From Siniperca chuatsi (Eukaryota > Chordata > Actinopteri > Centrarchiformes > Sinipercidae): a stretch of DNA of 64,000 nt. The stretch spans positions 5,166,001 to 5,230,000 of the forward strand of contig NC_058051.1 in assembly GCF_020085105.1 (NCBI RefSeq). The letters are read 5' to 3'. Numbering within the stretch: the stretch's first letter is position 1; each line of letters begins with the position of its first letter. A model generated the notes under the pieces. The model saw only the letters and a program-made list of their open reading frames with translations, searched no databases and had not been told where the DNA came from. A program made the translations under genes and the position numbers. Positions 1-64,000 of the stretch are shown piece by piece.

Positions 1-3000
1 GTATCCCAGCTGACCCATGTGCTGTATTGGCGAGCCCTCCCACTGCCATATCGGAGCTTGTAGTAAGTACTTTTTCAGTTCTTCTCTTTTCCATTGCTCA
101 TCACAGGGTAACTAGGGAAGAAATGCTATATGTGATCAATTTATTAATTACAACTTAGCCAGACAGCTTTTTCATGTACAGTTGTAACCAGATGTAAAGC
201 AGTCATTACAAGACAGGAGAGCACGCAGTGGGAGGGACTCATGGGTTGTGTGATTGACTTGTATCTTCTGTCTTCTATGTGTTGCATCCATTTCTGTAAC
301 TCTGCAGCACTGGCACATATGAAGACCTTGGAGTCCACCATTGGACCTGGATGAAAGACGGAACAACATAAATCACGCTCAGTACTTTACACTGGGTTAC
401 CATGTCTCAGTGGAACTTGGTAATTTCCACTGACTCACTGCTGATCTCAAACACGTGTGGTGAATGTGACGTGTCAGGGTCCAGGGAGACGGCTTGCAAG
501 GAAAGTCCAGAAAGGGGAAGGATGCCCTGTGAGATAAGAGAAGACAAAGTTTAAGAAAAAGTAATGTCCGTCATTGTGCTTCAGGGTCCTCCAAAGAGAA
601 AAATGGAAAATTAAAGGGACACTCAGCCTGTGAAAACAGCTGTATAATGTCTTCTGAGGCTCTGGAGGAGCTTTGTCAAGTCTGAGAAAATAACAATGAC
701 AATGACATCAGGATTATCTCTGCTTGGGTTTGAGATTTAAGATAACAATAAGATAACTGTCATAATTTCAAAACATAAATTAGGCTGCATACAGTTTCTT
801 GAATATGAGAGCTATGTCAAGACTTAAAACTAATATTGTGACTATACATTATATTTGTCAGGAAATTCATATTTTCCTCTCAAGTGTTCTGAATATCAAG
901 CTTAGAAATGTTCTACAGCAGTGATTTTTTCTTGAAAAGATGTTTTTTTTAATGAACCTGAGGAATACAATATGAAACATCTTTGCTTCATAAAAATAAT
1001 CTCATATTTAAAGCTCGTGTAGGTAATGTATTTCAGAAGCATTTTTTGTGATATTTGTTCAAATTCTCTTTACATCCCGACAGCAATCACTAAATCAAAT
1101 GCTCTGGGGGGAAGAACAGAAAAACATAGGGTATCTGTGGCTGTTGCAGGCCTGTAATAAGCTCATGGCCTACCTGCCTGTAGGCCTGCCTACCTGTGCG
1201 CACTCTGCCCATGCGCATGAAAATGTGTATTGGGGGAGTGGCGTTGGAGGGAGGCCTGAAGGGAGGGGTGGGATTTTTTCAGTTGGATAATTTCAAAATC
1301 TAGCTGTATCTTGCTAGTTTCTTTAGCGTTACCTACCCTAACTTTAAATAAAGAATCATTTCTAGAGACTTAAAGCTGCATTCATTGATTTGTTTGGCCA
1401 CTTGGGGGCAGCAGAACAAGCTGTAAAAAAAAAAAACACACTGACATATCAACATATCATCCCCTTAGAAACACTGTTATAGCTAATGTGTTAGCCAATA
1501 GCCATTTACACATCCAGCAGATACAAAGCAACATTAGCATTAATTTTTAAAGAGTTTCTGTCTACCTGACGAATGGAAGTCCAATATTCACTCTCCTTTT
1601 AATTCAATTTTATGACTTCAGCAACTCCTGAGAAAAATATCTTGTAACACTTTATTTGGATAGTCCGTCTACAGAGTTTGCAGAGTATTTGTAACATTTC
1701 AACTGTTTCACCTTGTCTGTAGATGTTTTACAGATTATAAATATGTGAGTATATGTGACAATTCATGAACATACCATAACCAAGATGTTTTTTGTGCCTA
1801 AACCTAACCAAACCTAGAAAGCGGTTTTATTTGTGAAACAGTTGAATTATTGAATCTCAACTAATAAGCAGTTGAAATGTTACAAATACTCGATAAGCTA
1901 TATGTAGGCGGACTATCCAAATGAAGTGTAACCAAATATCTGTCTCTTTAGCTGCTAAATGTTCCACTATGTTCACCAGCTAGTCACATACTGTTTTCTT
2001 TGGTGCTGGGCAGGTAACTTACCGTGGGTATATCAAAGATTCTTCACTGAAAACAGCTGCCTGTTGCTGCTGCAAATGAAGTTAATGAGAGCTCTGTAGA
2101 CATAATAAGCTCTGTGCAGCTGAGGGAAACTGCAGCGTTGGGTAATAATTCTGTGGGGTTTTGTCACTATGATGACACCTTTCACATTACACATAGTCAT
2201 TTGATCTGTTGTTAACATAAAAATATTGATTAGTGCAGCGTTAATATGTGATTTAAGTGTGGCCAGCAACTTACAAAAAATCCCTCAGCTGTGCAAGAAT
2301 GAATTAACTTCAGCTTTTGTTTAATATGTTTTTGTGTCCTGTGTTCATGTTCAGGACTTCTATTTTCTGAGAACTAGTGTAGGGTTTTCTGTTAACTTGT
2401 CTATAATGTATCTTCTCATAACCACTATTTGACATTTCTTTGCAAGTGTCTTTTTAACCTAAAATGCACAAAGAATACCTCATAAATGAAGTCTTGTCGA
2501 GACTGGTCCAGGGAGAGGATCAGCAGGTGGAAAGAGAACAACACCAGGAAGTGTTCACTGGTCTCCTGTGGGGACAAACAAAAATAAGTGACAAAGTTTT
2601 AACACCAAACAAGCAGACATAATGCAGCAATGACTCCATGATATAAGGATCTGTTGGCTTTTAAATTCATAGTGTTCAGTCCTCAAACCGTTTGATCAGA
2701 GGCTCCATCATCTGTTTGTTTATGCCTTTTTATGTTCACAACAATAAAACTGACCTGTTATACTATTTATCACTAAAAGATGTCGCTTGTCAGACAGAGG
2801 TTTGTGTTTGTGTTAAGTTTGTGTTTTAGAATAAGCCCCTTTAGGATGATGTATTGATGGAGCCACACCTCGTAACTCCCAGCTGATTCCCAGGTGCAGT
2901 GCTATGTTACCTGTGTGTAGCTGTTGTAGAGAGATATGAGGGAGGAATGGATGATCTCTCCATACATGTGGGCAGGTTGGCCCTCCCAGTCCCTGATTGG

Positions 3001-6000
3001 CTGCTGAGAGTAAATCCTGTGGTGCAACTCATCTTTGCTCTTGCCCCACAGCACCACCTACAGACACAAAACTGGATCAGCCCATATCTATTGATTATAA
3101 CTTGCAAATTAAAATATTTTGTAGCTTTTCTAGTGGGTGGATGTTGATTTTGTTAGATTTGTACATTTAGACAATTTACCATTCAAGTGGAAAGAAGTGT
3201 GAAAACTCAAGTTTGTGTGGCAGTGTTTCCTCCCTCCTTTATTTCCTATAAAGTTTGAATCACACCAAAGAGGGAACGCAGAATCTCTCACTTTTGTCAT
3301 GGAAATTCCTACAGTGTGTATACAGAGTGTGTCTGGCCTCAACACAAATAACAGCACAGAGTGGAAACTGTTGATATTCATATGAGGCACATCTTGCCAC
3401 ACTCTGCTTGAGTGCTAAAAAGTGTTTAAGTGTTTGCTCGAAGTGAGCCACACACTATGTTCTTACTGTGAAAAGTGCATGATGAAGTTGTCTGTTGCTT
3501 GTGTCTTTATCACTGCCCTACACAACACACAGACACACACACATCACACAAATAGTGACCTCCTGTTCCAGACGTCTTATTGAAGGGTAGGGTGGTGGTG
3601 GTGGTGGTGGTGGTGGCGGCTGCTGCTGCTCATCTCTGCTGGTCCTTACTGAGAGCTGAAGCCTGGTTTCTCCCAGACTCCACACCCTGAATAAACACAC
3701 ACATTTCATCTGACAGCATTTTCACATAGCAGAAGTCAATGCTGAGGACACAGTGGCTCAGTAGCTAGCTTCGTGGCCTCATTGTAGCACAGATGTGGGT
3801 TCAGTTTCTTGTCCCTTCTGTGCAGTGTGAATGCTAAAGTGCATATTCTGTTTGGTTCTTTCCTGCTGTCCAAAGACACGCCAGTCAGGCAGACTGGAGA
3901 CTCTAAACAGCCCTGGTGAGCCTAAAAGAAAATAGATATTGAAGATCAATGGGACATATCACAATTTAAATGATTTCTCTTGACCCCCCTGCAGCCCAGC
4001 ACCAGCCAGACATAATCAGATTAGACAGATATAATCAGATAGACCCACCTGCTGGCCCTTTACCACCATATTTTGTAGCCTTTATCCATTACAAACATAA
4101 GCTTTGTCTCAATTTCATACATTAGTATGTACCACATACAAATTCTAAGCAGGTTCGGAATGTGAACTGAAGTGAATGTACACAGAAAAAGTGACAAAAT
4201 TAAGTATAGTCAAAACAGTCAGTATGCATGGAAAAAATGGTTGATTTTTGAGTATGATGTTGATGAAACTATTGTCCCACAATGCAATGCACAAAGGAAG
4301 CAGGGGAGCTTCTCACAAGAGATGATATACAGATAGATGATATACCTGTAATTATAATGTTAACAAAATTTGAACGGGAAGCCAATAAGATCCTACCGCT
4401 GCCATATTCTTAAGAAACTAAATATATTAAGGTTTGATTATGTCATTCTATTTGCTAATATCAAACCCATCCATAAATGCCTGAAGAAGTAGGCTCCTAA
4501 GGTGCTCAGTGACATGGTGGTACCTCTCAGGGTTTCTGGCTCAGTATCGCTGGAAAACTGTTAGGTGCCCTTTGGTAAATCCTCCTTTAGACGAATGTTG
4601 TTCTTTTTTTTGGGAGATCAATATGTGGAACTCCTTACAGAACTCAAAATGGATCATAAGTAGGATCATTTTAAACTGAACTTGAAACAGCTTTTAAAGA
4701 GGTAGAGGTAGACATGAATGAGCTGGTGCTTGTCATTGAGTTTTATGGTAATTGTATTGTTTTGTATGGATTTTCTTGTTAAGTTTTGTGTATTCTTTAT
4801 AAAGGCCCATCTATGGACTTGCACTGCAAACTAGCTTAGGCTATAAATGCTGTGGTATGTCACAATGGTCCATGCTCTCTCTCTCTGTCTCTCTCTCTCT
4901 CTATATATATATACATATTTAAAAATAAACATCAAATAAATGAAATAAAGAAAAAATAAACATTAAAGCATGTGTGGAAGGTTCAAGGAGGAGCATTAAA
5001 TTTACATTTATTTAACAGCCCCATTCCAAATTCACTGTTTGAATGATGTGGATCAGCGCACTTATTGCATAATTTCCTGTAAGCACGAGTGCATTCATTT
5101 CTTGTAAACAAAGTCAAAATCAGTACACTATGACAATTAGTAAATACTACTTTATACTTTAAACAACTGCGATGCATGGAATTTGGACACAGCTATGGAT
5201 TTATGTGTACATTTGTATCTGAGCACACACCACACACATCTGATTCAGTGTAAATCTATTTGTGAGTGTGCATCTTTTTAACACACATCTTTGTCTGTGT
5301 TGTAAAATACAAAGATGAGTGTCCTGTGACCATAAGTACAGTAGTAATCATTAAACAGCCACACATAAGGACTGGTAGCTACTGTTAGGATTAGCCTCTG
5401 CTAATCCCTCAACCTTAGAACGAGTGGGGATTTGTCCCGCCCTGACTCTGTATTAAACCCCGCCATGCTTTAGCCATTGTCTTATAGTAATCTGCAAATC
5501 ACATCAGTGCAGCATCACCGAGTTCCCAAGTTCATGTTTGGTAAATAGGAGCCAATTAGTTCTCCTGCCTTGTTGTTCTGCTGGGTGCTGATGGGTGGAA
5601 ATCATATGGATGTAATCTGTTGTTCTGCAGGTGTTATCATCATGGTTAAAGGGTTCATATTTGAACCTTTCTTCGCTACATTACCTAGAAGTTTTCTGCA
5701 TAAAAGCACATCCTGTTACTCTGTGAAAACAAGCATATGATATGTACATCCTAGAAATGGTATCATTGAATATGCTCCAAAACATGATGCATGACATGCC
5801 AAAGAAAACCACAAATGTTGAAAGAGAAGCTGCTAAAGAGCTCTTTTCACTTCACTGTCACCGCTTCCTCCTCCAGAACTCTCAATACACAAAACCACAT
5901 TTAAACAAACCTAAAAGGTACTCTCTCTAAAGCTGTAAAGAGAAGCACAATAAAGAGTACTTAATTCACATTTAAGATGAGGCAATGCTGGTATCCCTGT

Positions 6001-6216
6001 AGCTCTTATTTCTGCTTTAATATTTTGTTCCAGGATCCAAGTACAGTCATAATTGTGTAAATTCCCCACCACTACTTTTCTATTTTTAGCTTTAAACTGT
6101 GAACTTGTATACTTATCTTACCCTAAATTCTCTCCAGAGATTTCCAGGAGCTCGATCTCATCAGGGCCCACCTCGTCCACTCCAGTATGCCTCTGGGTCA
6201 CACTGCAGCATCCCAT
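1..6216 (-). CDS. Tandem PH-domain protein, 5' part (runs off left edge)
   Basis: Seven coding exons on the minus strand: 6216-6122, 3686-3650, 3057-2911, 2565-2479, 526-439, 346-210 and 111-1 (continuing). All splice phases agree and give 234 codons. The start is ATG at 6216, opening with MGCC, a pattern that suggests N-myristoylation and palmitoylation and so membrane attachment (inference). Residues about 58-182 form a PH domain. An IRDWEG segment (residues 65-70) leads into the first strands, then FLVLF, FIYEGILPLSG, FEISSPM, and a C-terminal helix with the typical Trp (LQKWMQHIED). This resembles the PH domain of PIX-type RhoGEFs, but no DH domain precedes it. Residues 198-234 repeat the PH lead-in (PIWQWEG against PIRDWEG), so a second PH domain probably follows off the edge. 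PLEKHN1, a tandem-PH protein of the same human interval, is a possible relative, but the match I can judge by eye is too weak to name it. The gene lies 1 kb downstream of ttll10, head to tail. Confidence 0.8.
1372..1545. repeat. Interspersed repeat copy A (GGCCACTTGGGGGCAG family)
   Basis: This stretch aligns by eye with 8662-8825: a shared TTCATT-ATTT-TTTGGCCACTTGGGGGCAG start, then GTGTTAGC, then TTACACATxCAGCAG. It is an old dispersed repeat in an intron of the PH-domain gene. The family is not identified; there is no coding content. Confidence 0.6.
1643..1933. mobile_element. MITE with long inverted ends and 8-bp TSD (hAT-like)
   Basis: A 291-bp element. About 62 bp at the left end (TGTAACACTTTATTTGG...) is repeated in inverted orientation at the right end (...CCAAATGAAGTGTAACC). 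Both arms carry GGATAGTCCG and GAGTATTTGTAACATTTCA or its close match. An identical 8-bp sequence, AAATATCT, flanks it at 1635-1642 and 1934-1941. An 8-bp duplication fits the hAT superfamily. There is no transposase, so the element is non-autonomous. It sits in an intron of the PH-domain gene. Confidence 0.8.
1951..2010 (+). repeat. Interspersed repeat fragment (pairs with 63930-63977)
   Basis: GCTAAATGTTCCACTATGTTCACCAGCTAGTC here matches, in opposite orientation, the sequence at 63930-63977 with a few substitutions. It is therefore a dispersed repeat rather than unique intron sequence. Family not identified. Confidence 0.6.
3560..3686 (-). other. Small exon with two possible donors (PH-protein gene)
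   Basis: The second coding exon starts after the acceptor TTATTCAG, at 3686. It can end at a strong donor (GTAAGG, exon end 3650, 37 nt) or at a weaker one (GTCACT, exon end 3560, 127 nt). Both ends are phase 0, so both join in frame to the next exon. The longer form adds 30 residues with three Gln followed by a run of about ten Pro, encoded by the GGT repeat on the plus strand, and ends RRLEQE. The 37-nt form is used in the main gene model because its donor is stronger. Confidence 0.4.
3591..3630. repeat. (GGT)n / (GCT)n trinucleotide tract
   Basis: About nine GGT units followed by GGC and GCT units. On the minus strand this reads as CCA/CAC repeats, giving polyproline in one frame. It lies just inside the intron, or inside the longer form, of the second coding exon of the PH-domain gene. 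Confidence 0.9.
3745..3925 (+). repeat. Degenerate SINE-like repeat
   Basis: The order of motifs is GTGGCTCAGTAGC (A-box-like), GGGTTCAGT (B-box-like), TGTGCAGTGTGAATG, CTGTCCAAAGACACG and GGAGACTCTAAA. This is the order seen in a very common fish repeat that resembles a tRNA-derived SINE. The copy is diverged. It lies in the first intron of the PH-domain gene. Assignment is from remembered consensus, not a search. Confidence 0.55.
4873..4912. repeat. (CT)n-(TA)n microsatellite
   Basis: A run of CT dinucleotides with one GT interruption passes directly into a short TA run. It lies in an intron of the PH-domain gene. Confidence 0.9.
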
Positions 6217-7107
6217 GATGGACGAAAAGTCTGTCCCTCTCTGCCTTGTCTCAGCTCCTAGTCCACACACTGAGTACCATCTGCCCAGACAATCATCCCC
6301 ACAGTGTGTGTGTGCCACACTAAAACCAAAGAGATAACATAAAAACGGGGGCTGGTTGGGTCCAAAAGAGGATATTGTGCGCTAGAGAAGGGGAGGGAGG
6401 GGGGGGTGGCTGCTGAGCTCTAGTTCCCCCTTTGTTTAGTTTATATTTCCATAGAGAACAAAAGGTGTTAAAGTTTCTGAAGAGGAATTGAAGATAAAAG
6501 TGGCAAAAGTTTTTTATCGAGTAGCAGCGTAGTTGTTCCTTCCTTCCTGTCAGCTGGCTGTCTGCAGAGAACTGAGCAGCTTCCTCAGTTTGGTTGTTTT
6601 ACACTCTGAACTCACACTGGAAACCTGCTGACCAGCCTCCTTGTTGAGAAGCATGTGGATGAAGCAAGCATCCTGTTGGGAAAGATGGGATCCTGTCTGC
6701 CTGTGTTTACATGCATAGAGCCTGAATATGGATGGACAAGTGAGATAATTATGAGTTGTGAAACGGAGAGGTGAAGGGCTGCAGTCAAAACAACAAGCCA
6801 CAACAACTGCAGCGTGGAGCCTTGTGTGAGCTTCCTGGTTAGAATTACAGTAAAATGGTGGGAGGGTTTGTACACAATCATGCCTGAATGTTTCTGGCTT
6901 TCCACAGGGCATGAGCTGTTCTCTTGTTTCTGTGAAGTGACGCAACTCGATGTAAGATGACTTCCGGATATATTTGCCACAGTTGTCTGCATCTACCATT
7001 ATTGTAAGAAAAAACAGTTTTTAAATTGAAATCACAGGTGCTCTTTACGACATATTCCTCACAGTAAAATGAACCCAGTTATCATTATTCAAGTAATAAA
7101 AAGATTC
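6217..7107. other. Intergenic stretch between ttll10 and the PH-protein gene
   Basis: About 0.9 kb separates the ttll10 poly(A) signal from the start codon of the PH-domain gene. It should hold the 5'UTR and promoter of that gene on the minus strand. A G-rich run lies at 6388-6407. I see no clear TATA box at a supported distance. Two overlapping minus-strand open frames occupy 6550-6999 but show no recognisable domain. Confidence 0.5.
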
Positions 7108-7113
7108 TTTATT
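7108..7113 (-). terminator. ttll10: Poly(A) signal of ttll10
   Basis: The minus strand reads AATAAA (plus strand TTTATT) 128 nt downstream of the ttll10 stop codon. It is the first canonical signal after the stop, so it most likely sets the 3' end. Confidence 0.65.
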
Positions 7114-7240
7114 GTAACATTAAACATTTATTAGCATTTTATGAATTTCTCCGAGAGTGAAACATCACCAGATGTCCAAAGTGTAGATCTTCTTTTTTTA
7201 GACGAAGCTCTTTAGAACCCAGCTGTTTGCATATAATGCC

Positions 7241-10200
7241 TCACAGTTTCTCTTTCGTCTCATAAACTAAACTCTTTGTGTCCTCTCTGAGCGCTTCTTC
7301 ACCAGGTTCCCCTCCTCTTTCACATTTGTTCCCACACACAGGTGGTCCAGCTTGAGGAGGGAATGGTGTCGCTGTCTCTGGAGAGCCAAAGACGGAGATC
7401 CCTTCCCTCACCACCGGTGGTGACAGCGACATGATGATCCTCGTCTTCTGCTGAGTCTTAGAGTGCTTCGTGTCATCTGCAGCCTTCAAATGATGATGCA
7501 AAGTGCATTTGCTCGGCTTGAGCTCGACTCGAGGCCTGCGGTTCTTAACAGTTTGTATGCTGCTGCTGTGTAAATGTGAAGGTCCCTGCACTGACGGAGA
7601 GCTTTGATGATGAGTTGAGGTGGCAGTGGAATTGTGGCCAGATGTTGAACTACCCCTTCCTTCACTGCTCGCTGAGAAATTCACAGAATTATCAGGGGAT
7701 GCTGAGGGCACAGTTTTGCCCACGGTTCCTGACTTACATCTTCTGGGTTCAGTCTTTTTGGTGCTTTTCTGGCTGAATTCACTGCTTGTGTTGCTCTTGC
7801 TGCAGGCCAGCACTGAATCAGGAGGAAAAACTCGGTTGTACAGCAGCACAAACTCCCTCTGACTGGCCAAAGGAAGAATCCTCTGCCTGAGACGACACTT
7901 GTTGAAGATCTCAAGAGTTAAATCTGGAGCATGAAGGAGTGACAGAATATAAAAACATGTTGGGTGGTTTCACACATCAGCCTGTTAAGCAAACAAATTA
8001 GTAAAGTAACATATTTAATAAAGGGAACTATAACTGTACCATACATACAGTGAAATGAGGTGAGCACATTTTTGTTTGAGCTTTGTAAACTTCTACTGAA
8101 CCTAAAAAGAAAAAAATAAGTTTGTATAGATGTGATCAGCTGGTAATAATGTGAGCTCACCCAGTGTCTCCACAACAGTGCTGGGTATCACCTCCTTCAG
8201 CACTTCACAGTTTGTATGGAGAGCTGGATTACAGTTCATCTCCAGCAGCCACACCTATTAGGAACACATGAAGACACGATAAGTCTAAAAACATGAACAT
8301 TAATACACATGTTGAACACTGACCACCATTCAGATATTCAGCAACGTCTCACCCACCTTGAAGTCCTCATCAACCATGAAGTCGCAGCCAATCAAGTCAA
8401 AGAAGCCCAGTCGGCAGTCCAACTTGGATTTGACTGCAAAGAAACATTGCGTCATGATCTGCTGCATGCGCTTCTGATGCATGGAAAGGAAAAACAACCA
8501 GTCAGTCAATCCATCATTCATTTTGGAGGTCTGCAGCTCTTCATAACAATTTCTGAGAATGTGTGGTTGGATTTCTTCGAGATAGAAAGATGATTTATTT
8601 GTCTGCTCAATTTTAAATGAATTTCTTTACTCATGACTGGCTTTGTGTTGAAACAATTTACCTGCATTCATTAATTTTTTTGGCCACTTGGGGGCAGAAA
8701 AACAAGATATATACACAACATTGAGGTATTATCACCATATGAAGTTGTTATGTCAGATGTGTTAGCAAACAACTGCCTAGTTACACATACAGCAGGCATG
8801 GAGCAATGATATCATTCATGTGGAGATGTATGGTAAATATGGCTAACTGTCTGTCTGTTGACAACCAAAACAACAAGCTACAAGAAGCTAAAACTCTTAG
8901 TAGAGTATATACAAATACTGATTAGTGCAGCTTTAAGCTTATTACTGTATCTCACTAACTGTAGTGTCACATTACCTGACAGAGAAGTAAGTTTAAAATA
9001 GTAAGCTACAATGTAGTAGTGTTAGTGCAGTAAAATACTGTAAGTTGTAATATCACTGTGAATAAACTTTCATCACATTCCAGGACATTAGTATTGCACT
9101 TCCATAAAGTTGGGAGAATTGCAAGAGACAGATTTTAAAAAAATAATGGAAAAAATCAAAGCAGCAGAGGTGCATATAATATGATTTAAGCTCCAAAAAC
9201 ACTCAATCATACACTTCCCATAATGCAACTTGATAGTGTCTTGACAGCAGTGTGTAATGCAGGATTTCTGTTAAAAATGTGGAGTAATTGACAAAACTCC
9301 TCTAGAGTCACAGAAGACATTACACAGCTTGACTCTGGCATGAAAAATCATGAAAGGAAATTTATCATTAATAATAGTTAAAGATGTGTAGAATTGTTTT
9401 GTGATTTTTCAGATAATTCTAATGGCATAAGTTTTCCATTTCTACACAGAGTGGATTTAATAACAGATTTGAGTTTGAGTTTCAGTTGGCCTTGTATATA
9501 GAATAGCAGGTTTCTGTTAAACCAAACAGCCACATTGTGGTTTGCTATATATACTTTAATGTGTGTCACTATCGGAGTTTGTAGTTTCATTCTAACAGGT
9601 AAAACCAATTATAAAAAAAAGATTAAAATTTGGATTTACTGTAAGGCTCTATGGATAAAAACAACCACCAAACAGCACATGTGATATTTGATTTTAGTAA
9701 TAACATGATGTATCCTCAGATAGGAATGAGATCATCCAAGCCTAACCACGGTCTCAATTAGCTGAAAGCACCAACAGCCATCATTATAATGGTAATTGGT
9801 CCCTGAGAGCTACAACACACAGCAGCACTCACTGCAAAGGCGCCCAGCACCCAGTCCCTGGGCAGACCCTTGGCAACTCGAAACCTGTCGTTGACGTAGG
9901 TGTTGAAGCTCTCCATGGACCACACCGTGTCCTCCTTTAGCTGGCTGTACAGAGGGTTCTTCTTCTGCATGTACTGGAGACGAACAGCAGGGGGACCAGA
10001 GATCCATGAAGCAGTCATCAGGGGCAGAAAGACAGTTAGTGCCACAGCTAATGCTTGATCTATTCAACCTCTCTGGAAATAATGGGGACAAGTAATGTAA
10101 AGAAGGATGGGATGCAAATATCTCTTCAGTATTATCATGGATGATTTTGTCCTTAATTTGAGTTAAATGGGAGTTAAGACACATGGTAAACATTAAACCT

Positions 10201-13200
10201 TAAACAGGTTAAATAGTTAACATGCACATGAAATATTTTCCACTGAATGCCAAACCCAGAGTATCAAAATGTATGATTTTGTATCAAGCTGGTGAATGAA
10301 TGACAGAGTGCCTTTAAACTCCAAAAATTAACATTTACCCTGGTGTTACTATCCCTCCACTGCAGCTCAACAGGGAAACACAAAGAGAAAATGTTGTACT
10401 AAAAAGTAAGTTTGAAAGGTATCCACTTGATTTGTCTAATATGAGTGCTGAAGCCTCATATTAACTTCAGATAAACATTGGAGTATATTTTTGCACAGAA
10501 TGAGCACTGTGGATTTTGTCCTCCATTCAATGTTCATATGGGCACCTGACTATTGTTTTAAGACAGACTTGAAAAAATTGTGAACCTATCCTTTAAACTT
10601 TGACCTGCCAGTTAACCCTTTATATTTTGGCAGAATATGTACAGTATTAAGGTGTACCTGATTGGTCAGGTGGGCAGAGAGGTTGTTGGAGCAGGGGTCG
10701 TAGAGGTCGCAGCTCAGTCGCACATATCCATGGCGAAAGAAGACCATGTAAGGTGCAGTGCAGGCAATCAGAAGGTAAGAGCGCACATCAAACTTTTTCC
10801 CTTTCAGGAGCAGCGGCCTCTGAATGTAACTGAAGGCAAAATGTCAATTTCAACAGCTACATCAATCTACAACATCAACGTTTCTATGGAGAGTGTCATT
10901 TGCCAACAAGAAGATGTTGACAAGTACGACAGACAATTACCAAGACAAAATTGTCTAAATAGTCTGTGGACATTTGTATACACAGACATACTGAAAGCAG
11001 TGTCAGATGGTCAAATATTCTCAAAAAGTGGAATACCCATTTACTAGAGTTTACCAACTTCTAGTATGCCAATGTCATTTTAACGACACCTTATCACTTA
11101 TTCACCCCAGGTATGTTACTTTTTTCATTCAACGCTGAGGTAAAAACCTCATAAATATAGTTTTGGAGATTTGTATGTTTTTAACAACTGAAGGATTACA
11201 TGGCACTCTATGAGTCTGTGAAAACCTCTCCAAACCCCCTGAAAACCTCAAACTCATGCTCATCAGGCAGAAGTCAGCAAGTTATTTTCCTACTTCCACA
11301 AAAGTTGCCTTTTTGGAGACATAAAATGTGTCATGATATTCATTTTAACAACCCAACAGTTACGTATGTTCTCCCACTATTGGACAATGCGAGCCTGAGG
11401 CTGGCAGTGGTGCATCTTCCTGTTGGCCTTGCTGTCCTCCATGTGCTGCAGCTTCAGTCTTAAGGCGGCTACATCCTCCTGGCTCTTCAGCAGAAAGATC
11501 CCTCTGCCCTGGTTCATACCCGTGGGTTTACAGATCCACATATGACTCTCATTGTTGGTCACACCTGGCAACAGTCGTAAGTAAGTTACATCAGGTAAAG
11601 CAACAAACTTATGACATATACAGGTATGAAATATAAAGTCCTACTCTGTTTAGAGATGTTGTGAATGAGACTTCTCAGGTCTATACTGTTCTGTGTTTTT
11701 CTGTTGTGTTCTGTGGTGTGCTGTTCTTTATTGTTTCTAAATTGTGTTTAGTCCTACAGTATGTTAGGTAAGGTATTTCTTTCTGTTCTGTCCTGTTATA
11801 TTATTTATTTATTATTATTTATTCTATGAATGAGAGAGTGCTGTGTCTGAAATCACTCCATATTTAGATACACCACATGTACATTTCGCCACTTTATTTG
11901 AGTGTTCGAATATGTAAAATTTGTGTCTCTCAAAATTCCCACAACACAATTCTTCACCTTTGCTAGATGTGTAAATTGACATTATGCAGTAGTGCAAAGT
12001 AGCACTAAATACACTTAATCAAGTACTGTAAGCAATTATATGCAACTTGTACTTTACTTGAGTATTTCTATTTTCTACTACTTTATACTACTCAACTACA
12101 TTTTGGAGAGAAACGTTATAGGTTATAGGTGCCCAAAATCTCACTTTACAGCTCACTACAGAGTAAAATATTCAGTGTTTACTAAGTGGAGAACAGTGAA
12201 TAAGTGAATAGGGGTGGGATTTCAGATTTCAGTTTTTTTATTCTCCTATTTCTGTGTTCTTTTCTCTTGTCATCTTTTCCACATATTCATCCGTCATCCA
12301 GAGATCTAAACCAGCTGTCTGTGTCTTTCTCCTGTTTACTTAGTGATAACCATGTTTGTCATAACCTGTGCACACCACTTATCATAATGCTGTGTGTCTG
12401 TAAACAATACAGAAACCAGTGGATCGTTTCATATCCAGCCCTTAAAATTAAGGGAAAATGTTTTTCAGTTTTAATATTAAATGTATTGTATTTGTCTCAG
12501 TCCTGTCCAGTGCTGCAGCAGCTCTACATCGAGATCCTGTTGAGCATTTCTCCTTGTGTTTGTGTCTCAGCCCTGCCCTCTGCTGACTCATCTCTATGGC
12601 AACAGCATGTTCCCCTGGTGATTTTATCAGGGCTTATGGGAGGTGAAGTGCATTATTTTCCAACGTCCTCAACCTCTTGATTAAACAATCACCAAGGCAA
12701 CAGTTGTCTTAACACTGCCAAGCACAAATTATTCAGTTCTGAAGCACGCTAACTAAACACTAATCCGGTTGAACCAGTGTTGTGTTGTTGTTACATCAGG
12801 ACATTAATGTGTTAGAGGTTAATGTAGGTGAGATGTTTGGGCATTTTACCCTCCTGCTGGGCAAAGAAAGCCTCTCGCTCTTCCCTCACATCCATGCGGA
12901 AGGTAGTGGGAATGAACTCTTCCATTTTCAGCCCCCTGTGAAGTACAACACAACAAGGAGGAAGTCCAAATGAATGACTGCCTGTAGGGCAGGATTAGAA
13001 AAAAGTGTCAAAAATCAAAACTGGCTGAGAAAATTATTTTAGATGTATAAAGATTTCGCTTTATGTTTAAACTGTAGTGCAAGTGTTGTACATGTTTAAT
13101 TGTGTACCTTTCAGACAGCCATGTTTTCCTATTAATGTACAGTATTTAACTACAGTATTTTAGTACAGCTTTTAATACCTACAGTTACGTTGTCATTGAA

Positions 13201-16200
13201 TGGTAAGACATTTGTAACGTGGGTACAGATTGATTTCAAATCATATAATAATATTCACATAATATTCACTGTGATGGATTGACTCAAGCAAGTTTTACAT
13301 CTCTGAAAATAGATTTTCCAAAAGAATGGGAGCCAGTGGCTGCTGTGGGACAAACACATTCAGAAATTGAAAACACTACAGTATGATTTGGGAAATTCCC
13401 AGAAGTAATATAAAGTATGTTGGATTTGTTGTGAATGAGCTAAAACAGTATTACTACTGTATCAGTATGGTCGATTACATGTATCGCACGAAAATAAGTT
13501 TTTCAGTTTTAGTTTAAGTTTATTATCGGAAGAACAGTAGGTTCATCTGTAAGTAATCATATACAGGTCAAGTAGTAGCCTAATCAATTATTTTAAGTGA
13601 AACCTACTTGAAATGTATGTGAATATGTACAATAAATTAGTCATGTTTGTCTTTGTACGCATGCATGACACTCAAATTTCGTTAGTTAAAAGAATCAGGT
13701 TGTGAAACATTTAAATGTATTCATTTACAATTAATAATTCACCACTGAAATAGTTTATATAACTGACCCACATAATGCTCAATGCCAAGCTTGTGTGATT
13801 TAAATGGGAGGCCTGATTTCTGATGATGCAATTTGGCCATGTTAATTAACTAGTATCACAGGCTGATACAGTATGTCTTTCAATCAGTATTTGCAGAGCT
13901 GGGCCTCTATTGAACCTCCATGATGGTACCAGATGGTTGCTAGGAGATTTGTGACATAACTATAAATTCTGTAAAGGAAATAGACTGATATATCTGTCTG
14001 CTTTTAATACACACAACCTGTCTGGATAAGAAATTAATAGCAGACAAAGACAGTAGGAATATAGCTGTCCACTTGACCTCAGTCCTCGACCGTGGCTGAC
14101 TTTGCTGCTGACTCGCTCATACTCCCGCAGACTGCTGAGGAGGCCGATCTTTGTGGTGAGCACCTTGTTGTTGGGAATCTGGTAAACCAGCTGTTCACCT
14201 GGGAACAACACATGAAGATTTCAAGTTTTCTTTCTGTCAATGGAAGGCAATGAACCTATTTTCCACTAAAAGCAAAATGAGAACAGAAATGAAACAAGAA
14301 ATGAAACTTCAGTTATATTTTTGAGATACAGATGTCCATTTTGTTTTCATTTTCTTTGGCATTTCCTTGGGATAGGTAACATTGTGGTAATTTTTGTGCA
14401 ATTTATAGTAAAATACAGCATTCAGTTTATGTCCTGTGATTAATATAGTAATTACTGAACCTTTTCTGAAGTTACAGTAGTTGGCTGGTGATTTGGTCTC
14501 ACACCACTTGAGTTTGAAATCCTCCCTGTGCTTGTTGTAAATCCTCTTCCATCCCCTGCTCTCACAGTAACTGGTCACTCTGAAGGAAAAGTCCCAGATC
14601 AAATCACTCACACTTCTGCTTTAAACACACAACAATCCAGAGGTAAGGGGACATATGTAAAACTAGGGTTCGACTGATAAGGGGCCCAAAGTAAAATATA
14701 CAGTAGGTGAATGATGTTTTCTGATAGCATGAAAGCAAATCTCTCCTTAAAAGTCATCACCTTTCCTTTTTATTTTGAAATTGGATAATTTCCCTTAAGA
14801 TGTGATCACATTTTTGAAATACCTAAAAACCAGCACCTTATTGATACCCTTCATATTCTTTATTTCATATTTTTCTCTACTTACATTTCAGCCCCATTGG
14901 CTCCTCCAAAGAAGTAGAAAGGCCCAGGCCCCCGAGGCTCCTCTACCTGCTGCTCCCTGCCCCTTTCTGGGTAGGAGCAGGTCGCCAAGCCCCTGGGGAG
15001 GGACCTCTTTCGAAGGTATCGCTTCACCAGGCACGCACCTGATACTTTCAGAGACACAAACACACAGAAATCATGCATACACACAGTCACTCATACAGTC
15101 GCAAAAACTTAAGCTCTATCATGAGCACATGTAAATAGTTTTGATGAACTTATATGGATGCACAGTTGGATTACAACAACTCTGGGAAGTACTCCCATCA
15201 GCCTCAAAGACTTTAAGAGAATGATTCTGAATGGGAATTGCCTCATATTTTTACAGCGAAATGTGCTGTATTGTATTTCGTTAAGCTGCAATAAAGGATC
15301 ACCACATGAAAAGGACAACAAATGACATCACATTTGACATCTCACTTTTCCCTCCACACACCTGACCCTCTATCCTGGCTTTCGTGGTTGACAGTCATGT
15401 GTGAAGACCTTTCTCCCTTTTCCTGAGTCTGCGTCTCCTCCCTCTGGACCTTCTCCAATCCACCTTCTGATGTCACTTCCTGTATGGCACTATGGTCACG
15501 TGACGTAAGTCGTTCTCCTCCTGGCTTCTCCTGCCTCAGGCTTCCTGCGGGCTGGTTGTCCCCGCAGGGAACCTCCACTTCCTCCTTCTGCGCTTCTTCC
15601 CCTTGTTGCTTCTCCAGTCCGGTCCCCCCTGCCTGGCCCTCACTGCAGGGCTCCACCCAGCACTCAGATGACATGACCTCGTGTTCTTGCAGATCGTTGG
15701 TGATGGCTAGAAATGAGGACAAGTAGACCCTTTTTTGGTGCGCAGGGACACTGTAGTCAGAAATGGAGACCAGGAATGAGATGTTTTTTTATTGTGAGTC
15801 AGAGTACACTGAAGACATGGTGGAGTATGAGAGGAGAAGAAGAAGAGAACCAGTTTACCCTTCACCAATAGCACTGTACATGTTTGGTATGGTCACATGA
15901 CACACTAAAATTGTAGCTCTAGGGATGGCTATGTCAGTCTATTGGTTGGTCAAATTTTAATTTGTCCAATATTTTGGGGTTTTTTTTAACAAATACCTGC
16001 AAAACTAATTACATTACCACCATCTTCAGCTGTGCTTTGGGCTAATTAGCAAATGTTAGTGTGCTATGATTTTGGTGACCCCCCCTGACACCATCAGTTC
16101 AAAATTTGTACTTGACCATCACTTTGGCCCATGGATATCTGTAGTTCCCAGAGAGTGGTGGTCTTTTTCCTCTAGTAACACCATCAGACTGAAATGTCAA

Positions 16201-19200
16201 AATCTCACAATCTAACAGACAGATTGCGATGAAATTTGCGCCTTCATAGTCCCATTGTAATAGAATGACCCCATTACCTTTCCTCTAGCGCCCCCATCAG
16301 AACAAACCTTACATGTTTATAAAGAGTACTAGACCTGCTCTATAGCAAAAGTGTAATGAGATAAATTCTGTTATGAATTGGTGCTATATAAAGAAAATTT
16401 ATTTGAAGTGAATTGTTGAGGCTCGCTACTGATAATACTCTTTAAAGTTTAAACATAGTTAGATATGTTGTTTAGAATAGTTTTGTTTGGTTTAATGAAC
16501 ATTTCAGCCTCTTGGGGGTTGCTAGCACCTGCTAGCGGCTTTAGACTTTTTGCCTTGTTTTTTGTCTGTATAGTTCAAATGTAATATATGCATCGTGAAG
16601 AAAATGTGCCATCTAGAAATAAATATGCCATTTGTATTAGAAGACAGGAGCTGAACCATGACCTTATTGTAGCTACACTGAGAAGCAAAGGGGTTTACCT
16701 GCAACTCCAGTGTCACACACATGGACAGCCAGACTCCATGGAAACCTACTCAGCCTATTCGTCTTCTGGCATGTGCGCTCAACCTTGTAGTCCGACAGTA
16801 AGGCCCCAACAAACAGCAAACCCACAGACTGAAGGACAGACTTGACAGAGGTGAAATCACATGGTCTGTCAGCAGTTTAGCCCACCGAAATCAGCCATAG
16901 ACTGTCACACTGCAAGTAAGCAAACCCACTAGACCAATGTAAACAATCACCGGTTACTCAGGTAATGGGACCCTTAGCAACAGTTGCCTCTTGTAGATTG
17001 AATCTTACAACAACAGAAGCTCAAGACAAACGAACTACTCAAGATTATGTATCCCACACCCAACCCACATCTAAGTTTAGCCTCATTCAATATTAATTGC
17101 CTGTAAGCCTCTGTTGTGTGAACCCTATGGTAACATAAGAGCAGAGTGTCAATCAAAACGGATTTGCCAGTTTTCTGGGATATTATATCCTGACACAAAA
17201 GGTAAAATAATATTTACTACAGTTGACATTTGTTTCACAAAGTTTCATAATGTGTATTATATATAATAATAACAACTGGAAAAGTTATATTCTGTAAGTT
17301 TTAGATTCTGTAAGAAAAGTGTATAATATATTAGTGCAAAACATTAAAATGACCTTCAAAATTTTTAGATACAAAATAACTTGAGCTGTAAGATAACTTG
17401 AGCACTTGATTAATCTTAAAGCCTCCAGACATTATTGTACTGTGAACATCAATTTATTTGAACATGAATTGATTCAGTTGGATCATTCTTGGAATCATTG
17501 TGGCAGGTATGCAGTTGAGCAACATAGCATTTGTCTGCTCGCATGGCAAATCCGTTTATCACCTTTCTGTCTCAGTGATTTGACTCAGGAGGAAACACCC
17601 AGGCCCAGCCACAGTTGGCAATTATGCATAATCTCCTCTCTTCCTCCCAACAGTCAGGGGTAAGGGGATAATTGACAGGGGTGGATGCCTCTTAGACCCA
17701 GCATCCATGCAACCGTATAATTACACATACAGTAACGTAACCAGGAGTGACGCATACACCTAACACCAATGTAGTTTAAGTGCACATTTACACCTCTGGT
17801 TTGCTGGTAACTGAGTAATATGTATTTTAACAATCCCAATAAACAGCAAAGTCAACTTTTCCTCCATGTTTCATATCAAAGAAATACAAACTGTAGGTGT
17901 CATCACACCCTACAGTATGTGTTGCTACACATTTCACGCATGACAAGAAGGAAGCAATAGTCACCAGGCAGTCTTGTCACCTCAGTCATTTACACACACG
18001 GCTGTTAATGTCACATTTATGTCTCTGAGTGCAAAATGGCAGCGATAAAAGAGAGCTGCTTGGCATTGATGTGAGTCCAGCCACAGCACCCCAGTTATTA
18101 GAAGCGGGCCTACTATATTCCTGTTTAACAGAGCTTTGTGTGGAGCCAGTGTCAGCCACACCTTGATAAAGAGCCGCCATCTGATAGACACACTGTGCAA
18201 AGTGCTGCGTAGGTGGACAAAGAGAACAGGCTTGTTTTACAGCCCAGTCAACCTCATGGTTCACCATCTGCCAAGAGGGTGTATGCATGTGTGTGCATAT
18301 TTATATTGAGAATACGTCTATATGTTTGTGTATTTTGTGTGGCTATCTGTATGTTCCCTTTTTTGTATTACATATTTCACGGTTAAAATGTTAATTAATA
18401 ACTTTCCTACTTTTGATTTGATCTCCATCTGTCAATTGAACAGTGTAGGCCAAAGTGTGACACTTTTTACCTTTCCTTAACTTTCCTTTCATTTTCTTTT
18501 CTTTATGTAAATTAAGTTTGAGGTTCTGCAGGTGGTGCTCTTCTCATTGTCTGTTCATCCATGGCAGCTACCACTGCTCATGCTAACAACCCAGTTCTTC
18601 TCCTATTTACTACAAACAAATCACACACATAAAACAGACTACATCACTACATCTTTCTCCAGGAAAGACAGTTGGTGAAAATGTGTTTTTCACAAACATG
18701 GTAATGTGTTCCATCAGAGAAACAAAACATAAATTCAGTTATATGAAAATTAAATTTATGAAAATGAATATAAATCATTAGATGAGAAGTATGTGTGTGT
18801 CTGCCTGTCAGTCTCGGGAGGTGACACCATAAAGTGTGTCTTTGGAGACTTGCCAATTCCCATGTCATCTCAACTGCCTCCTGTACCAGGAAGTGCTTAG
18901 CAATTACAGGGATGCAGCCTGCAGCAATGGTGTCCCTCCACAACCCATTATTTGGAGGGATTCTCCTTGTCAGGGTGTTATAGTGGAAGAAATGGAGTTA
19001 AGTTACGATGTAAAGAAAGGCTCGTCTCAATAGGGTCTCTCTCTCTCTCTCCCGCTATTCATGATTTCCTTACAGAATTACACCTGTAAAGCAGAGGGGT
19101 CTCTTGTAGTGGGGGTCGACATTTTGCTCTCAAGGTCTGTATTCACTCATTCCCACTGGTGACAAATGCAAGTTGGAGACACAAAAACATCGAATTTCAC

Positions 19201-22200
19201 CAAAACTGATGTTAACATGGGAAAATGTATATGCCATGTGCTAATTTTTGTCCTCAGCTAAACAGTTGTTTTGAGACAGGTGTGTAAAAAAAAAATATTA
19301 TTTTAAATAGATGTGGTGTCATTATTATTATTATTATTATTTAGATGTTAGTAAGTCAGACAACTATTATGCTTAGAACTCCATAATGAATTGTCTGGGT
19401 GATATTTTTGCTGATTGAATACCTCCACAGGCTTCCTTCTGTCTTTTAACGCTAATGTAGAAAATCTGAGTGCTGTTACCAAATTGTTACCAAGTAGCTT
19501 AACACTGGGAAAAGATGAGATTTGTGGATGGTGGAGAAATGCTGCCTCAGTGCCACCCAGTTGAGCCTCTGTGGTCACTCTAAATGCAGAGAAACATGCA
19601 TGGTGCTTGTTTTCTGGACATGATGCATACAGATGGCAACCTCTTGGATTAACATGATTCAGTACTGTATGTTGGTTAGAACCTCTAGAGCTATGAAAAG
19701 ACACGGGAGGAATACCACTTGATTTTAAAGTGTAAAATGACTCACTGTTCTGTTGGCAAGAACATGACCCTCCAGGTTTACAAAGCCTTAAAATACATCA
19801 ACTAAAGTGAAAGTGCTTGATGCAATCAGTGCTGGGGCCCCTTCACCTGTCAGTACTTCAGAAATCAGTCAGGTAAAGCCCATCAACATATCAGCACAGA
19901 GTTGGGAAGGAAGGCAATATCACTGACACAAATGGTCTAGGTATTCAAACTACTTGAGGTGTCCTGGGCCGGTGCTTATCTGGCAGGATATTTACACCTC
20001 ATTATCACTGTGCCCCAATTTAAAAAGGAATAAAAATAGGGAAACTTATCTTACCTGTAATAACACATGATACATACTTTCATCTCTTCAAATTACTATC
20101 CATAAAACATGAAAATCATTAATTCTCATGCATTCTTTCTCTGTTTAACTAACAATCAGTTACAGGCATTGACATTTCTGTGCTTTAGTTTCTGAGTTTA
20201 CCTGAGTACCTCAAAGTGTACCTGAGGTGAGTCCATTCAGCTATTATGGACATTTACCAGCAGTTATGAAGCGATGGCAGCCAACTCTGCAGAGAGACCT
20301 GTTCAAAATGAGACCAGGAGCATATTAGAAATGTACTGGCAAGAGTACTAATGCTCCAAATGCTCCTGGGTTTGTTTGTGTACATTAGCTAAGCTTCAGT
20401 ATCTCAGCCTGCCTGTCTTCATGTCTAATAAGAACACAAAACTAACACACCAAGACTACAAAATTACATTTGAGAGGGACAAGTCTAATCAAGTGGTTGT
20501 TTTGTTTTTCTGAAGTATTTACCCTATTGCTATCAGCTACAGCTAAAGTAAAGCAGCTATTAGCTTATGTAGCTACATGTGACATGGTCACTTCAGTGAA
20601 TTTTAACCCAAATCCTTTTGCTTTGTTGTGTGGAGCACATGTGAACAGCCAACAGTCATTACTCTCTCTGTGGTTTGGAAGGGTCAGTTGAAACAACAAA
20701 CATCCCTGTATTAGCTCTGCTAACTAACTGACAACAACTAAACAAGCTAACATTAGCAACAGTAAATAACAAAGGAGAAAATTATGCATTGATTGTGAAG
20801 AAATATTTTTAAAAACATAAAATACTTTCAAATATATATTTTTGGGTCATGTTGTCAGAACGAAACCACATACAAGCCATAGTCTACCACAGAGGAAACG
20901 CAGCAGGCTGAGGCTAGGGCTGCTAAGGCTAAGCTAGCATCCAGCACGACAGTTTTACCATGAACATTTCTTTTAGATGTGTTAACGCTACACCTTCTGG
21001 AACTAATCATTCACTTACAAACTCACCCATTGATGTCTAACATTGCCTGCAGCTGGAAAAAAATATTACTTTTCTTTCCCCCCTAAACTTTTGCTGCTGT
21101 TGTTTTTCTTGCTGATAGGTGGCACAGGTTAGACTCATGCTTCCAGTTAAAACTGGTGGCAGTGCTGCTCTGCTATTTTTATGATACTGGCTGTGCCTGG
21201 CAGAGGGAGTGTCGGTGTGAAAAAAAAATGATACCAAAAGAAACTACCAGTTTCAGCCAAGCTGGTGACTACTGGGTAGTTTCTGTGACCTAAGGCCTGG
21301 ACTGCTACTGCATTATTTGCTATGGTCATGGCTAGTAAAATAAGCTAGTGTAACTGCTAACAGTTGCTCGTTAGCAGATCAAATTTTCATTGTTTCGAAT
21401 GACACCGTAAGTTACTGAATTTTTCCTGAACCTGTACCCAACTTGGGTTGGACATGAACATTACCTTACTTCGTCTTTCACGCCTGACCAAGTATGTAAT
21501 GTAGCCATTGTTAACTGTTGTTGCTACATCCAATATTGTGTTTTTCCATTTGTTAGCATTACCAGCACAATTCCAAACCATATGTTAGCATGCTAAAATA
21601 GCCCTCCTTTTCCTTTTTGACAAGTACATGTAGGTCACACCCAGTTTCAATGTTTAGGGAGCTATGTTTGGCAGGAAAGCATCATGGGTGGTCAAATATC
21701 TCAACACATGATTTACAATGTGTGCTAGATATTTAAGGAAACGCTGGATAATACTAGATGTATAATACAGGTAACCTTAAATTCAAGCTTGACATAATGT
21801 CCGCAATAATGATGGCAAACTGCTTTGTTCGAGGATAGAAAAAACAAGACCTAAAGAGAAGCACAAGGCTGACAAGTCAAATTAATTTTATTTATATAGC
21901 CCAATATCACAAATCACAGATTTGCCTCAGGGGACAAATCCAACAGCAGAGGCGAACTGCCATCTGGAGCACCAGAAATTTTCTGGGTAAGTAAAAAAGT
22001 AAAAACCGCCCTATTTAATTTGGTTATCTGTTATAGATTGGCTTGCCAACTCCACACAGGTGTGTATAGGTGGGGAAATTCATCACATCTCATTTTCTTT
22101 ATCTGCCAGCTTTGTGTTGCTTCGTTCTTCAGTTCAAACACTGAGCTGGCAACGACTGACTGATTATGTTGCAACAACATTTTGACTGAGCCATTATAAC

Positions 22201-22767
22201 AGTTGACCATTATTCTGCCTTTAATGTCTTTCACAAATGTCAGAAAAGAGCTGATTACACATGACACATAATATAATGGAATATAACAGAATAGTATGTT
22301 GATGGATTGCTTATTTCTTTTAATTTTTTAATTTTCAATTTAAATATACCACCCACATAACACCACATCAGACCACTTTTTCTAAGAATAGTGGCCTATA
22401 TAAGACTATTTTTGAGTTGACCACTGTTTGAGAGTAGGCCTTTTCTTTTGCATTGAAAGCAGTAAAGGAGGTGGTTTAGTACTAATCTGTCTGAATGTAT
22501 CTGACAATTGCCAAATAGATTCTGTTCTTCGGGACTGAATACTTGTACATACATTTCTAATGTGTGTACTGTGTCTTGACATTGAGGCTCTAATGTGAAA
22601 CCATTTTCCAAGAAGAAGCATTTTGGCAGCACTTGCATTTCTTGTTTATATGCAATACATACAAGTGTGTCATTGGAGTGTTGAGATCACAGCATGTACT
22701 GTAAGTATAATACAGGACACAGATTGCAGTGGTGCTTCACGATACTCCTACCTTTGTCCTTGATCAT
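7241..22767 (-). CDS. ttll10: Tubulin tyrosine ligase-like protein 10 (polyglycylase family)
   Basis: Exons: 22767-22752, 15706-15362, 15038-14885, 14612-14461, 14198-14078, 12935-12850, 11564-11378, 10829-10658, 9973-9833, 8473-8357, 8254-8161, 7923-7241. The coding sum is 2268 nt, 755 codons plus stop, with every junction in phase. The ATP-grasp TTL core runs from about residue 155 to 550: FYFFGGANG, LPNNK-like IPNNKVLTTKIG, nucleotide-binding WICKPTGMNQGRG (301-313), KFDVRSYLL (366-374), FDLIGCDF (483-490), and WLLEMNCNPALHTNCE (from 499) with the metal-binding Glu502 and Asn504. The core reads as TTLL10, which in mammals elongates polyglycine side chains on tubulin in cilia and flagella. 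The human enzyme is reported inactive because of substitutions; I cannot judge those positions here. Residues 6-120 are Glu-rich, and the tail after about 550 is Ser-rich with low complexity. The first exon (5 residues, MIKDK) is the least certain; all others are well supported. Confidence 0.9.
8662..8825. repeat. Interspersed repeat copy B (GGCCACTTGGGGGCAG family)
   Basis: Diverged copy of the sequence at 1372-1545, same orientation, in a ttll10 intron. No coding content. Confidence 0.6.
15707..22751 (-). other. ttll10: Long first intron of ttll10 (if the first exon is right)
   Basis: No coding exon is recognisable across these 7 kb. The stretch holds repeat debris: a LINE-like tail at 16371-16416 (GGTGCTATATAAAG), an ATT microsatellite at 19320-19342, a CT run at 19035-19052, and at 21880-21965 a fragment in reverse orientation of a common fish repeat (TTTATTTATATAGCCCAATA). 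Many GCTAAC-type tracts near 20.5-21.6 kb also look repeat-derived. If the first exon is wrong, part of this is intergenic. Confidence 0.5.
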
Positions 22768-22800
22768 GGCATTGGCCTCAGAACTGAAGAGGTCCCAGGC
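22752..22800 (-). other. ttll10: Candidate first coding exon and start of ttll10
   Basis: On the minus strand an ATG at 22767 in a good context (GCCATGA) opens a 16-nt coding piece that ends at a clean donor (AAAG then GTAGGA). It ends in phase 1, and the next exon at 15706 needs exactly one leading base, so the join reads MIKDK-AITNDL. The frame is also open upstream of this ATG, so the true start could be further 5' if another exon exists. No transcript is available to confirm it. Confidence 0.4.
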
Positions 22801-24159
22801 ACTGCATCCACCAGTCATAAATAGTTAGGATGGGGAAAATGCAGTGGAAAAATTTCCCCAAAGGGATGAACAAAATCTAATTATATTTGGCAATGCTTCT
22901 GACCTATAATCAATTCCACTTCTCTATGACTGACTTAAAGGAGTTCCCTGCATGCATGAGTGTGTCACAGCTCCTCGGTTTCACTGTACGCCAACACACT
23001 TGTGGCTATGTAACAGCCGTTTAGCCTCTGTTATGCTCCTGTTCCACCCCAGTGGCAAACCCGGCTATATGTGAATCTTCATCCACAGCCGGCAGTAGCG
23101 CAGGAATCTGGTCTGACTACACCAAGCATGCACAGACCAGTGCAAGAATCCTCTTCAGGCTCTCTGCCAGTCAGGAATGTGATTCAGTGGTGTGACGTCA
23201 CCAAGGGGGCATGTAACTAATTACAGTTACCTTCTGTTACTGTACGGTGGAGTTTTTTAAGTGGTTATTTTTTATTATGTTTTACTGACATGTGTTAACT
23301 TTAGTGTCTTTCCTTGCTGCAACATAAAACCATGTACATCACAAAGTAAACAATAACCAACTGAGGGGATGAAAACACTAGAACATTTACAGTGATGTTG
23401 ATTGTGACATCAGTGTCAGTGTAGAAAAAAAACTGTTCATTTTGGCAACAGTAAATGCTTCACCTTATCACTAATGCTAGAATATGCCATCCACTTTGTG
23501 TAAGTCGTAGCACTACTTAATAACATGGATTGGGATTTTTTATTACTTTTTTTATCACCGATTATATAAAGACGTACATTTCAGAATTGTACTTTATCTT
23601 ACGTATTAGAAACTCACATACAAATATCAAACTATATTCACATCTTTTTGGTTTAACACAAAAAAAGACCACATGTAGGTAAATGGTTTAGTTACAGTAA
23701 CACAACATCCCCCAATTAATTAATTAAATAAATTAAAAATGTTACTTTTACCTATGAAGATTTTTTGCCAGCAATTTTACTTCTATTTTGGTACACATAA
23801 AGGAAAATGATAAACTTCTTATTGTTACTCACTTCTGAATTTAGGTGCTCTTCCCACATTGATATATTACATACGTTCAAGATGGCTACCTGTTGTTTGT
23901 GGCCCAATAACCCACATCTTTCATTGATACTGAACAAATACTAAACTGTAAAACTCAGGATAGGTGTGCACAGCATTCTTGCTCCACCAAAAAAAAGTAT
24001 ACAATGTATAGTTAAACTGGGTTTAGTTATGCATGCTTGAGCCAGCACCGATATTAATAGCACAGCAGACATCTTTAATTTATCATCGAACTGAATTCAA
24101 CCATCATTAATGTTATTATTTAATGCGTGGTGGTCACAGTGTGACATGTGAAAATATTG

Positions 24160-24193
<34 letters not shown>

Positions 24194-25430
24194 TAATATG
24201 AAATAACTAACTATCCTTTAAATACAGATACTTATGATAGTACATTATAGAGGCTGACAGAATGAATTGATAAAATGATGTTTCTCTGCATTGTAATTCC
24301 ATTTTGTGTCTTGATCACAGTCCTATGAAAGTTGACTCTGCTGTGAATGCTGGACAGAGATTAATGATTAAGTAAGCTTTTTCTCAGGATTTGATTCTTT
24401 ATTTGTTTAAGCTGTTACAGGAAACCATTTTTAATCACCCATGAATCACAGAGTTTATGACAATTTAATATACTAGGACGGAGAAAACAGACTGCTCCAA
24501 CTACAGGTAAACATATTTAACTTCATTTTTTCTTAGGCCCATTTTTCTCCATACATGTTACATTATGCAAGTTTTAATGTGTAAAGTTTGTTTCACTCCC
24601 TTGTTAACTGATGAATGGCCTGTTAGCATGAAACAGGCTAATAATGCTAATAAGCTATATATTTAACTAAAGGACAGATTGCTGGATTACTGAACATATT
24701 TCCCATAAAGTGTTTGTCAAGTAAAAAGAACACACAGAGACTCTAAATGTCTAGGATATTGATGTAAGGGGTGTAATATTTCTGGGAGTGACAGACTCTT
24801 TTTTTTTGTGAAAAAGCACAAATGTGAGCCTCCCCAGCATGGGAGATCAATGAGGCCTGAGGCCTGTTATGTTAAATGGCTAAATGGCTTTTGTGTTTGT
24901 GTTCCAACTGATAAAATCAGAGCTGGGTTTAACCAGTCAACTGAACCCCTGAGCTAACAGGTCTAATTAAACACCATAGCCATGCTATTGGCTCTGTGTG
25001 TGTTGCTGTGAGAGGGAGTGATAGGGAGAGAAAAAAGTCCACAAATGTAACCAGTGACCATATAGACTAAGTGTATGGATTTCAGTAGGCAAAATCAGCC
25101 TACTGTAAGTCGCTCCAGACCTGGCAGTAAAAACAGGCCTTGAGCTAGCCTACTGTGTACTGCCATAGACTGGGACACAATGAGGGCTTAGCTGATGGGG
25201 GGACCTCATTGGTAAATTGAGGCATTTAAAAAGAAGCTCTGTTCAGTGGTAACCTGATCCACACCTGACTGGGGCTCAGCATTCGGGTCTGGCCGAGGGA
25301 AGAGTTCACAATGACCAGAGAATCTGCTACAAAGGGCCAGCGCACAGGAGATCTAAATAAACTGTTTTAAAAAATGATTCTGAAAATGTGTTTAGAAAGA
25401 GAAAATGAACAAGAGAGACATTTCATATTT
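22801..25430. other. Intergenic stretch between ttll10 and the miR-200 transcript
   Basis: About 2.6 kb of AT-rich sequence without a recognisable gene. It should contain the ttll10 promoter on the minus strand. A TA microsatellite lies at 24161-24191. GC content is somewhat higher near 22970-23200, just upstream of the candidate ttll10 first exon, but I see no specific promoter element. Confidence 0.5.
24161..24191. repeat. (TA)n microsatellite
   Basis: About 15 uninterrupted TA units. Confidence 0.95.
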
Positions 25431-25437
25431 TATCCCA

Positions 25438-25443
25438 TTTATT
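25438..25443 (-). terminator. Candidate poly(A) signal of the miR-200 primary transcript
   Basis: The minus strand reads AATAAA about 550 nt downstream of mir-429. It is a plausible 3' end for the primary transcript carrying the three hairpins. No transcript evidence is available, and other signals could be used. Confidence 0.35.
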
Positions 25444-25994
25444 TAATCTTTTCCTTTACATTTCGTAACATCATATCACAGTAAATACAGTTAAAATTAT
25501 GTACAGAGTGTGTCATAGATAATGAAGTCTCAAAAAGTGTGTGCATTGTTCTACTGTACCTGGAGAAAAGCCAAGTCCCCAGAAGGAATTTAGTTATTGC
25601 GGTAAGAGGAAGAAAGCAGATCTTTCAACAGATAAAAGTCACAGCATTTTATATAACCATTTTTTTTTTACACGGCATTCACATTAACATTCTTGCTAGA
25701 AACTAATTTACAGCGCAGCATTCATCAAGAAAGCCGACTGTAAGTAGAACTGTCTTCTCCTCTGGACTGCTGCTCAATGGAGAAACTCTGACTCAAGTCA
25801 CATGGAAGAAACCCCAAGAACTCAATCAATCTTCCAGTGCAAGGATCATAGTTTCATAGTCATCATAATTCAGCCCCATCTGCCTCTACTATGAATATGT
25901 TGATGTGCTTCCCTAGACTGCCCTTTGTCAATACACTGCATGTCAGGTGCACGAGAGCAAGAGAGGGGGAAGTAAGAGAGCAGAAGGTAATGCC

Positions 25995-26070
25995 ATTTAA
26001 TGGACGGCATTACCAGACAGTATTAGACACCAGTAATTACATCTAACCATGTCTGGTAAGACGCCTATCA
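25995..26070 (-). ncRNA. mir429: miR-429 precursor hairpin
   Basis: On the minus strand the 3p arm at 26025-26004 begins TAATACTGTCTGGTAATGCC, the miR-429 sequence known from fish, with seed AATACTG. The 5p arm at 26063-26042 begins CGTCTTACCAGACATGGTTA, which as I remember it equals the mammalian miR-429 passenger arm. The arms pair around a loop of about 16 nt. miR-429 belongs to the miR-200 family, which represses ZEB1/ZEB2 and maintains epithelial identity. It is the last hairpin of the cluster, about 1.45 kb downstream of mir-200a. The mature arms are certain; the outer stem ends are approximate. Confidence 0.97.
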
Positions 26071-27509
26071 ACAGGCTGGAAGGATGACATCTGAGCTTTC
26101 ACCTGTGCAAAGAGGAAGAAGAGAGCTGGAAGAAACAGAACAGTCCAGCAGAAACAGGTTGAAATGAGCAGTTCCTCTTTTGTTGATTCATTTGTACATT
26201 TAAATTGGCCAAGCATGCAGAGAAAGCTATGACTAAACAGACCAAGGAAAGAAGCAAAGTAAGCTTGGTAAATTCTTTCTGATTCTACATTATTACATTA
26301 ATACACAAATATGTGACGCAAACACAGAGAAAAGGGACAACTGGAGGAAAAAAAACTATTTAATGTTTCTGTGCTTGGATAATGGAGCTGGGTGGGCAAA
26401 TAAAGGTGTGGCTCAATATTTGCGGGGTAATTCTCCCTCCTTAAACAAACACTAGGTTTCGGTTTGCTCCATGTCTATTATTTGCCTTTGTTTTTCATGT
26501 CTGTTTGAAGGCTTTACCCATTAAATTCCCATTTTAGTCCAGACATTGATGAAAATTGTTCACTGTCTTCAGTTCAGTAATATTTAAGCTCCACTGTTTT
26601 AAATCAAAGACGTGAGACATCAGTATAAGTTTTACTTTGTAACATACCTAACACACTAAGTAAAGTCCATTTTTGTTGTAGAGACTCCATTTTTTGTCTA
26701 CCTAAAGCACTAAGGTTTCATTTTATTGTCCGCGGATAAAAGTTTGAAAAGCTGGGAGGAGGCCAAAGCGTCTGTAGCTCAGTTTTTGTTTAGTTTTTTT
26801 AACAGTCAAGCACTCTCAGGTGAGCTCATGTGTCAGTTTCAGGATGTGCCACGCAGGTAAGGCTAGCTGGACCAATCACTGCCACACAACACAAATACCA
26901 GCACTGTTCAGGGGAGGGAACAAGGAAATAAGGCCCTGCAGGACCGGTGGAACCATCAACCGACTGCTATTCTTTAACTTGGGTGGGGTGGGGTTGCCAT
27001 AAAAGTAAAAAAAAAAAAAACATGGGGAAGTAAGCAAACATAAATGCTGACCTTAGAACCATTACTGCGTAAAAGATCTGCTCTTTCTCATTTCCCACAG
27101 GAATCCTTCAACAATAGTCATCTCAAACTGTTTTTTAAATAAAAGGCTCAGACATAAATGTTCATGTATTTTTAACTAATGCCCAGTCTGTCAACACCAT
27201 ACATCATCTGTGCCACTTTTCTTTTATCTTTTTGACTGATCGACATACAGCCTGTGGCATCTATAAAGCCAAGTGTATGGTAAACACAAGGCTAAACTTT
27301 TCTTGGAATGAACTTCAGAGTAAAAAGTGACACACCTAACAAATATTTTCCAGCCATGCTACCCCATGATACAGAGCCAACCCTGCTTATTACGTTTACC
27401 CTTCAATGACGACGTCAAAGGAGTCTTACCAATTTCAACAACCATTAACATGTTTGGATTTAACATTTGATGGGCAACTATCCCACAGTCACACCGGAGA
27501 CCAAAGTCA
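26071..27509 (-). other. Spacer between mir-200a and mir-429
   Basis: Presumed part of the primary miRNA transcript. I see no additional hairpin with a miR-200 seed and no coding sequence. A short A-run lies near 27007. Confidence 0.5.
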
Positions 27510-27587
27510 CCCAGAAAACATCGTTACCAGACAGTGTTAGAACAACAGTCGTACAATCCAGCACTGTCAGGTAAGATGGATCCTGAG
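27510..27587 (-). ncRNA. mir200a: miR-200a precursor hairpin
   Basis: On the minus strand the 3p arm at 27539-27518 begins TAACACTGTCTGGTAACGAT, the conserved miR-200a sequence, with seed AACACTG. The 5p arm at 27578-27557 begins CATCTTACCTGACAGTGCTG and pairs with it. The lower stem continues with CTCAGGA against TTCTGGG. The different seed (AACACTG rather than AATACTG) puts it in the miR-141/200a subgroup. It lies about 110 bp downstream of mir-200b, so both almost certainly come from one primary transcript. Confidence 0.98.
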
Positions 27588-27696
27588 AGCCATTTCTGTT
27601 GCTGCTTCAAGTATTTCAGCCGTTTCCAGGGCCCAGGCCAGGAGCACGTTGCTGCTAACATTGCTAAAGTGGTTTGTCCGGTTGTAGTCCGCAGAT

Positions 27697-27771
27697 GACT
27701 ATCATCATCATTACCAGGCAGTATTAGAGAAAGTGATGATATCCAATGCTGCCTCGTAAGATGGAGATAAT
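27697..27771 (-). ncRNA. mir200b: miR-200b precursor hairpin
   Basis: On the minus strand the 3p arm at 27726-27705 begins TAATACTGCCTGGTAATGAT, the conserved miR-200b sequence. The 5p arm at 27763-27742 begins CATCTTACGAGGCAGCATTG, differing from the mammalian passenger arm only at the GA after CATCTTAC as I remember it. The stem extends with GATTATC against GATAGTC. It is the first hairpin of the cluster and is preceded by about 4.4 kb of presumed primary transcript or upstream intron reaching to the GC-rich promoter candidate at 32150-32400. Confidence 0.98.
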
Positions 27772-30700
27772 CACCCAAACACGAAACATCTCATTACTAC
27801 GCTCCTAAAGTGTACAACATACAGCAACAAAATGTGATATCTGTGCCAGTTATTAAAGGTTAATGAATGAATGAATGAATGTGACATCAGATTTGGGTGT
27901 GAGCAGTAAACCTAACCTTAAATACCTTTGTCTACAAGAAAAAAGTGGAACTCTCTAAGTGTGGAATAAGTGAGTATTCAACACAAAATATAACCTAAAA
28001 TATGCAGCTTTTCCTTTCCACTAATCTAGTCAAGTTGTGTAGTTTTATTGTGACAAAGTTGTAACTAAAACTGAGCCGTGTATTGCCCAAAAACAGCATT
28101 GTAAATAGGGGAAGTGCATATTTGGAGACCACCTCTCCATAGTATAATTGCTGAGCCCTTGTTGTGGTTGGGGTTTTCAGCTTAAACTCGCTGTCACAGA
28201 AGACTGGGCCACAGTAGTTGTTAATGATTGCCCAAACCTGTTCCGACTAGTCTAAATCTATGGCACGGCAAGGTTGGGAGGGCTGCTTTTCACACAATAC
28301 ATGGCAGTTACTAATTTCAAACACCGTACGTCGCGTAGCCTACATCCACTCAAAAATGCCACCGAGTCAAAAGCACATCGGCCTCAGGGAACTGTTTCAT
28401 ATCCCAGCAGATGAGGAACTGTGTTTTTAAGTTGCAACATACTATTCTGGCTGTAATAAAGCAGTGTTGTCAAGTCCGTTTCAACAGATGTTTTATGGAA
28501 TGGAAGAAAGGAAAAGCCAATTTTTTTTTCTGTTTTCCGCTGGTGGACCTCTCAGGCCGTTGTCTTTGTGTTTGCTGAGTGATGACAGGCTGATGGAATG
28601 CTGCTCAGCTCGACCTGAACCGACACTGTGTATGCAAAAGGTCACTGAAACAGCCTTCGTTTACTGAATAACAGGGATCATTCACAGATACGCCGCGTGA
28701 AATCCTCACACCCCAGACTGACATTTAATGTACATTATTATTCTCTAAATTAAACATTAAATACATATTTTATCCATTATCCAGTTATCCTAAGTATCCA
28801 TTATACTGAATATTTAGTTGCATTAGATATACAATATTTTTTTTTTTTTAAACGTGTAGGTTAATAATAGAGATTTTTTTTTCTTGTTCTAATGTTTAAA
28901 GCAATGAGATTGTGCCTTCTCTTCTTAAAATCTTCAATGAAATTTCTCTCAGAACAGAAACCCAAATGCAAAGGAGAGACATTGAATTCATTAAGAAAGA
29001 ACAGGTTTCTAGTCATCCTGCAAGCAGTGCAAAAGTAGAGCACGAGAGAGAGGGGGGAGGGAGAAGGAGAGAGAAAGAAAAGAGAGTATAAGGGAGGGAA
29101 AAGTTCAGGGAAAGAAGGTGGAGAAGGAAAATGGAGAATGCACCTGTAACCTTACCGTCATGAAAGGTACCCCAAGGAAAGAATGTAACAAAACCAAAGT
29201 AAAGTGAGTATGTTTGGAGGGAGGGGGCTGAAAAAGAAAGAGAAAAAAGATCTTGAATTTCCAGCCTGCTGCCTGAGAACGCTCCGTCTTCCTCCTGGTC
29301 AGTCAGGCCCCATGAAATGAGAAAGCCAAGCAGACCTGCTCTCCCAGACTTTATTTAGTTAATCATCAGCATTATAAACCAGTGCTGCAGGCCCTCTGAG
29401 GAAGAAAAGAGGGAGAGAGAGAAAGAAAGAGTGAAAAAAGATTAGCCCAGAAAATTCTAGCTGGTAGAAACAAGCTGTGAAAATAACAGTGCCTGATCAA
29501 AGTAAAGCATGTCCTGTTTTACCTTTCAAAATATCTAACCAACCCCGACGTCCAACAAACTTCGTCTCAATATGTCCTCCATTTGTCCAAATACTTCCTC
29601 TTCTGCTCCTCTCATGGTTATATACAGCAGAATGTGCCCCATTGTTGCACATGCTGCTCTGTGCAGTGGGAGTCTTACGGCTGCCCACGCTTTTTGCCTG
29701 TTGGAAGTGAGGCGTGATCAGGTAACTCTGCCCTCTGTGCTGGAATGTGACTCCGTTGTGAAGTCAACAACCCGATAGGTAAACTGGCCTGGCCCTTAAT
29801 CAATAGTTGCTGTCTTTGTAAGAAAACAATGGCAGGGAAACCCAAAACCTTATTTAACTCCAGACCTTATCTCAGCGCCACCTAATTGGGCCTTCAGACC
29901 ACTGAGGAGCAGCCTGGTAACTGTGATATCTAGGCCATGATACTGCTTATTAACCATGTGCCACTGCTGCTACTAGGTTGTGTTTCTAAATGTATACTTA
30001 GTGATGGACTAGATTTACGTTTGTCATTTTAGAGTTTGTAGCTCCTCCCCCTTGATCAGTTTCCTCTCACCTTTCTGTTTTGAATATTTCAAATGAAGGA
30101 CTAAAATATTCAACAAATTTGATTATCAAAAGGGATTTGGACTTTTCCTTTTCTTCTTGATGCTTTTTACATATTTTAACTTAAGCTACCTATCCACCCT
30201 GCCCCCTTACATACTGGTTCATTTTGCATTTATGACTATTCAAAAACAAAAGAAAAAAGAAATAAAAAAATTACAATTATTCATACTGCTATGAATAATT
30301 TCATATTCATGTCATGTCATATCACTGGAGGCACAAAATGTAACATTACATCTGTTAAAGTTGATTCAATGCCAAAATAGAGTAAGAGAGAAACTGTAAG
30401 AGATATTCAAAACATCTTGAATTAGCCCATCTAATCATCATAGCTTCTTAATGAAAATGGTAAACAGCGTTCTTAAAACGTTAGCATAGCATTAGCTTTT
30501 TAAAATGGTCCTGGCCTATAACGCAGTGTCATTCACCCTATCAGCTGAATCAAATTGCACCTAACCCCATGAGGTGATAAGACCTACAGTCCCCTTTCAT
30601 TTCAAACCTGTGACTCCAACACGAACAAACAACATAAAATCAGCCCACCATTTCGTCTGGCCTCCCAGTCATTAAATCTTGCTTTCTGTTGAAATTCTAC

Positions 30701-32149
30701 TCTGCACTTCCCGCCCTGTTGCCATACACTGGCAGGGCGACTAGCACTCATGTGACTTACAGCTATTCAGGTGTATGAAAGAAACAAATGTTGCTCTTTC
30801 CACCAATCACAATCATCCACCTCGCTCTGCAGTCGCCGCTGTACAGTACATGGTCGACATTTTCCCTCCATTTTCCCTTCTCTTTCCCAGACTGCAACAG
30901 TCCTCATCTGCTTAAAAATATCTTAAGAGAAGGCTAGAAAACTTAATAATGTATACCTTTTATCTCGTGGAAATTCTCTGCTCTGATAAGTCCAACGCTA
31001 CTGTCTGTCTTAACATGCAGCCAAACCTCAGAGGCAAGGAAAGCGGATGAGCAGACATTTTACGTCCGACACACATCCACTTAATAACAGACTTCCTTTT
31101 TTTTTTCCATTTCAAAAGCGCATGAAACATGTATTATTATTTCAAATCTCTAGCTTAAAAAGCCAAAAAAGAAAAGCAGTAACAGGTAAACCGTGGAAAT
31201 AAATTCTGTGGAGAATATCTTACAAGATAACCTTAAGGCTTTACAGTTCAACAGGTTGTAGAGAAAAGTTGCCTAATGAGTTCTGAACTCGTATGAATTA
31301 ACACTTATATTAATACATAACGCATATTGTTAAACTAATGTTAAACTAATCAGGTATTACTATTAGATTATTAATTTGTAAAGTTGTTTCATACCGTGGA
31401 TGTCTCCTTGTAAAGCACATTTTAACACTCTAAAAGAAGGAGTCAGCCTCTGTCTTCATATCCTTTGACAAGTCTGGCAGTTTGCCTTTACCTGCCCCAA
31501 CTGGTCTATCCAGTTTAGGAATGAGCGTTGGCTTCTATTGTTTCCTCTTCTTTCTTTCTGGTTAAAAGGAGCTGGAATTCGATACACATTATTTTCGCTT
31601 CCCATCGAAACTACCTAGACCCTCCTTTATCAGCACACAATCGCAGAGGGCTTCGTACAATGACCTAATTTCTTTGCCTTCACATTTCCTGATCTTAGCC
31701 GAAGAACAAATGTCCTTAAAGTTTTAACTCTACCGTCACTGAGCAACAGGTTATGACGACAGCTCAAGTTCTAAAGATGGAGAACGAAGACAAAGAAGGG
31801 ATCACGTTTGTGAATTCACCTTGTCTTTCCCAGGTGTGGTCACCGAGCCAGAAACCCAAGACAAGAGGCATCATTGTATGAGGGCTCTTGACGCCCCGTT
31901 GGCTAGTCTTCCTCTTTCCTGCTCCTGCTGAAGGACAGTCGACCTCTGGCGTGGCTGTTGGGAAGAAAAAAAGCCGTCCCTTTCACGTAGATGCGGCCGT
32001 AGAGTCAGAGCCAAACCCCGGAACAAAACCAACCAGTTTGAAGCGCGTCAACTCTCTTCCTGCTGCCCGAGCAGAACTTGTGTTTTTCCAGGAGCTCTCG
32101 TCGGCGGTGTTAGGCGGTAAAGCTCCTCAAGAAGACAGAGGCTGAATTT
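27772..32149 (-). other. Presumed 5' part of the miR-200 primary transcript
   Basis: No protein-coding exon is recognisable. The stretch contains a GAAT microsatellite at 27863-27882, a purine-rich tract at 29041-29100 and a CAGGTG E-box at 31831. It links the candidate promoter to the hairpins, a distance similar to that described for the human cluster (about 4 kb). The transcript structure is inferred. Confidence 0.4.
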
Positions 32150-32400
32150 GTAAAGGGCTTGGTTTACATGTAGCCTGAGCCCCCTCCTCCCCTTTCCCCC
32201 ACAGGTGTAATTTTCAGGTCGCAGCCAATCTCCCTAGCCTCTGGCGCTCACAGGTGTGTCCCCCGCGCTGTCTTTAGCCAATGGTGGTTGAGATGAAACC
32301 TCCCCCCCAACCCCTCCTACCCTCCGACTCCCACCTCACCGGTTCGCTCACCTCCGCCCTCCTCATCAGCCCCCAGGTACCTTGTTGTGTGTTTTTTATG
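32150..32400 (-). promoter_or_regulatory. Candidate miR-200b/200a/429 promoter with CCAAT and E-boxes
   Basis: A GC-rich island in AT-rich surroundings. It holds CAGGTG at 32202-32207 and 32251-32256, CAGGTA at 32374-32379 (within the near-palindrome CAGGTACCT), CACCT at 32332 and 32348, and CCAAT at 32225-32229 and 32278-32282. In mammals ZEB1 and ZEB2 bind CAGGTG/CAGGTA sites in the miR-200b/a/429 promoter and repress it, while miR-200 represses ZEB1/2. Position about 4.4 kb upstream of mir-200b and strand context fit that role. The start site would be near 32.1 kb; this is inference, as no TATA box is visible. Confidence 0.55.
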
Positions 32401-32719
32401 ATGTCAGGCTTCTGTGGGAACAACCTCCTCTGTTCCTATTGTAAAACAGACAACAACTAAACCACCATCATCTTCAACTGCCGAACACACCTATCCTGTC
32501 CGAGAAAATAAATCATGAGGCCAACACACTGTGTGAAAGTGTTTAAAAACATGTATCGGTGAGGTATTTTCACATGAATAAACCTTTGCCTACTTCTCAG
32601 CTGTATAAGGCCGCCATAACCTGAAAGACCTGCCCTTTGCTCTCATGCCTTCCCTCTGTCTTTCTTTGTGTCCACACACCTTTTTTGTCCTAACAATAAC
32701 CTGGCTGAGTTAAAGCGAG

Positions 32720-32750
32720 AGCAGCAGGTGAACAAAGTGCAGGTGAGTAA
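32720..32750. promoter_or_regulatory. Paired CAGGTG E-boxes
   Basis: Two CAGGTG sites at 32725-32730 and 32740-32745, 15 bp apart and so about 1.5 helical turns, 350 bp upstream of the main promoter candidate. They could be further ZEB/SNAIL-type sites. Confidence 0.35.
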
Positions 32751-33595
32751 AACTTGAGAAAGACACACCAGCAGTTTGAGGTAAGTTTGAATAGTGGGAG
32801 ATGGGGGAGCAGTGACAAGGGGGCTGGTGGGGCTCTTGACCCCCAGGGGCAAACAGGGGGCCTAATCCAAAACCTGGACAGGGCTTGGCTGGATGCTGGG
32901 CAAGGCAGCCACTTTCGGTCTCGAGGTGTAATTGTCGGGATTAGTTTCTCAACAATGAGCACAATGCCAGAGCTGTATCCTGTTTCAGCAGGGGCGTGGC
33001 ACAGGTTGATGCAGAACTACCTTGGCAAAGATGGAAGAAGGCGATTGTTTGAATCTGAAATACTGACCCAAACTGCAATAAAATCACTCATTATCCACCA
33101 ATCAAACAGTTTTACCTTTACATTCTACGGTAAGATACTCATTACAATAAAGTTTTATGTTAAGCTTCAGTTCAAATTGTACTGTAGATAATGAGCTGAT
33201 TCAGGCTCTTTTTCCTCAACAGAAAACCCTTGTCCAGACTGCAGTACAGTGTCCCAAAAAATCAAATAATGAAAAAAAGAGAGTCCTTGCTTTCTTTGTA
33301 GGTTAACATAAAGGTGGCCTTAGTGCCTCTGAGTCTGAGCAACCAGCTTTAGAGGAATGAAATAATCAAAACCAGAGAAGAAATCTCCTAATATGCTTAA
33401 GTTATATAAGCCTACAGTATCAATGCAATTCTTGCAAATTAATTATACTTTAGTTAATTGAGCTGTAGTAAACATAGTTTACTGTCATTTACTATTTTAC
33501 CAGACCACCAGATTTAAAAGTCCCCATGATACGGCTAGCGGAGTGATATTTGCTTCCTCATCTTTAGAGGCAGTTAGGGAGGGACTTGTAGCGGA

Positions 33596-34090
33596 TATTG
33601 TTTGGCGTTTACAGTAGCCAATAGCGCTGAATGTGCGTTACGCCCACTCCCCCGCCATGCAGAAATTGCGGTCAATAGCTGACTCTTCCTGGACTGGGAG
33701 ATCCCAGTGAACACAGCCGGACCGGGACGAACACACCCTCCGAGACCAACGGAGGCCAGTTTGACGACAGGGAATACAGTACCGAGGTGGGTTTCTTGCC
33801 GGGTTTGGTTCCTGGCACCCCGGGGGCTGAGTCAGCTAGCTGGACGGCTAACCGAGCTAACGGAAGTTAGCGGTTAGCTACTTTAGAAACAAGTAAAGCT
33901 ATCTCTCCATCAGGAAACTCCGTAAATGACATCGGTACTGTATTCCCTGTCGGGCTCGGAGGTTGTGTACAGTCCCAGTCCAGCCGAGTTCACTGGGAGG
34001 CTGCTGAGCCCAGTCCCATTGCCCGCTAACGCCAAATACAATCAGCAGTTAGCTACTTTAGCAACAGTAAAGGAAACTCTGTAAATCACC
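33596..34090. repeat. Composite inverted and direct repeat, CpG-rich
   Basis: The segment around 33764-33786 (GACAGGGAATACAGTACCGA) recurs inverted at 33931-33951, and weaker inverted similarity extends through CCCAGTGAAC and TTTGGCGTTA out to about 34037. A direct repeat is also present: GTTAGCTACTTTAG plus AACTCCGTAAAT at 33873-33926 recurs near 34047-34086. The nested structure suggests two partial copies of one element inserted head to head. It is CpG-rich, so it could be mistaken for a promoter island. Confidence 0.6.
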
Positions 34091-34495
34091 TAGAGTTGAA
34101 GCTGAACAGCCGGAGGACATCAGAGGGAAAACCATAAAATACTTTCTCCATATTATATGATCCAGTTTCACCTAAATCAGTGAATAAAGTTATGAAGTTG
34201 TGTTTTTGTAGAGTAATCAGTAAGTTCCGATCCCCAGAAACACTGCCCTCCGGCGGCGTCATAAGAAAGAAAGCGAGAAAGCGTTTCTTTGGACACAAAA
34301 TTAGTATACGCCCCCGAGTGCAGGATTAGTCATCAACATTATTTTATTGTTTTCCAGTTAATGACAAACTCAAAAAATACCATTCTGAATATCCTAGAAT
34401 ACAAAATGACTTTTTTGTTATTGTTGGGCCAGATACTAGCATATAGGTGACGTATAGTGCAAGACATCGATTTTGACTTCAAAAAAAGACTTTAA

Positions 34496-34870
34496 AGGTG
34501 GGGTGTGCGATTCTGGAGAAATCCAATACCATGATATAGAGAAAAATGACACAGCATGTAATATAACTAATATTAGCTAGGTTGTGGGTAAGCTTAGCTA
34601 GATTGTGGGTTGGCAAACTGTACCTACAGTTGCTGCTGCAAAGCTAACAGCCAGAGAGGACAAGACATTTCCTTGAGCCAGCAAACCAGTCAGTTAACGT
34701 TAGCTGACACACAAATCATGGCTGGAATGGCTGGAATAATGTTGTTTGGCTCGGTCCGAGATGGATTTTTTCAGCGCACACACAGAAAGGACAGCTAGTG
34801 TACCGTGAGGAGATATTAGCTGAATTTGACGAAAAAAAAGTGTATTGGATTAGAATCGCATACCTCACCT
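34496..34870. mobile_element. MITE with TTAA target duplication
   Basis: A 375-bp element flanked by TTAA on both sides (34492-34495 and 34871-34874). Its ends are inverted repeats: AGGTGGGGTGTGCGATTCT on the left, and the complement AGGTGAGGTATGCGATTCT on the right. TTAA insertion is typical of piggyBac and Kolobok elements. No transposase is present. A related left end follows TTAA at 37473-37476. Confidence 0.8.
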
Positions 34871-36344
34871 TTAAGCCCCTTTTTTACAGCCTGTTCAAGG
34901 CGGGAATGTTATTCCACCTTGCCGTTCTGTATAAAATGTACAAACACGGAATGGGGGGGGAATTGTTGTTCCACCATTGTTGTTCTGCAGGTGAGGTAGT
35001 AACAGAGACGAATCGATGTCTGTGTAAAATGGGGGAGCCAGCAGGACGGGACACACTAGGACGCCGAAGCTGTTGTGTTACACGTCACGCCTCTTTTGCT
35101 TCCGGAACGCTAGCATGCTATCTAAAATCACACATTGGGGCAGCAATATGCCAGCGTTGTATGACGGGTCTTCTTTACGGCAGTATTGCAAGATCTCTGT
35201 TAAAAAGGGCTTTAGACTTGTCAATAATGACAGAAAGTCTGTGCTTTAGCATTAAATGTAACCTATTAACTTTTTTTGTTTTCCACCATGTCAACCCTGA
35301 GTGAAGATCAGTCTTTTCAAAGGGAGCAGTTAGTAAATTGCTCTGCTCTGAAAGGTTTGCTTTGTTTAGGCTTTTCATTTGCATACCAAATGAGGTTTGG
35401 AGTGAAGCGCAGGGGCCTGGCCTGAACTTATTTGGGTACTGATGGCTATCTGGCTGGCCAGTCACGCAAGGCAGGATGTAAGGACATCCATCAGCAGCAC
35501 TGACCCAACAGCCTCAGACAACAAACACAAACACACAGAAGCAAATACATCTGCTTGTATACACATGCTAAAACTCCCAACTGCAAACACGAGGCTGCTC
35601 CAAGGCGCTTTTATGAAAAAATCAAGTGACAACCCCTTGAAATTATAGTTTCTGAGAGGTGTCATGGCTTTCAAATTAATAATCCATGGTTTGATTTAAG
35701 GTTGTGCTTGAGATTTAACATATTTTACAGGATAACATACTGTTTCACCTTTGATTATATTGTGAATGTCATCCATTTCATAAAAACTCTGCTGCAGTGT
35801 TTTGGAGCATTTCATGTCTTTGTTGTCGTCTTCTTTAATCCTCCGGCTGGCTGAATGCGTGTACCAATGGCGTTTGTTGCCCCCTTACAAGAGGGAAGGA
35901 GGCAACAAACGATATTAAATCCACAGCACAAATTAGTAATCTGTGTGTACAGTTTAATAATTCAAGAACACAAATTATTTTAATTATTACAAAATGAATT
36001 ATTATTTTTAAAAACAATTTTTCATTTGCAGCCTCCGTATAAAAATGGATTTTGTTTTAAATTTTATTATAAGGGCATATTTTTTCTGCCCCAGTTTGCA
36101 ATTCGGCCTGTGATTTATGATGGACTTTTCCCTGACTCACCTCCCACGGCTTTGGTTCCTGGTTTTGTGTCTTTGCTGATACACGGTAATCCTGAATCCT
36201 GAATGGGTGTACTGGATGAACCTACATACCAGATATCCTGGGGATTAAAAGATGAGATGGGACAAACCTGTGACAAGTAAAACCTTACTCACTATAAAAC
36301 TGTGAACATCTTTAACCGAGTTAACAAGCAACTGGACAGCAGGG

Positions 36345-36461
<117 letters not shown>

Positions 36462-37472
36462 GCATTTGTCTTTACATTAACCTGACAGCAGACATGTGGA
36501 TCACAGTCTGGATCCATGCCACAGCTTGTCAACTGAGAAAAGGAAAACAATGACTCATGTTTGTTTTATCTTTTCCCATGTGCTGTTGCACAACATTTCC
36601 ATGTAGCCTTTCACTAATCTGCATTCAGTATCCAAGGTGACTAGTAAAGCTGGACATGTATCTCCCCTCAGGCCTTTAACTGAAGTCATGATGTAGCGTT
36701 TATGGTGCTTAGCCAACTGAGAATCACAATGCACACAAGACGTGACCTTGGAGGGCACACTAAGTCTTCTTAAAACACAAGAGAGTCTGAGTGTTGTTTG
36801 CTCATAAAACATATCCATCAACTATGAATTAATCATTTCAACTTGGACATAATACTGGATCTCTGAGCAGACTGTGTCATTATATGACCATCAAGATGTA
36901 AAGGCGTGACTATCAGTCATTATCACCTATGACCTAATTTCACCTGATTTTGTCAAAGTTACATTATCGTTGTGCAGTAACATAGTCAGACTTTTCAAAT
37001 CAATCCCACACGCTGCCTATCACTTCAGTCCTCAGACCTTAATCAGGTAAAAACATACATTCCTGATGAAGGTGTGAGTATCAAAACATTGTCATTTAAG
37101 TGAGTACAAGTGATTGACAGTGTTTGCTGTATTCTTAATTTCCCTCACGGTATACAGTCTCTGTATGATTTCCATATAGTATTAAAATAAACTGAAACCA
37201 GGTGCAACAGGGAAAGAAGGAAACATTGTGGTATCATTTGGAAAGGCGGTTGGCAGTAATGTAAAGCATTCAGTACTTGATTTGAAGTAAATAGGCTAAG
37301 ACACCGCATTAGATCCTCATGAGCAATCTCAAATTCAACTAAACTCTTCCGTTACAAACCTGCTCATGCACTTGAATATTGCACTATTGTAATGTTCCAT
37401 ATTTTTGTTCAGAACAAACCTGGATAAGGTGAATTTAGCTGGGCTGCTGGGCAGGGCTGTAGTCAAGACCAC

Positions 37473-37560
37473 TTAAAGGTGGGGTATGCAAATATCTCCC
37501 GCTAGCTGTCCGGCTGTACACTAAACCAGACTGCCCATGAAACTGATCTTGAACAATATC
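37473..37560 (+). mobile_element. Second partial copy of the TTAA MITE
   Basis: TTAA followed by AGGTGGGGTATGCAAAT, matching the left end of the element at 34496. I do not find its right end nearby, so it looks truncated; the stated end is approximate. Confidence 0.5.
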
Positions 37561-39741
37561 CTACGTGTTATAACATATTCATCAGTGACGAATAATGAAT
37601 CACAATCTTTCCACGGTCTCTGAATGGTCATAGATACAATGTAAAGCCGTCAATAGCTGTTGTTCTCGTGGGTTTTCCCAAATTAGAGGCCTTATCATTC
37701 AATATGCAGCATCTGTCTGTTCAGTCTTTTCTATTGTTTTATCCACCTGTCTCCTTGTTCTGTCTCCTTCTGCTCAGGTGACTATAGGATAATTACAGAG
37801 ATTTACATTGTCTTAGAGGAAATTGGAGGACTTAGCCCAGGTGTGATGTTTAAAGGCCCCTCATTACACTGATCAGCACTTAACCACTGATTTCAACCAA
37901 GTCTCTCGCCAATTAGCTCCCTGTCTGCCTCGCTACCGGGGCGGCAAAGCCCCCTCACCACCTTGCAGTAGATAAAGAAAACATTGAATACATCATTTTG
38001 TAGGTGTTTGACTTTTTCTACATTACAATTTTTGAAATTGTATATTGAAGACAAAAGTCTTTGTCTGGTTGTTGTGAGGGGAAACAAGCCTCATTTCTTT
38101 TGACAAAGCCAGAGAATCACCAAGGGAGCAGCGTGCATACAAGCAGTCTAGCAGCCACAGCCGTGCTCTGACTTGCTGCCTGCCACCATCAGCGGGTAAT
38201 TGGCCCCAAAGGATTTAGGGCGGGATGGTGTGTGTGGATGGCCCGGTCGTATCCCAGTATCTCCAATGGGGCAGTTGCCATAGAGAAGCGGAGTGAGGCA
38301 TACCAATTATTACTGCATCTTATTCCACAACACACCTGTTTGGCTCATCTGCTGGTTTAGAAACAAACTGCTGCTGTGATCAGTCTGACATCCGTGACAA
38401 GCAAAGAGATAAATGGAGTATACAGAATCCATACATGTTCAAAACCCACCATGATTATTAATGATGGCATGTAAAATGCATAATATACATCTCATATTGT
38501 GTGAAATACATTCATATGCATCTGTTTGCATGAGCAAAATACAAGTTTGTTTGGAGAGGTGTTGCTACTAGGATCATATCAATGAAAAACAATGTTCATA
38601 TTGTGCATATTTCCAAAAGAAATTCTCTGTTAACATAACAAGTTAATTATTCCTTCACTGTTGATGCATTATAATAAAAAGCAAGTTTTAGGTATGTGAA
38701 GAGCAGGAACTAAAACTACTTGAACTACTTGAAAAATGTTGGTAAGAAAAATACTGACAACTAGTCTTAAACAGGATGTAATTCAGGATGAAGGCAAACA
38801 CTTATCCACCACCCAGACCTCCACACACTGTCACTGCACTGCTCTATATAAATGTTACACTACTTTCTGTACGGCGCCGATCATTGCCATTTAATGTTAC
38901 TCTTTGTGGAAATGAAACAAATGTATCCTTTAAAAGGAAAAACCATCCATTTGTGCCATATTTTCTGAAAGTTGCTGTGGAATTATTATTTGTGTATCTT
39001 TTTTGTTTATGTGTTTCCCTTTTGCCATCTATGTTTGCATAAAAATAATAAAAACAGTGAAAATGTGAATAAAAAAGGCAAGGAGGAAAAGTTGGCATTT
39101 TGAACAAGAGAATACGTAATAAAGGCTGATGGAGACAGATTTTTCAAATACATCTTCTGCTTCATCTAGAATAGACAAAACATTAAAAAATTCAAAAATA
39201 CAGAACAAAAAGAGTACTTGAATCAGAAGAGACTAATTTTAAAATGCCATCTAAAGTGGGAAGCAGCAATGAAATTGCGTGGTGTATCAGAGATAAGAGG
39301 CTTAATCAATTATGTATTCTTGTCACTCTTGAATATATCTGAATTTATTTGCATACAGGTAGTGCTGATTCAGATTTTATTTCGTCAGAAATTTTAGAAA
39401 GTCACTCAAAACGAATACAGAAACTAAAAATAAACATCACTCTTTCTAGGTAGTCAGTTAAGGTCATTACTTTTGATGTTGCATTGTGGTTTAATCTGTG
39501 CCCACTATACAGTACAGGTTGTAATAATTCTCACTAGAGAATTGAGCAAACCGAAATGGAGGAAACACAAAATGGTGTACTATATAGTTAATGATTTTAC
39601 AGCCATAAAGTTCACTGGAGAAGTGCATGATGGTATCATAATGAACACTGTACAATGCGTAGTGACAAAGATGCATTGTTGCTGTCACTGTGCGTATATA
39701 TGAGAGGTAAATCTTGTAAAAGTTTCTGTTGGTAAAGTTCA

Positions 39742-39777
39742 ATGTCTCACACACACAAACACACAAACAGTCTCACA

Positions 39778-39835
<58 letters not shown>

Positions 39836-39836
39836 C
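39742..39836. repeat. (CA)n microsatellite
   Basis: An imperfect CA region from 39742 becomes an uninterrupted run of about 24 CA units at 39783-39831, ending in a short CT run. Confidence 0.95.
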
Positions 39837-40819
39837 TCTAAAGTCTGACTCTTGTTGCCTGTCAAACACAGCTGCAGAGCTGCTGGCCGGGTCAAGTTTC
39901 AATCATTCACAGTCGAGACGTTGCAGTTTGTTTAGGAAATGAGCGTAAATGCTGACCTCAAGGTCATCATTCATTGTGCCCTACTTTAAATAGCATGTCA
40001 GCCTCGCCTGCCTCGCGGCCAAATCTGGCATTGTCAAGCTTTAAATGGTTTGTGTGTTCCATTTGAGGGCATTATGAGGTGCTATGATAGCATACCATCT
40101 CCAAATACACCTGCCTGCTTCTTCCAAAAGACTTTCCATTAGGTCTCGTGTAATTAGTTTGTTGTGTAATGTGTTTACTGAGGAATTAGCATGCAGGGAA
40201 TGACAATGATCATGTTGAATCCATCCAAGCATGAAAAATGTTGAATGGTACTAACAGAAGGTGAGTGCCCATTACACAAGCCTTTTGAGTCCGCAGAGCA
40301 GAGATTATTCAGAATGGGAAACATCATTCTCTGAAGTTGTACATAGAGCTGATAATCATTTGGGTCAATAGCAAGTTGCCATGTGTGAATTTACAGTTAT
40401 TACATTGGCTGATAGGCTTGGGGAAAAATGTAGTAATCGAGTTTTACAGTTGGATTTACATTTAGGAAGAACTCCTTTCTCATCCAGGTCAGTCCAGTAA
40501 ACTATTTTTATGCCAAAATATTTTGTATAACAAACATAACTGGTTTAGAAGTGTTGCTAAGATCATAGTTTTATTATAAAGAAACATGGCTAAGGTGTCT
40601 GGTTTAGCCTATATGGTTACTCGGCATGAAAATACGTTACTGCTTTCACTTTTGATTTTGACAAACTCCTATTTTATACATGTTTTAAGTCAATGCCTGG
40701 CGGTGATTAGTATTTGCCAGAAGGATTTCTTTTGTCTGCATTAGAAGTTAACGGCTACTGTTCATTTGAAATGGGAATGGGAATATTCTGTTAGTTTTTG
40801 TAATTACGGTAACAGTTAG

Positions 40820-41389
40820 CCCTTTTCAACCAAATGGTACCAGGAACTAAGGAGTTATTGGAACTAAGTCAGAAACTAAAAGTCCTTCTTGTGTAATCCT
40901 GTTTGCATTTCCATCACCTTTGATCAACTGTGACGACTAGACAAATAGACAAATAATGGATTAAATAACAAATGTTTTCTTTGAGACATGACACAGTGTC
41001 ATCACATTGTTCTTGTAGTTGACAACTAACAGGAAATCGACTACATGATTTTTGAATGTCAATTAACGTTACGAGAAATGTCCCCCTAGTCCTAATATTG
41101 ATACTACTGGCAGGCAGTGTCTTACTGTCTGAATGAATGCTGCTGTTGTCGTAGCAGGTTCAAGCTTTGTGTTTGACCAATCAGGGACACTCAGTGCAGC
41201 AAACTTCCCCCCGATAGTTCCCAAACCATCCTAGAGTGCTACCTCTGGAGCAGGGACTTTTTGGAGGAACCATGGCAGAGGAAGCTGCATTTAGACCCAG
41301 GTTCCTCCATTTGAAATGCAAGTAAATTCCCAGAGTTCCTTAAAAGAAGTTCATGGGTTCCTGGAAAAGTTCCTGCTGTGGAAAAGGAC
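40820..41389. mobile_element. Non-autonomous DNA transposon (AGGAACT-rich)
   Basis: The left end (CCTTTTCAACCAAATGGTACC, AGGAACT) is mirrored at the right end by the complement of TTCCTGCTGTGGAAAAGG. Internal GTTCCTGG/CCAGGAAC motifs are repeated. This resembles a widespread fish non-autonomous element. The target duplication is not clear and the ends are approximate. Confidence 0.5.
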
Positions 41390-44300
41390 TATATGACACC
41401 ATATCAGAAGGAACCCACCCAAAAAATACCTTCACTACACTCTGGCCATGTTAATGAAGCCACTGAGTATCTTTACATTTGCTGTAATAATGTAATAATA
41501 AGATTTTAGAACTCACTCCAACTATAGCAGCTGTCATTTAAACACCTCAGTCTGAGTATCTCAATACCTTGATTTATTTGGCCGTATGAACACTGACTTT
41601 ATGGTTCCAATTAGTTTTTTAATCTACATATTATATAGGTAAGAAAGCTCAAAGAGGACAAAATTAGTGTCAGTTTGCAGAGGCAGTGTGTCAGTTTTCA
41701 CTAGCTGCAATATTCACATACAGTATGTCTCATGTGTAAGACTCTGTATTCTGCTTACCACTACTGCTGACACCAATACAGCTTGTATCAAGGTGCCAAA
41801 CAACCAAAAATAATGAAAAAAAAACATTTTTTTTCATCTAGTAGAGATTTCTTTATTTTTTCAGACTTACTCTGTTAGTTTTTTTCCTCTCTTGAGCATT
41901 GCTGAATAATTTTATCTTAGCCCTCTTAAAGCATTCAGATAAAATAAGGGGGGAAATCACTTTTTGTTTAAACTGGTCACATCCAGTGGACGTATGCAAC
42001 CAGTGACGAAGGGTATAAGTAGCCATTGCTTCATTTAAGGATTTCCAAAGGAAATCAGCAATGGCACAGAAGAACAGGACTAACTGTGTTATGGGAAATC
42101 AAGGATGGATTTCATTACTTTTAACTTCACCTTAAACATCAACAAATGTATGAGATCTCCTGCATATATGAGAATTTGGGAGCTTTATATACTGCATACA
42201 CACCATTAATGGCTTAATACATTATTGTTTTAGAATTATGAAACTTGAACCAGGTGGCCATGACAAATCTTAAGAGCAAACTCCATAATTGGACATGAAA
42301 TAGCACATTATTGAAAAACAATAGGCCAGCAACTATGGACTGGATTGATACGGGATTTCTAAAGGGTCATATAACTGTTTTTAGATTGAAGACGCTGACA
42401 TGTTATATTTTAAGGTGATCTGAAATATCTTTAAACATTTTTGCTTCAGAAAACAAAATGCAGTGTATTCTGTGATTCTGACAATCCTCTCAAACGCCAT
42501 TTAGATCATCACAGGATGTAAATGTCACAGTGTCAGTGCAACCCACAACATTACAGACGTTCTTATTACACTGTGAGTTAAATAATAGAAATGAGTGAAA
42601 GTTTGACCTCAGTCTAATGCAATTATTACTATTTCTGTTATTGCTAGTTCTTCTTTATAATGTTACAATCTTCAGTGTAAAGCTACATCTTTCTGTCTTA
42701 CTGTTTGATATAAAGTGATGACATGTACAGTACATTCACTGTGTGTTGGGTAACGGCTGATCTCTCCCACAGAGTGTATCATGGGGTCTGGCTGCAGGGT
42801 AACAGCAGGTCCTGCTAATGATGCAAGACGTGTTTGTGATGTGGAGGCTCTCTGGGGAGGCAGGGTTCAGGTGAACATGCAGCCAGGAAGCAGCCCACTG
42901 GGACCAGTTACCAAGGTAGAAGCACAGCCCTCCTCCACTCCTCACCTGTACTGTACCTCTCCACTTCCTCTGTGTGTCCGGGTGAGGGCCATGACAAAAA
43001 CAAAATTATAGGCCATATCAGACATTTTGAAGTGACTGAAGAAAACCGGAAATCAGTCACTTAAATTGAATCTGGTTAAACATGCAAGTGTAGCTTTTTT
43101 TAAAAACCTGTATACAGTTTGTCCTTGTCAAATAAACAGCAATACCATAGTGCAATTATCATATGACCACATTTCCCAAAACTCTCCCCAGCTCTTCCTG
43201 CATCATTTGCATAACTGAAAACAATCACCATGTCAGAGCAAAATATTCAGTGACCTTTCACATCCCTTTTCTCTGTTTTTGCTGAAAAGTAATGCAGCAG
43301 ATTTCCCTGCACATCCAACCCAACTGCACACAATATTAAATACAGTGTAACAGCAGGCAGAAGCTGTCAAACTTGTCAATGACAGTCTCGTATGTTTATG
43401 ATAATTACCTTGCTCTCTCCTAATTGAAAGACATTATACTTTATATGCCCTTACAAACAGGGCCAAATTAAGTGGCAAATACTTTTTTGGTGAATTTGCC
43501 CCAAGGAGCATCTCCCATTACAACCATTATGCTCTGTACTGTAAGCATAGTACTTAATGCACCGTCTAAAACAACCAAAATTCCCACAGATTCATCAGAC
43601 ATAACTCTATAGAATCGGCATTTGGATGAGATGCTGCAGCTGCTGCAACAGGCTGAATGCTGCCCCTCCAAACACATTCGCTGTTCTAAGTGTTTTATGT
43701 TTCTGCAAGACCTCAGCATATAAAACCATCATAAAAGCATTGTTTCCCATCACTGTCTGTTGGCAGTAAATTACTGCTGAGCAATGTAAAAAGGTTGCAA
43801 TTAAGTGAGATTTATAGCTCAGAGAAATTTACCGTTCTTGGTAATGCTGATGGCCACGGCCAAAATATACATCTGACCTAAGCAGCGAGGTGGGCAGGGA
43901 GATACCAAGAGCTTCAACCTGCCCACTCAAAAGACAAAATGATTCAAGGGCGGAGAACATCACAAAAAGAGATCTTAAAAATCAGGAAAAGCAAAGATTC
44001 TTTTTGATTATGTTCATTATTAAAGGTTAATATGGTCAACCCAAACCTCATCTGATCAGCAATGAGAAGCTTCTTAAACTAAAGTGTTATTGACTGGCTT
44101 ATGTAGCTGCATGGCTTACCTAAACAGACAAAGTTAACAACTTGGATTACATCTGTAGTTTTTGTTCCTCATGAGGACAATGCTCAGGTTCCTCAACTGT
44201 AAATGAGGAAAAAGGTTGTTGAGTAGATATTTTAGAGTAAACCCTGGAAAATCCCCACGTCATCATTGACTCAGAATGATACTAAATCTGTCCTAAATTC

Positions 44301-47150
44301 ATACGGGGCAGTATGCAAGTCAATGATTGGCAGATTTCATTCTTTTGAATGAATCAGGAAGAAATGAGTATCAAAGTCCACAGGCCTAAACATTACCCGA
44401 GTCTCTCTGTTGTCACTGTAAGAGAGCTACACATTAACACATTTAGCACAGCAGCTTTGCTTTCTCAAAGCTCAGCCAGGGTTTTACAACCCTCCAAACA
44501 CACCCTTTGGATTTGGGCGCCGCTCTGTCAACATTGCAGTCTCCAGACGTGCGGCTAGTAGGTTCATCAAGTCATTCCAGCCAATCAAAAAGAAGCAGCT
44601 AGGTGCAACACACTCACATGAGAGCCTATGGGGGAGCAGGAGCCATGGTGACCAGCTGTTCATCAACAGTGATGGGTAACAAAGTGTTGAGGATGCACTA
44701 ACCTGTGATGCTAGTGTTTTATTGCTAGTGTACTGTACATAGCAGTGTGATTTATAGAGTCTAATCTCTGATCATACAGGAAGAGGCTGGTGTTAAAGAG
44801 GCTTTGAGTCAACATCCTGGAAATTTGCCATGCAGTCAAAAGAGCACAAAACACGTCCAATGCTGCCAAAAAATCAGCTTGAATTTAGCAAATGCACTCA
44901 CCTGATCTACACTTCATTCCAGCTTCTTAAGGATAAAATATGAGCTTGCCAACAAAGCCCCTACCTGTGCATTTCTCATGAGTCAAACATCCCTGCTCTA
45001 TTTTCAGTCTGTTTCCCATCAGGTTGGAGGGTACAGACAATAGATGTGGGAACACCTTCAGCTTTAACCCCATCTGACCTACCTCTTGATGAATGTGACC
45101 TCTGCCCTGGAAAATCACCCAATCTATCCAACTCTTAAAGACAACGCAGGCAGAGAGGGAATCTTCAAACATGTCACCTTAACTCATATCTCCTCCGTAA
45201 TGGCTCAGAATGGGAAATACTCTTCAGCTCATCCAGGGCTGTGAGACAGACTGTATTTGAACATGAACTGGGAAAAACCAAGGCAAAGATGTTGGCAGCT
45301 GTGATGTGTGTTGAGAGGAATGCACCGTTGTTATCACTCACTGAGTTATGCAAGAATGGTTCGGTGGAAACCTTTGCCTGGTACAGTGTTGGGCCTCAGC
45401 CTCCTTATGCACAGGCTAAGCACACACTCAACGACATGTTGATACACACACACACAGAGCCAAGAAGATCCTGCCCTGAGAATTTTCTAATTACCCTCAG
45501 TGAATGGGAGGCAGTCAGACACACACAGAGAGCCAACCGCCTGGGTTATCACACACACCACCAACACACCCCGTTCTTCTTCCGAATATACTATTTTTAG
45601 CTTTCATCTAAGGCTTTTTTTTCACAGTGGGCACAAGGGAGGCATAGTGAGGAGAAGACCTGTTTAAGTGTAACTTTGTAGCCCAAGCCAAAATAAAAAG
45701 TTTTCTTTAGAGCATATACTGCCAGTTGATTCTCCTTCATAGAGGAACACATCAGGAGAAGTCTAAGAAGAACTATTGCTTTAACTAAATAAACAGACGT
45801 CTTGACATTTAGGAGTAAAAACTGTCAAATCAAAGGAAAAGTTCTTTTTTTAAAACATTTGGCCAATAAAGTCAGCAACAGAAAGAAAATGTTTAAAATG
45901 TTTTTTGCAAAGATTATGATATTCCCGAAAACCATTTTATGCTTCAGCACGTCTCTTTCTTGGTTGGATGCTGACTATAAAACGACAAGTTTTATATTGT
46001 GTATTGTATTCCTAAAATTCTTGCCTAGTACAGTCCACTACAGTTTTCTGGGGGAAACCTGCTGGAACCCATGATTTTTAACATGTGTGCTTGAAGACTT
46101 TTATGATTAAGGCAAGAATTTGACATAAAACAGTACACTCCAAAATGGCGGCATGTGACAGGTTTTCATTTGCTCACATACTCACTCACTGACATTAAAA
46201 CTGAAAAGAAGATATTGTAAAAAAAAAAATAAAAATCAAACAATTATTTATGTTTGGCATTATGTTTTTTCTTTTTGCATATTCTGTGTATATAAAATAA
46301 CATTGCTATTTTATGATACATTTTCTGGGGAAAAGAGGGATATATCCTCAGGAAATAATCATTTTGAAATGACAGGAAACCCTGTACCAGACACATTATG
46401 ACTTTCATAAGCTGTCTGTGAAAAATGTTTATTTATTTAGCGTGGCTATACAGTGCCTGTAAGTTAAAATTTGTTTCCAACTTTTTTTCCACCAGAGGAC
46501 AACTTTTAATCTAAAGAGCATCATACCCAGCTTTAACATTAGTTGCTAAAACACATTCTGATGGTACTACAGCACTGCTAATTTCCAAAGCAGCAGCACT
46601 TTGTTGTTTCTGAAAGCTTTTTTTCTCTCTCGGAAACATTCAGAAGGAGCAAACGAACCCATGGACTCCACAGGTTGAACGCAGTGTGGTAACAAGCTGC
46701 AGCCTCGGGCTACAGAACTGAATGGAGTGACAGTAAGGTGAGGAAGAGCGGTATCAGATGAACACATGAAAGAGGGAGGTCGCTGGATTTAAGGCTTTTT
46801 GTCTTTGGGCATTCAAAGGAGACAGCTGTCGACTGCACAAGGCCTGGCTCTATTCATGTGGGGGGACCGCAGACAGAGACCACGCCAACATACACACACG
46901 TACACTTCAAAGGAAGGTGTGTGTGCATATGTGTGTATGTATCTCAGAGTTTCTCCCAACAGATTCACACTGTTATTATCATCATACAACATTACTTTAT
47001 TCAGTTAATCAGAAAAGCATATCTATTCACATAACTATAATGTCATCCATGTATTATTTATATGGAAGGTGTGTAAAACCTGCAGTACTTGACAATGTTC
47101 TCTGTATTGCTCGGCATTGTGGCTTACTTCCGGTACTCAGAAAGGCCCCA
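41390..47150. other. Intergenic stretch without a supported gene
   Basis: No recognisable protein domain on either strand. One exon-like piece at 42775-42921 (plus strand) has good splice-site flanks, but its product matches nothing I know. The rest is AT-rich with scattered repeat fragments. Confidence 0.45.
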
Positions 47151-47158
47151 CACTTTAA

Positions 47159-48063
47159 AGGAACAGTCCCACATTTAGGGAAATACCCTTGTTTGTTGTC
47201 TTGCCCTGTGTAAGAAGTTATGACTTTCATCTCTGTGTCCAATACAGACAACATTAGCCTAGCTTAGCACAAAGACTGAAAGCAACTCAATTACTGTCTT
47301 AATTACATGCTAAATGTTGTTCATTTATCACACCTGGAAATAAACATGTGACATGTTTTAAAAGCTTTTTCACAGTTGGAACTACATACTTCTTGACAAA
47401 CAACCATATACTTGTTTCGTCGTCCTGTTGGCAGCTCCTTGCAGTATCCGCAAAACAAGTGACATCAGACCACGTATACAGGCAGAAGTGGTTATTCCGA
47501 ATGCCAACACTCGAATGCAAGGTGAAAAGCCTATCGTCATAGAGAGGCCGCAAGATTACAGCTACAGCAGGTGGTGACAGTCAGGTAGGCTAGATGAGCA
47601 TACTGTATTTGAAGCTAGCACCACAGTGTTAACAAACGCATGAGCCGTCCTGGATTGTATTTCATCATCTCACTCTACGGTACCTGAAGCAACACACCTC
47701 CAAAAACACAGCCCCTTGTGTTTTTTAATGCCGTGCATCAAAACCCAGAGCTAGCTAGCTAACTGAATGCCTGGTTAGCTAGCTAGCTTTTGGTTTTTCA
47801 GCAACCCTACTAGACCTTTCCAGTTGTGGTAAGGCTCCTAATGGTGTAACTACTTCTAAAACCATATGATCTCACTTTGCACTTTTATTTCTACATGTGT
47901 TAAACAACATACAGCCTGTAAACACAAGATCTATTATTTCTCATAGGACGGTGCTATGTTTCCCCCTGCTTTTTAGCACTAAGCTAAATTTGATGCACAG
48001 GGATCAAATCGAAATTAAATATCGTCTGACTCTGGGCAGAAAACACCAAAAACTCCTGTTCCT
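47159..48063. mobile_element. 905-bp TTAA-flanked DNA element
   Basis: The ends are inverted repeats: AGGAACAG after TTAA at 47155-47158, and CTGTTCCT before TTAA at 48064-48067. Including the flanks, CACTTTAAAGGAACAG is perfectly mirrored. TTAA duplication suggests a piggyBac or Kolobok-type non-autonomous element. Inside lies a 15-bp perfect inverted repeat (47749-47763 with 47774-47788). A related fragment lies inverted at about 54885-55165. Confidence 0.7.
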
Positions 48064-51000
48064 TTAAAGTGACGTCCATGAAAAATGGCTGTTGTGTTTT
48101 TGGACCAACAAAGAACTTTTTTGTTCCTTTTTTTGTTGGCATGATGTCAAAATAACAAGTATAGTAAGTAAAAACTGGCTACACTGTTTGGCTGGCACAT
48201 GAGCTCAAGGAAGTTGAAGAATTGACTGCATAGCACCAGTGATGTCAGAAAATACATAAATTAGGAAAGTGTTCCACTTTTATAGTTACTTTTAAATAAT
48301 AATTGTATTGTTACAGCAGTCAGATGTGTAGAAATTATGTGAAGATTATCCAAACATTACTATTCTAATGCCAATAAGTCAATATGTGTACCAACCCCCT
48401 AACATGACTAGCTCATATTTAGGATGAATATGAGATCATTTAGTTAATACTGGTTGAAAAATGACCATGGAATATGAGACCAGGCATTCAGTAGAAGCAA
48501 AGCTTTACCAGGTGCACAGAAAATCATACTGAAAGCCAAATCTCTCTCTCCTTTGCCTGAAGCATCTTTTTTCTGCAGTCTGAGCTGCATCATCACTGCA
48601 GCACATCTTCAGTTGATATTTGCATCACAGGCAAATAAGTCAGCCTCTGTGAATGGGAGAGATGGTGTGTCCACCAGCAGAGCTGTAGCTACTGAGCAGA
48701 ACATATAAGCCATATGTTTTGTTGTAGTAGTACAGCTGTCTTTCTGAACCTGTTTTCCCAGTGTTTGTTAGTGTAATAACAGTAACCCTTTTCCTGTCAT
48801 TCCCTTGTATATCACGGCCTGTATTTGTCAAATTCCTGAAAGTAATTTTTTTAGCCACAATAATAGCTAAAGTCAAACTAGTAGTAGAAGTCACAGTAGT
48901 ATGTATGCAATTGTACAACTATATGTAATACACTAATTTCTTTCTACACAGCACAGTACAGAAAGAGTATCAGTGTACATCATTTGTTGTTGAAATTCAC
49001 TTTTGAAATTAATGAATTCTCCAGTGATGGGCCATACTCCAACTCCCCTACTCCCAAAGACTTCACTTGTATTTCCTATGCAAATAACTTTGCATTCACA
49101 GAGCGGATGCAGTACCAGCTGCAGGAGACAAGGCAGCTCTGTCATGCTCAGGTCTCTTCCTGACCTCTTTTGTTCAAATCAAACCAAGATGCAAAACTGG
49201 CTTTAACAGCAGACATAATTAAGACAACTTTTGTCTACCACACTTTGTGTAAGGAAGTCGACCGAGACGAACAGCATGACTCTGAACTGAACTGATAAGT
49301 GAAAACAATGCTGACCTTTTTTAAGGTCGGGGAAAGTAACAGCATCAGGATTACCTTAAAATGTGTTATGCATGTATTTTTTTTACGAAATGAACCAAAT
49401 GTGAACCAAATGCCCCTGCAAAGGAAATCTTGATGAAACTTTCCAAACAATTTAAATGACTGGAATCCCCACAGTATACTTCCGTTTAGATTAGGTAATC
49501 TCAGAAGAAAGGATAACACGTGTCATCTGGGTGTCATCAGGCCTTAATTAACCTGCTTTCCATCTAGTTTACCCATCTGCTGTGGTGAGGTCCTCTACAT
49601 ATGGGCTATATTCTCCTATAGGAAATGTAATGACTACCTTCTTAACAAATCCTCAGTGACAGAGGCACTCAGGGCCAAGGCAACAGCAGGTTGATTACAA
49701 TGAGGGCAGGATGGAGGAGGGGGGTTCACAAGTTGTGGCATGGGTGGGCTATTGAAGTGTTAAGCAGGAACACAAAGGTGGGGTTGGTCTGCAGGGAGTG
49801 ACAAGGCTATGCATCGAAACAGGGCTGTTCAGGGGACTCTTTGTCACATTGGAGCAGTTTAAGTGGAAGAAAATCAACATATGTACTTTATAGCAATTGT
49901 GGAATCACATAAAAATGATCTACGGTAGCTGGAATACGTACAAAGAAACTGGCTCCTCACAGTCTTTTCTACTGCTGGTATATCGTGAGCAAAAACACCT
50001 CAGACCAAAATTAGACTATGCTCATGTACCCAGAGAGTTGAGCTGAGCTTGGCTGATATTGCATCAGTGGGAATCCCATCATAGCAACCAGGTGCCCGCA
50101 GCCAGCCTGGGAGGATGGAGAGAACAGGGAGACGGAGAAAAACAAGGTGCTTACTGCACATCTCAACTCCTGATCTGAGCAGGCTCATCATTTCAAATGC
50201 AACATGTACTCAAGCTTCTATATTATCCATATTGTACATATTGTAGTTTCTGTTATAGTAGCAGTACTCTGATTGGGATACAAGGTAGAACAAAGCACCC
50301 TAAACCTGAGTGTTGTTAATCATTAACCACCAATGACGAATAATTGACTGTGGCCGCCAATAGTCAGACAAAGCAGGAATACAAGTCTAGAAAGGTAAAG
50401 TCGTAAATAGCATTCGCTTTTGGCAGCGTACAGTTTTTTTGTAGAACATTTTTGGACATTCATGCACCTTTTGTCTGTGTCAGAACATGTATCCCCTTGG
50501 CTGTATGCTGTTGTGATGCTTCAACAGCACATTTTTTATATTCTCAGTTAATCATCATGTAGCACAGTCTTGTGACATCACAGATAAAGTAATGGTATCA
50601 TTTCTGCCCTCGTTATTAAGCTGAAGGGTTGGCTGTAGCTCCGGGGTCATAGTACGTTAGCTATTAATTGTAGGGGTGATGGTTCTATCCTCCTCCACAT
50701 GTCAAAGTGGACTTTAGAAACTCTCCAGAACAACAAAAGATATTATACAACTGTTTTCATAGGCTGTGTAGTACTACTGATGATGAGAACACTGATCTTC
50801 AAGCATCAAATTGATCGAATGCCCCTTTAAGTGACATGATGGATAAGGAACATCACAACTTGGAGTTAAAGTAAAAACGCTGCTTTAAACAATATACTTT
50901 TAGTGGAGCAGATTACTGGATCTCTGACCTAAAGGAGTAAAGCCTTTTCTCTCTAACAACAAGTTTTAAAAATCCCCCAAATCTCAGTACCTGGCCTCAG

Positions 51001-51968
51001 TAACAGTATGATAATTGATGAGTGATTAGTATATGTTCACAAACATATCAACCCTGAAATTATTTTGTCCAATTTGAGCTGTGCAGAAGTGTTGTAGTGA
51101 TGAACTGAAGATTTTCATTTAAATAAATCTTTATCATGATGTAAAAATGCTTATAAATGTAGTGTGAATAGACAATTGATGCACATCATTTTGGCTTGAA
51201 GCTGTTGTTTCTGTAGTTGTGGATGGAGGATTCTTCTTAATCTCCCTCTTGCCTTTGTCTTTCTCTAATGTCCGCAATTCTCTCTGGCTGGTCTGACTTT
51301 GTAAAATCATGCTAAAAAAACTATCATCTTTTCTAATCAACATCTGCTCTTTTCCCTCGGATGAGTTGCTGGAAGATGAAACTTGGAGCACACTCAGTTG
51401 CTGCATTCAGGAAACAACAGCAACAACACCATGTCCCTCCACCAAAACCACCCAGTTTCATGACACAAACCACATCAGCAAATCCTCGGCAACTGTTTAA
51501 CTGCTGGTGATTTTTCATTCATATTTGGAATGAAAAGCAACCGATGCAGCACAACTTGTTGATGGAACAACAGGTGTTTAGTGACAGTGTAAACAAAGCC
51601 ACCTGATCTTGAATTGCTGGTTTCTTTCTGCTGCAGGGGAGTCGATTCACTAAAACCTAAGCTATGGAAAACTCCCGGCATCTTATGGTGTTTTCCACCA
51701 AAAACATCTAAACCTGATAACTAAGTAAAGTAAAGAGCTTGGAGGAAACACTGGCATATAATTTTTGATATACAGATTCCAAAAGGTTTCATTAAATTTT
51801 GCTCGATGTTAGTTTTACACTATAATGATAAAACTACAGGAGTAAATGTGGACTCACTCAGGGTGCCACACCTTGTAACAAACAGCTGTTTCTCAGGGGA
51901 TCATGGATCTGGCTACAGCTTTGTGGTAGTTACCGTAGTCTTTAGAATTCAATACATGTATTAATCAG

Positions 51969-52011
51969 ATTAAGGCAATACTAATTAATTATAAATTAGT
52001 ATTGCCTTAAT
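51969..52011. repeat. Perfect 18-bp inverted repeat (hairpin)
   Basis: ATTAAGGCAATACTAATT at 51969-51986 is perfectly complementary to 51994-52011, with a 7-nt loop. AT-rich. Confidence 0.85.
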
Positions 52012-52292
52012 TTTATAAATTATTAATTGTAAATGCTCTCCTGGTTTTTGTTGGTTTGTTTTTTCTGGAAACTCGCAGTTAATTTGTTTTTATTTACTTT
52101 TGTGCCAAAAATTTGACAGAGTGAAACAAATTACTACAAACTGAAGTGGTGAAAAATAAATATGATTTTCCTTCTCTTATTTTGTGGGGCCAAACATAAA
52201 CGCAGTTCTAAAACAAATCACGTAAAGTCAGGTTGTGTGACATCAAGTTACTGCAAACCATGAAATTTTTTTATTGAAACCACTACCTTAAC

Positions 52293-52400
52293 CTGTGATA
52301 AAATATTCAAAACTCAAGGTTCACTTACCGGAGCCTTCAAACATATCCCACAGCTTTCTTCAAGTAAGTGAACTTTTTAGTTCCGAATATTTTATCACAG
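52293..52400. repeat. 108-bp fold-back element
   Basis: The ends are a perfect 16-bp inverted repeat (CTGTGATAAAATATTC at 52293-52308 and its complement at 52385-52400). A second perfect pair, TTCACTTAC at 52320-52328 and GTAAGTGAA at 52364-52372, lies inside. The whole can fold into one long hairpin. No clear target duplication. Confidence 0.8.
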
Positions 52401-53243
52401 ATATGTGTTCAACAATGAATAGAACAGGCAAATTTACCGTACCTTAACTTGGTTGTTCACTGTAACCAGGCAATGGTGTAAACATATTGAATGTCTGAGC
52501 AAACCAACCAGTACAACTTGCCAACAACCTGAAACTGGAATCTGAGGCAACCTGGGACGTGTCAGCCAGTGGAACCTGCTATAAGCTACCTCATGGCTGA
52601 ATCACTACCATCTTTTAAGTATTTTAAATCCAGCATTGTTTCCATCCATGTTTACTAGCTTGCAGTCTTCTTCTTCCCTGCCCTTGCTGGTGCATTATTC
52701 AGTGGAATAGTGTGAAACCATTGGTAGAACTGTGTATCATGTCACCAGCGTGCACATGCACGAGATCACCAAAACGGGGACCCACTCACAGAAAAACAGC
52801 TCCATAGCACTCCCAGAGATCAAAAACTTCACAGGGAACCCTTAAAGAATAAGGCTGGTGATATTCTATATTTTTCTTGTTGTTAGCTAATAAGAAACAA
52901 CCAAAATTAACCATGCCTAAATCTGTCTATGCTTTCCTACCCTGTCTATGGCACTCGGCCCTAAACCCATTCATTCCTCCTGAAGACATTCATCTTTAAA
53001 AATGGGTCACAAATATACGTCTTTTTTTTTTTAAAGGCCAAATAAATGCCTAAAACAGCTGGGTACTGTAGCTCTTAGCAAACATTACTCAAACAGTTAT
53101 AAATGGTGTATTTGTTGGGGACTATTTTCTACTGTGGATTAGTACACATTTTTACATTATTAGGACATAATTTCTGAACTTCCCATGTGCCGTCACGGGC
53201 TGTGAGGTCCGCAAATACTGCTCTCCTGGTGGTTCCTAAATCC

Positions 53244-53617
53244 TGATTAAAAAACAAAGGTGACAGAGCGTTTGCCATCAGGGCCCCCTATGAATAAGAT
53301 ATGCCTGTGGAACAACCTTCCAGAGGAGATTAGGATGAGTCTATCTCATTTAAGTCACTTCTTAAAATGCACTTGTCTAGCCTTTCTTGTTAGCCTCTAT
53401 TTTACTTCCTACGCCATTTGTCTTATTGTTATGTTTTATTATAGTTTTTTTTATGCTGTCTTTGCTCATTTCATGTGTTGTGTTATTGATGATGTTATTG
53501 TTCTTGGTGTTTTTATGTTTAACGCCTTCATGATTCCTGTTATTTTTACCCTGTAAAGCACCTTGTAAACCTTGTTTTGGAAAGGTGCTATATAAATAAA
53601 GTTTATTATTATTATTG
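53244..53617 (+). mobile_element. 5'-truncated LINE 3' end
   Basis: The translated start carries LWNNLPEEIRMSLSHLSHFL, matching the WNSLP-IR-SFK-LK pattern that ends many LINE reverse-transcriptase proteins, followed by a stop. The 3' end reads CTTGTAAACCTTG, GGTGCTATATAAATAAAG and TTATTATTATTATT, a typical fish LINE tail with a microsatellite end. It is a dead copy lacking the reverse-transcriptase domain. Confidence 0.8.
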
Positions 53618-54884
53618 GTGCGCTACTGTAGCAAGTATTTACAGCAGCAGGACTGTCTATGTGGGATTGACTGAATGTAAACTACAGTACCCATGTTCAT
53701 GGTAATGAAGGAACATCCAGTGCAACGGTGTGGCTCACTTGCATGCTTTTAATAGTTTTTGAACAACAATGGAGCTCTAATGCACCTAGGAATAAGATAT
53801 GTCAGGCTTTAGCTACAAAGACGATACTTGTTGGTTTTGGTGTTTTCATGGGATTTTATTGACAACAAGAGAAATATAGAATATCACCAAAATTATCCTG
53901 AATAAACAAATTTTGTTCAGCTCCTTTCCAAAAAAATAAAAAGTGATTGTAAACTTATGGCATAGTTTCATACAAAAACAGAGAACATCCTGTAGGAGAT
54001 GTTGAGAAACCATTCAATAATACAACCACTGACATTGACCCACTACTTTGGTCTGTCAGTTAATATGTTACAGTCAAACATAGTGTCAAAGGCAAAATTT
54101 AGATATAACAGTTTTAACACCAACCACCTGCAAAATGTTCAGATAGCATTTGGACAAAAGTTGGGAAACAACAAGTCTAATAAGTAAGTACTGTAAAGTT
54201 GTGGGTCATGGTTTGGTTTCAAAAATGAACTCTTGGAGGGTTAAAATAGTCAGGCACAGAGCCAGAGTAAAGAGAGCTGCAAACGATAATGAGCAGACTT
54301 GGACCAACGGTTCCCAAAGCCTGTTTTAAAAATTGACATTGCGAAACATCCAATGGGATACAGGAGATTTTCATATGGTTAACTGTGATGATAAGATGTT
54401 GTTATAAAGCAGGAGACAGTTGGCTAAGTGAACCTGAGTAACAGAAAATGAAGCAAGCCTCTGACAATCCTCGGAGGCAGGTGGACCATTTGGAAACAGG
54501 TTTATGAGTTGATTGGTCTGAAACATAACCCAGGGTTTTTGCATTGATTGTTGCAACTGTGTGAGACATGTAAAACCTCTAAACTAAATGATTTCCCGAT
54601 ATTGTCTTTACATCCATGTTGGAGTGTTTTCTCAGAAACAGGAAAAAGTGACTAAACACCCCAGTCAGCAGTTAACCCATCCAGAAAAGCATTCAACATC
54701 CTGTAGAAAAAGTCATGTCTTCGCTGTGGAGTCAGAAACCAATGGCTTCCTGTGAAATTCTAAAACGCTGCATGCATTAGCGTGAACTGTACGCTACATT
54801 AATGCTCTGAAATGTTTAATAACTTCACATAAATGCTCATTTATAACCAAGAAGAGAACATAATTAATCAGTGAGCTACTTTTT

Positions 54885-55165
54885 AACCAAGTACATCTCA
54901 GGATGAGAAGCTCTCAAATATGTCAAAATATGTCCCTATTTAGATGAGTTAGATGAGATCGATACTACTCTCATGTCTGTACAATAAATATGAAGCTACT
55001 GCCAGCAGCAGTCTTAGCTTAGCTAGAAGACTGGAAGCGGGGGAAACATATTATATCGTTGTAGCTTCATATTTAAAGTACAAACGTTAGTGATATCAAT
55101 CTTCTCATCTAACTCTCGGCAAGAAAGCGAATAAGTGTATTTCCCGAAATGTCAAAGGTTTCAGT
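54885..55165 (-). mobile_element. Fragment related to the 47159-48063 element
   Basis: Read on the minus strand, 55165 downwards (ACATTTCGGGAAATACACTT, CTTGCC, GAGAAG) resembles the left part of the 47159 element (ACATTTAGGGAAATACCCTT, CTTGCC). GCTTAGCTAGAAGACTGGAA is typical of the same fish family. Ends are approximate. Confidence 0.5.
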
Positions 55166-58100
55166 TTAAACTTTTTAAAAAATATGTCATTGTTTGTAAA
55201 CCATCTACAGTGAGACAAGTCTTCCTAATCTGCCTGTTTTTTTTTTTTTGTTTGCTTTTTGTTTTTCGACTTAATACACTCGGGGTGTGTTCTGCTTGTA
55301 AATTGAAGGAGTGTAATGAACCAAAGCCTTTCTGAATTGCTGACCTGAGGTGTAACCTTATTCACCTTAAATATTCTGGTAAAGACTGCCTCATCTTCAA
55401 AACTCAGAATTATCTTTCCAGTTTCAGACCCTTCTTTGTCTGCAGCCTGTAATCAAGTGAGCGTGATGTCAGCTCCAAAAGGGTGAAAAAATGTGAATTT
55501 GTGCCAAGAACATGAGGATTATGCTGAGGAAAAACTATTTGATGCAGTGTTGACGTGAATGCACTAGGCAGGAGAACAGTAAATGCTGATACCAGAATAC
55601 AAGGAAAATATTGAGGAAAAATGAGCCAGAGGGCTGATAGCAGAGGCAGCCTCAGCACACATGGAGTTCAGGGAGTAGATCTGTGAGCAAGGGCGCCCCC
55701 TGTAGGATACCTGAAAGTCAGGCGCTGCAGTTCCTCTCCTCTCTTTACCTGTTGAAAATGACTTCCAGCTCCACATACAGTATACTAAAGAAAAAAAACA
55801 TGGAGATAAATCATAATGTGTGTGTGTGTGGTGGTGAAAATTATGCGGCAAAAAACTACAAAATGGACAAACCTTCAGACAAAAACACTCATCCACCATC
55901 TTTTAAGAATGACTTACTCATTAAAGGTGGCAGCTCCATGGATGTTTGCGTTTTTTGTCAGAATGTAGTTTGTTGGTTTGAATTGTTGGTCAGTGGTTAG
56001 AATCAGTGAGGTTACACAACAGGAAACAATATTCTTTACATGTCCCACTAGATGGTGCTCTCATCACATCCTGTCCACATGAGCTCTGCTGCACTAACAC
56101 ACACGAGGTGGACAAAATAATAGGTCCATCTTACCTAAACACTGCTTTTGTAAAGCTGAGAAAGTTATGTTTTTTTTTTTAGATTGTGTCAGAGAGGAGC
56201 TGATTCCATTGTTTATGGTGTTGTTTTATTAAATTGCATTTTATGTGTCCTCCTGTTGTTCGTTTTAATAGAAATAAACGATAGCACTTAGCTAAAGTCA
56301 GTACACAAATTTCACCACAAGGAGATTAACAAGAACAGTAAAAATATACAAAGGAGATAGAAATGAAAACAACATCAAGAGGGCATTTAACAGAAGATCA
56401 CAGATTATAAATGAATATGTAAAATGTCATGATCAAAGGCACTTATTTGACTATAAATACAGAACAATCTTTATAATGACAGGAAAACAAATAAACTTAT
56501 ATAGATGTATAAATGTGTTTTTTTTATATACAAGCTATTCCTTATACGTATTGGATGAGTATTGGGATGTTTTGATTTTGTCAAAAGTATAAAGCATGAA
56601 TATATATAACAACGGGTCAAAAGTAGCAAACCCAAAAAAAACTAATTTTACAATTTTATTCCAAACTGATTCAGTATGTGGAAATGTAATTTCACTTCTC
56701 CTTGTACTAAGATTTGCACATGATTGTGACATGTTTCATTTCATGTCATATTCCAAAAGTTCAAATGAAAACATAAAACAAGGGTGAACAGTTCAGAGGG
56801 GCTTTGGCATTGTTTTGGTTGGATGTCTATCACCATTAAATCCCATCATGCAACTCTTTTGGAATATGTGCATATTTTTTTCCATCTTAAGAGGGATTTA
56901 GCACATATACAGGCCGGTATTTTGACCACTGAAAGATGTCATGTCATGTTGACGCAACTGGTTTCTCCGTTACTCCAATGGACGCATGTAAGATATTTGA
57001 TTTTTTAATAAAGAAATAATTCAATTTTTATGTTATGGACTTGCTAAATAATACCTATTAGTCCACCAAACTACTGACATTTGACATATGAATTCTGCAT
57101 ACTTTACTGTATATTAGCACAGCCTACTAGATTTGCATACAGGTTTCTTTTCCATTCATTTATTTTTAGCTTTGTAAATATTTATATAAATAAAGAAAAA
57201 CAACACATTTTTTGCAGATTGTTACGGCATTGTGTGTACACCTAGTGTTCAAAGCTGTCATCCTGTACTCAGAGACGACGTCACTGCTAAAGCGCTGAGT
57301 CATATGCTAACGCCATCTGAGCCATAAGACAATTAGGACTAAGAAGTGCCACACAGCAGCATTTAACTGGAGACGGTGCACAGATACCAGCCAGCCTAAA
57401 TGGGTTACAGCAAACACAACCAGCTCGCCTGCTGTTTACCTGAACTGGGGAGAATCTCAGGTGGTGGATGTGAATGTGAAATAGGTCCAAAAATGTTCAA
57501 ATATTACACATTTTTTAAGTTGTCATTTTTTTTTCTCCCAAACTGGAGTAAGGGAAAGTTTGACTAAAATAATTGAATTTTACAAAAACTTAAAAAAAGG
57601 TGCAGTGTTGTAAAATTGAACCCCAATAAAAAAAATCTGCTTGTTTACTTTACAGGAAAAAAACAGGAAGAGGGTGCTCTGCTTGGGAGTCTTGTGGAAG
57701 AAGTAAAAAAAAAAAATACCTTCCAACATGTTTATCCTCTTCATGTAGGGGTTGATGGGAATTAAGACTCGAACTTGAGAAACTCTATTAAAAATGTGAA
57801 TGTTAATAACGGTGAGACAGGAGCTACACGACATCTTCACCATAGTGTCATTTGTTTACTCTAATACTCAGCAGTCATCAGTGACAATCATTTTTCAATT
57901 TGTCAAAAACATTTCAGTTGAAAATACTTTACAATGACATTGCTTGAGATGCATAAGATATGTATAAGCACTAACTGGCTATTTAACCTACAATGCTCAA
58001 GTGTACAATTCAAAACGAAGAAGAAAATCCTAAGTTTATGGTCAATGCTATATATAAACTAAGGTACTGTATAATATGACGGCTTGTTTTCGAGGGGGTT

Positions 58101-58270
58101 AGCTCGGTAGCACGCTGGGGTCACTGGGTAAGTGGGATGGGAACGCGATATGTTTTAACGACTTTTTATTTCACTTGTCTGCAGTAGGGCTACATGTATG
58201 GGACTATTTCAAAGTTTCACTTCAGAACATCCAAACCCTCTACACCAAGTCCTTAGAAAACAGTTCCATA

Positions 58271-58276
58271 TTTATT
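58271..58276 (-). terminator. mib2: Distal candidate poly(A) signal of mib2
   Basis: Minus-strand AATAAA followed by a GT-rich stretch (GGACTTGGTGTAG), about 2.6 kb downstream of the mib2 stop codon. It would give the longer 3'UTR. Confidence 0.35.
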
Positions 58277-59168
58277 GCAAAATATTTTTGTACAGAATAC
58301 AACTGAAAAAACATCAACAGAGGAGGAATGGACAGTAAGGCCAACATCAGAACTCCAAGAGCTGAACTGTACAAACACCAATAGTAACATTTGCTGCTTT
58401 AATAGTGTTTTTATACATAAATTGTTTCCCGCCCTCACAGCCACCTCCTTAAGGGGGAGAAAAAGAAGGAACTCATTTTTCTAAAACATTATTGCCTTTG
58501 CCTGTAAACCCATCAAGAGAACACCAATGGACAATCCTTAAAATGTCAAACTTTCTGTAAGAAACTCCCTTGATTGATAATGTCTCACAAAATATAAATA
58601 TATATGTACTTGTAAAAAGCTCCAAATAATATGGGACTGAAAATATTTTCAAAGTCAGTGTTGCATCACTTGTCATTGAGAACATGAGGAGGTTCAGAGC
58701 ACTACAGCTAAAGTTAGGAGGCTAACACCATTACCTCAACTTCTAACACCAGTAACTGAGTGTGCTGAGATAATACTTCTGATTTTGAACTAAATAAAAT
58801 ATTGTGTTTAAAGTTTGCCTTTAGTTTACTTCACACTGCTGGAATAATTGAACCCTCACTTGAGCTTGGAGGGGTTTAGCATAGTGCGTCTAGATAAATT
58901 CGGGCGTGCATGCCCATGCACATCCTCATGCGATTTGGCACTGATGTAAAAGTTCTTTCCTCAAAGTAAACCTCACGGTAAACACGTCTCAGTCTCTCCA
59001 GCTCCTTCTCTTACATCTTTTTTCCTTACACATAAAAAAAAGGCAGAGCGAGACATGATACATTTTTTCCCCCCCCGACATTCAAATGTACATCTTTAAC
59101 ATTGGCTCTCCCAAAATGTGGGATCAAATGAAGTCAACAAAAAAAAAAAACCCTCCTGTCTCTGGAAG

Positions 59169-59174
59169 TTTATT
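59169..59174 (-). terminator. mib2: Proximal candidate poly(A) signal of mib2
   Basis: The first minus-strand AATAAA after the mib2 stop, about 1.7 kb downstream, followed by a T-rich stretch. The sequence between 59175 and 60855 is therefore the likely 3'UTR. No coding sequence is seen in it. Confidence 0.45.
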
Positions 59175-60855
59175 ATAGAAAATAAAAATTAAATAAAGAT
59201 TAAAACAGATACGATATTTTGTCTCATGTGCATAAGCCCTTCAAGAAAACACACCATATCATTAGAAAGGATGAAGATGATGTACAATCCAGAACTCCAG
59301 AGGAGAAAGGGGGGTTTCTTCTGAAATGACAACTAGGAAGGTAGATGCGGAACTAGAGGTGCAACACAACAATGTCATGTTTTTGCCCTTCTGATTCTAT
59401 ATCTTACAATACATCTGGTGGATAAATAACAAACCACGAGTATCCTCCTTTAAAACTGTGTACCCGGTGCTCGTTGGGGTCTCTACACCAGACAGATGAC
59501 AGACAGATTGTGGTCTTCAGACACAAACAGGCAGACCAACACAATGCTTTCCGTCTAAAATTAAACACAGAGATAAAGCTGACTGGTGCTTCTGGGATGC
59601 TTTAAGGACATTTCTTTGCTTTTTTTGGAGGAAAATGTCAGTTTTGTTGCAGAAACTCTTCTGCAAACATTCATTTCACTAATGACAACAACATTTGTAG
59701 GGTTAATAAAGTGAATTGAGTGTGTCTTCTGCAATTTTGAGTCACTATGCACAACTTTATGACTGGTAATGACCTTTACTTTCAGTGAGCCTTCACTAAA
59801 ATGATCCGATACACTGTGGATCTGTAATGGTGGGTGTGGTGGGGGCTCTTTAACCTTTTATGGATATCACAAGTGCTTTCAATGATTTGATACCCTGAGT
59901 AGAGGACATAGGCTTGGGGTGAATTTCATTAGAAACAAAAAAGATTTTTGCCAAGCCAACACCAACAAAAAAAAAAAGGACATTACCAAGTAATACTACC
60001 TTTCACACAGAAATAAAAGTCGGTAATTATCGGTACATTAAAAACCACAAATGTAACCAGAGAGAAACAAAACAACAACAACAAGTCGCCCATGACAACA
60101 CAGTCATTTTCAGCTTTACAATATGCATATATTCATGCATATATAGTGTGTATTTCCCCTTGCATACAGGCGAGTGGTTGGGGACTATATAGAGAGCCTT
60201 TAGTTATACCAACTCCCTCTGCAGAGACTAACACTGATTAAGAGATTGGAACAAAATGAGAGCAAACATAATTCACAGGACAGGCAGAGGGGCGAGAAGA
60301 CGGGGACTGATTCTGCGCAGCCTTGTAAACAGAGGAGGCCAGACAGCCAGAGAGGATGATGGGTAACAGACATCCACTTAAAGCAGCAAAGATAGGACAG
60401 ATTACAGGAGGTGGAGGCTGGGCGGGAGTGAGAAAAAGAAGAGGTGGGGGACCTTTTACTCCCGGCTCACCAATCAGAGTATTCAAAGTGGCAGCATCAC
60501 CTCACAACTTCACCTCGCCTGCTTCCCGTCGGGCTAGGTGGAACATCAGTTCTGACGCCGAAAATTAAGTTAAAGTTATCGACATGTTCCTGCCTGCGCT
60601 GCTGGAGAGGGAAACTACTCAAATGTAACAAACAGTGGACTCTCGGAGATGTAACACAGCGTCATATAGTAAAGCAACCTATGGGCTGAGCGAGTATTCG
60701 ATCACGTGGAGGTGGGGTGAGCAGGAGGGTGCGACAGGCAGATATAGGTCACTGGGTCTTTAAAAAGGTAACAGCTGCCCCCTCCCACCCCCACTTCTCT
60801 CCAGCCCCCTCCGACATCCTCTTTGGGTCGTCAAGAGCTCAGAGGACAGAGAAGT

Positions 60856-63120
60856 TCAGACGAATAACTGGATCCGCTCGCGGATGGTCTGCCGGCAAAT
60901 CGGGCAGGTCTTGAGCGCGGCGCTGCAGTCGATGCAGGAGGCGTGTCCGCACTGGAAGACCAGCTTGATGTGGTTGTCGATGCAGATGGGGCAGGTGATT
61001 CGCTCCTCCATCTGGCGGTAGCGAGACTGCAGCTGCTCCAGCAGGTTGTGCTGGTCCGAGTTCTCTGTGCCAGGGCTGCAGTCCACCTCGGTTTGGTCTG
61101 TGGAAGGGGGTTATCAACATGAATGATGTCAAAGCAATGAAGAACTAAACTTACAGACTTAGACAATAACTGTAAGTTACTGTTTTCTGATGTTAATAGA
61201 AGTCAAATTTATGCAAGCAGTGCAGTTCAAATTGAGACTGGCCTGCTGCTAATACAGACAGATTATGAAAGTCCTCTCTGGGATGACCACATGATAGAAA
61301 AAATGCACAGTGCATATGTGACTTTAAAATCATTAAAGAAATCATGAATAAATATTAGGGCAAAAAATCAGTCACAACACTGACAGTAAAACTGGTTTTA
61401 AAAAAAAAGATGGACACAGTAAACCATTTAGACAGTACATGCAAACAATAAATTACAATATTAAAAATAGTTTGCTGTATTTAAAAACAAACACAGAAAT
61501 AAAAGCTGTTAAGTCACTATTAGGCTCATCATTAAAATTCAAGACATGCTGGACAAAGTAATATTTTTGTCTCAAACATGAATACATATAGAAGACCTGT
61601 ATTGTTTTGCCTGAAAATGTTCCATTATGTCCATGTCCTATTAACCCATCCCAGATAACAACAAGAAGATTCTTCTTACCTTGTCTAATTTTCTTGGTGA
61701 TTGTGACTTGGCATTTGATGCACTTCTTCATTCGATGGGCACACTCTGTTTAGACAAGTACAAGGTCAGCAAGGAAATACAAAGAGAATATAATTTGGCA
61801 AAAAATGCACCTACAGTATAAAAAAAATGTGTCCACGCTATTTAACATCCAAGATAGATAGTGCAGCAAACAGAGAAAATTTGAGAGAGATTTTTTAAAA
61901 ACAAAAGAGGCCAGGGCATTCAAACATTGACAATACCTGGCGACCATCACAAGAATTCTTGAGAGTTCTCTTCTGGTAGTATTCGACATTACTGAAAGCC
62001 AGCCTTGTGATATCATTTTAATAGATTTAACCACGGCTAGTCAGAAGTTGAAGTCCCCACAGTCTTGCTGCCCGCTACACTAACGCTAATTTGTGTTAAA
62101 ATCCTATTCATCCTCATCTTCAACTGGTACCAGACAGAACTGAAAAAACATGGACCTTATAGAGGAGTTCACGCAACTGCTGCCAAGATATATAGATGAA
62201 TTACACATGAACTGATAAATGTATGCTGAAGAGTACTAAGCTAAGTTTCTAAGTTGTTAATACAATTATACACCTGAAGTACACCTGAAAATCTGTTTTT
62301 TTTAACCATTGTTCTATTATGATTGTACTCAGTGAGCATTTTCATTCTTTATGGGGGGTTTTTAAACACACACCTACTATCTGCCTATTGATAACAGTGT
62401 GCCCTTTGCTGCCACTGGCTTCATCAATTCCCCCCTGATGGCCATCAGAGAGCCCTGCACTGAGTCCAGTCTCCACCCACCTTCACAGGCCACGCTGTGC
62501 TGGCAGGGGCAGAAGAGAACCAGCAGAGCCAGCTCGGAGCAGATGAGGCATTCGCTGGGCCCCGGCGGTGTGGGAAGAACCAGGTTGGTCATGGTGTTGG
62601 GCGTAGTGTGGACCCGCCGGAGGCTGGCGCTGCTCAGGCCCTGTCCACATGTGATGGCCTGCAGACGCTGCAACCTGCCAGACAACACACAGCTATAACA
62701 ACGCACAACACCAAGTGCATTTGTTCAACTCTAATGTGATTCCCACACACCAGCACTTTTTTTTGTAGCTTTCCATCTTTAAATTCATAGTGCATTTGCA
62801 TGTAAAAAGGCATTGGCAGTTTCTAACACAACAGTGTAAACATGGCCTTAAAAATCTACTCTTTGCTTTATCAGGCCAACATATTAAGTAATGTTATCCA
62901 AAGGCATTATGAATTTTAGCCCTGCTTTTACAGACATCTACCTGTGCTTCTCAGAGAAGCTCTTGATGATCTGCAGCATGGTGCTGTCTGCCACCAGGTC
63001 CAGGGGACTCTTGCCCTTGTGGTTGGCATAGCTGATGTCAGCCCCTTCCTGCGCTAGAAAACAAGCGATAGCTGCGCCAACACTCAGCTCGGTACTCCCC
63101 AGAAGACCTGAAGCGCTCAG
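60856..63120 (-). CDS. mib2: Mind bomb 2 E3 ubiquitin ligase, C-terminal exons
   Basis: Four exons: 63120-62942, 62674-62481, 61745-61680 and 61097-60856, with compatible phases, encoding 226 residues and a TGA stop. The upstream part of the gene is outside the window. The first exon encodes an ankyrin-type repeat (GADISYANHKGKSPLDLV). The second and third encode a RING-like finger split by an intron (CLICSE, CPCQHSVACEEC, CIKCQ). The last encodes LLEQLQSRYRQMEERITCPIC followed by the C-terminal RING (CGHASC, CPICR) and ends IQLFV, closely matching MIB2 rather than MIB1. MIB2 ubiquitinates Notch ligands such as Delta, promoting their endocytosis and Notch signalling. It is transcribed towards the miR-200 cluster. 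Confidence 0.95.
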
Positions 63121-63467
63121 CTGTGGATACACATGATGATGATGGGGAGAGAGGATGGAAAGACAGAAGAAGTGAGAAGAAGTTGGAGTTAAAACAAACA
63201 AAGATTTTGAGGCAGAGCCCATTCTACAACTATACTCTCAATAAGGCTAAGAACTGATCTTGTGGAAATGGTAGAAGTTGAGAATAGTTTGAAAACTTAG
63301 TCAAGAACACAGCTGATTGTGAGCAACTAAAAGGTAATTGAAGTAAAACCAGCGCAATCCAGCTAAGGCTGATATATAAAGCCAAATCACTGAAGAACTC
63401 CCCCAATAACTCAACTGCTGACAGTTGCCAAAACAGCCCTTAGCACTTAAGTCTTGCCACCTTCATG

Positions 63468-63499
63468 GGTGTGTGTGTGTGTGTGTTTGTGTGTGTGTT
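63468..63499. repeat. (GT)n microsatellite
   Basis: About 15 GT units with one TTT interruption. Confidence 0.9.
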
Positions 63500-63929
63500 G
63501 GCTTGGCAGATGCCCAGGATGTTGAGTGGAGCTGCAGTGTTTGCGGTCATGTAGACCGGAAAGGACATTCTTCATTGCCGCAATAATATCAACACCAACT
63601 GATGTAACAGTATTTGAAGTGCTCATATAAAAAGTGCTTCACAGAGCATAATATATGAACAATATTAAACTACTTCTTGTGAGTCAATGGCTCTCTGAAA
63701 AGCATGAAGGAGTATTAAAAGAGATGCTGTGCCATTATAATTCTGATCCTCATCAACAGGTGGATACAGTTACAATGTTAACATCTACATCCGCTGAATC
63801 CAATCCTTTAGCGGGTGTTTAAAGCTGCTCTAATCAACATTTTTTTTATATTTACGTTGGGTTAGATTACTTTGTACAAGGTGAGAGGTCTCACTCATAG
63901 TGAGGAATCCACAGAGAAGACAGCAGACA

Positions 63930-63977
63930 GACAAAGTAAGCGACTAGCTGGCGAACATAATGGAGCATTTAGCAAAG
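63930..63977 (-). repeat. Interspersed repeat fragment
   Basis: Inverted copy of the sequence at 1951-2010; the minus strand reads GCTAAATGCTCCATTATG then CGCCAGCTAGTCGC. Confidence 0.6.
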
Positions 63978-64000
63978 AACCTGATATTCCAGGAATCCAG

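Follow-up and report, generated by a model that had tools for sequence, protein, structure and literature searches.

This locus is almost certainly the bony-fish orthologue of the vertebrate miR-200b~200a~429 cluster. An Rfam scan of the window (the whole 64-kb stretch of DNA analyzed, C10:5166001-5230000) identified three matches to RF00241 (mir-8/mir-141/mir-200), all on the minus strand and above the family cut-off of 47 bits, and this trio represents the only matches in the window, as no other Rfam family reached its own cut-off. Each of the three is a stable precursor with an exact 3p guide that carries a family seed. Read 5' to 3' in the direction of minus-strand transcription, the order is 200b, 200a, and 429, and all three lie within 1.8 kb, which is the arrangement (this order, a single strand, and a few kilobases) of the miR-200b~200a~429 cluster. 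The hairpins, their guides, their order and strand, and the neighboring gene were all observed directly in this analysis.

Identity, order, and folding of the hairpins

The three hairpins are located as follows.

mir-200b hairpin: 27692..27777, minus strand; Rfam match 27768-27701, RF00241 68.4 bits, E 3.3e-13; MFE -38.8 kcal/mol, z -7.04
mir-200a hairpin: 27506..27592, minus strand; Rfam match 27583-27514, RF00241 65.7 bits, E 1.9e-12; MFE -35.0 kcal/mol, z -4.93
mir-429 hairpin: 25990..26078, minus strand; Rfam match 26068-26000, RF00241 63.7 bits, E 7.2e-12; MFE -33.1 kcal/mol, z -4.83

An earlier note on this DNA had placed three miR-200 hairpins on the minus strand in the order 200b/200a/429, and the Rfam matches, the exact guides, and the folds bear this out. 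No shuffled sequence folded as well as the real one for any of the hairpins (0/200 for each), and the three hairpins are the top three minus-strand sites in a sliding fold of 80 nt (step 5) across 25500-28800. Collectively, the Rfam matches, exact guides, stable folds, and top sliding-fold ranks exclude in practice a chance origin of the three hairpins. The mature arms are given below, with the positions of the 5p arms taken from the Rfam alignment.

miR-200b-3p guide, UAAUACUGCCUGGUAAUGAUGA: 27705..27726, minus strand; 0 mismatches
miR-200b-5p arm, CAUCUUACGAGGCAGCAUUGGA: 27742..27763, minus strand; 20/22 identical to human miR-200b-5p
miR-200a-3p guide, UAACACUGUCUGGUAACGAUGU: 27518..27539, minus strand; 0 mismatches
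miR-200a-5p arm, CAUCUUACCUGACAGUGCUGGA: 27557..27578, minus strand; 21/22 identical to human
miR-429-3p guide, UAAUACUGUCUGGUAAUGCCGU: 26004..26025, minus strand; 0 mismatches
miR-429-5p (passenger) arm, GUCUUACCAGACAUGGUUAGA: 26042..26062, minus strand; 21/21 against the human hairpin in PMC10490786

The guide coordinates proposed earlier were thus exact for miR-200b, miR-200a, and miR-429. A guide scan allowing up to six mismatches added two weak minus-strand sites (19059-19080 and 24694-24715, six mismatches each). Human miR-200b-3p is identical to the fish guide at 22/22 positions. The query letters of the 200a and 429 guides are also printed in PMC3092494, and those of 200b can be deduced from an antisense oligo in PMC3696638. 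The seeds AAUACUG and AACACUG are those of the miR-200 family in PMC9221129. The miR-200a-3p letters listed in PMC3092494 (Table 5), human included, match those here (22/22 for human).

A false positive for RF00241 is present in the genome, which lends some weight to the idea that the three hairpins resemble mir-8 by chance or are transposon palindromes. The stretch C20:23140904-23140972 exceeds the cut-off on each strand (51.5 and 51.1 bits), lies within a near-perfect palindrome of ∼100 nt (L005 9389-9490), and has a seed unlike those of miR-200; we rejected it as an additional mir-8/mir-200 member on account of the palindrome, and it is a false positive to guard against in mir-8 annotation. 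For the three hairpins such an origin is extremely improbable. Their stems contain mismatches and are not perfect palindromes, the three are arranged in the established order over less than 1.8 kb, and their neighbor is a TTL-family gene. The exact mature sequences in conserved order refute the chance or palindrome explanation in effect.

The orthologous cluster reading agrees with known clusters, and conservation of the cluster and its order is already described. The letters compared were in part those printed in papers, and our genome searches covered this species' own assembly. The zebrafish mir-200b/mir-200a/mir-429a cluster has the same three members, order, and 3p guides (PMC3696638 and PMC4623745). 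PMC3696638 places it on chromosome 23 with spacers of 49 bp and 1569 bp. The long 200a-429 spacer is common to both fishes, being 1445 bp here between Rfam matches, while the 200b-200a spacer is 49 bp between zebrafish stem-loops and 117 bp here between Rfam matches, the bounds being defined differently. The mammalian miR-200b/200a/429 cluster has the same members; it lies at 1p36.33 in human (PMC9221129) and on chromosome 4 in mouse, for which the TTLL10 link is in print, with Ttll10 named as its host gene (PMC5356520). The earlier claim that both order and neighbor are kept among vertebrates is supported, the order being in print for zebrafish (PMC3696638) and the Ttll10 link for mouse. No paper title on fish synteny of this cluster with ttll10 appeared in the literature searched. 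Arthropod mir-8 belongs to the same Rfam family, RF00241. Mammals share the cluster order and strand seen here. In contrast to the vertebrate trio, Drosophila mir-8 is described as the sole homologue, with no cluster of three, in PMC4623745.

Conservation of the passenger arms

The miR-429 passenger arm had been described as fully conserved, and between the two species compared this is accurate: the fish and human miR-429-5p arms (human hairpin from PMC10490786) are identical at 21/21 positions, while the hairpin loops are unlike. Fourteen of these positions are free to vary with respect to pairing (3 unpaired and 11 facing G or U and thus wobble tolerant), and 14/14 are unchanged between fish and human. 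In the same two-species comparison, 12/13 free 5p positions are unchanged in 200a and 11/13 in 200b (human 200b-5p letters from PMC4599295). The passenger arms of 200a (21/22) and 200b (20/22) are almost as conserved as that of miR-429, so each of the hairpins has a strongly conserved passenger arm and mir-429 does not clearly stand out. The further remark that this conservation exceeds what the guide strand needs is tentative: with two species compared, selection on the 5p arm cannot be told apart from slow change.

Complete conservation of the arm would be accounted for if miR-429-5p were also a functional strand that enters Argonaute and is maintained by targets of its own or by a decay-triggering target of the ZSWIM8 pathway. 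We regard this as tentative and somewhat unlikely. In its favor are the 21/21 identity with human, in which every unpaired (3/3) and wobble-tolerant (11/11) position is retained, and a study of mammalian tissues in which 12 of the 57 ZSWIM8-regulated miRNAs are less-abundant strands, miR-429-5p being one of them (PMC10327180). The authors read these less-abundant strands as evidence for Argonaute loading and target engagement. Further, activity has been reported for miR-200b-5p in human breast-cancer lines (PMC4599295). However, the near-equal 200a and 200b passenger arms indicate that pairing and family ancestry may suffice for miR-429-5p, and the comparison is between two species, with letters of this arm from additional species not found in the literature searched. 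Nor does the human guide, which differs from the fish miR-429-3p at 2/22 positions, make the passenger arm stand out: this lower identity (20/22) is due to deviation of the human sequence, since the fish-form guide is listed under 10 other vertebrate species codes, human absent, in PMC3092494 (Table 5).

Flanking genes and the upstream region

The gene downstream of the cluster on the minus strand is presumably ttll10.

ttll10 coding exons: 7244..15788, minus strand; approximate extent by eye, no gene model; ORFs with Pfam TTL (PF03133)

Two minus-strand ORFs match PF03133, at 10589-10843 (E 2.2e-14) and 11380-11640 (E 2.7e-4), while none of five other ORFs in this extent was above the Pfam cut-off. 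The best solved relative of the 10589-10843 ORF is TTLL7, followed by other members of the tubulin-tyrosine-ligase family; we take the gene to be TTLL10 rather than another TTLL from its resemblance to the human TTLL10 protein sequence. The cluster had been placed just upstream of ttll10 on the same strand. Strand and neighbor stand, but the two are not adjacent, being ∼10 kb apart: the nearest ORF assigned to ttll10 (by eye, domain free) ends at 15788, 10.2 kb below mir-429, and the nearest TTL-domain ORF ends at 11640, 14.4 kb below it. Below ttll10, a short minus-strand ORF (147-386) weakly resembles a PH domain, short of the cut-off (PH_RASGAP, E 0.0089), and no relative of known structure was identified at E up to 1.

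On the upstream side of the cluster, ∼33 kb away, a minus-strand Pfam RING domain is encoded at 60859-61110, with BIRC7 as the first and RING3 of MIB1 as the second of its solved relatives. Ankyrin-like sequence was recognized by eye beyond it on the minus strand (62941-63237 and L047 1871-2212), although Pfam assigned no family to 62941-63237. We provisionally label this gene mib2-like; as the upstream gene on the same strand, it is a difference from the mammalian cluster. Pfam recognized no family at E ≤ 0.01 in ten ORFs, of which eight lie in the interval separating the cluster from this gene.

Two CpG-richer patches lie upstream of mir-200b.

CpG-richer patches: 31501-32400 and 33601-34200; no strand; 3.7-6.4 kb upstream of mir-200b

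Their richest bins contain 11-19 CpG per 300 bp, compared with 2-5 between the patches; the window mean CpG o/e is 0.31, and the richest 500-bp bin lies elsewhere (60501-61000). By composition, the patches are a candidate promoter of the primary transcript. There are 3 copies of the motif CACCTG and 2 of CAGGTA at 25.9-28.8 kb, and 8 and 5 copies, respectively, at 28.8-35 kb; because both are common across the window (54 and 44), we make no claim of ZEB sites near the cluster. The zebrafish cluster promoter has been tested and carries p53 elements (PMC4623745), and a motif search here found no full p53 element by consensus. A long TA/TG dinucleotide repeat is located at 36347-36459 (42.5 and 14.5 copies), and ARAGORN identified no tRNA genes.

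The rest of the miR-200 family and the meaning of the locus

In zebrafish the six members are divided between two loci, and 429b neighbors 200c/141 (PMC4623745) on chromosome 6 (PMC3696638); here, in contrast, no 200c/141/429b cluster was found in the 719-Mb assembly, in a pattern search that copies with more than two mismatches would escape. The genome searched comprises 718.8 Mb in 65 contigs. The RF00241 genome search scored 65/87,701 candidates, which is no proof of absence, and returned seven matches, five from this cluster (three minus-strand matches above the cut-off and two sub-threshold matches on the opposite strand) and two from the single C20 palindrome. The exact 16-mer TAAYACTGYCTGGTAA, which the zebrafish miR-141 core (deduced from the antisense oligo in PMC3696638) would match exactly, has five genome sites compared with two for the reversed-pattern control, and three of the five are this cluster. 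The two others were discarded, as the four stretches folded there were no more stable than their shuffles (z -0.95 to 1.02) and contained no mir-8 match. Allowing up to two mismatches, TAAYACTGYCWGGTAANGATG has 27 genome sites, three of them the window cluster, compared with 12 for the control, which does not preserve dinucleotide content.

These 27 sites and the two other 16-mer loci gave 29 loci at 28 distinct places for folding. The window hairpins in this set fold at -25.8 to -34.3 kcal/mol with 17-18/21 guide bases paired. Among the 25 other places, one on C15 (L035) pairs 17 bases, equal to mir-429, and another (L018) pairs 16, both weakly (-16.0 and -14.3 kcal/mol), and Rfam at E up to 1 found no mir-8 match at any of the 25. 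We rejected the possibility that L035 (C15:3465274) is a decayed mir-200c, as it lacks an Rfam match and has reverse-transcriptase-like ORFs (by eye) close by. A 60-nt piece of mir-429 searched against the genome recovered only itself. Also on C15, one stretch matches the type-P1 twister ribozyme but falls short of the cut-off (L041 967-1045; 46 bits versus 67.2), and a reverse-transcriptase-like ORF (by eye) begins ∼500 bases after it.

The missing 200c/141/429b cluster points to lineage loss, strong divergence, or an assembly gap. The statement that vertebrates have two copies of the mir-141/mir-200 cluster (PMC1388199) counts against loss. A literature search for miR-141/200c in other fishes under six species-tagged names returned nothing, PMC4159003 did not settle loss, and neither mir-8 nor mir-200 is mentioned in the main text of PMC8789304. 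That miR-429-5p is a conserved working strand under target-directed decay and, jointly, that this is the sole miR-200 locus here after loss of 200c/141/429b seems to us distinctly improbable.

By analogy with its orthologues, the cluster would form a single transcription unit, and its processing, targets, and promoter position would follow theirs. One RNA polymerase II transcript from the minus strand would bear all three hairpins, which Drosha and Dicer would process into 3p guides with the seeds AAUACUG (200b and 429) and AACACUG (200a). These guides would be expected to repress zeb1, growth-hormone-axis genes, and similar targets, and may thereby help to maintain the identity of epithelial and sensory cells, in a reciprocal loop with Zeb1. 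In zebrafish, Zeb1b represses miR-141 and miR-200b (PMC3696638), and cluster members act on growth-hormone-axis genes (PMC4623745).

The locus extends a conserved and already well-documented microRNA cluster to one more fish, a real but ordinary result. It would matter more if miR-429-5p were a conserved substrate of target-directed decay. The miR-200 family occupies two loci in zebrafish and mammals, and if this fish truly has a single cluster, one short deletion would remove its whole miR-200 family.
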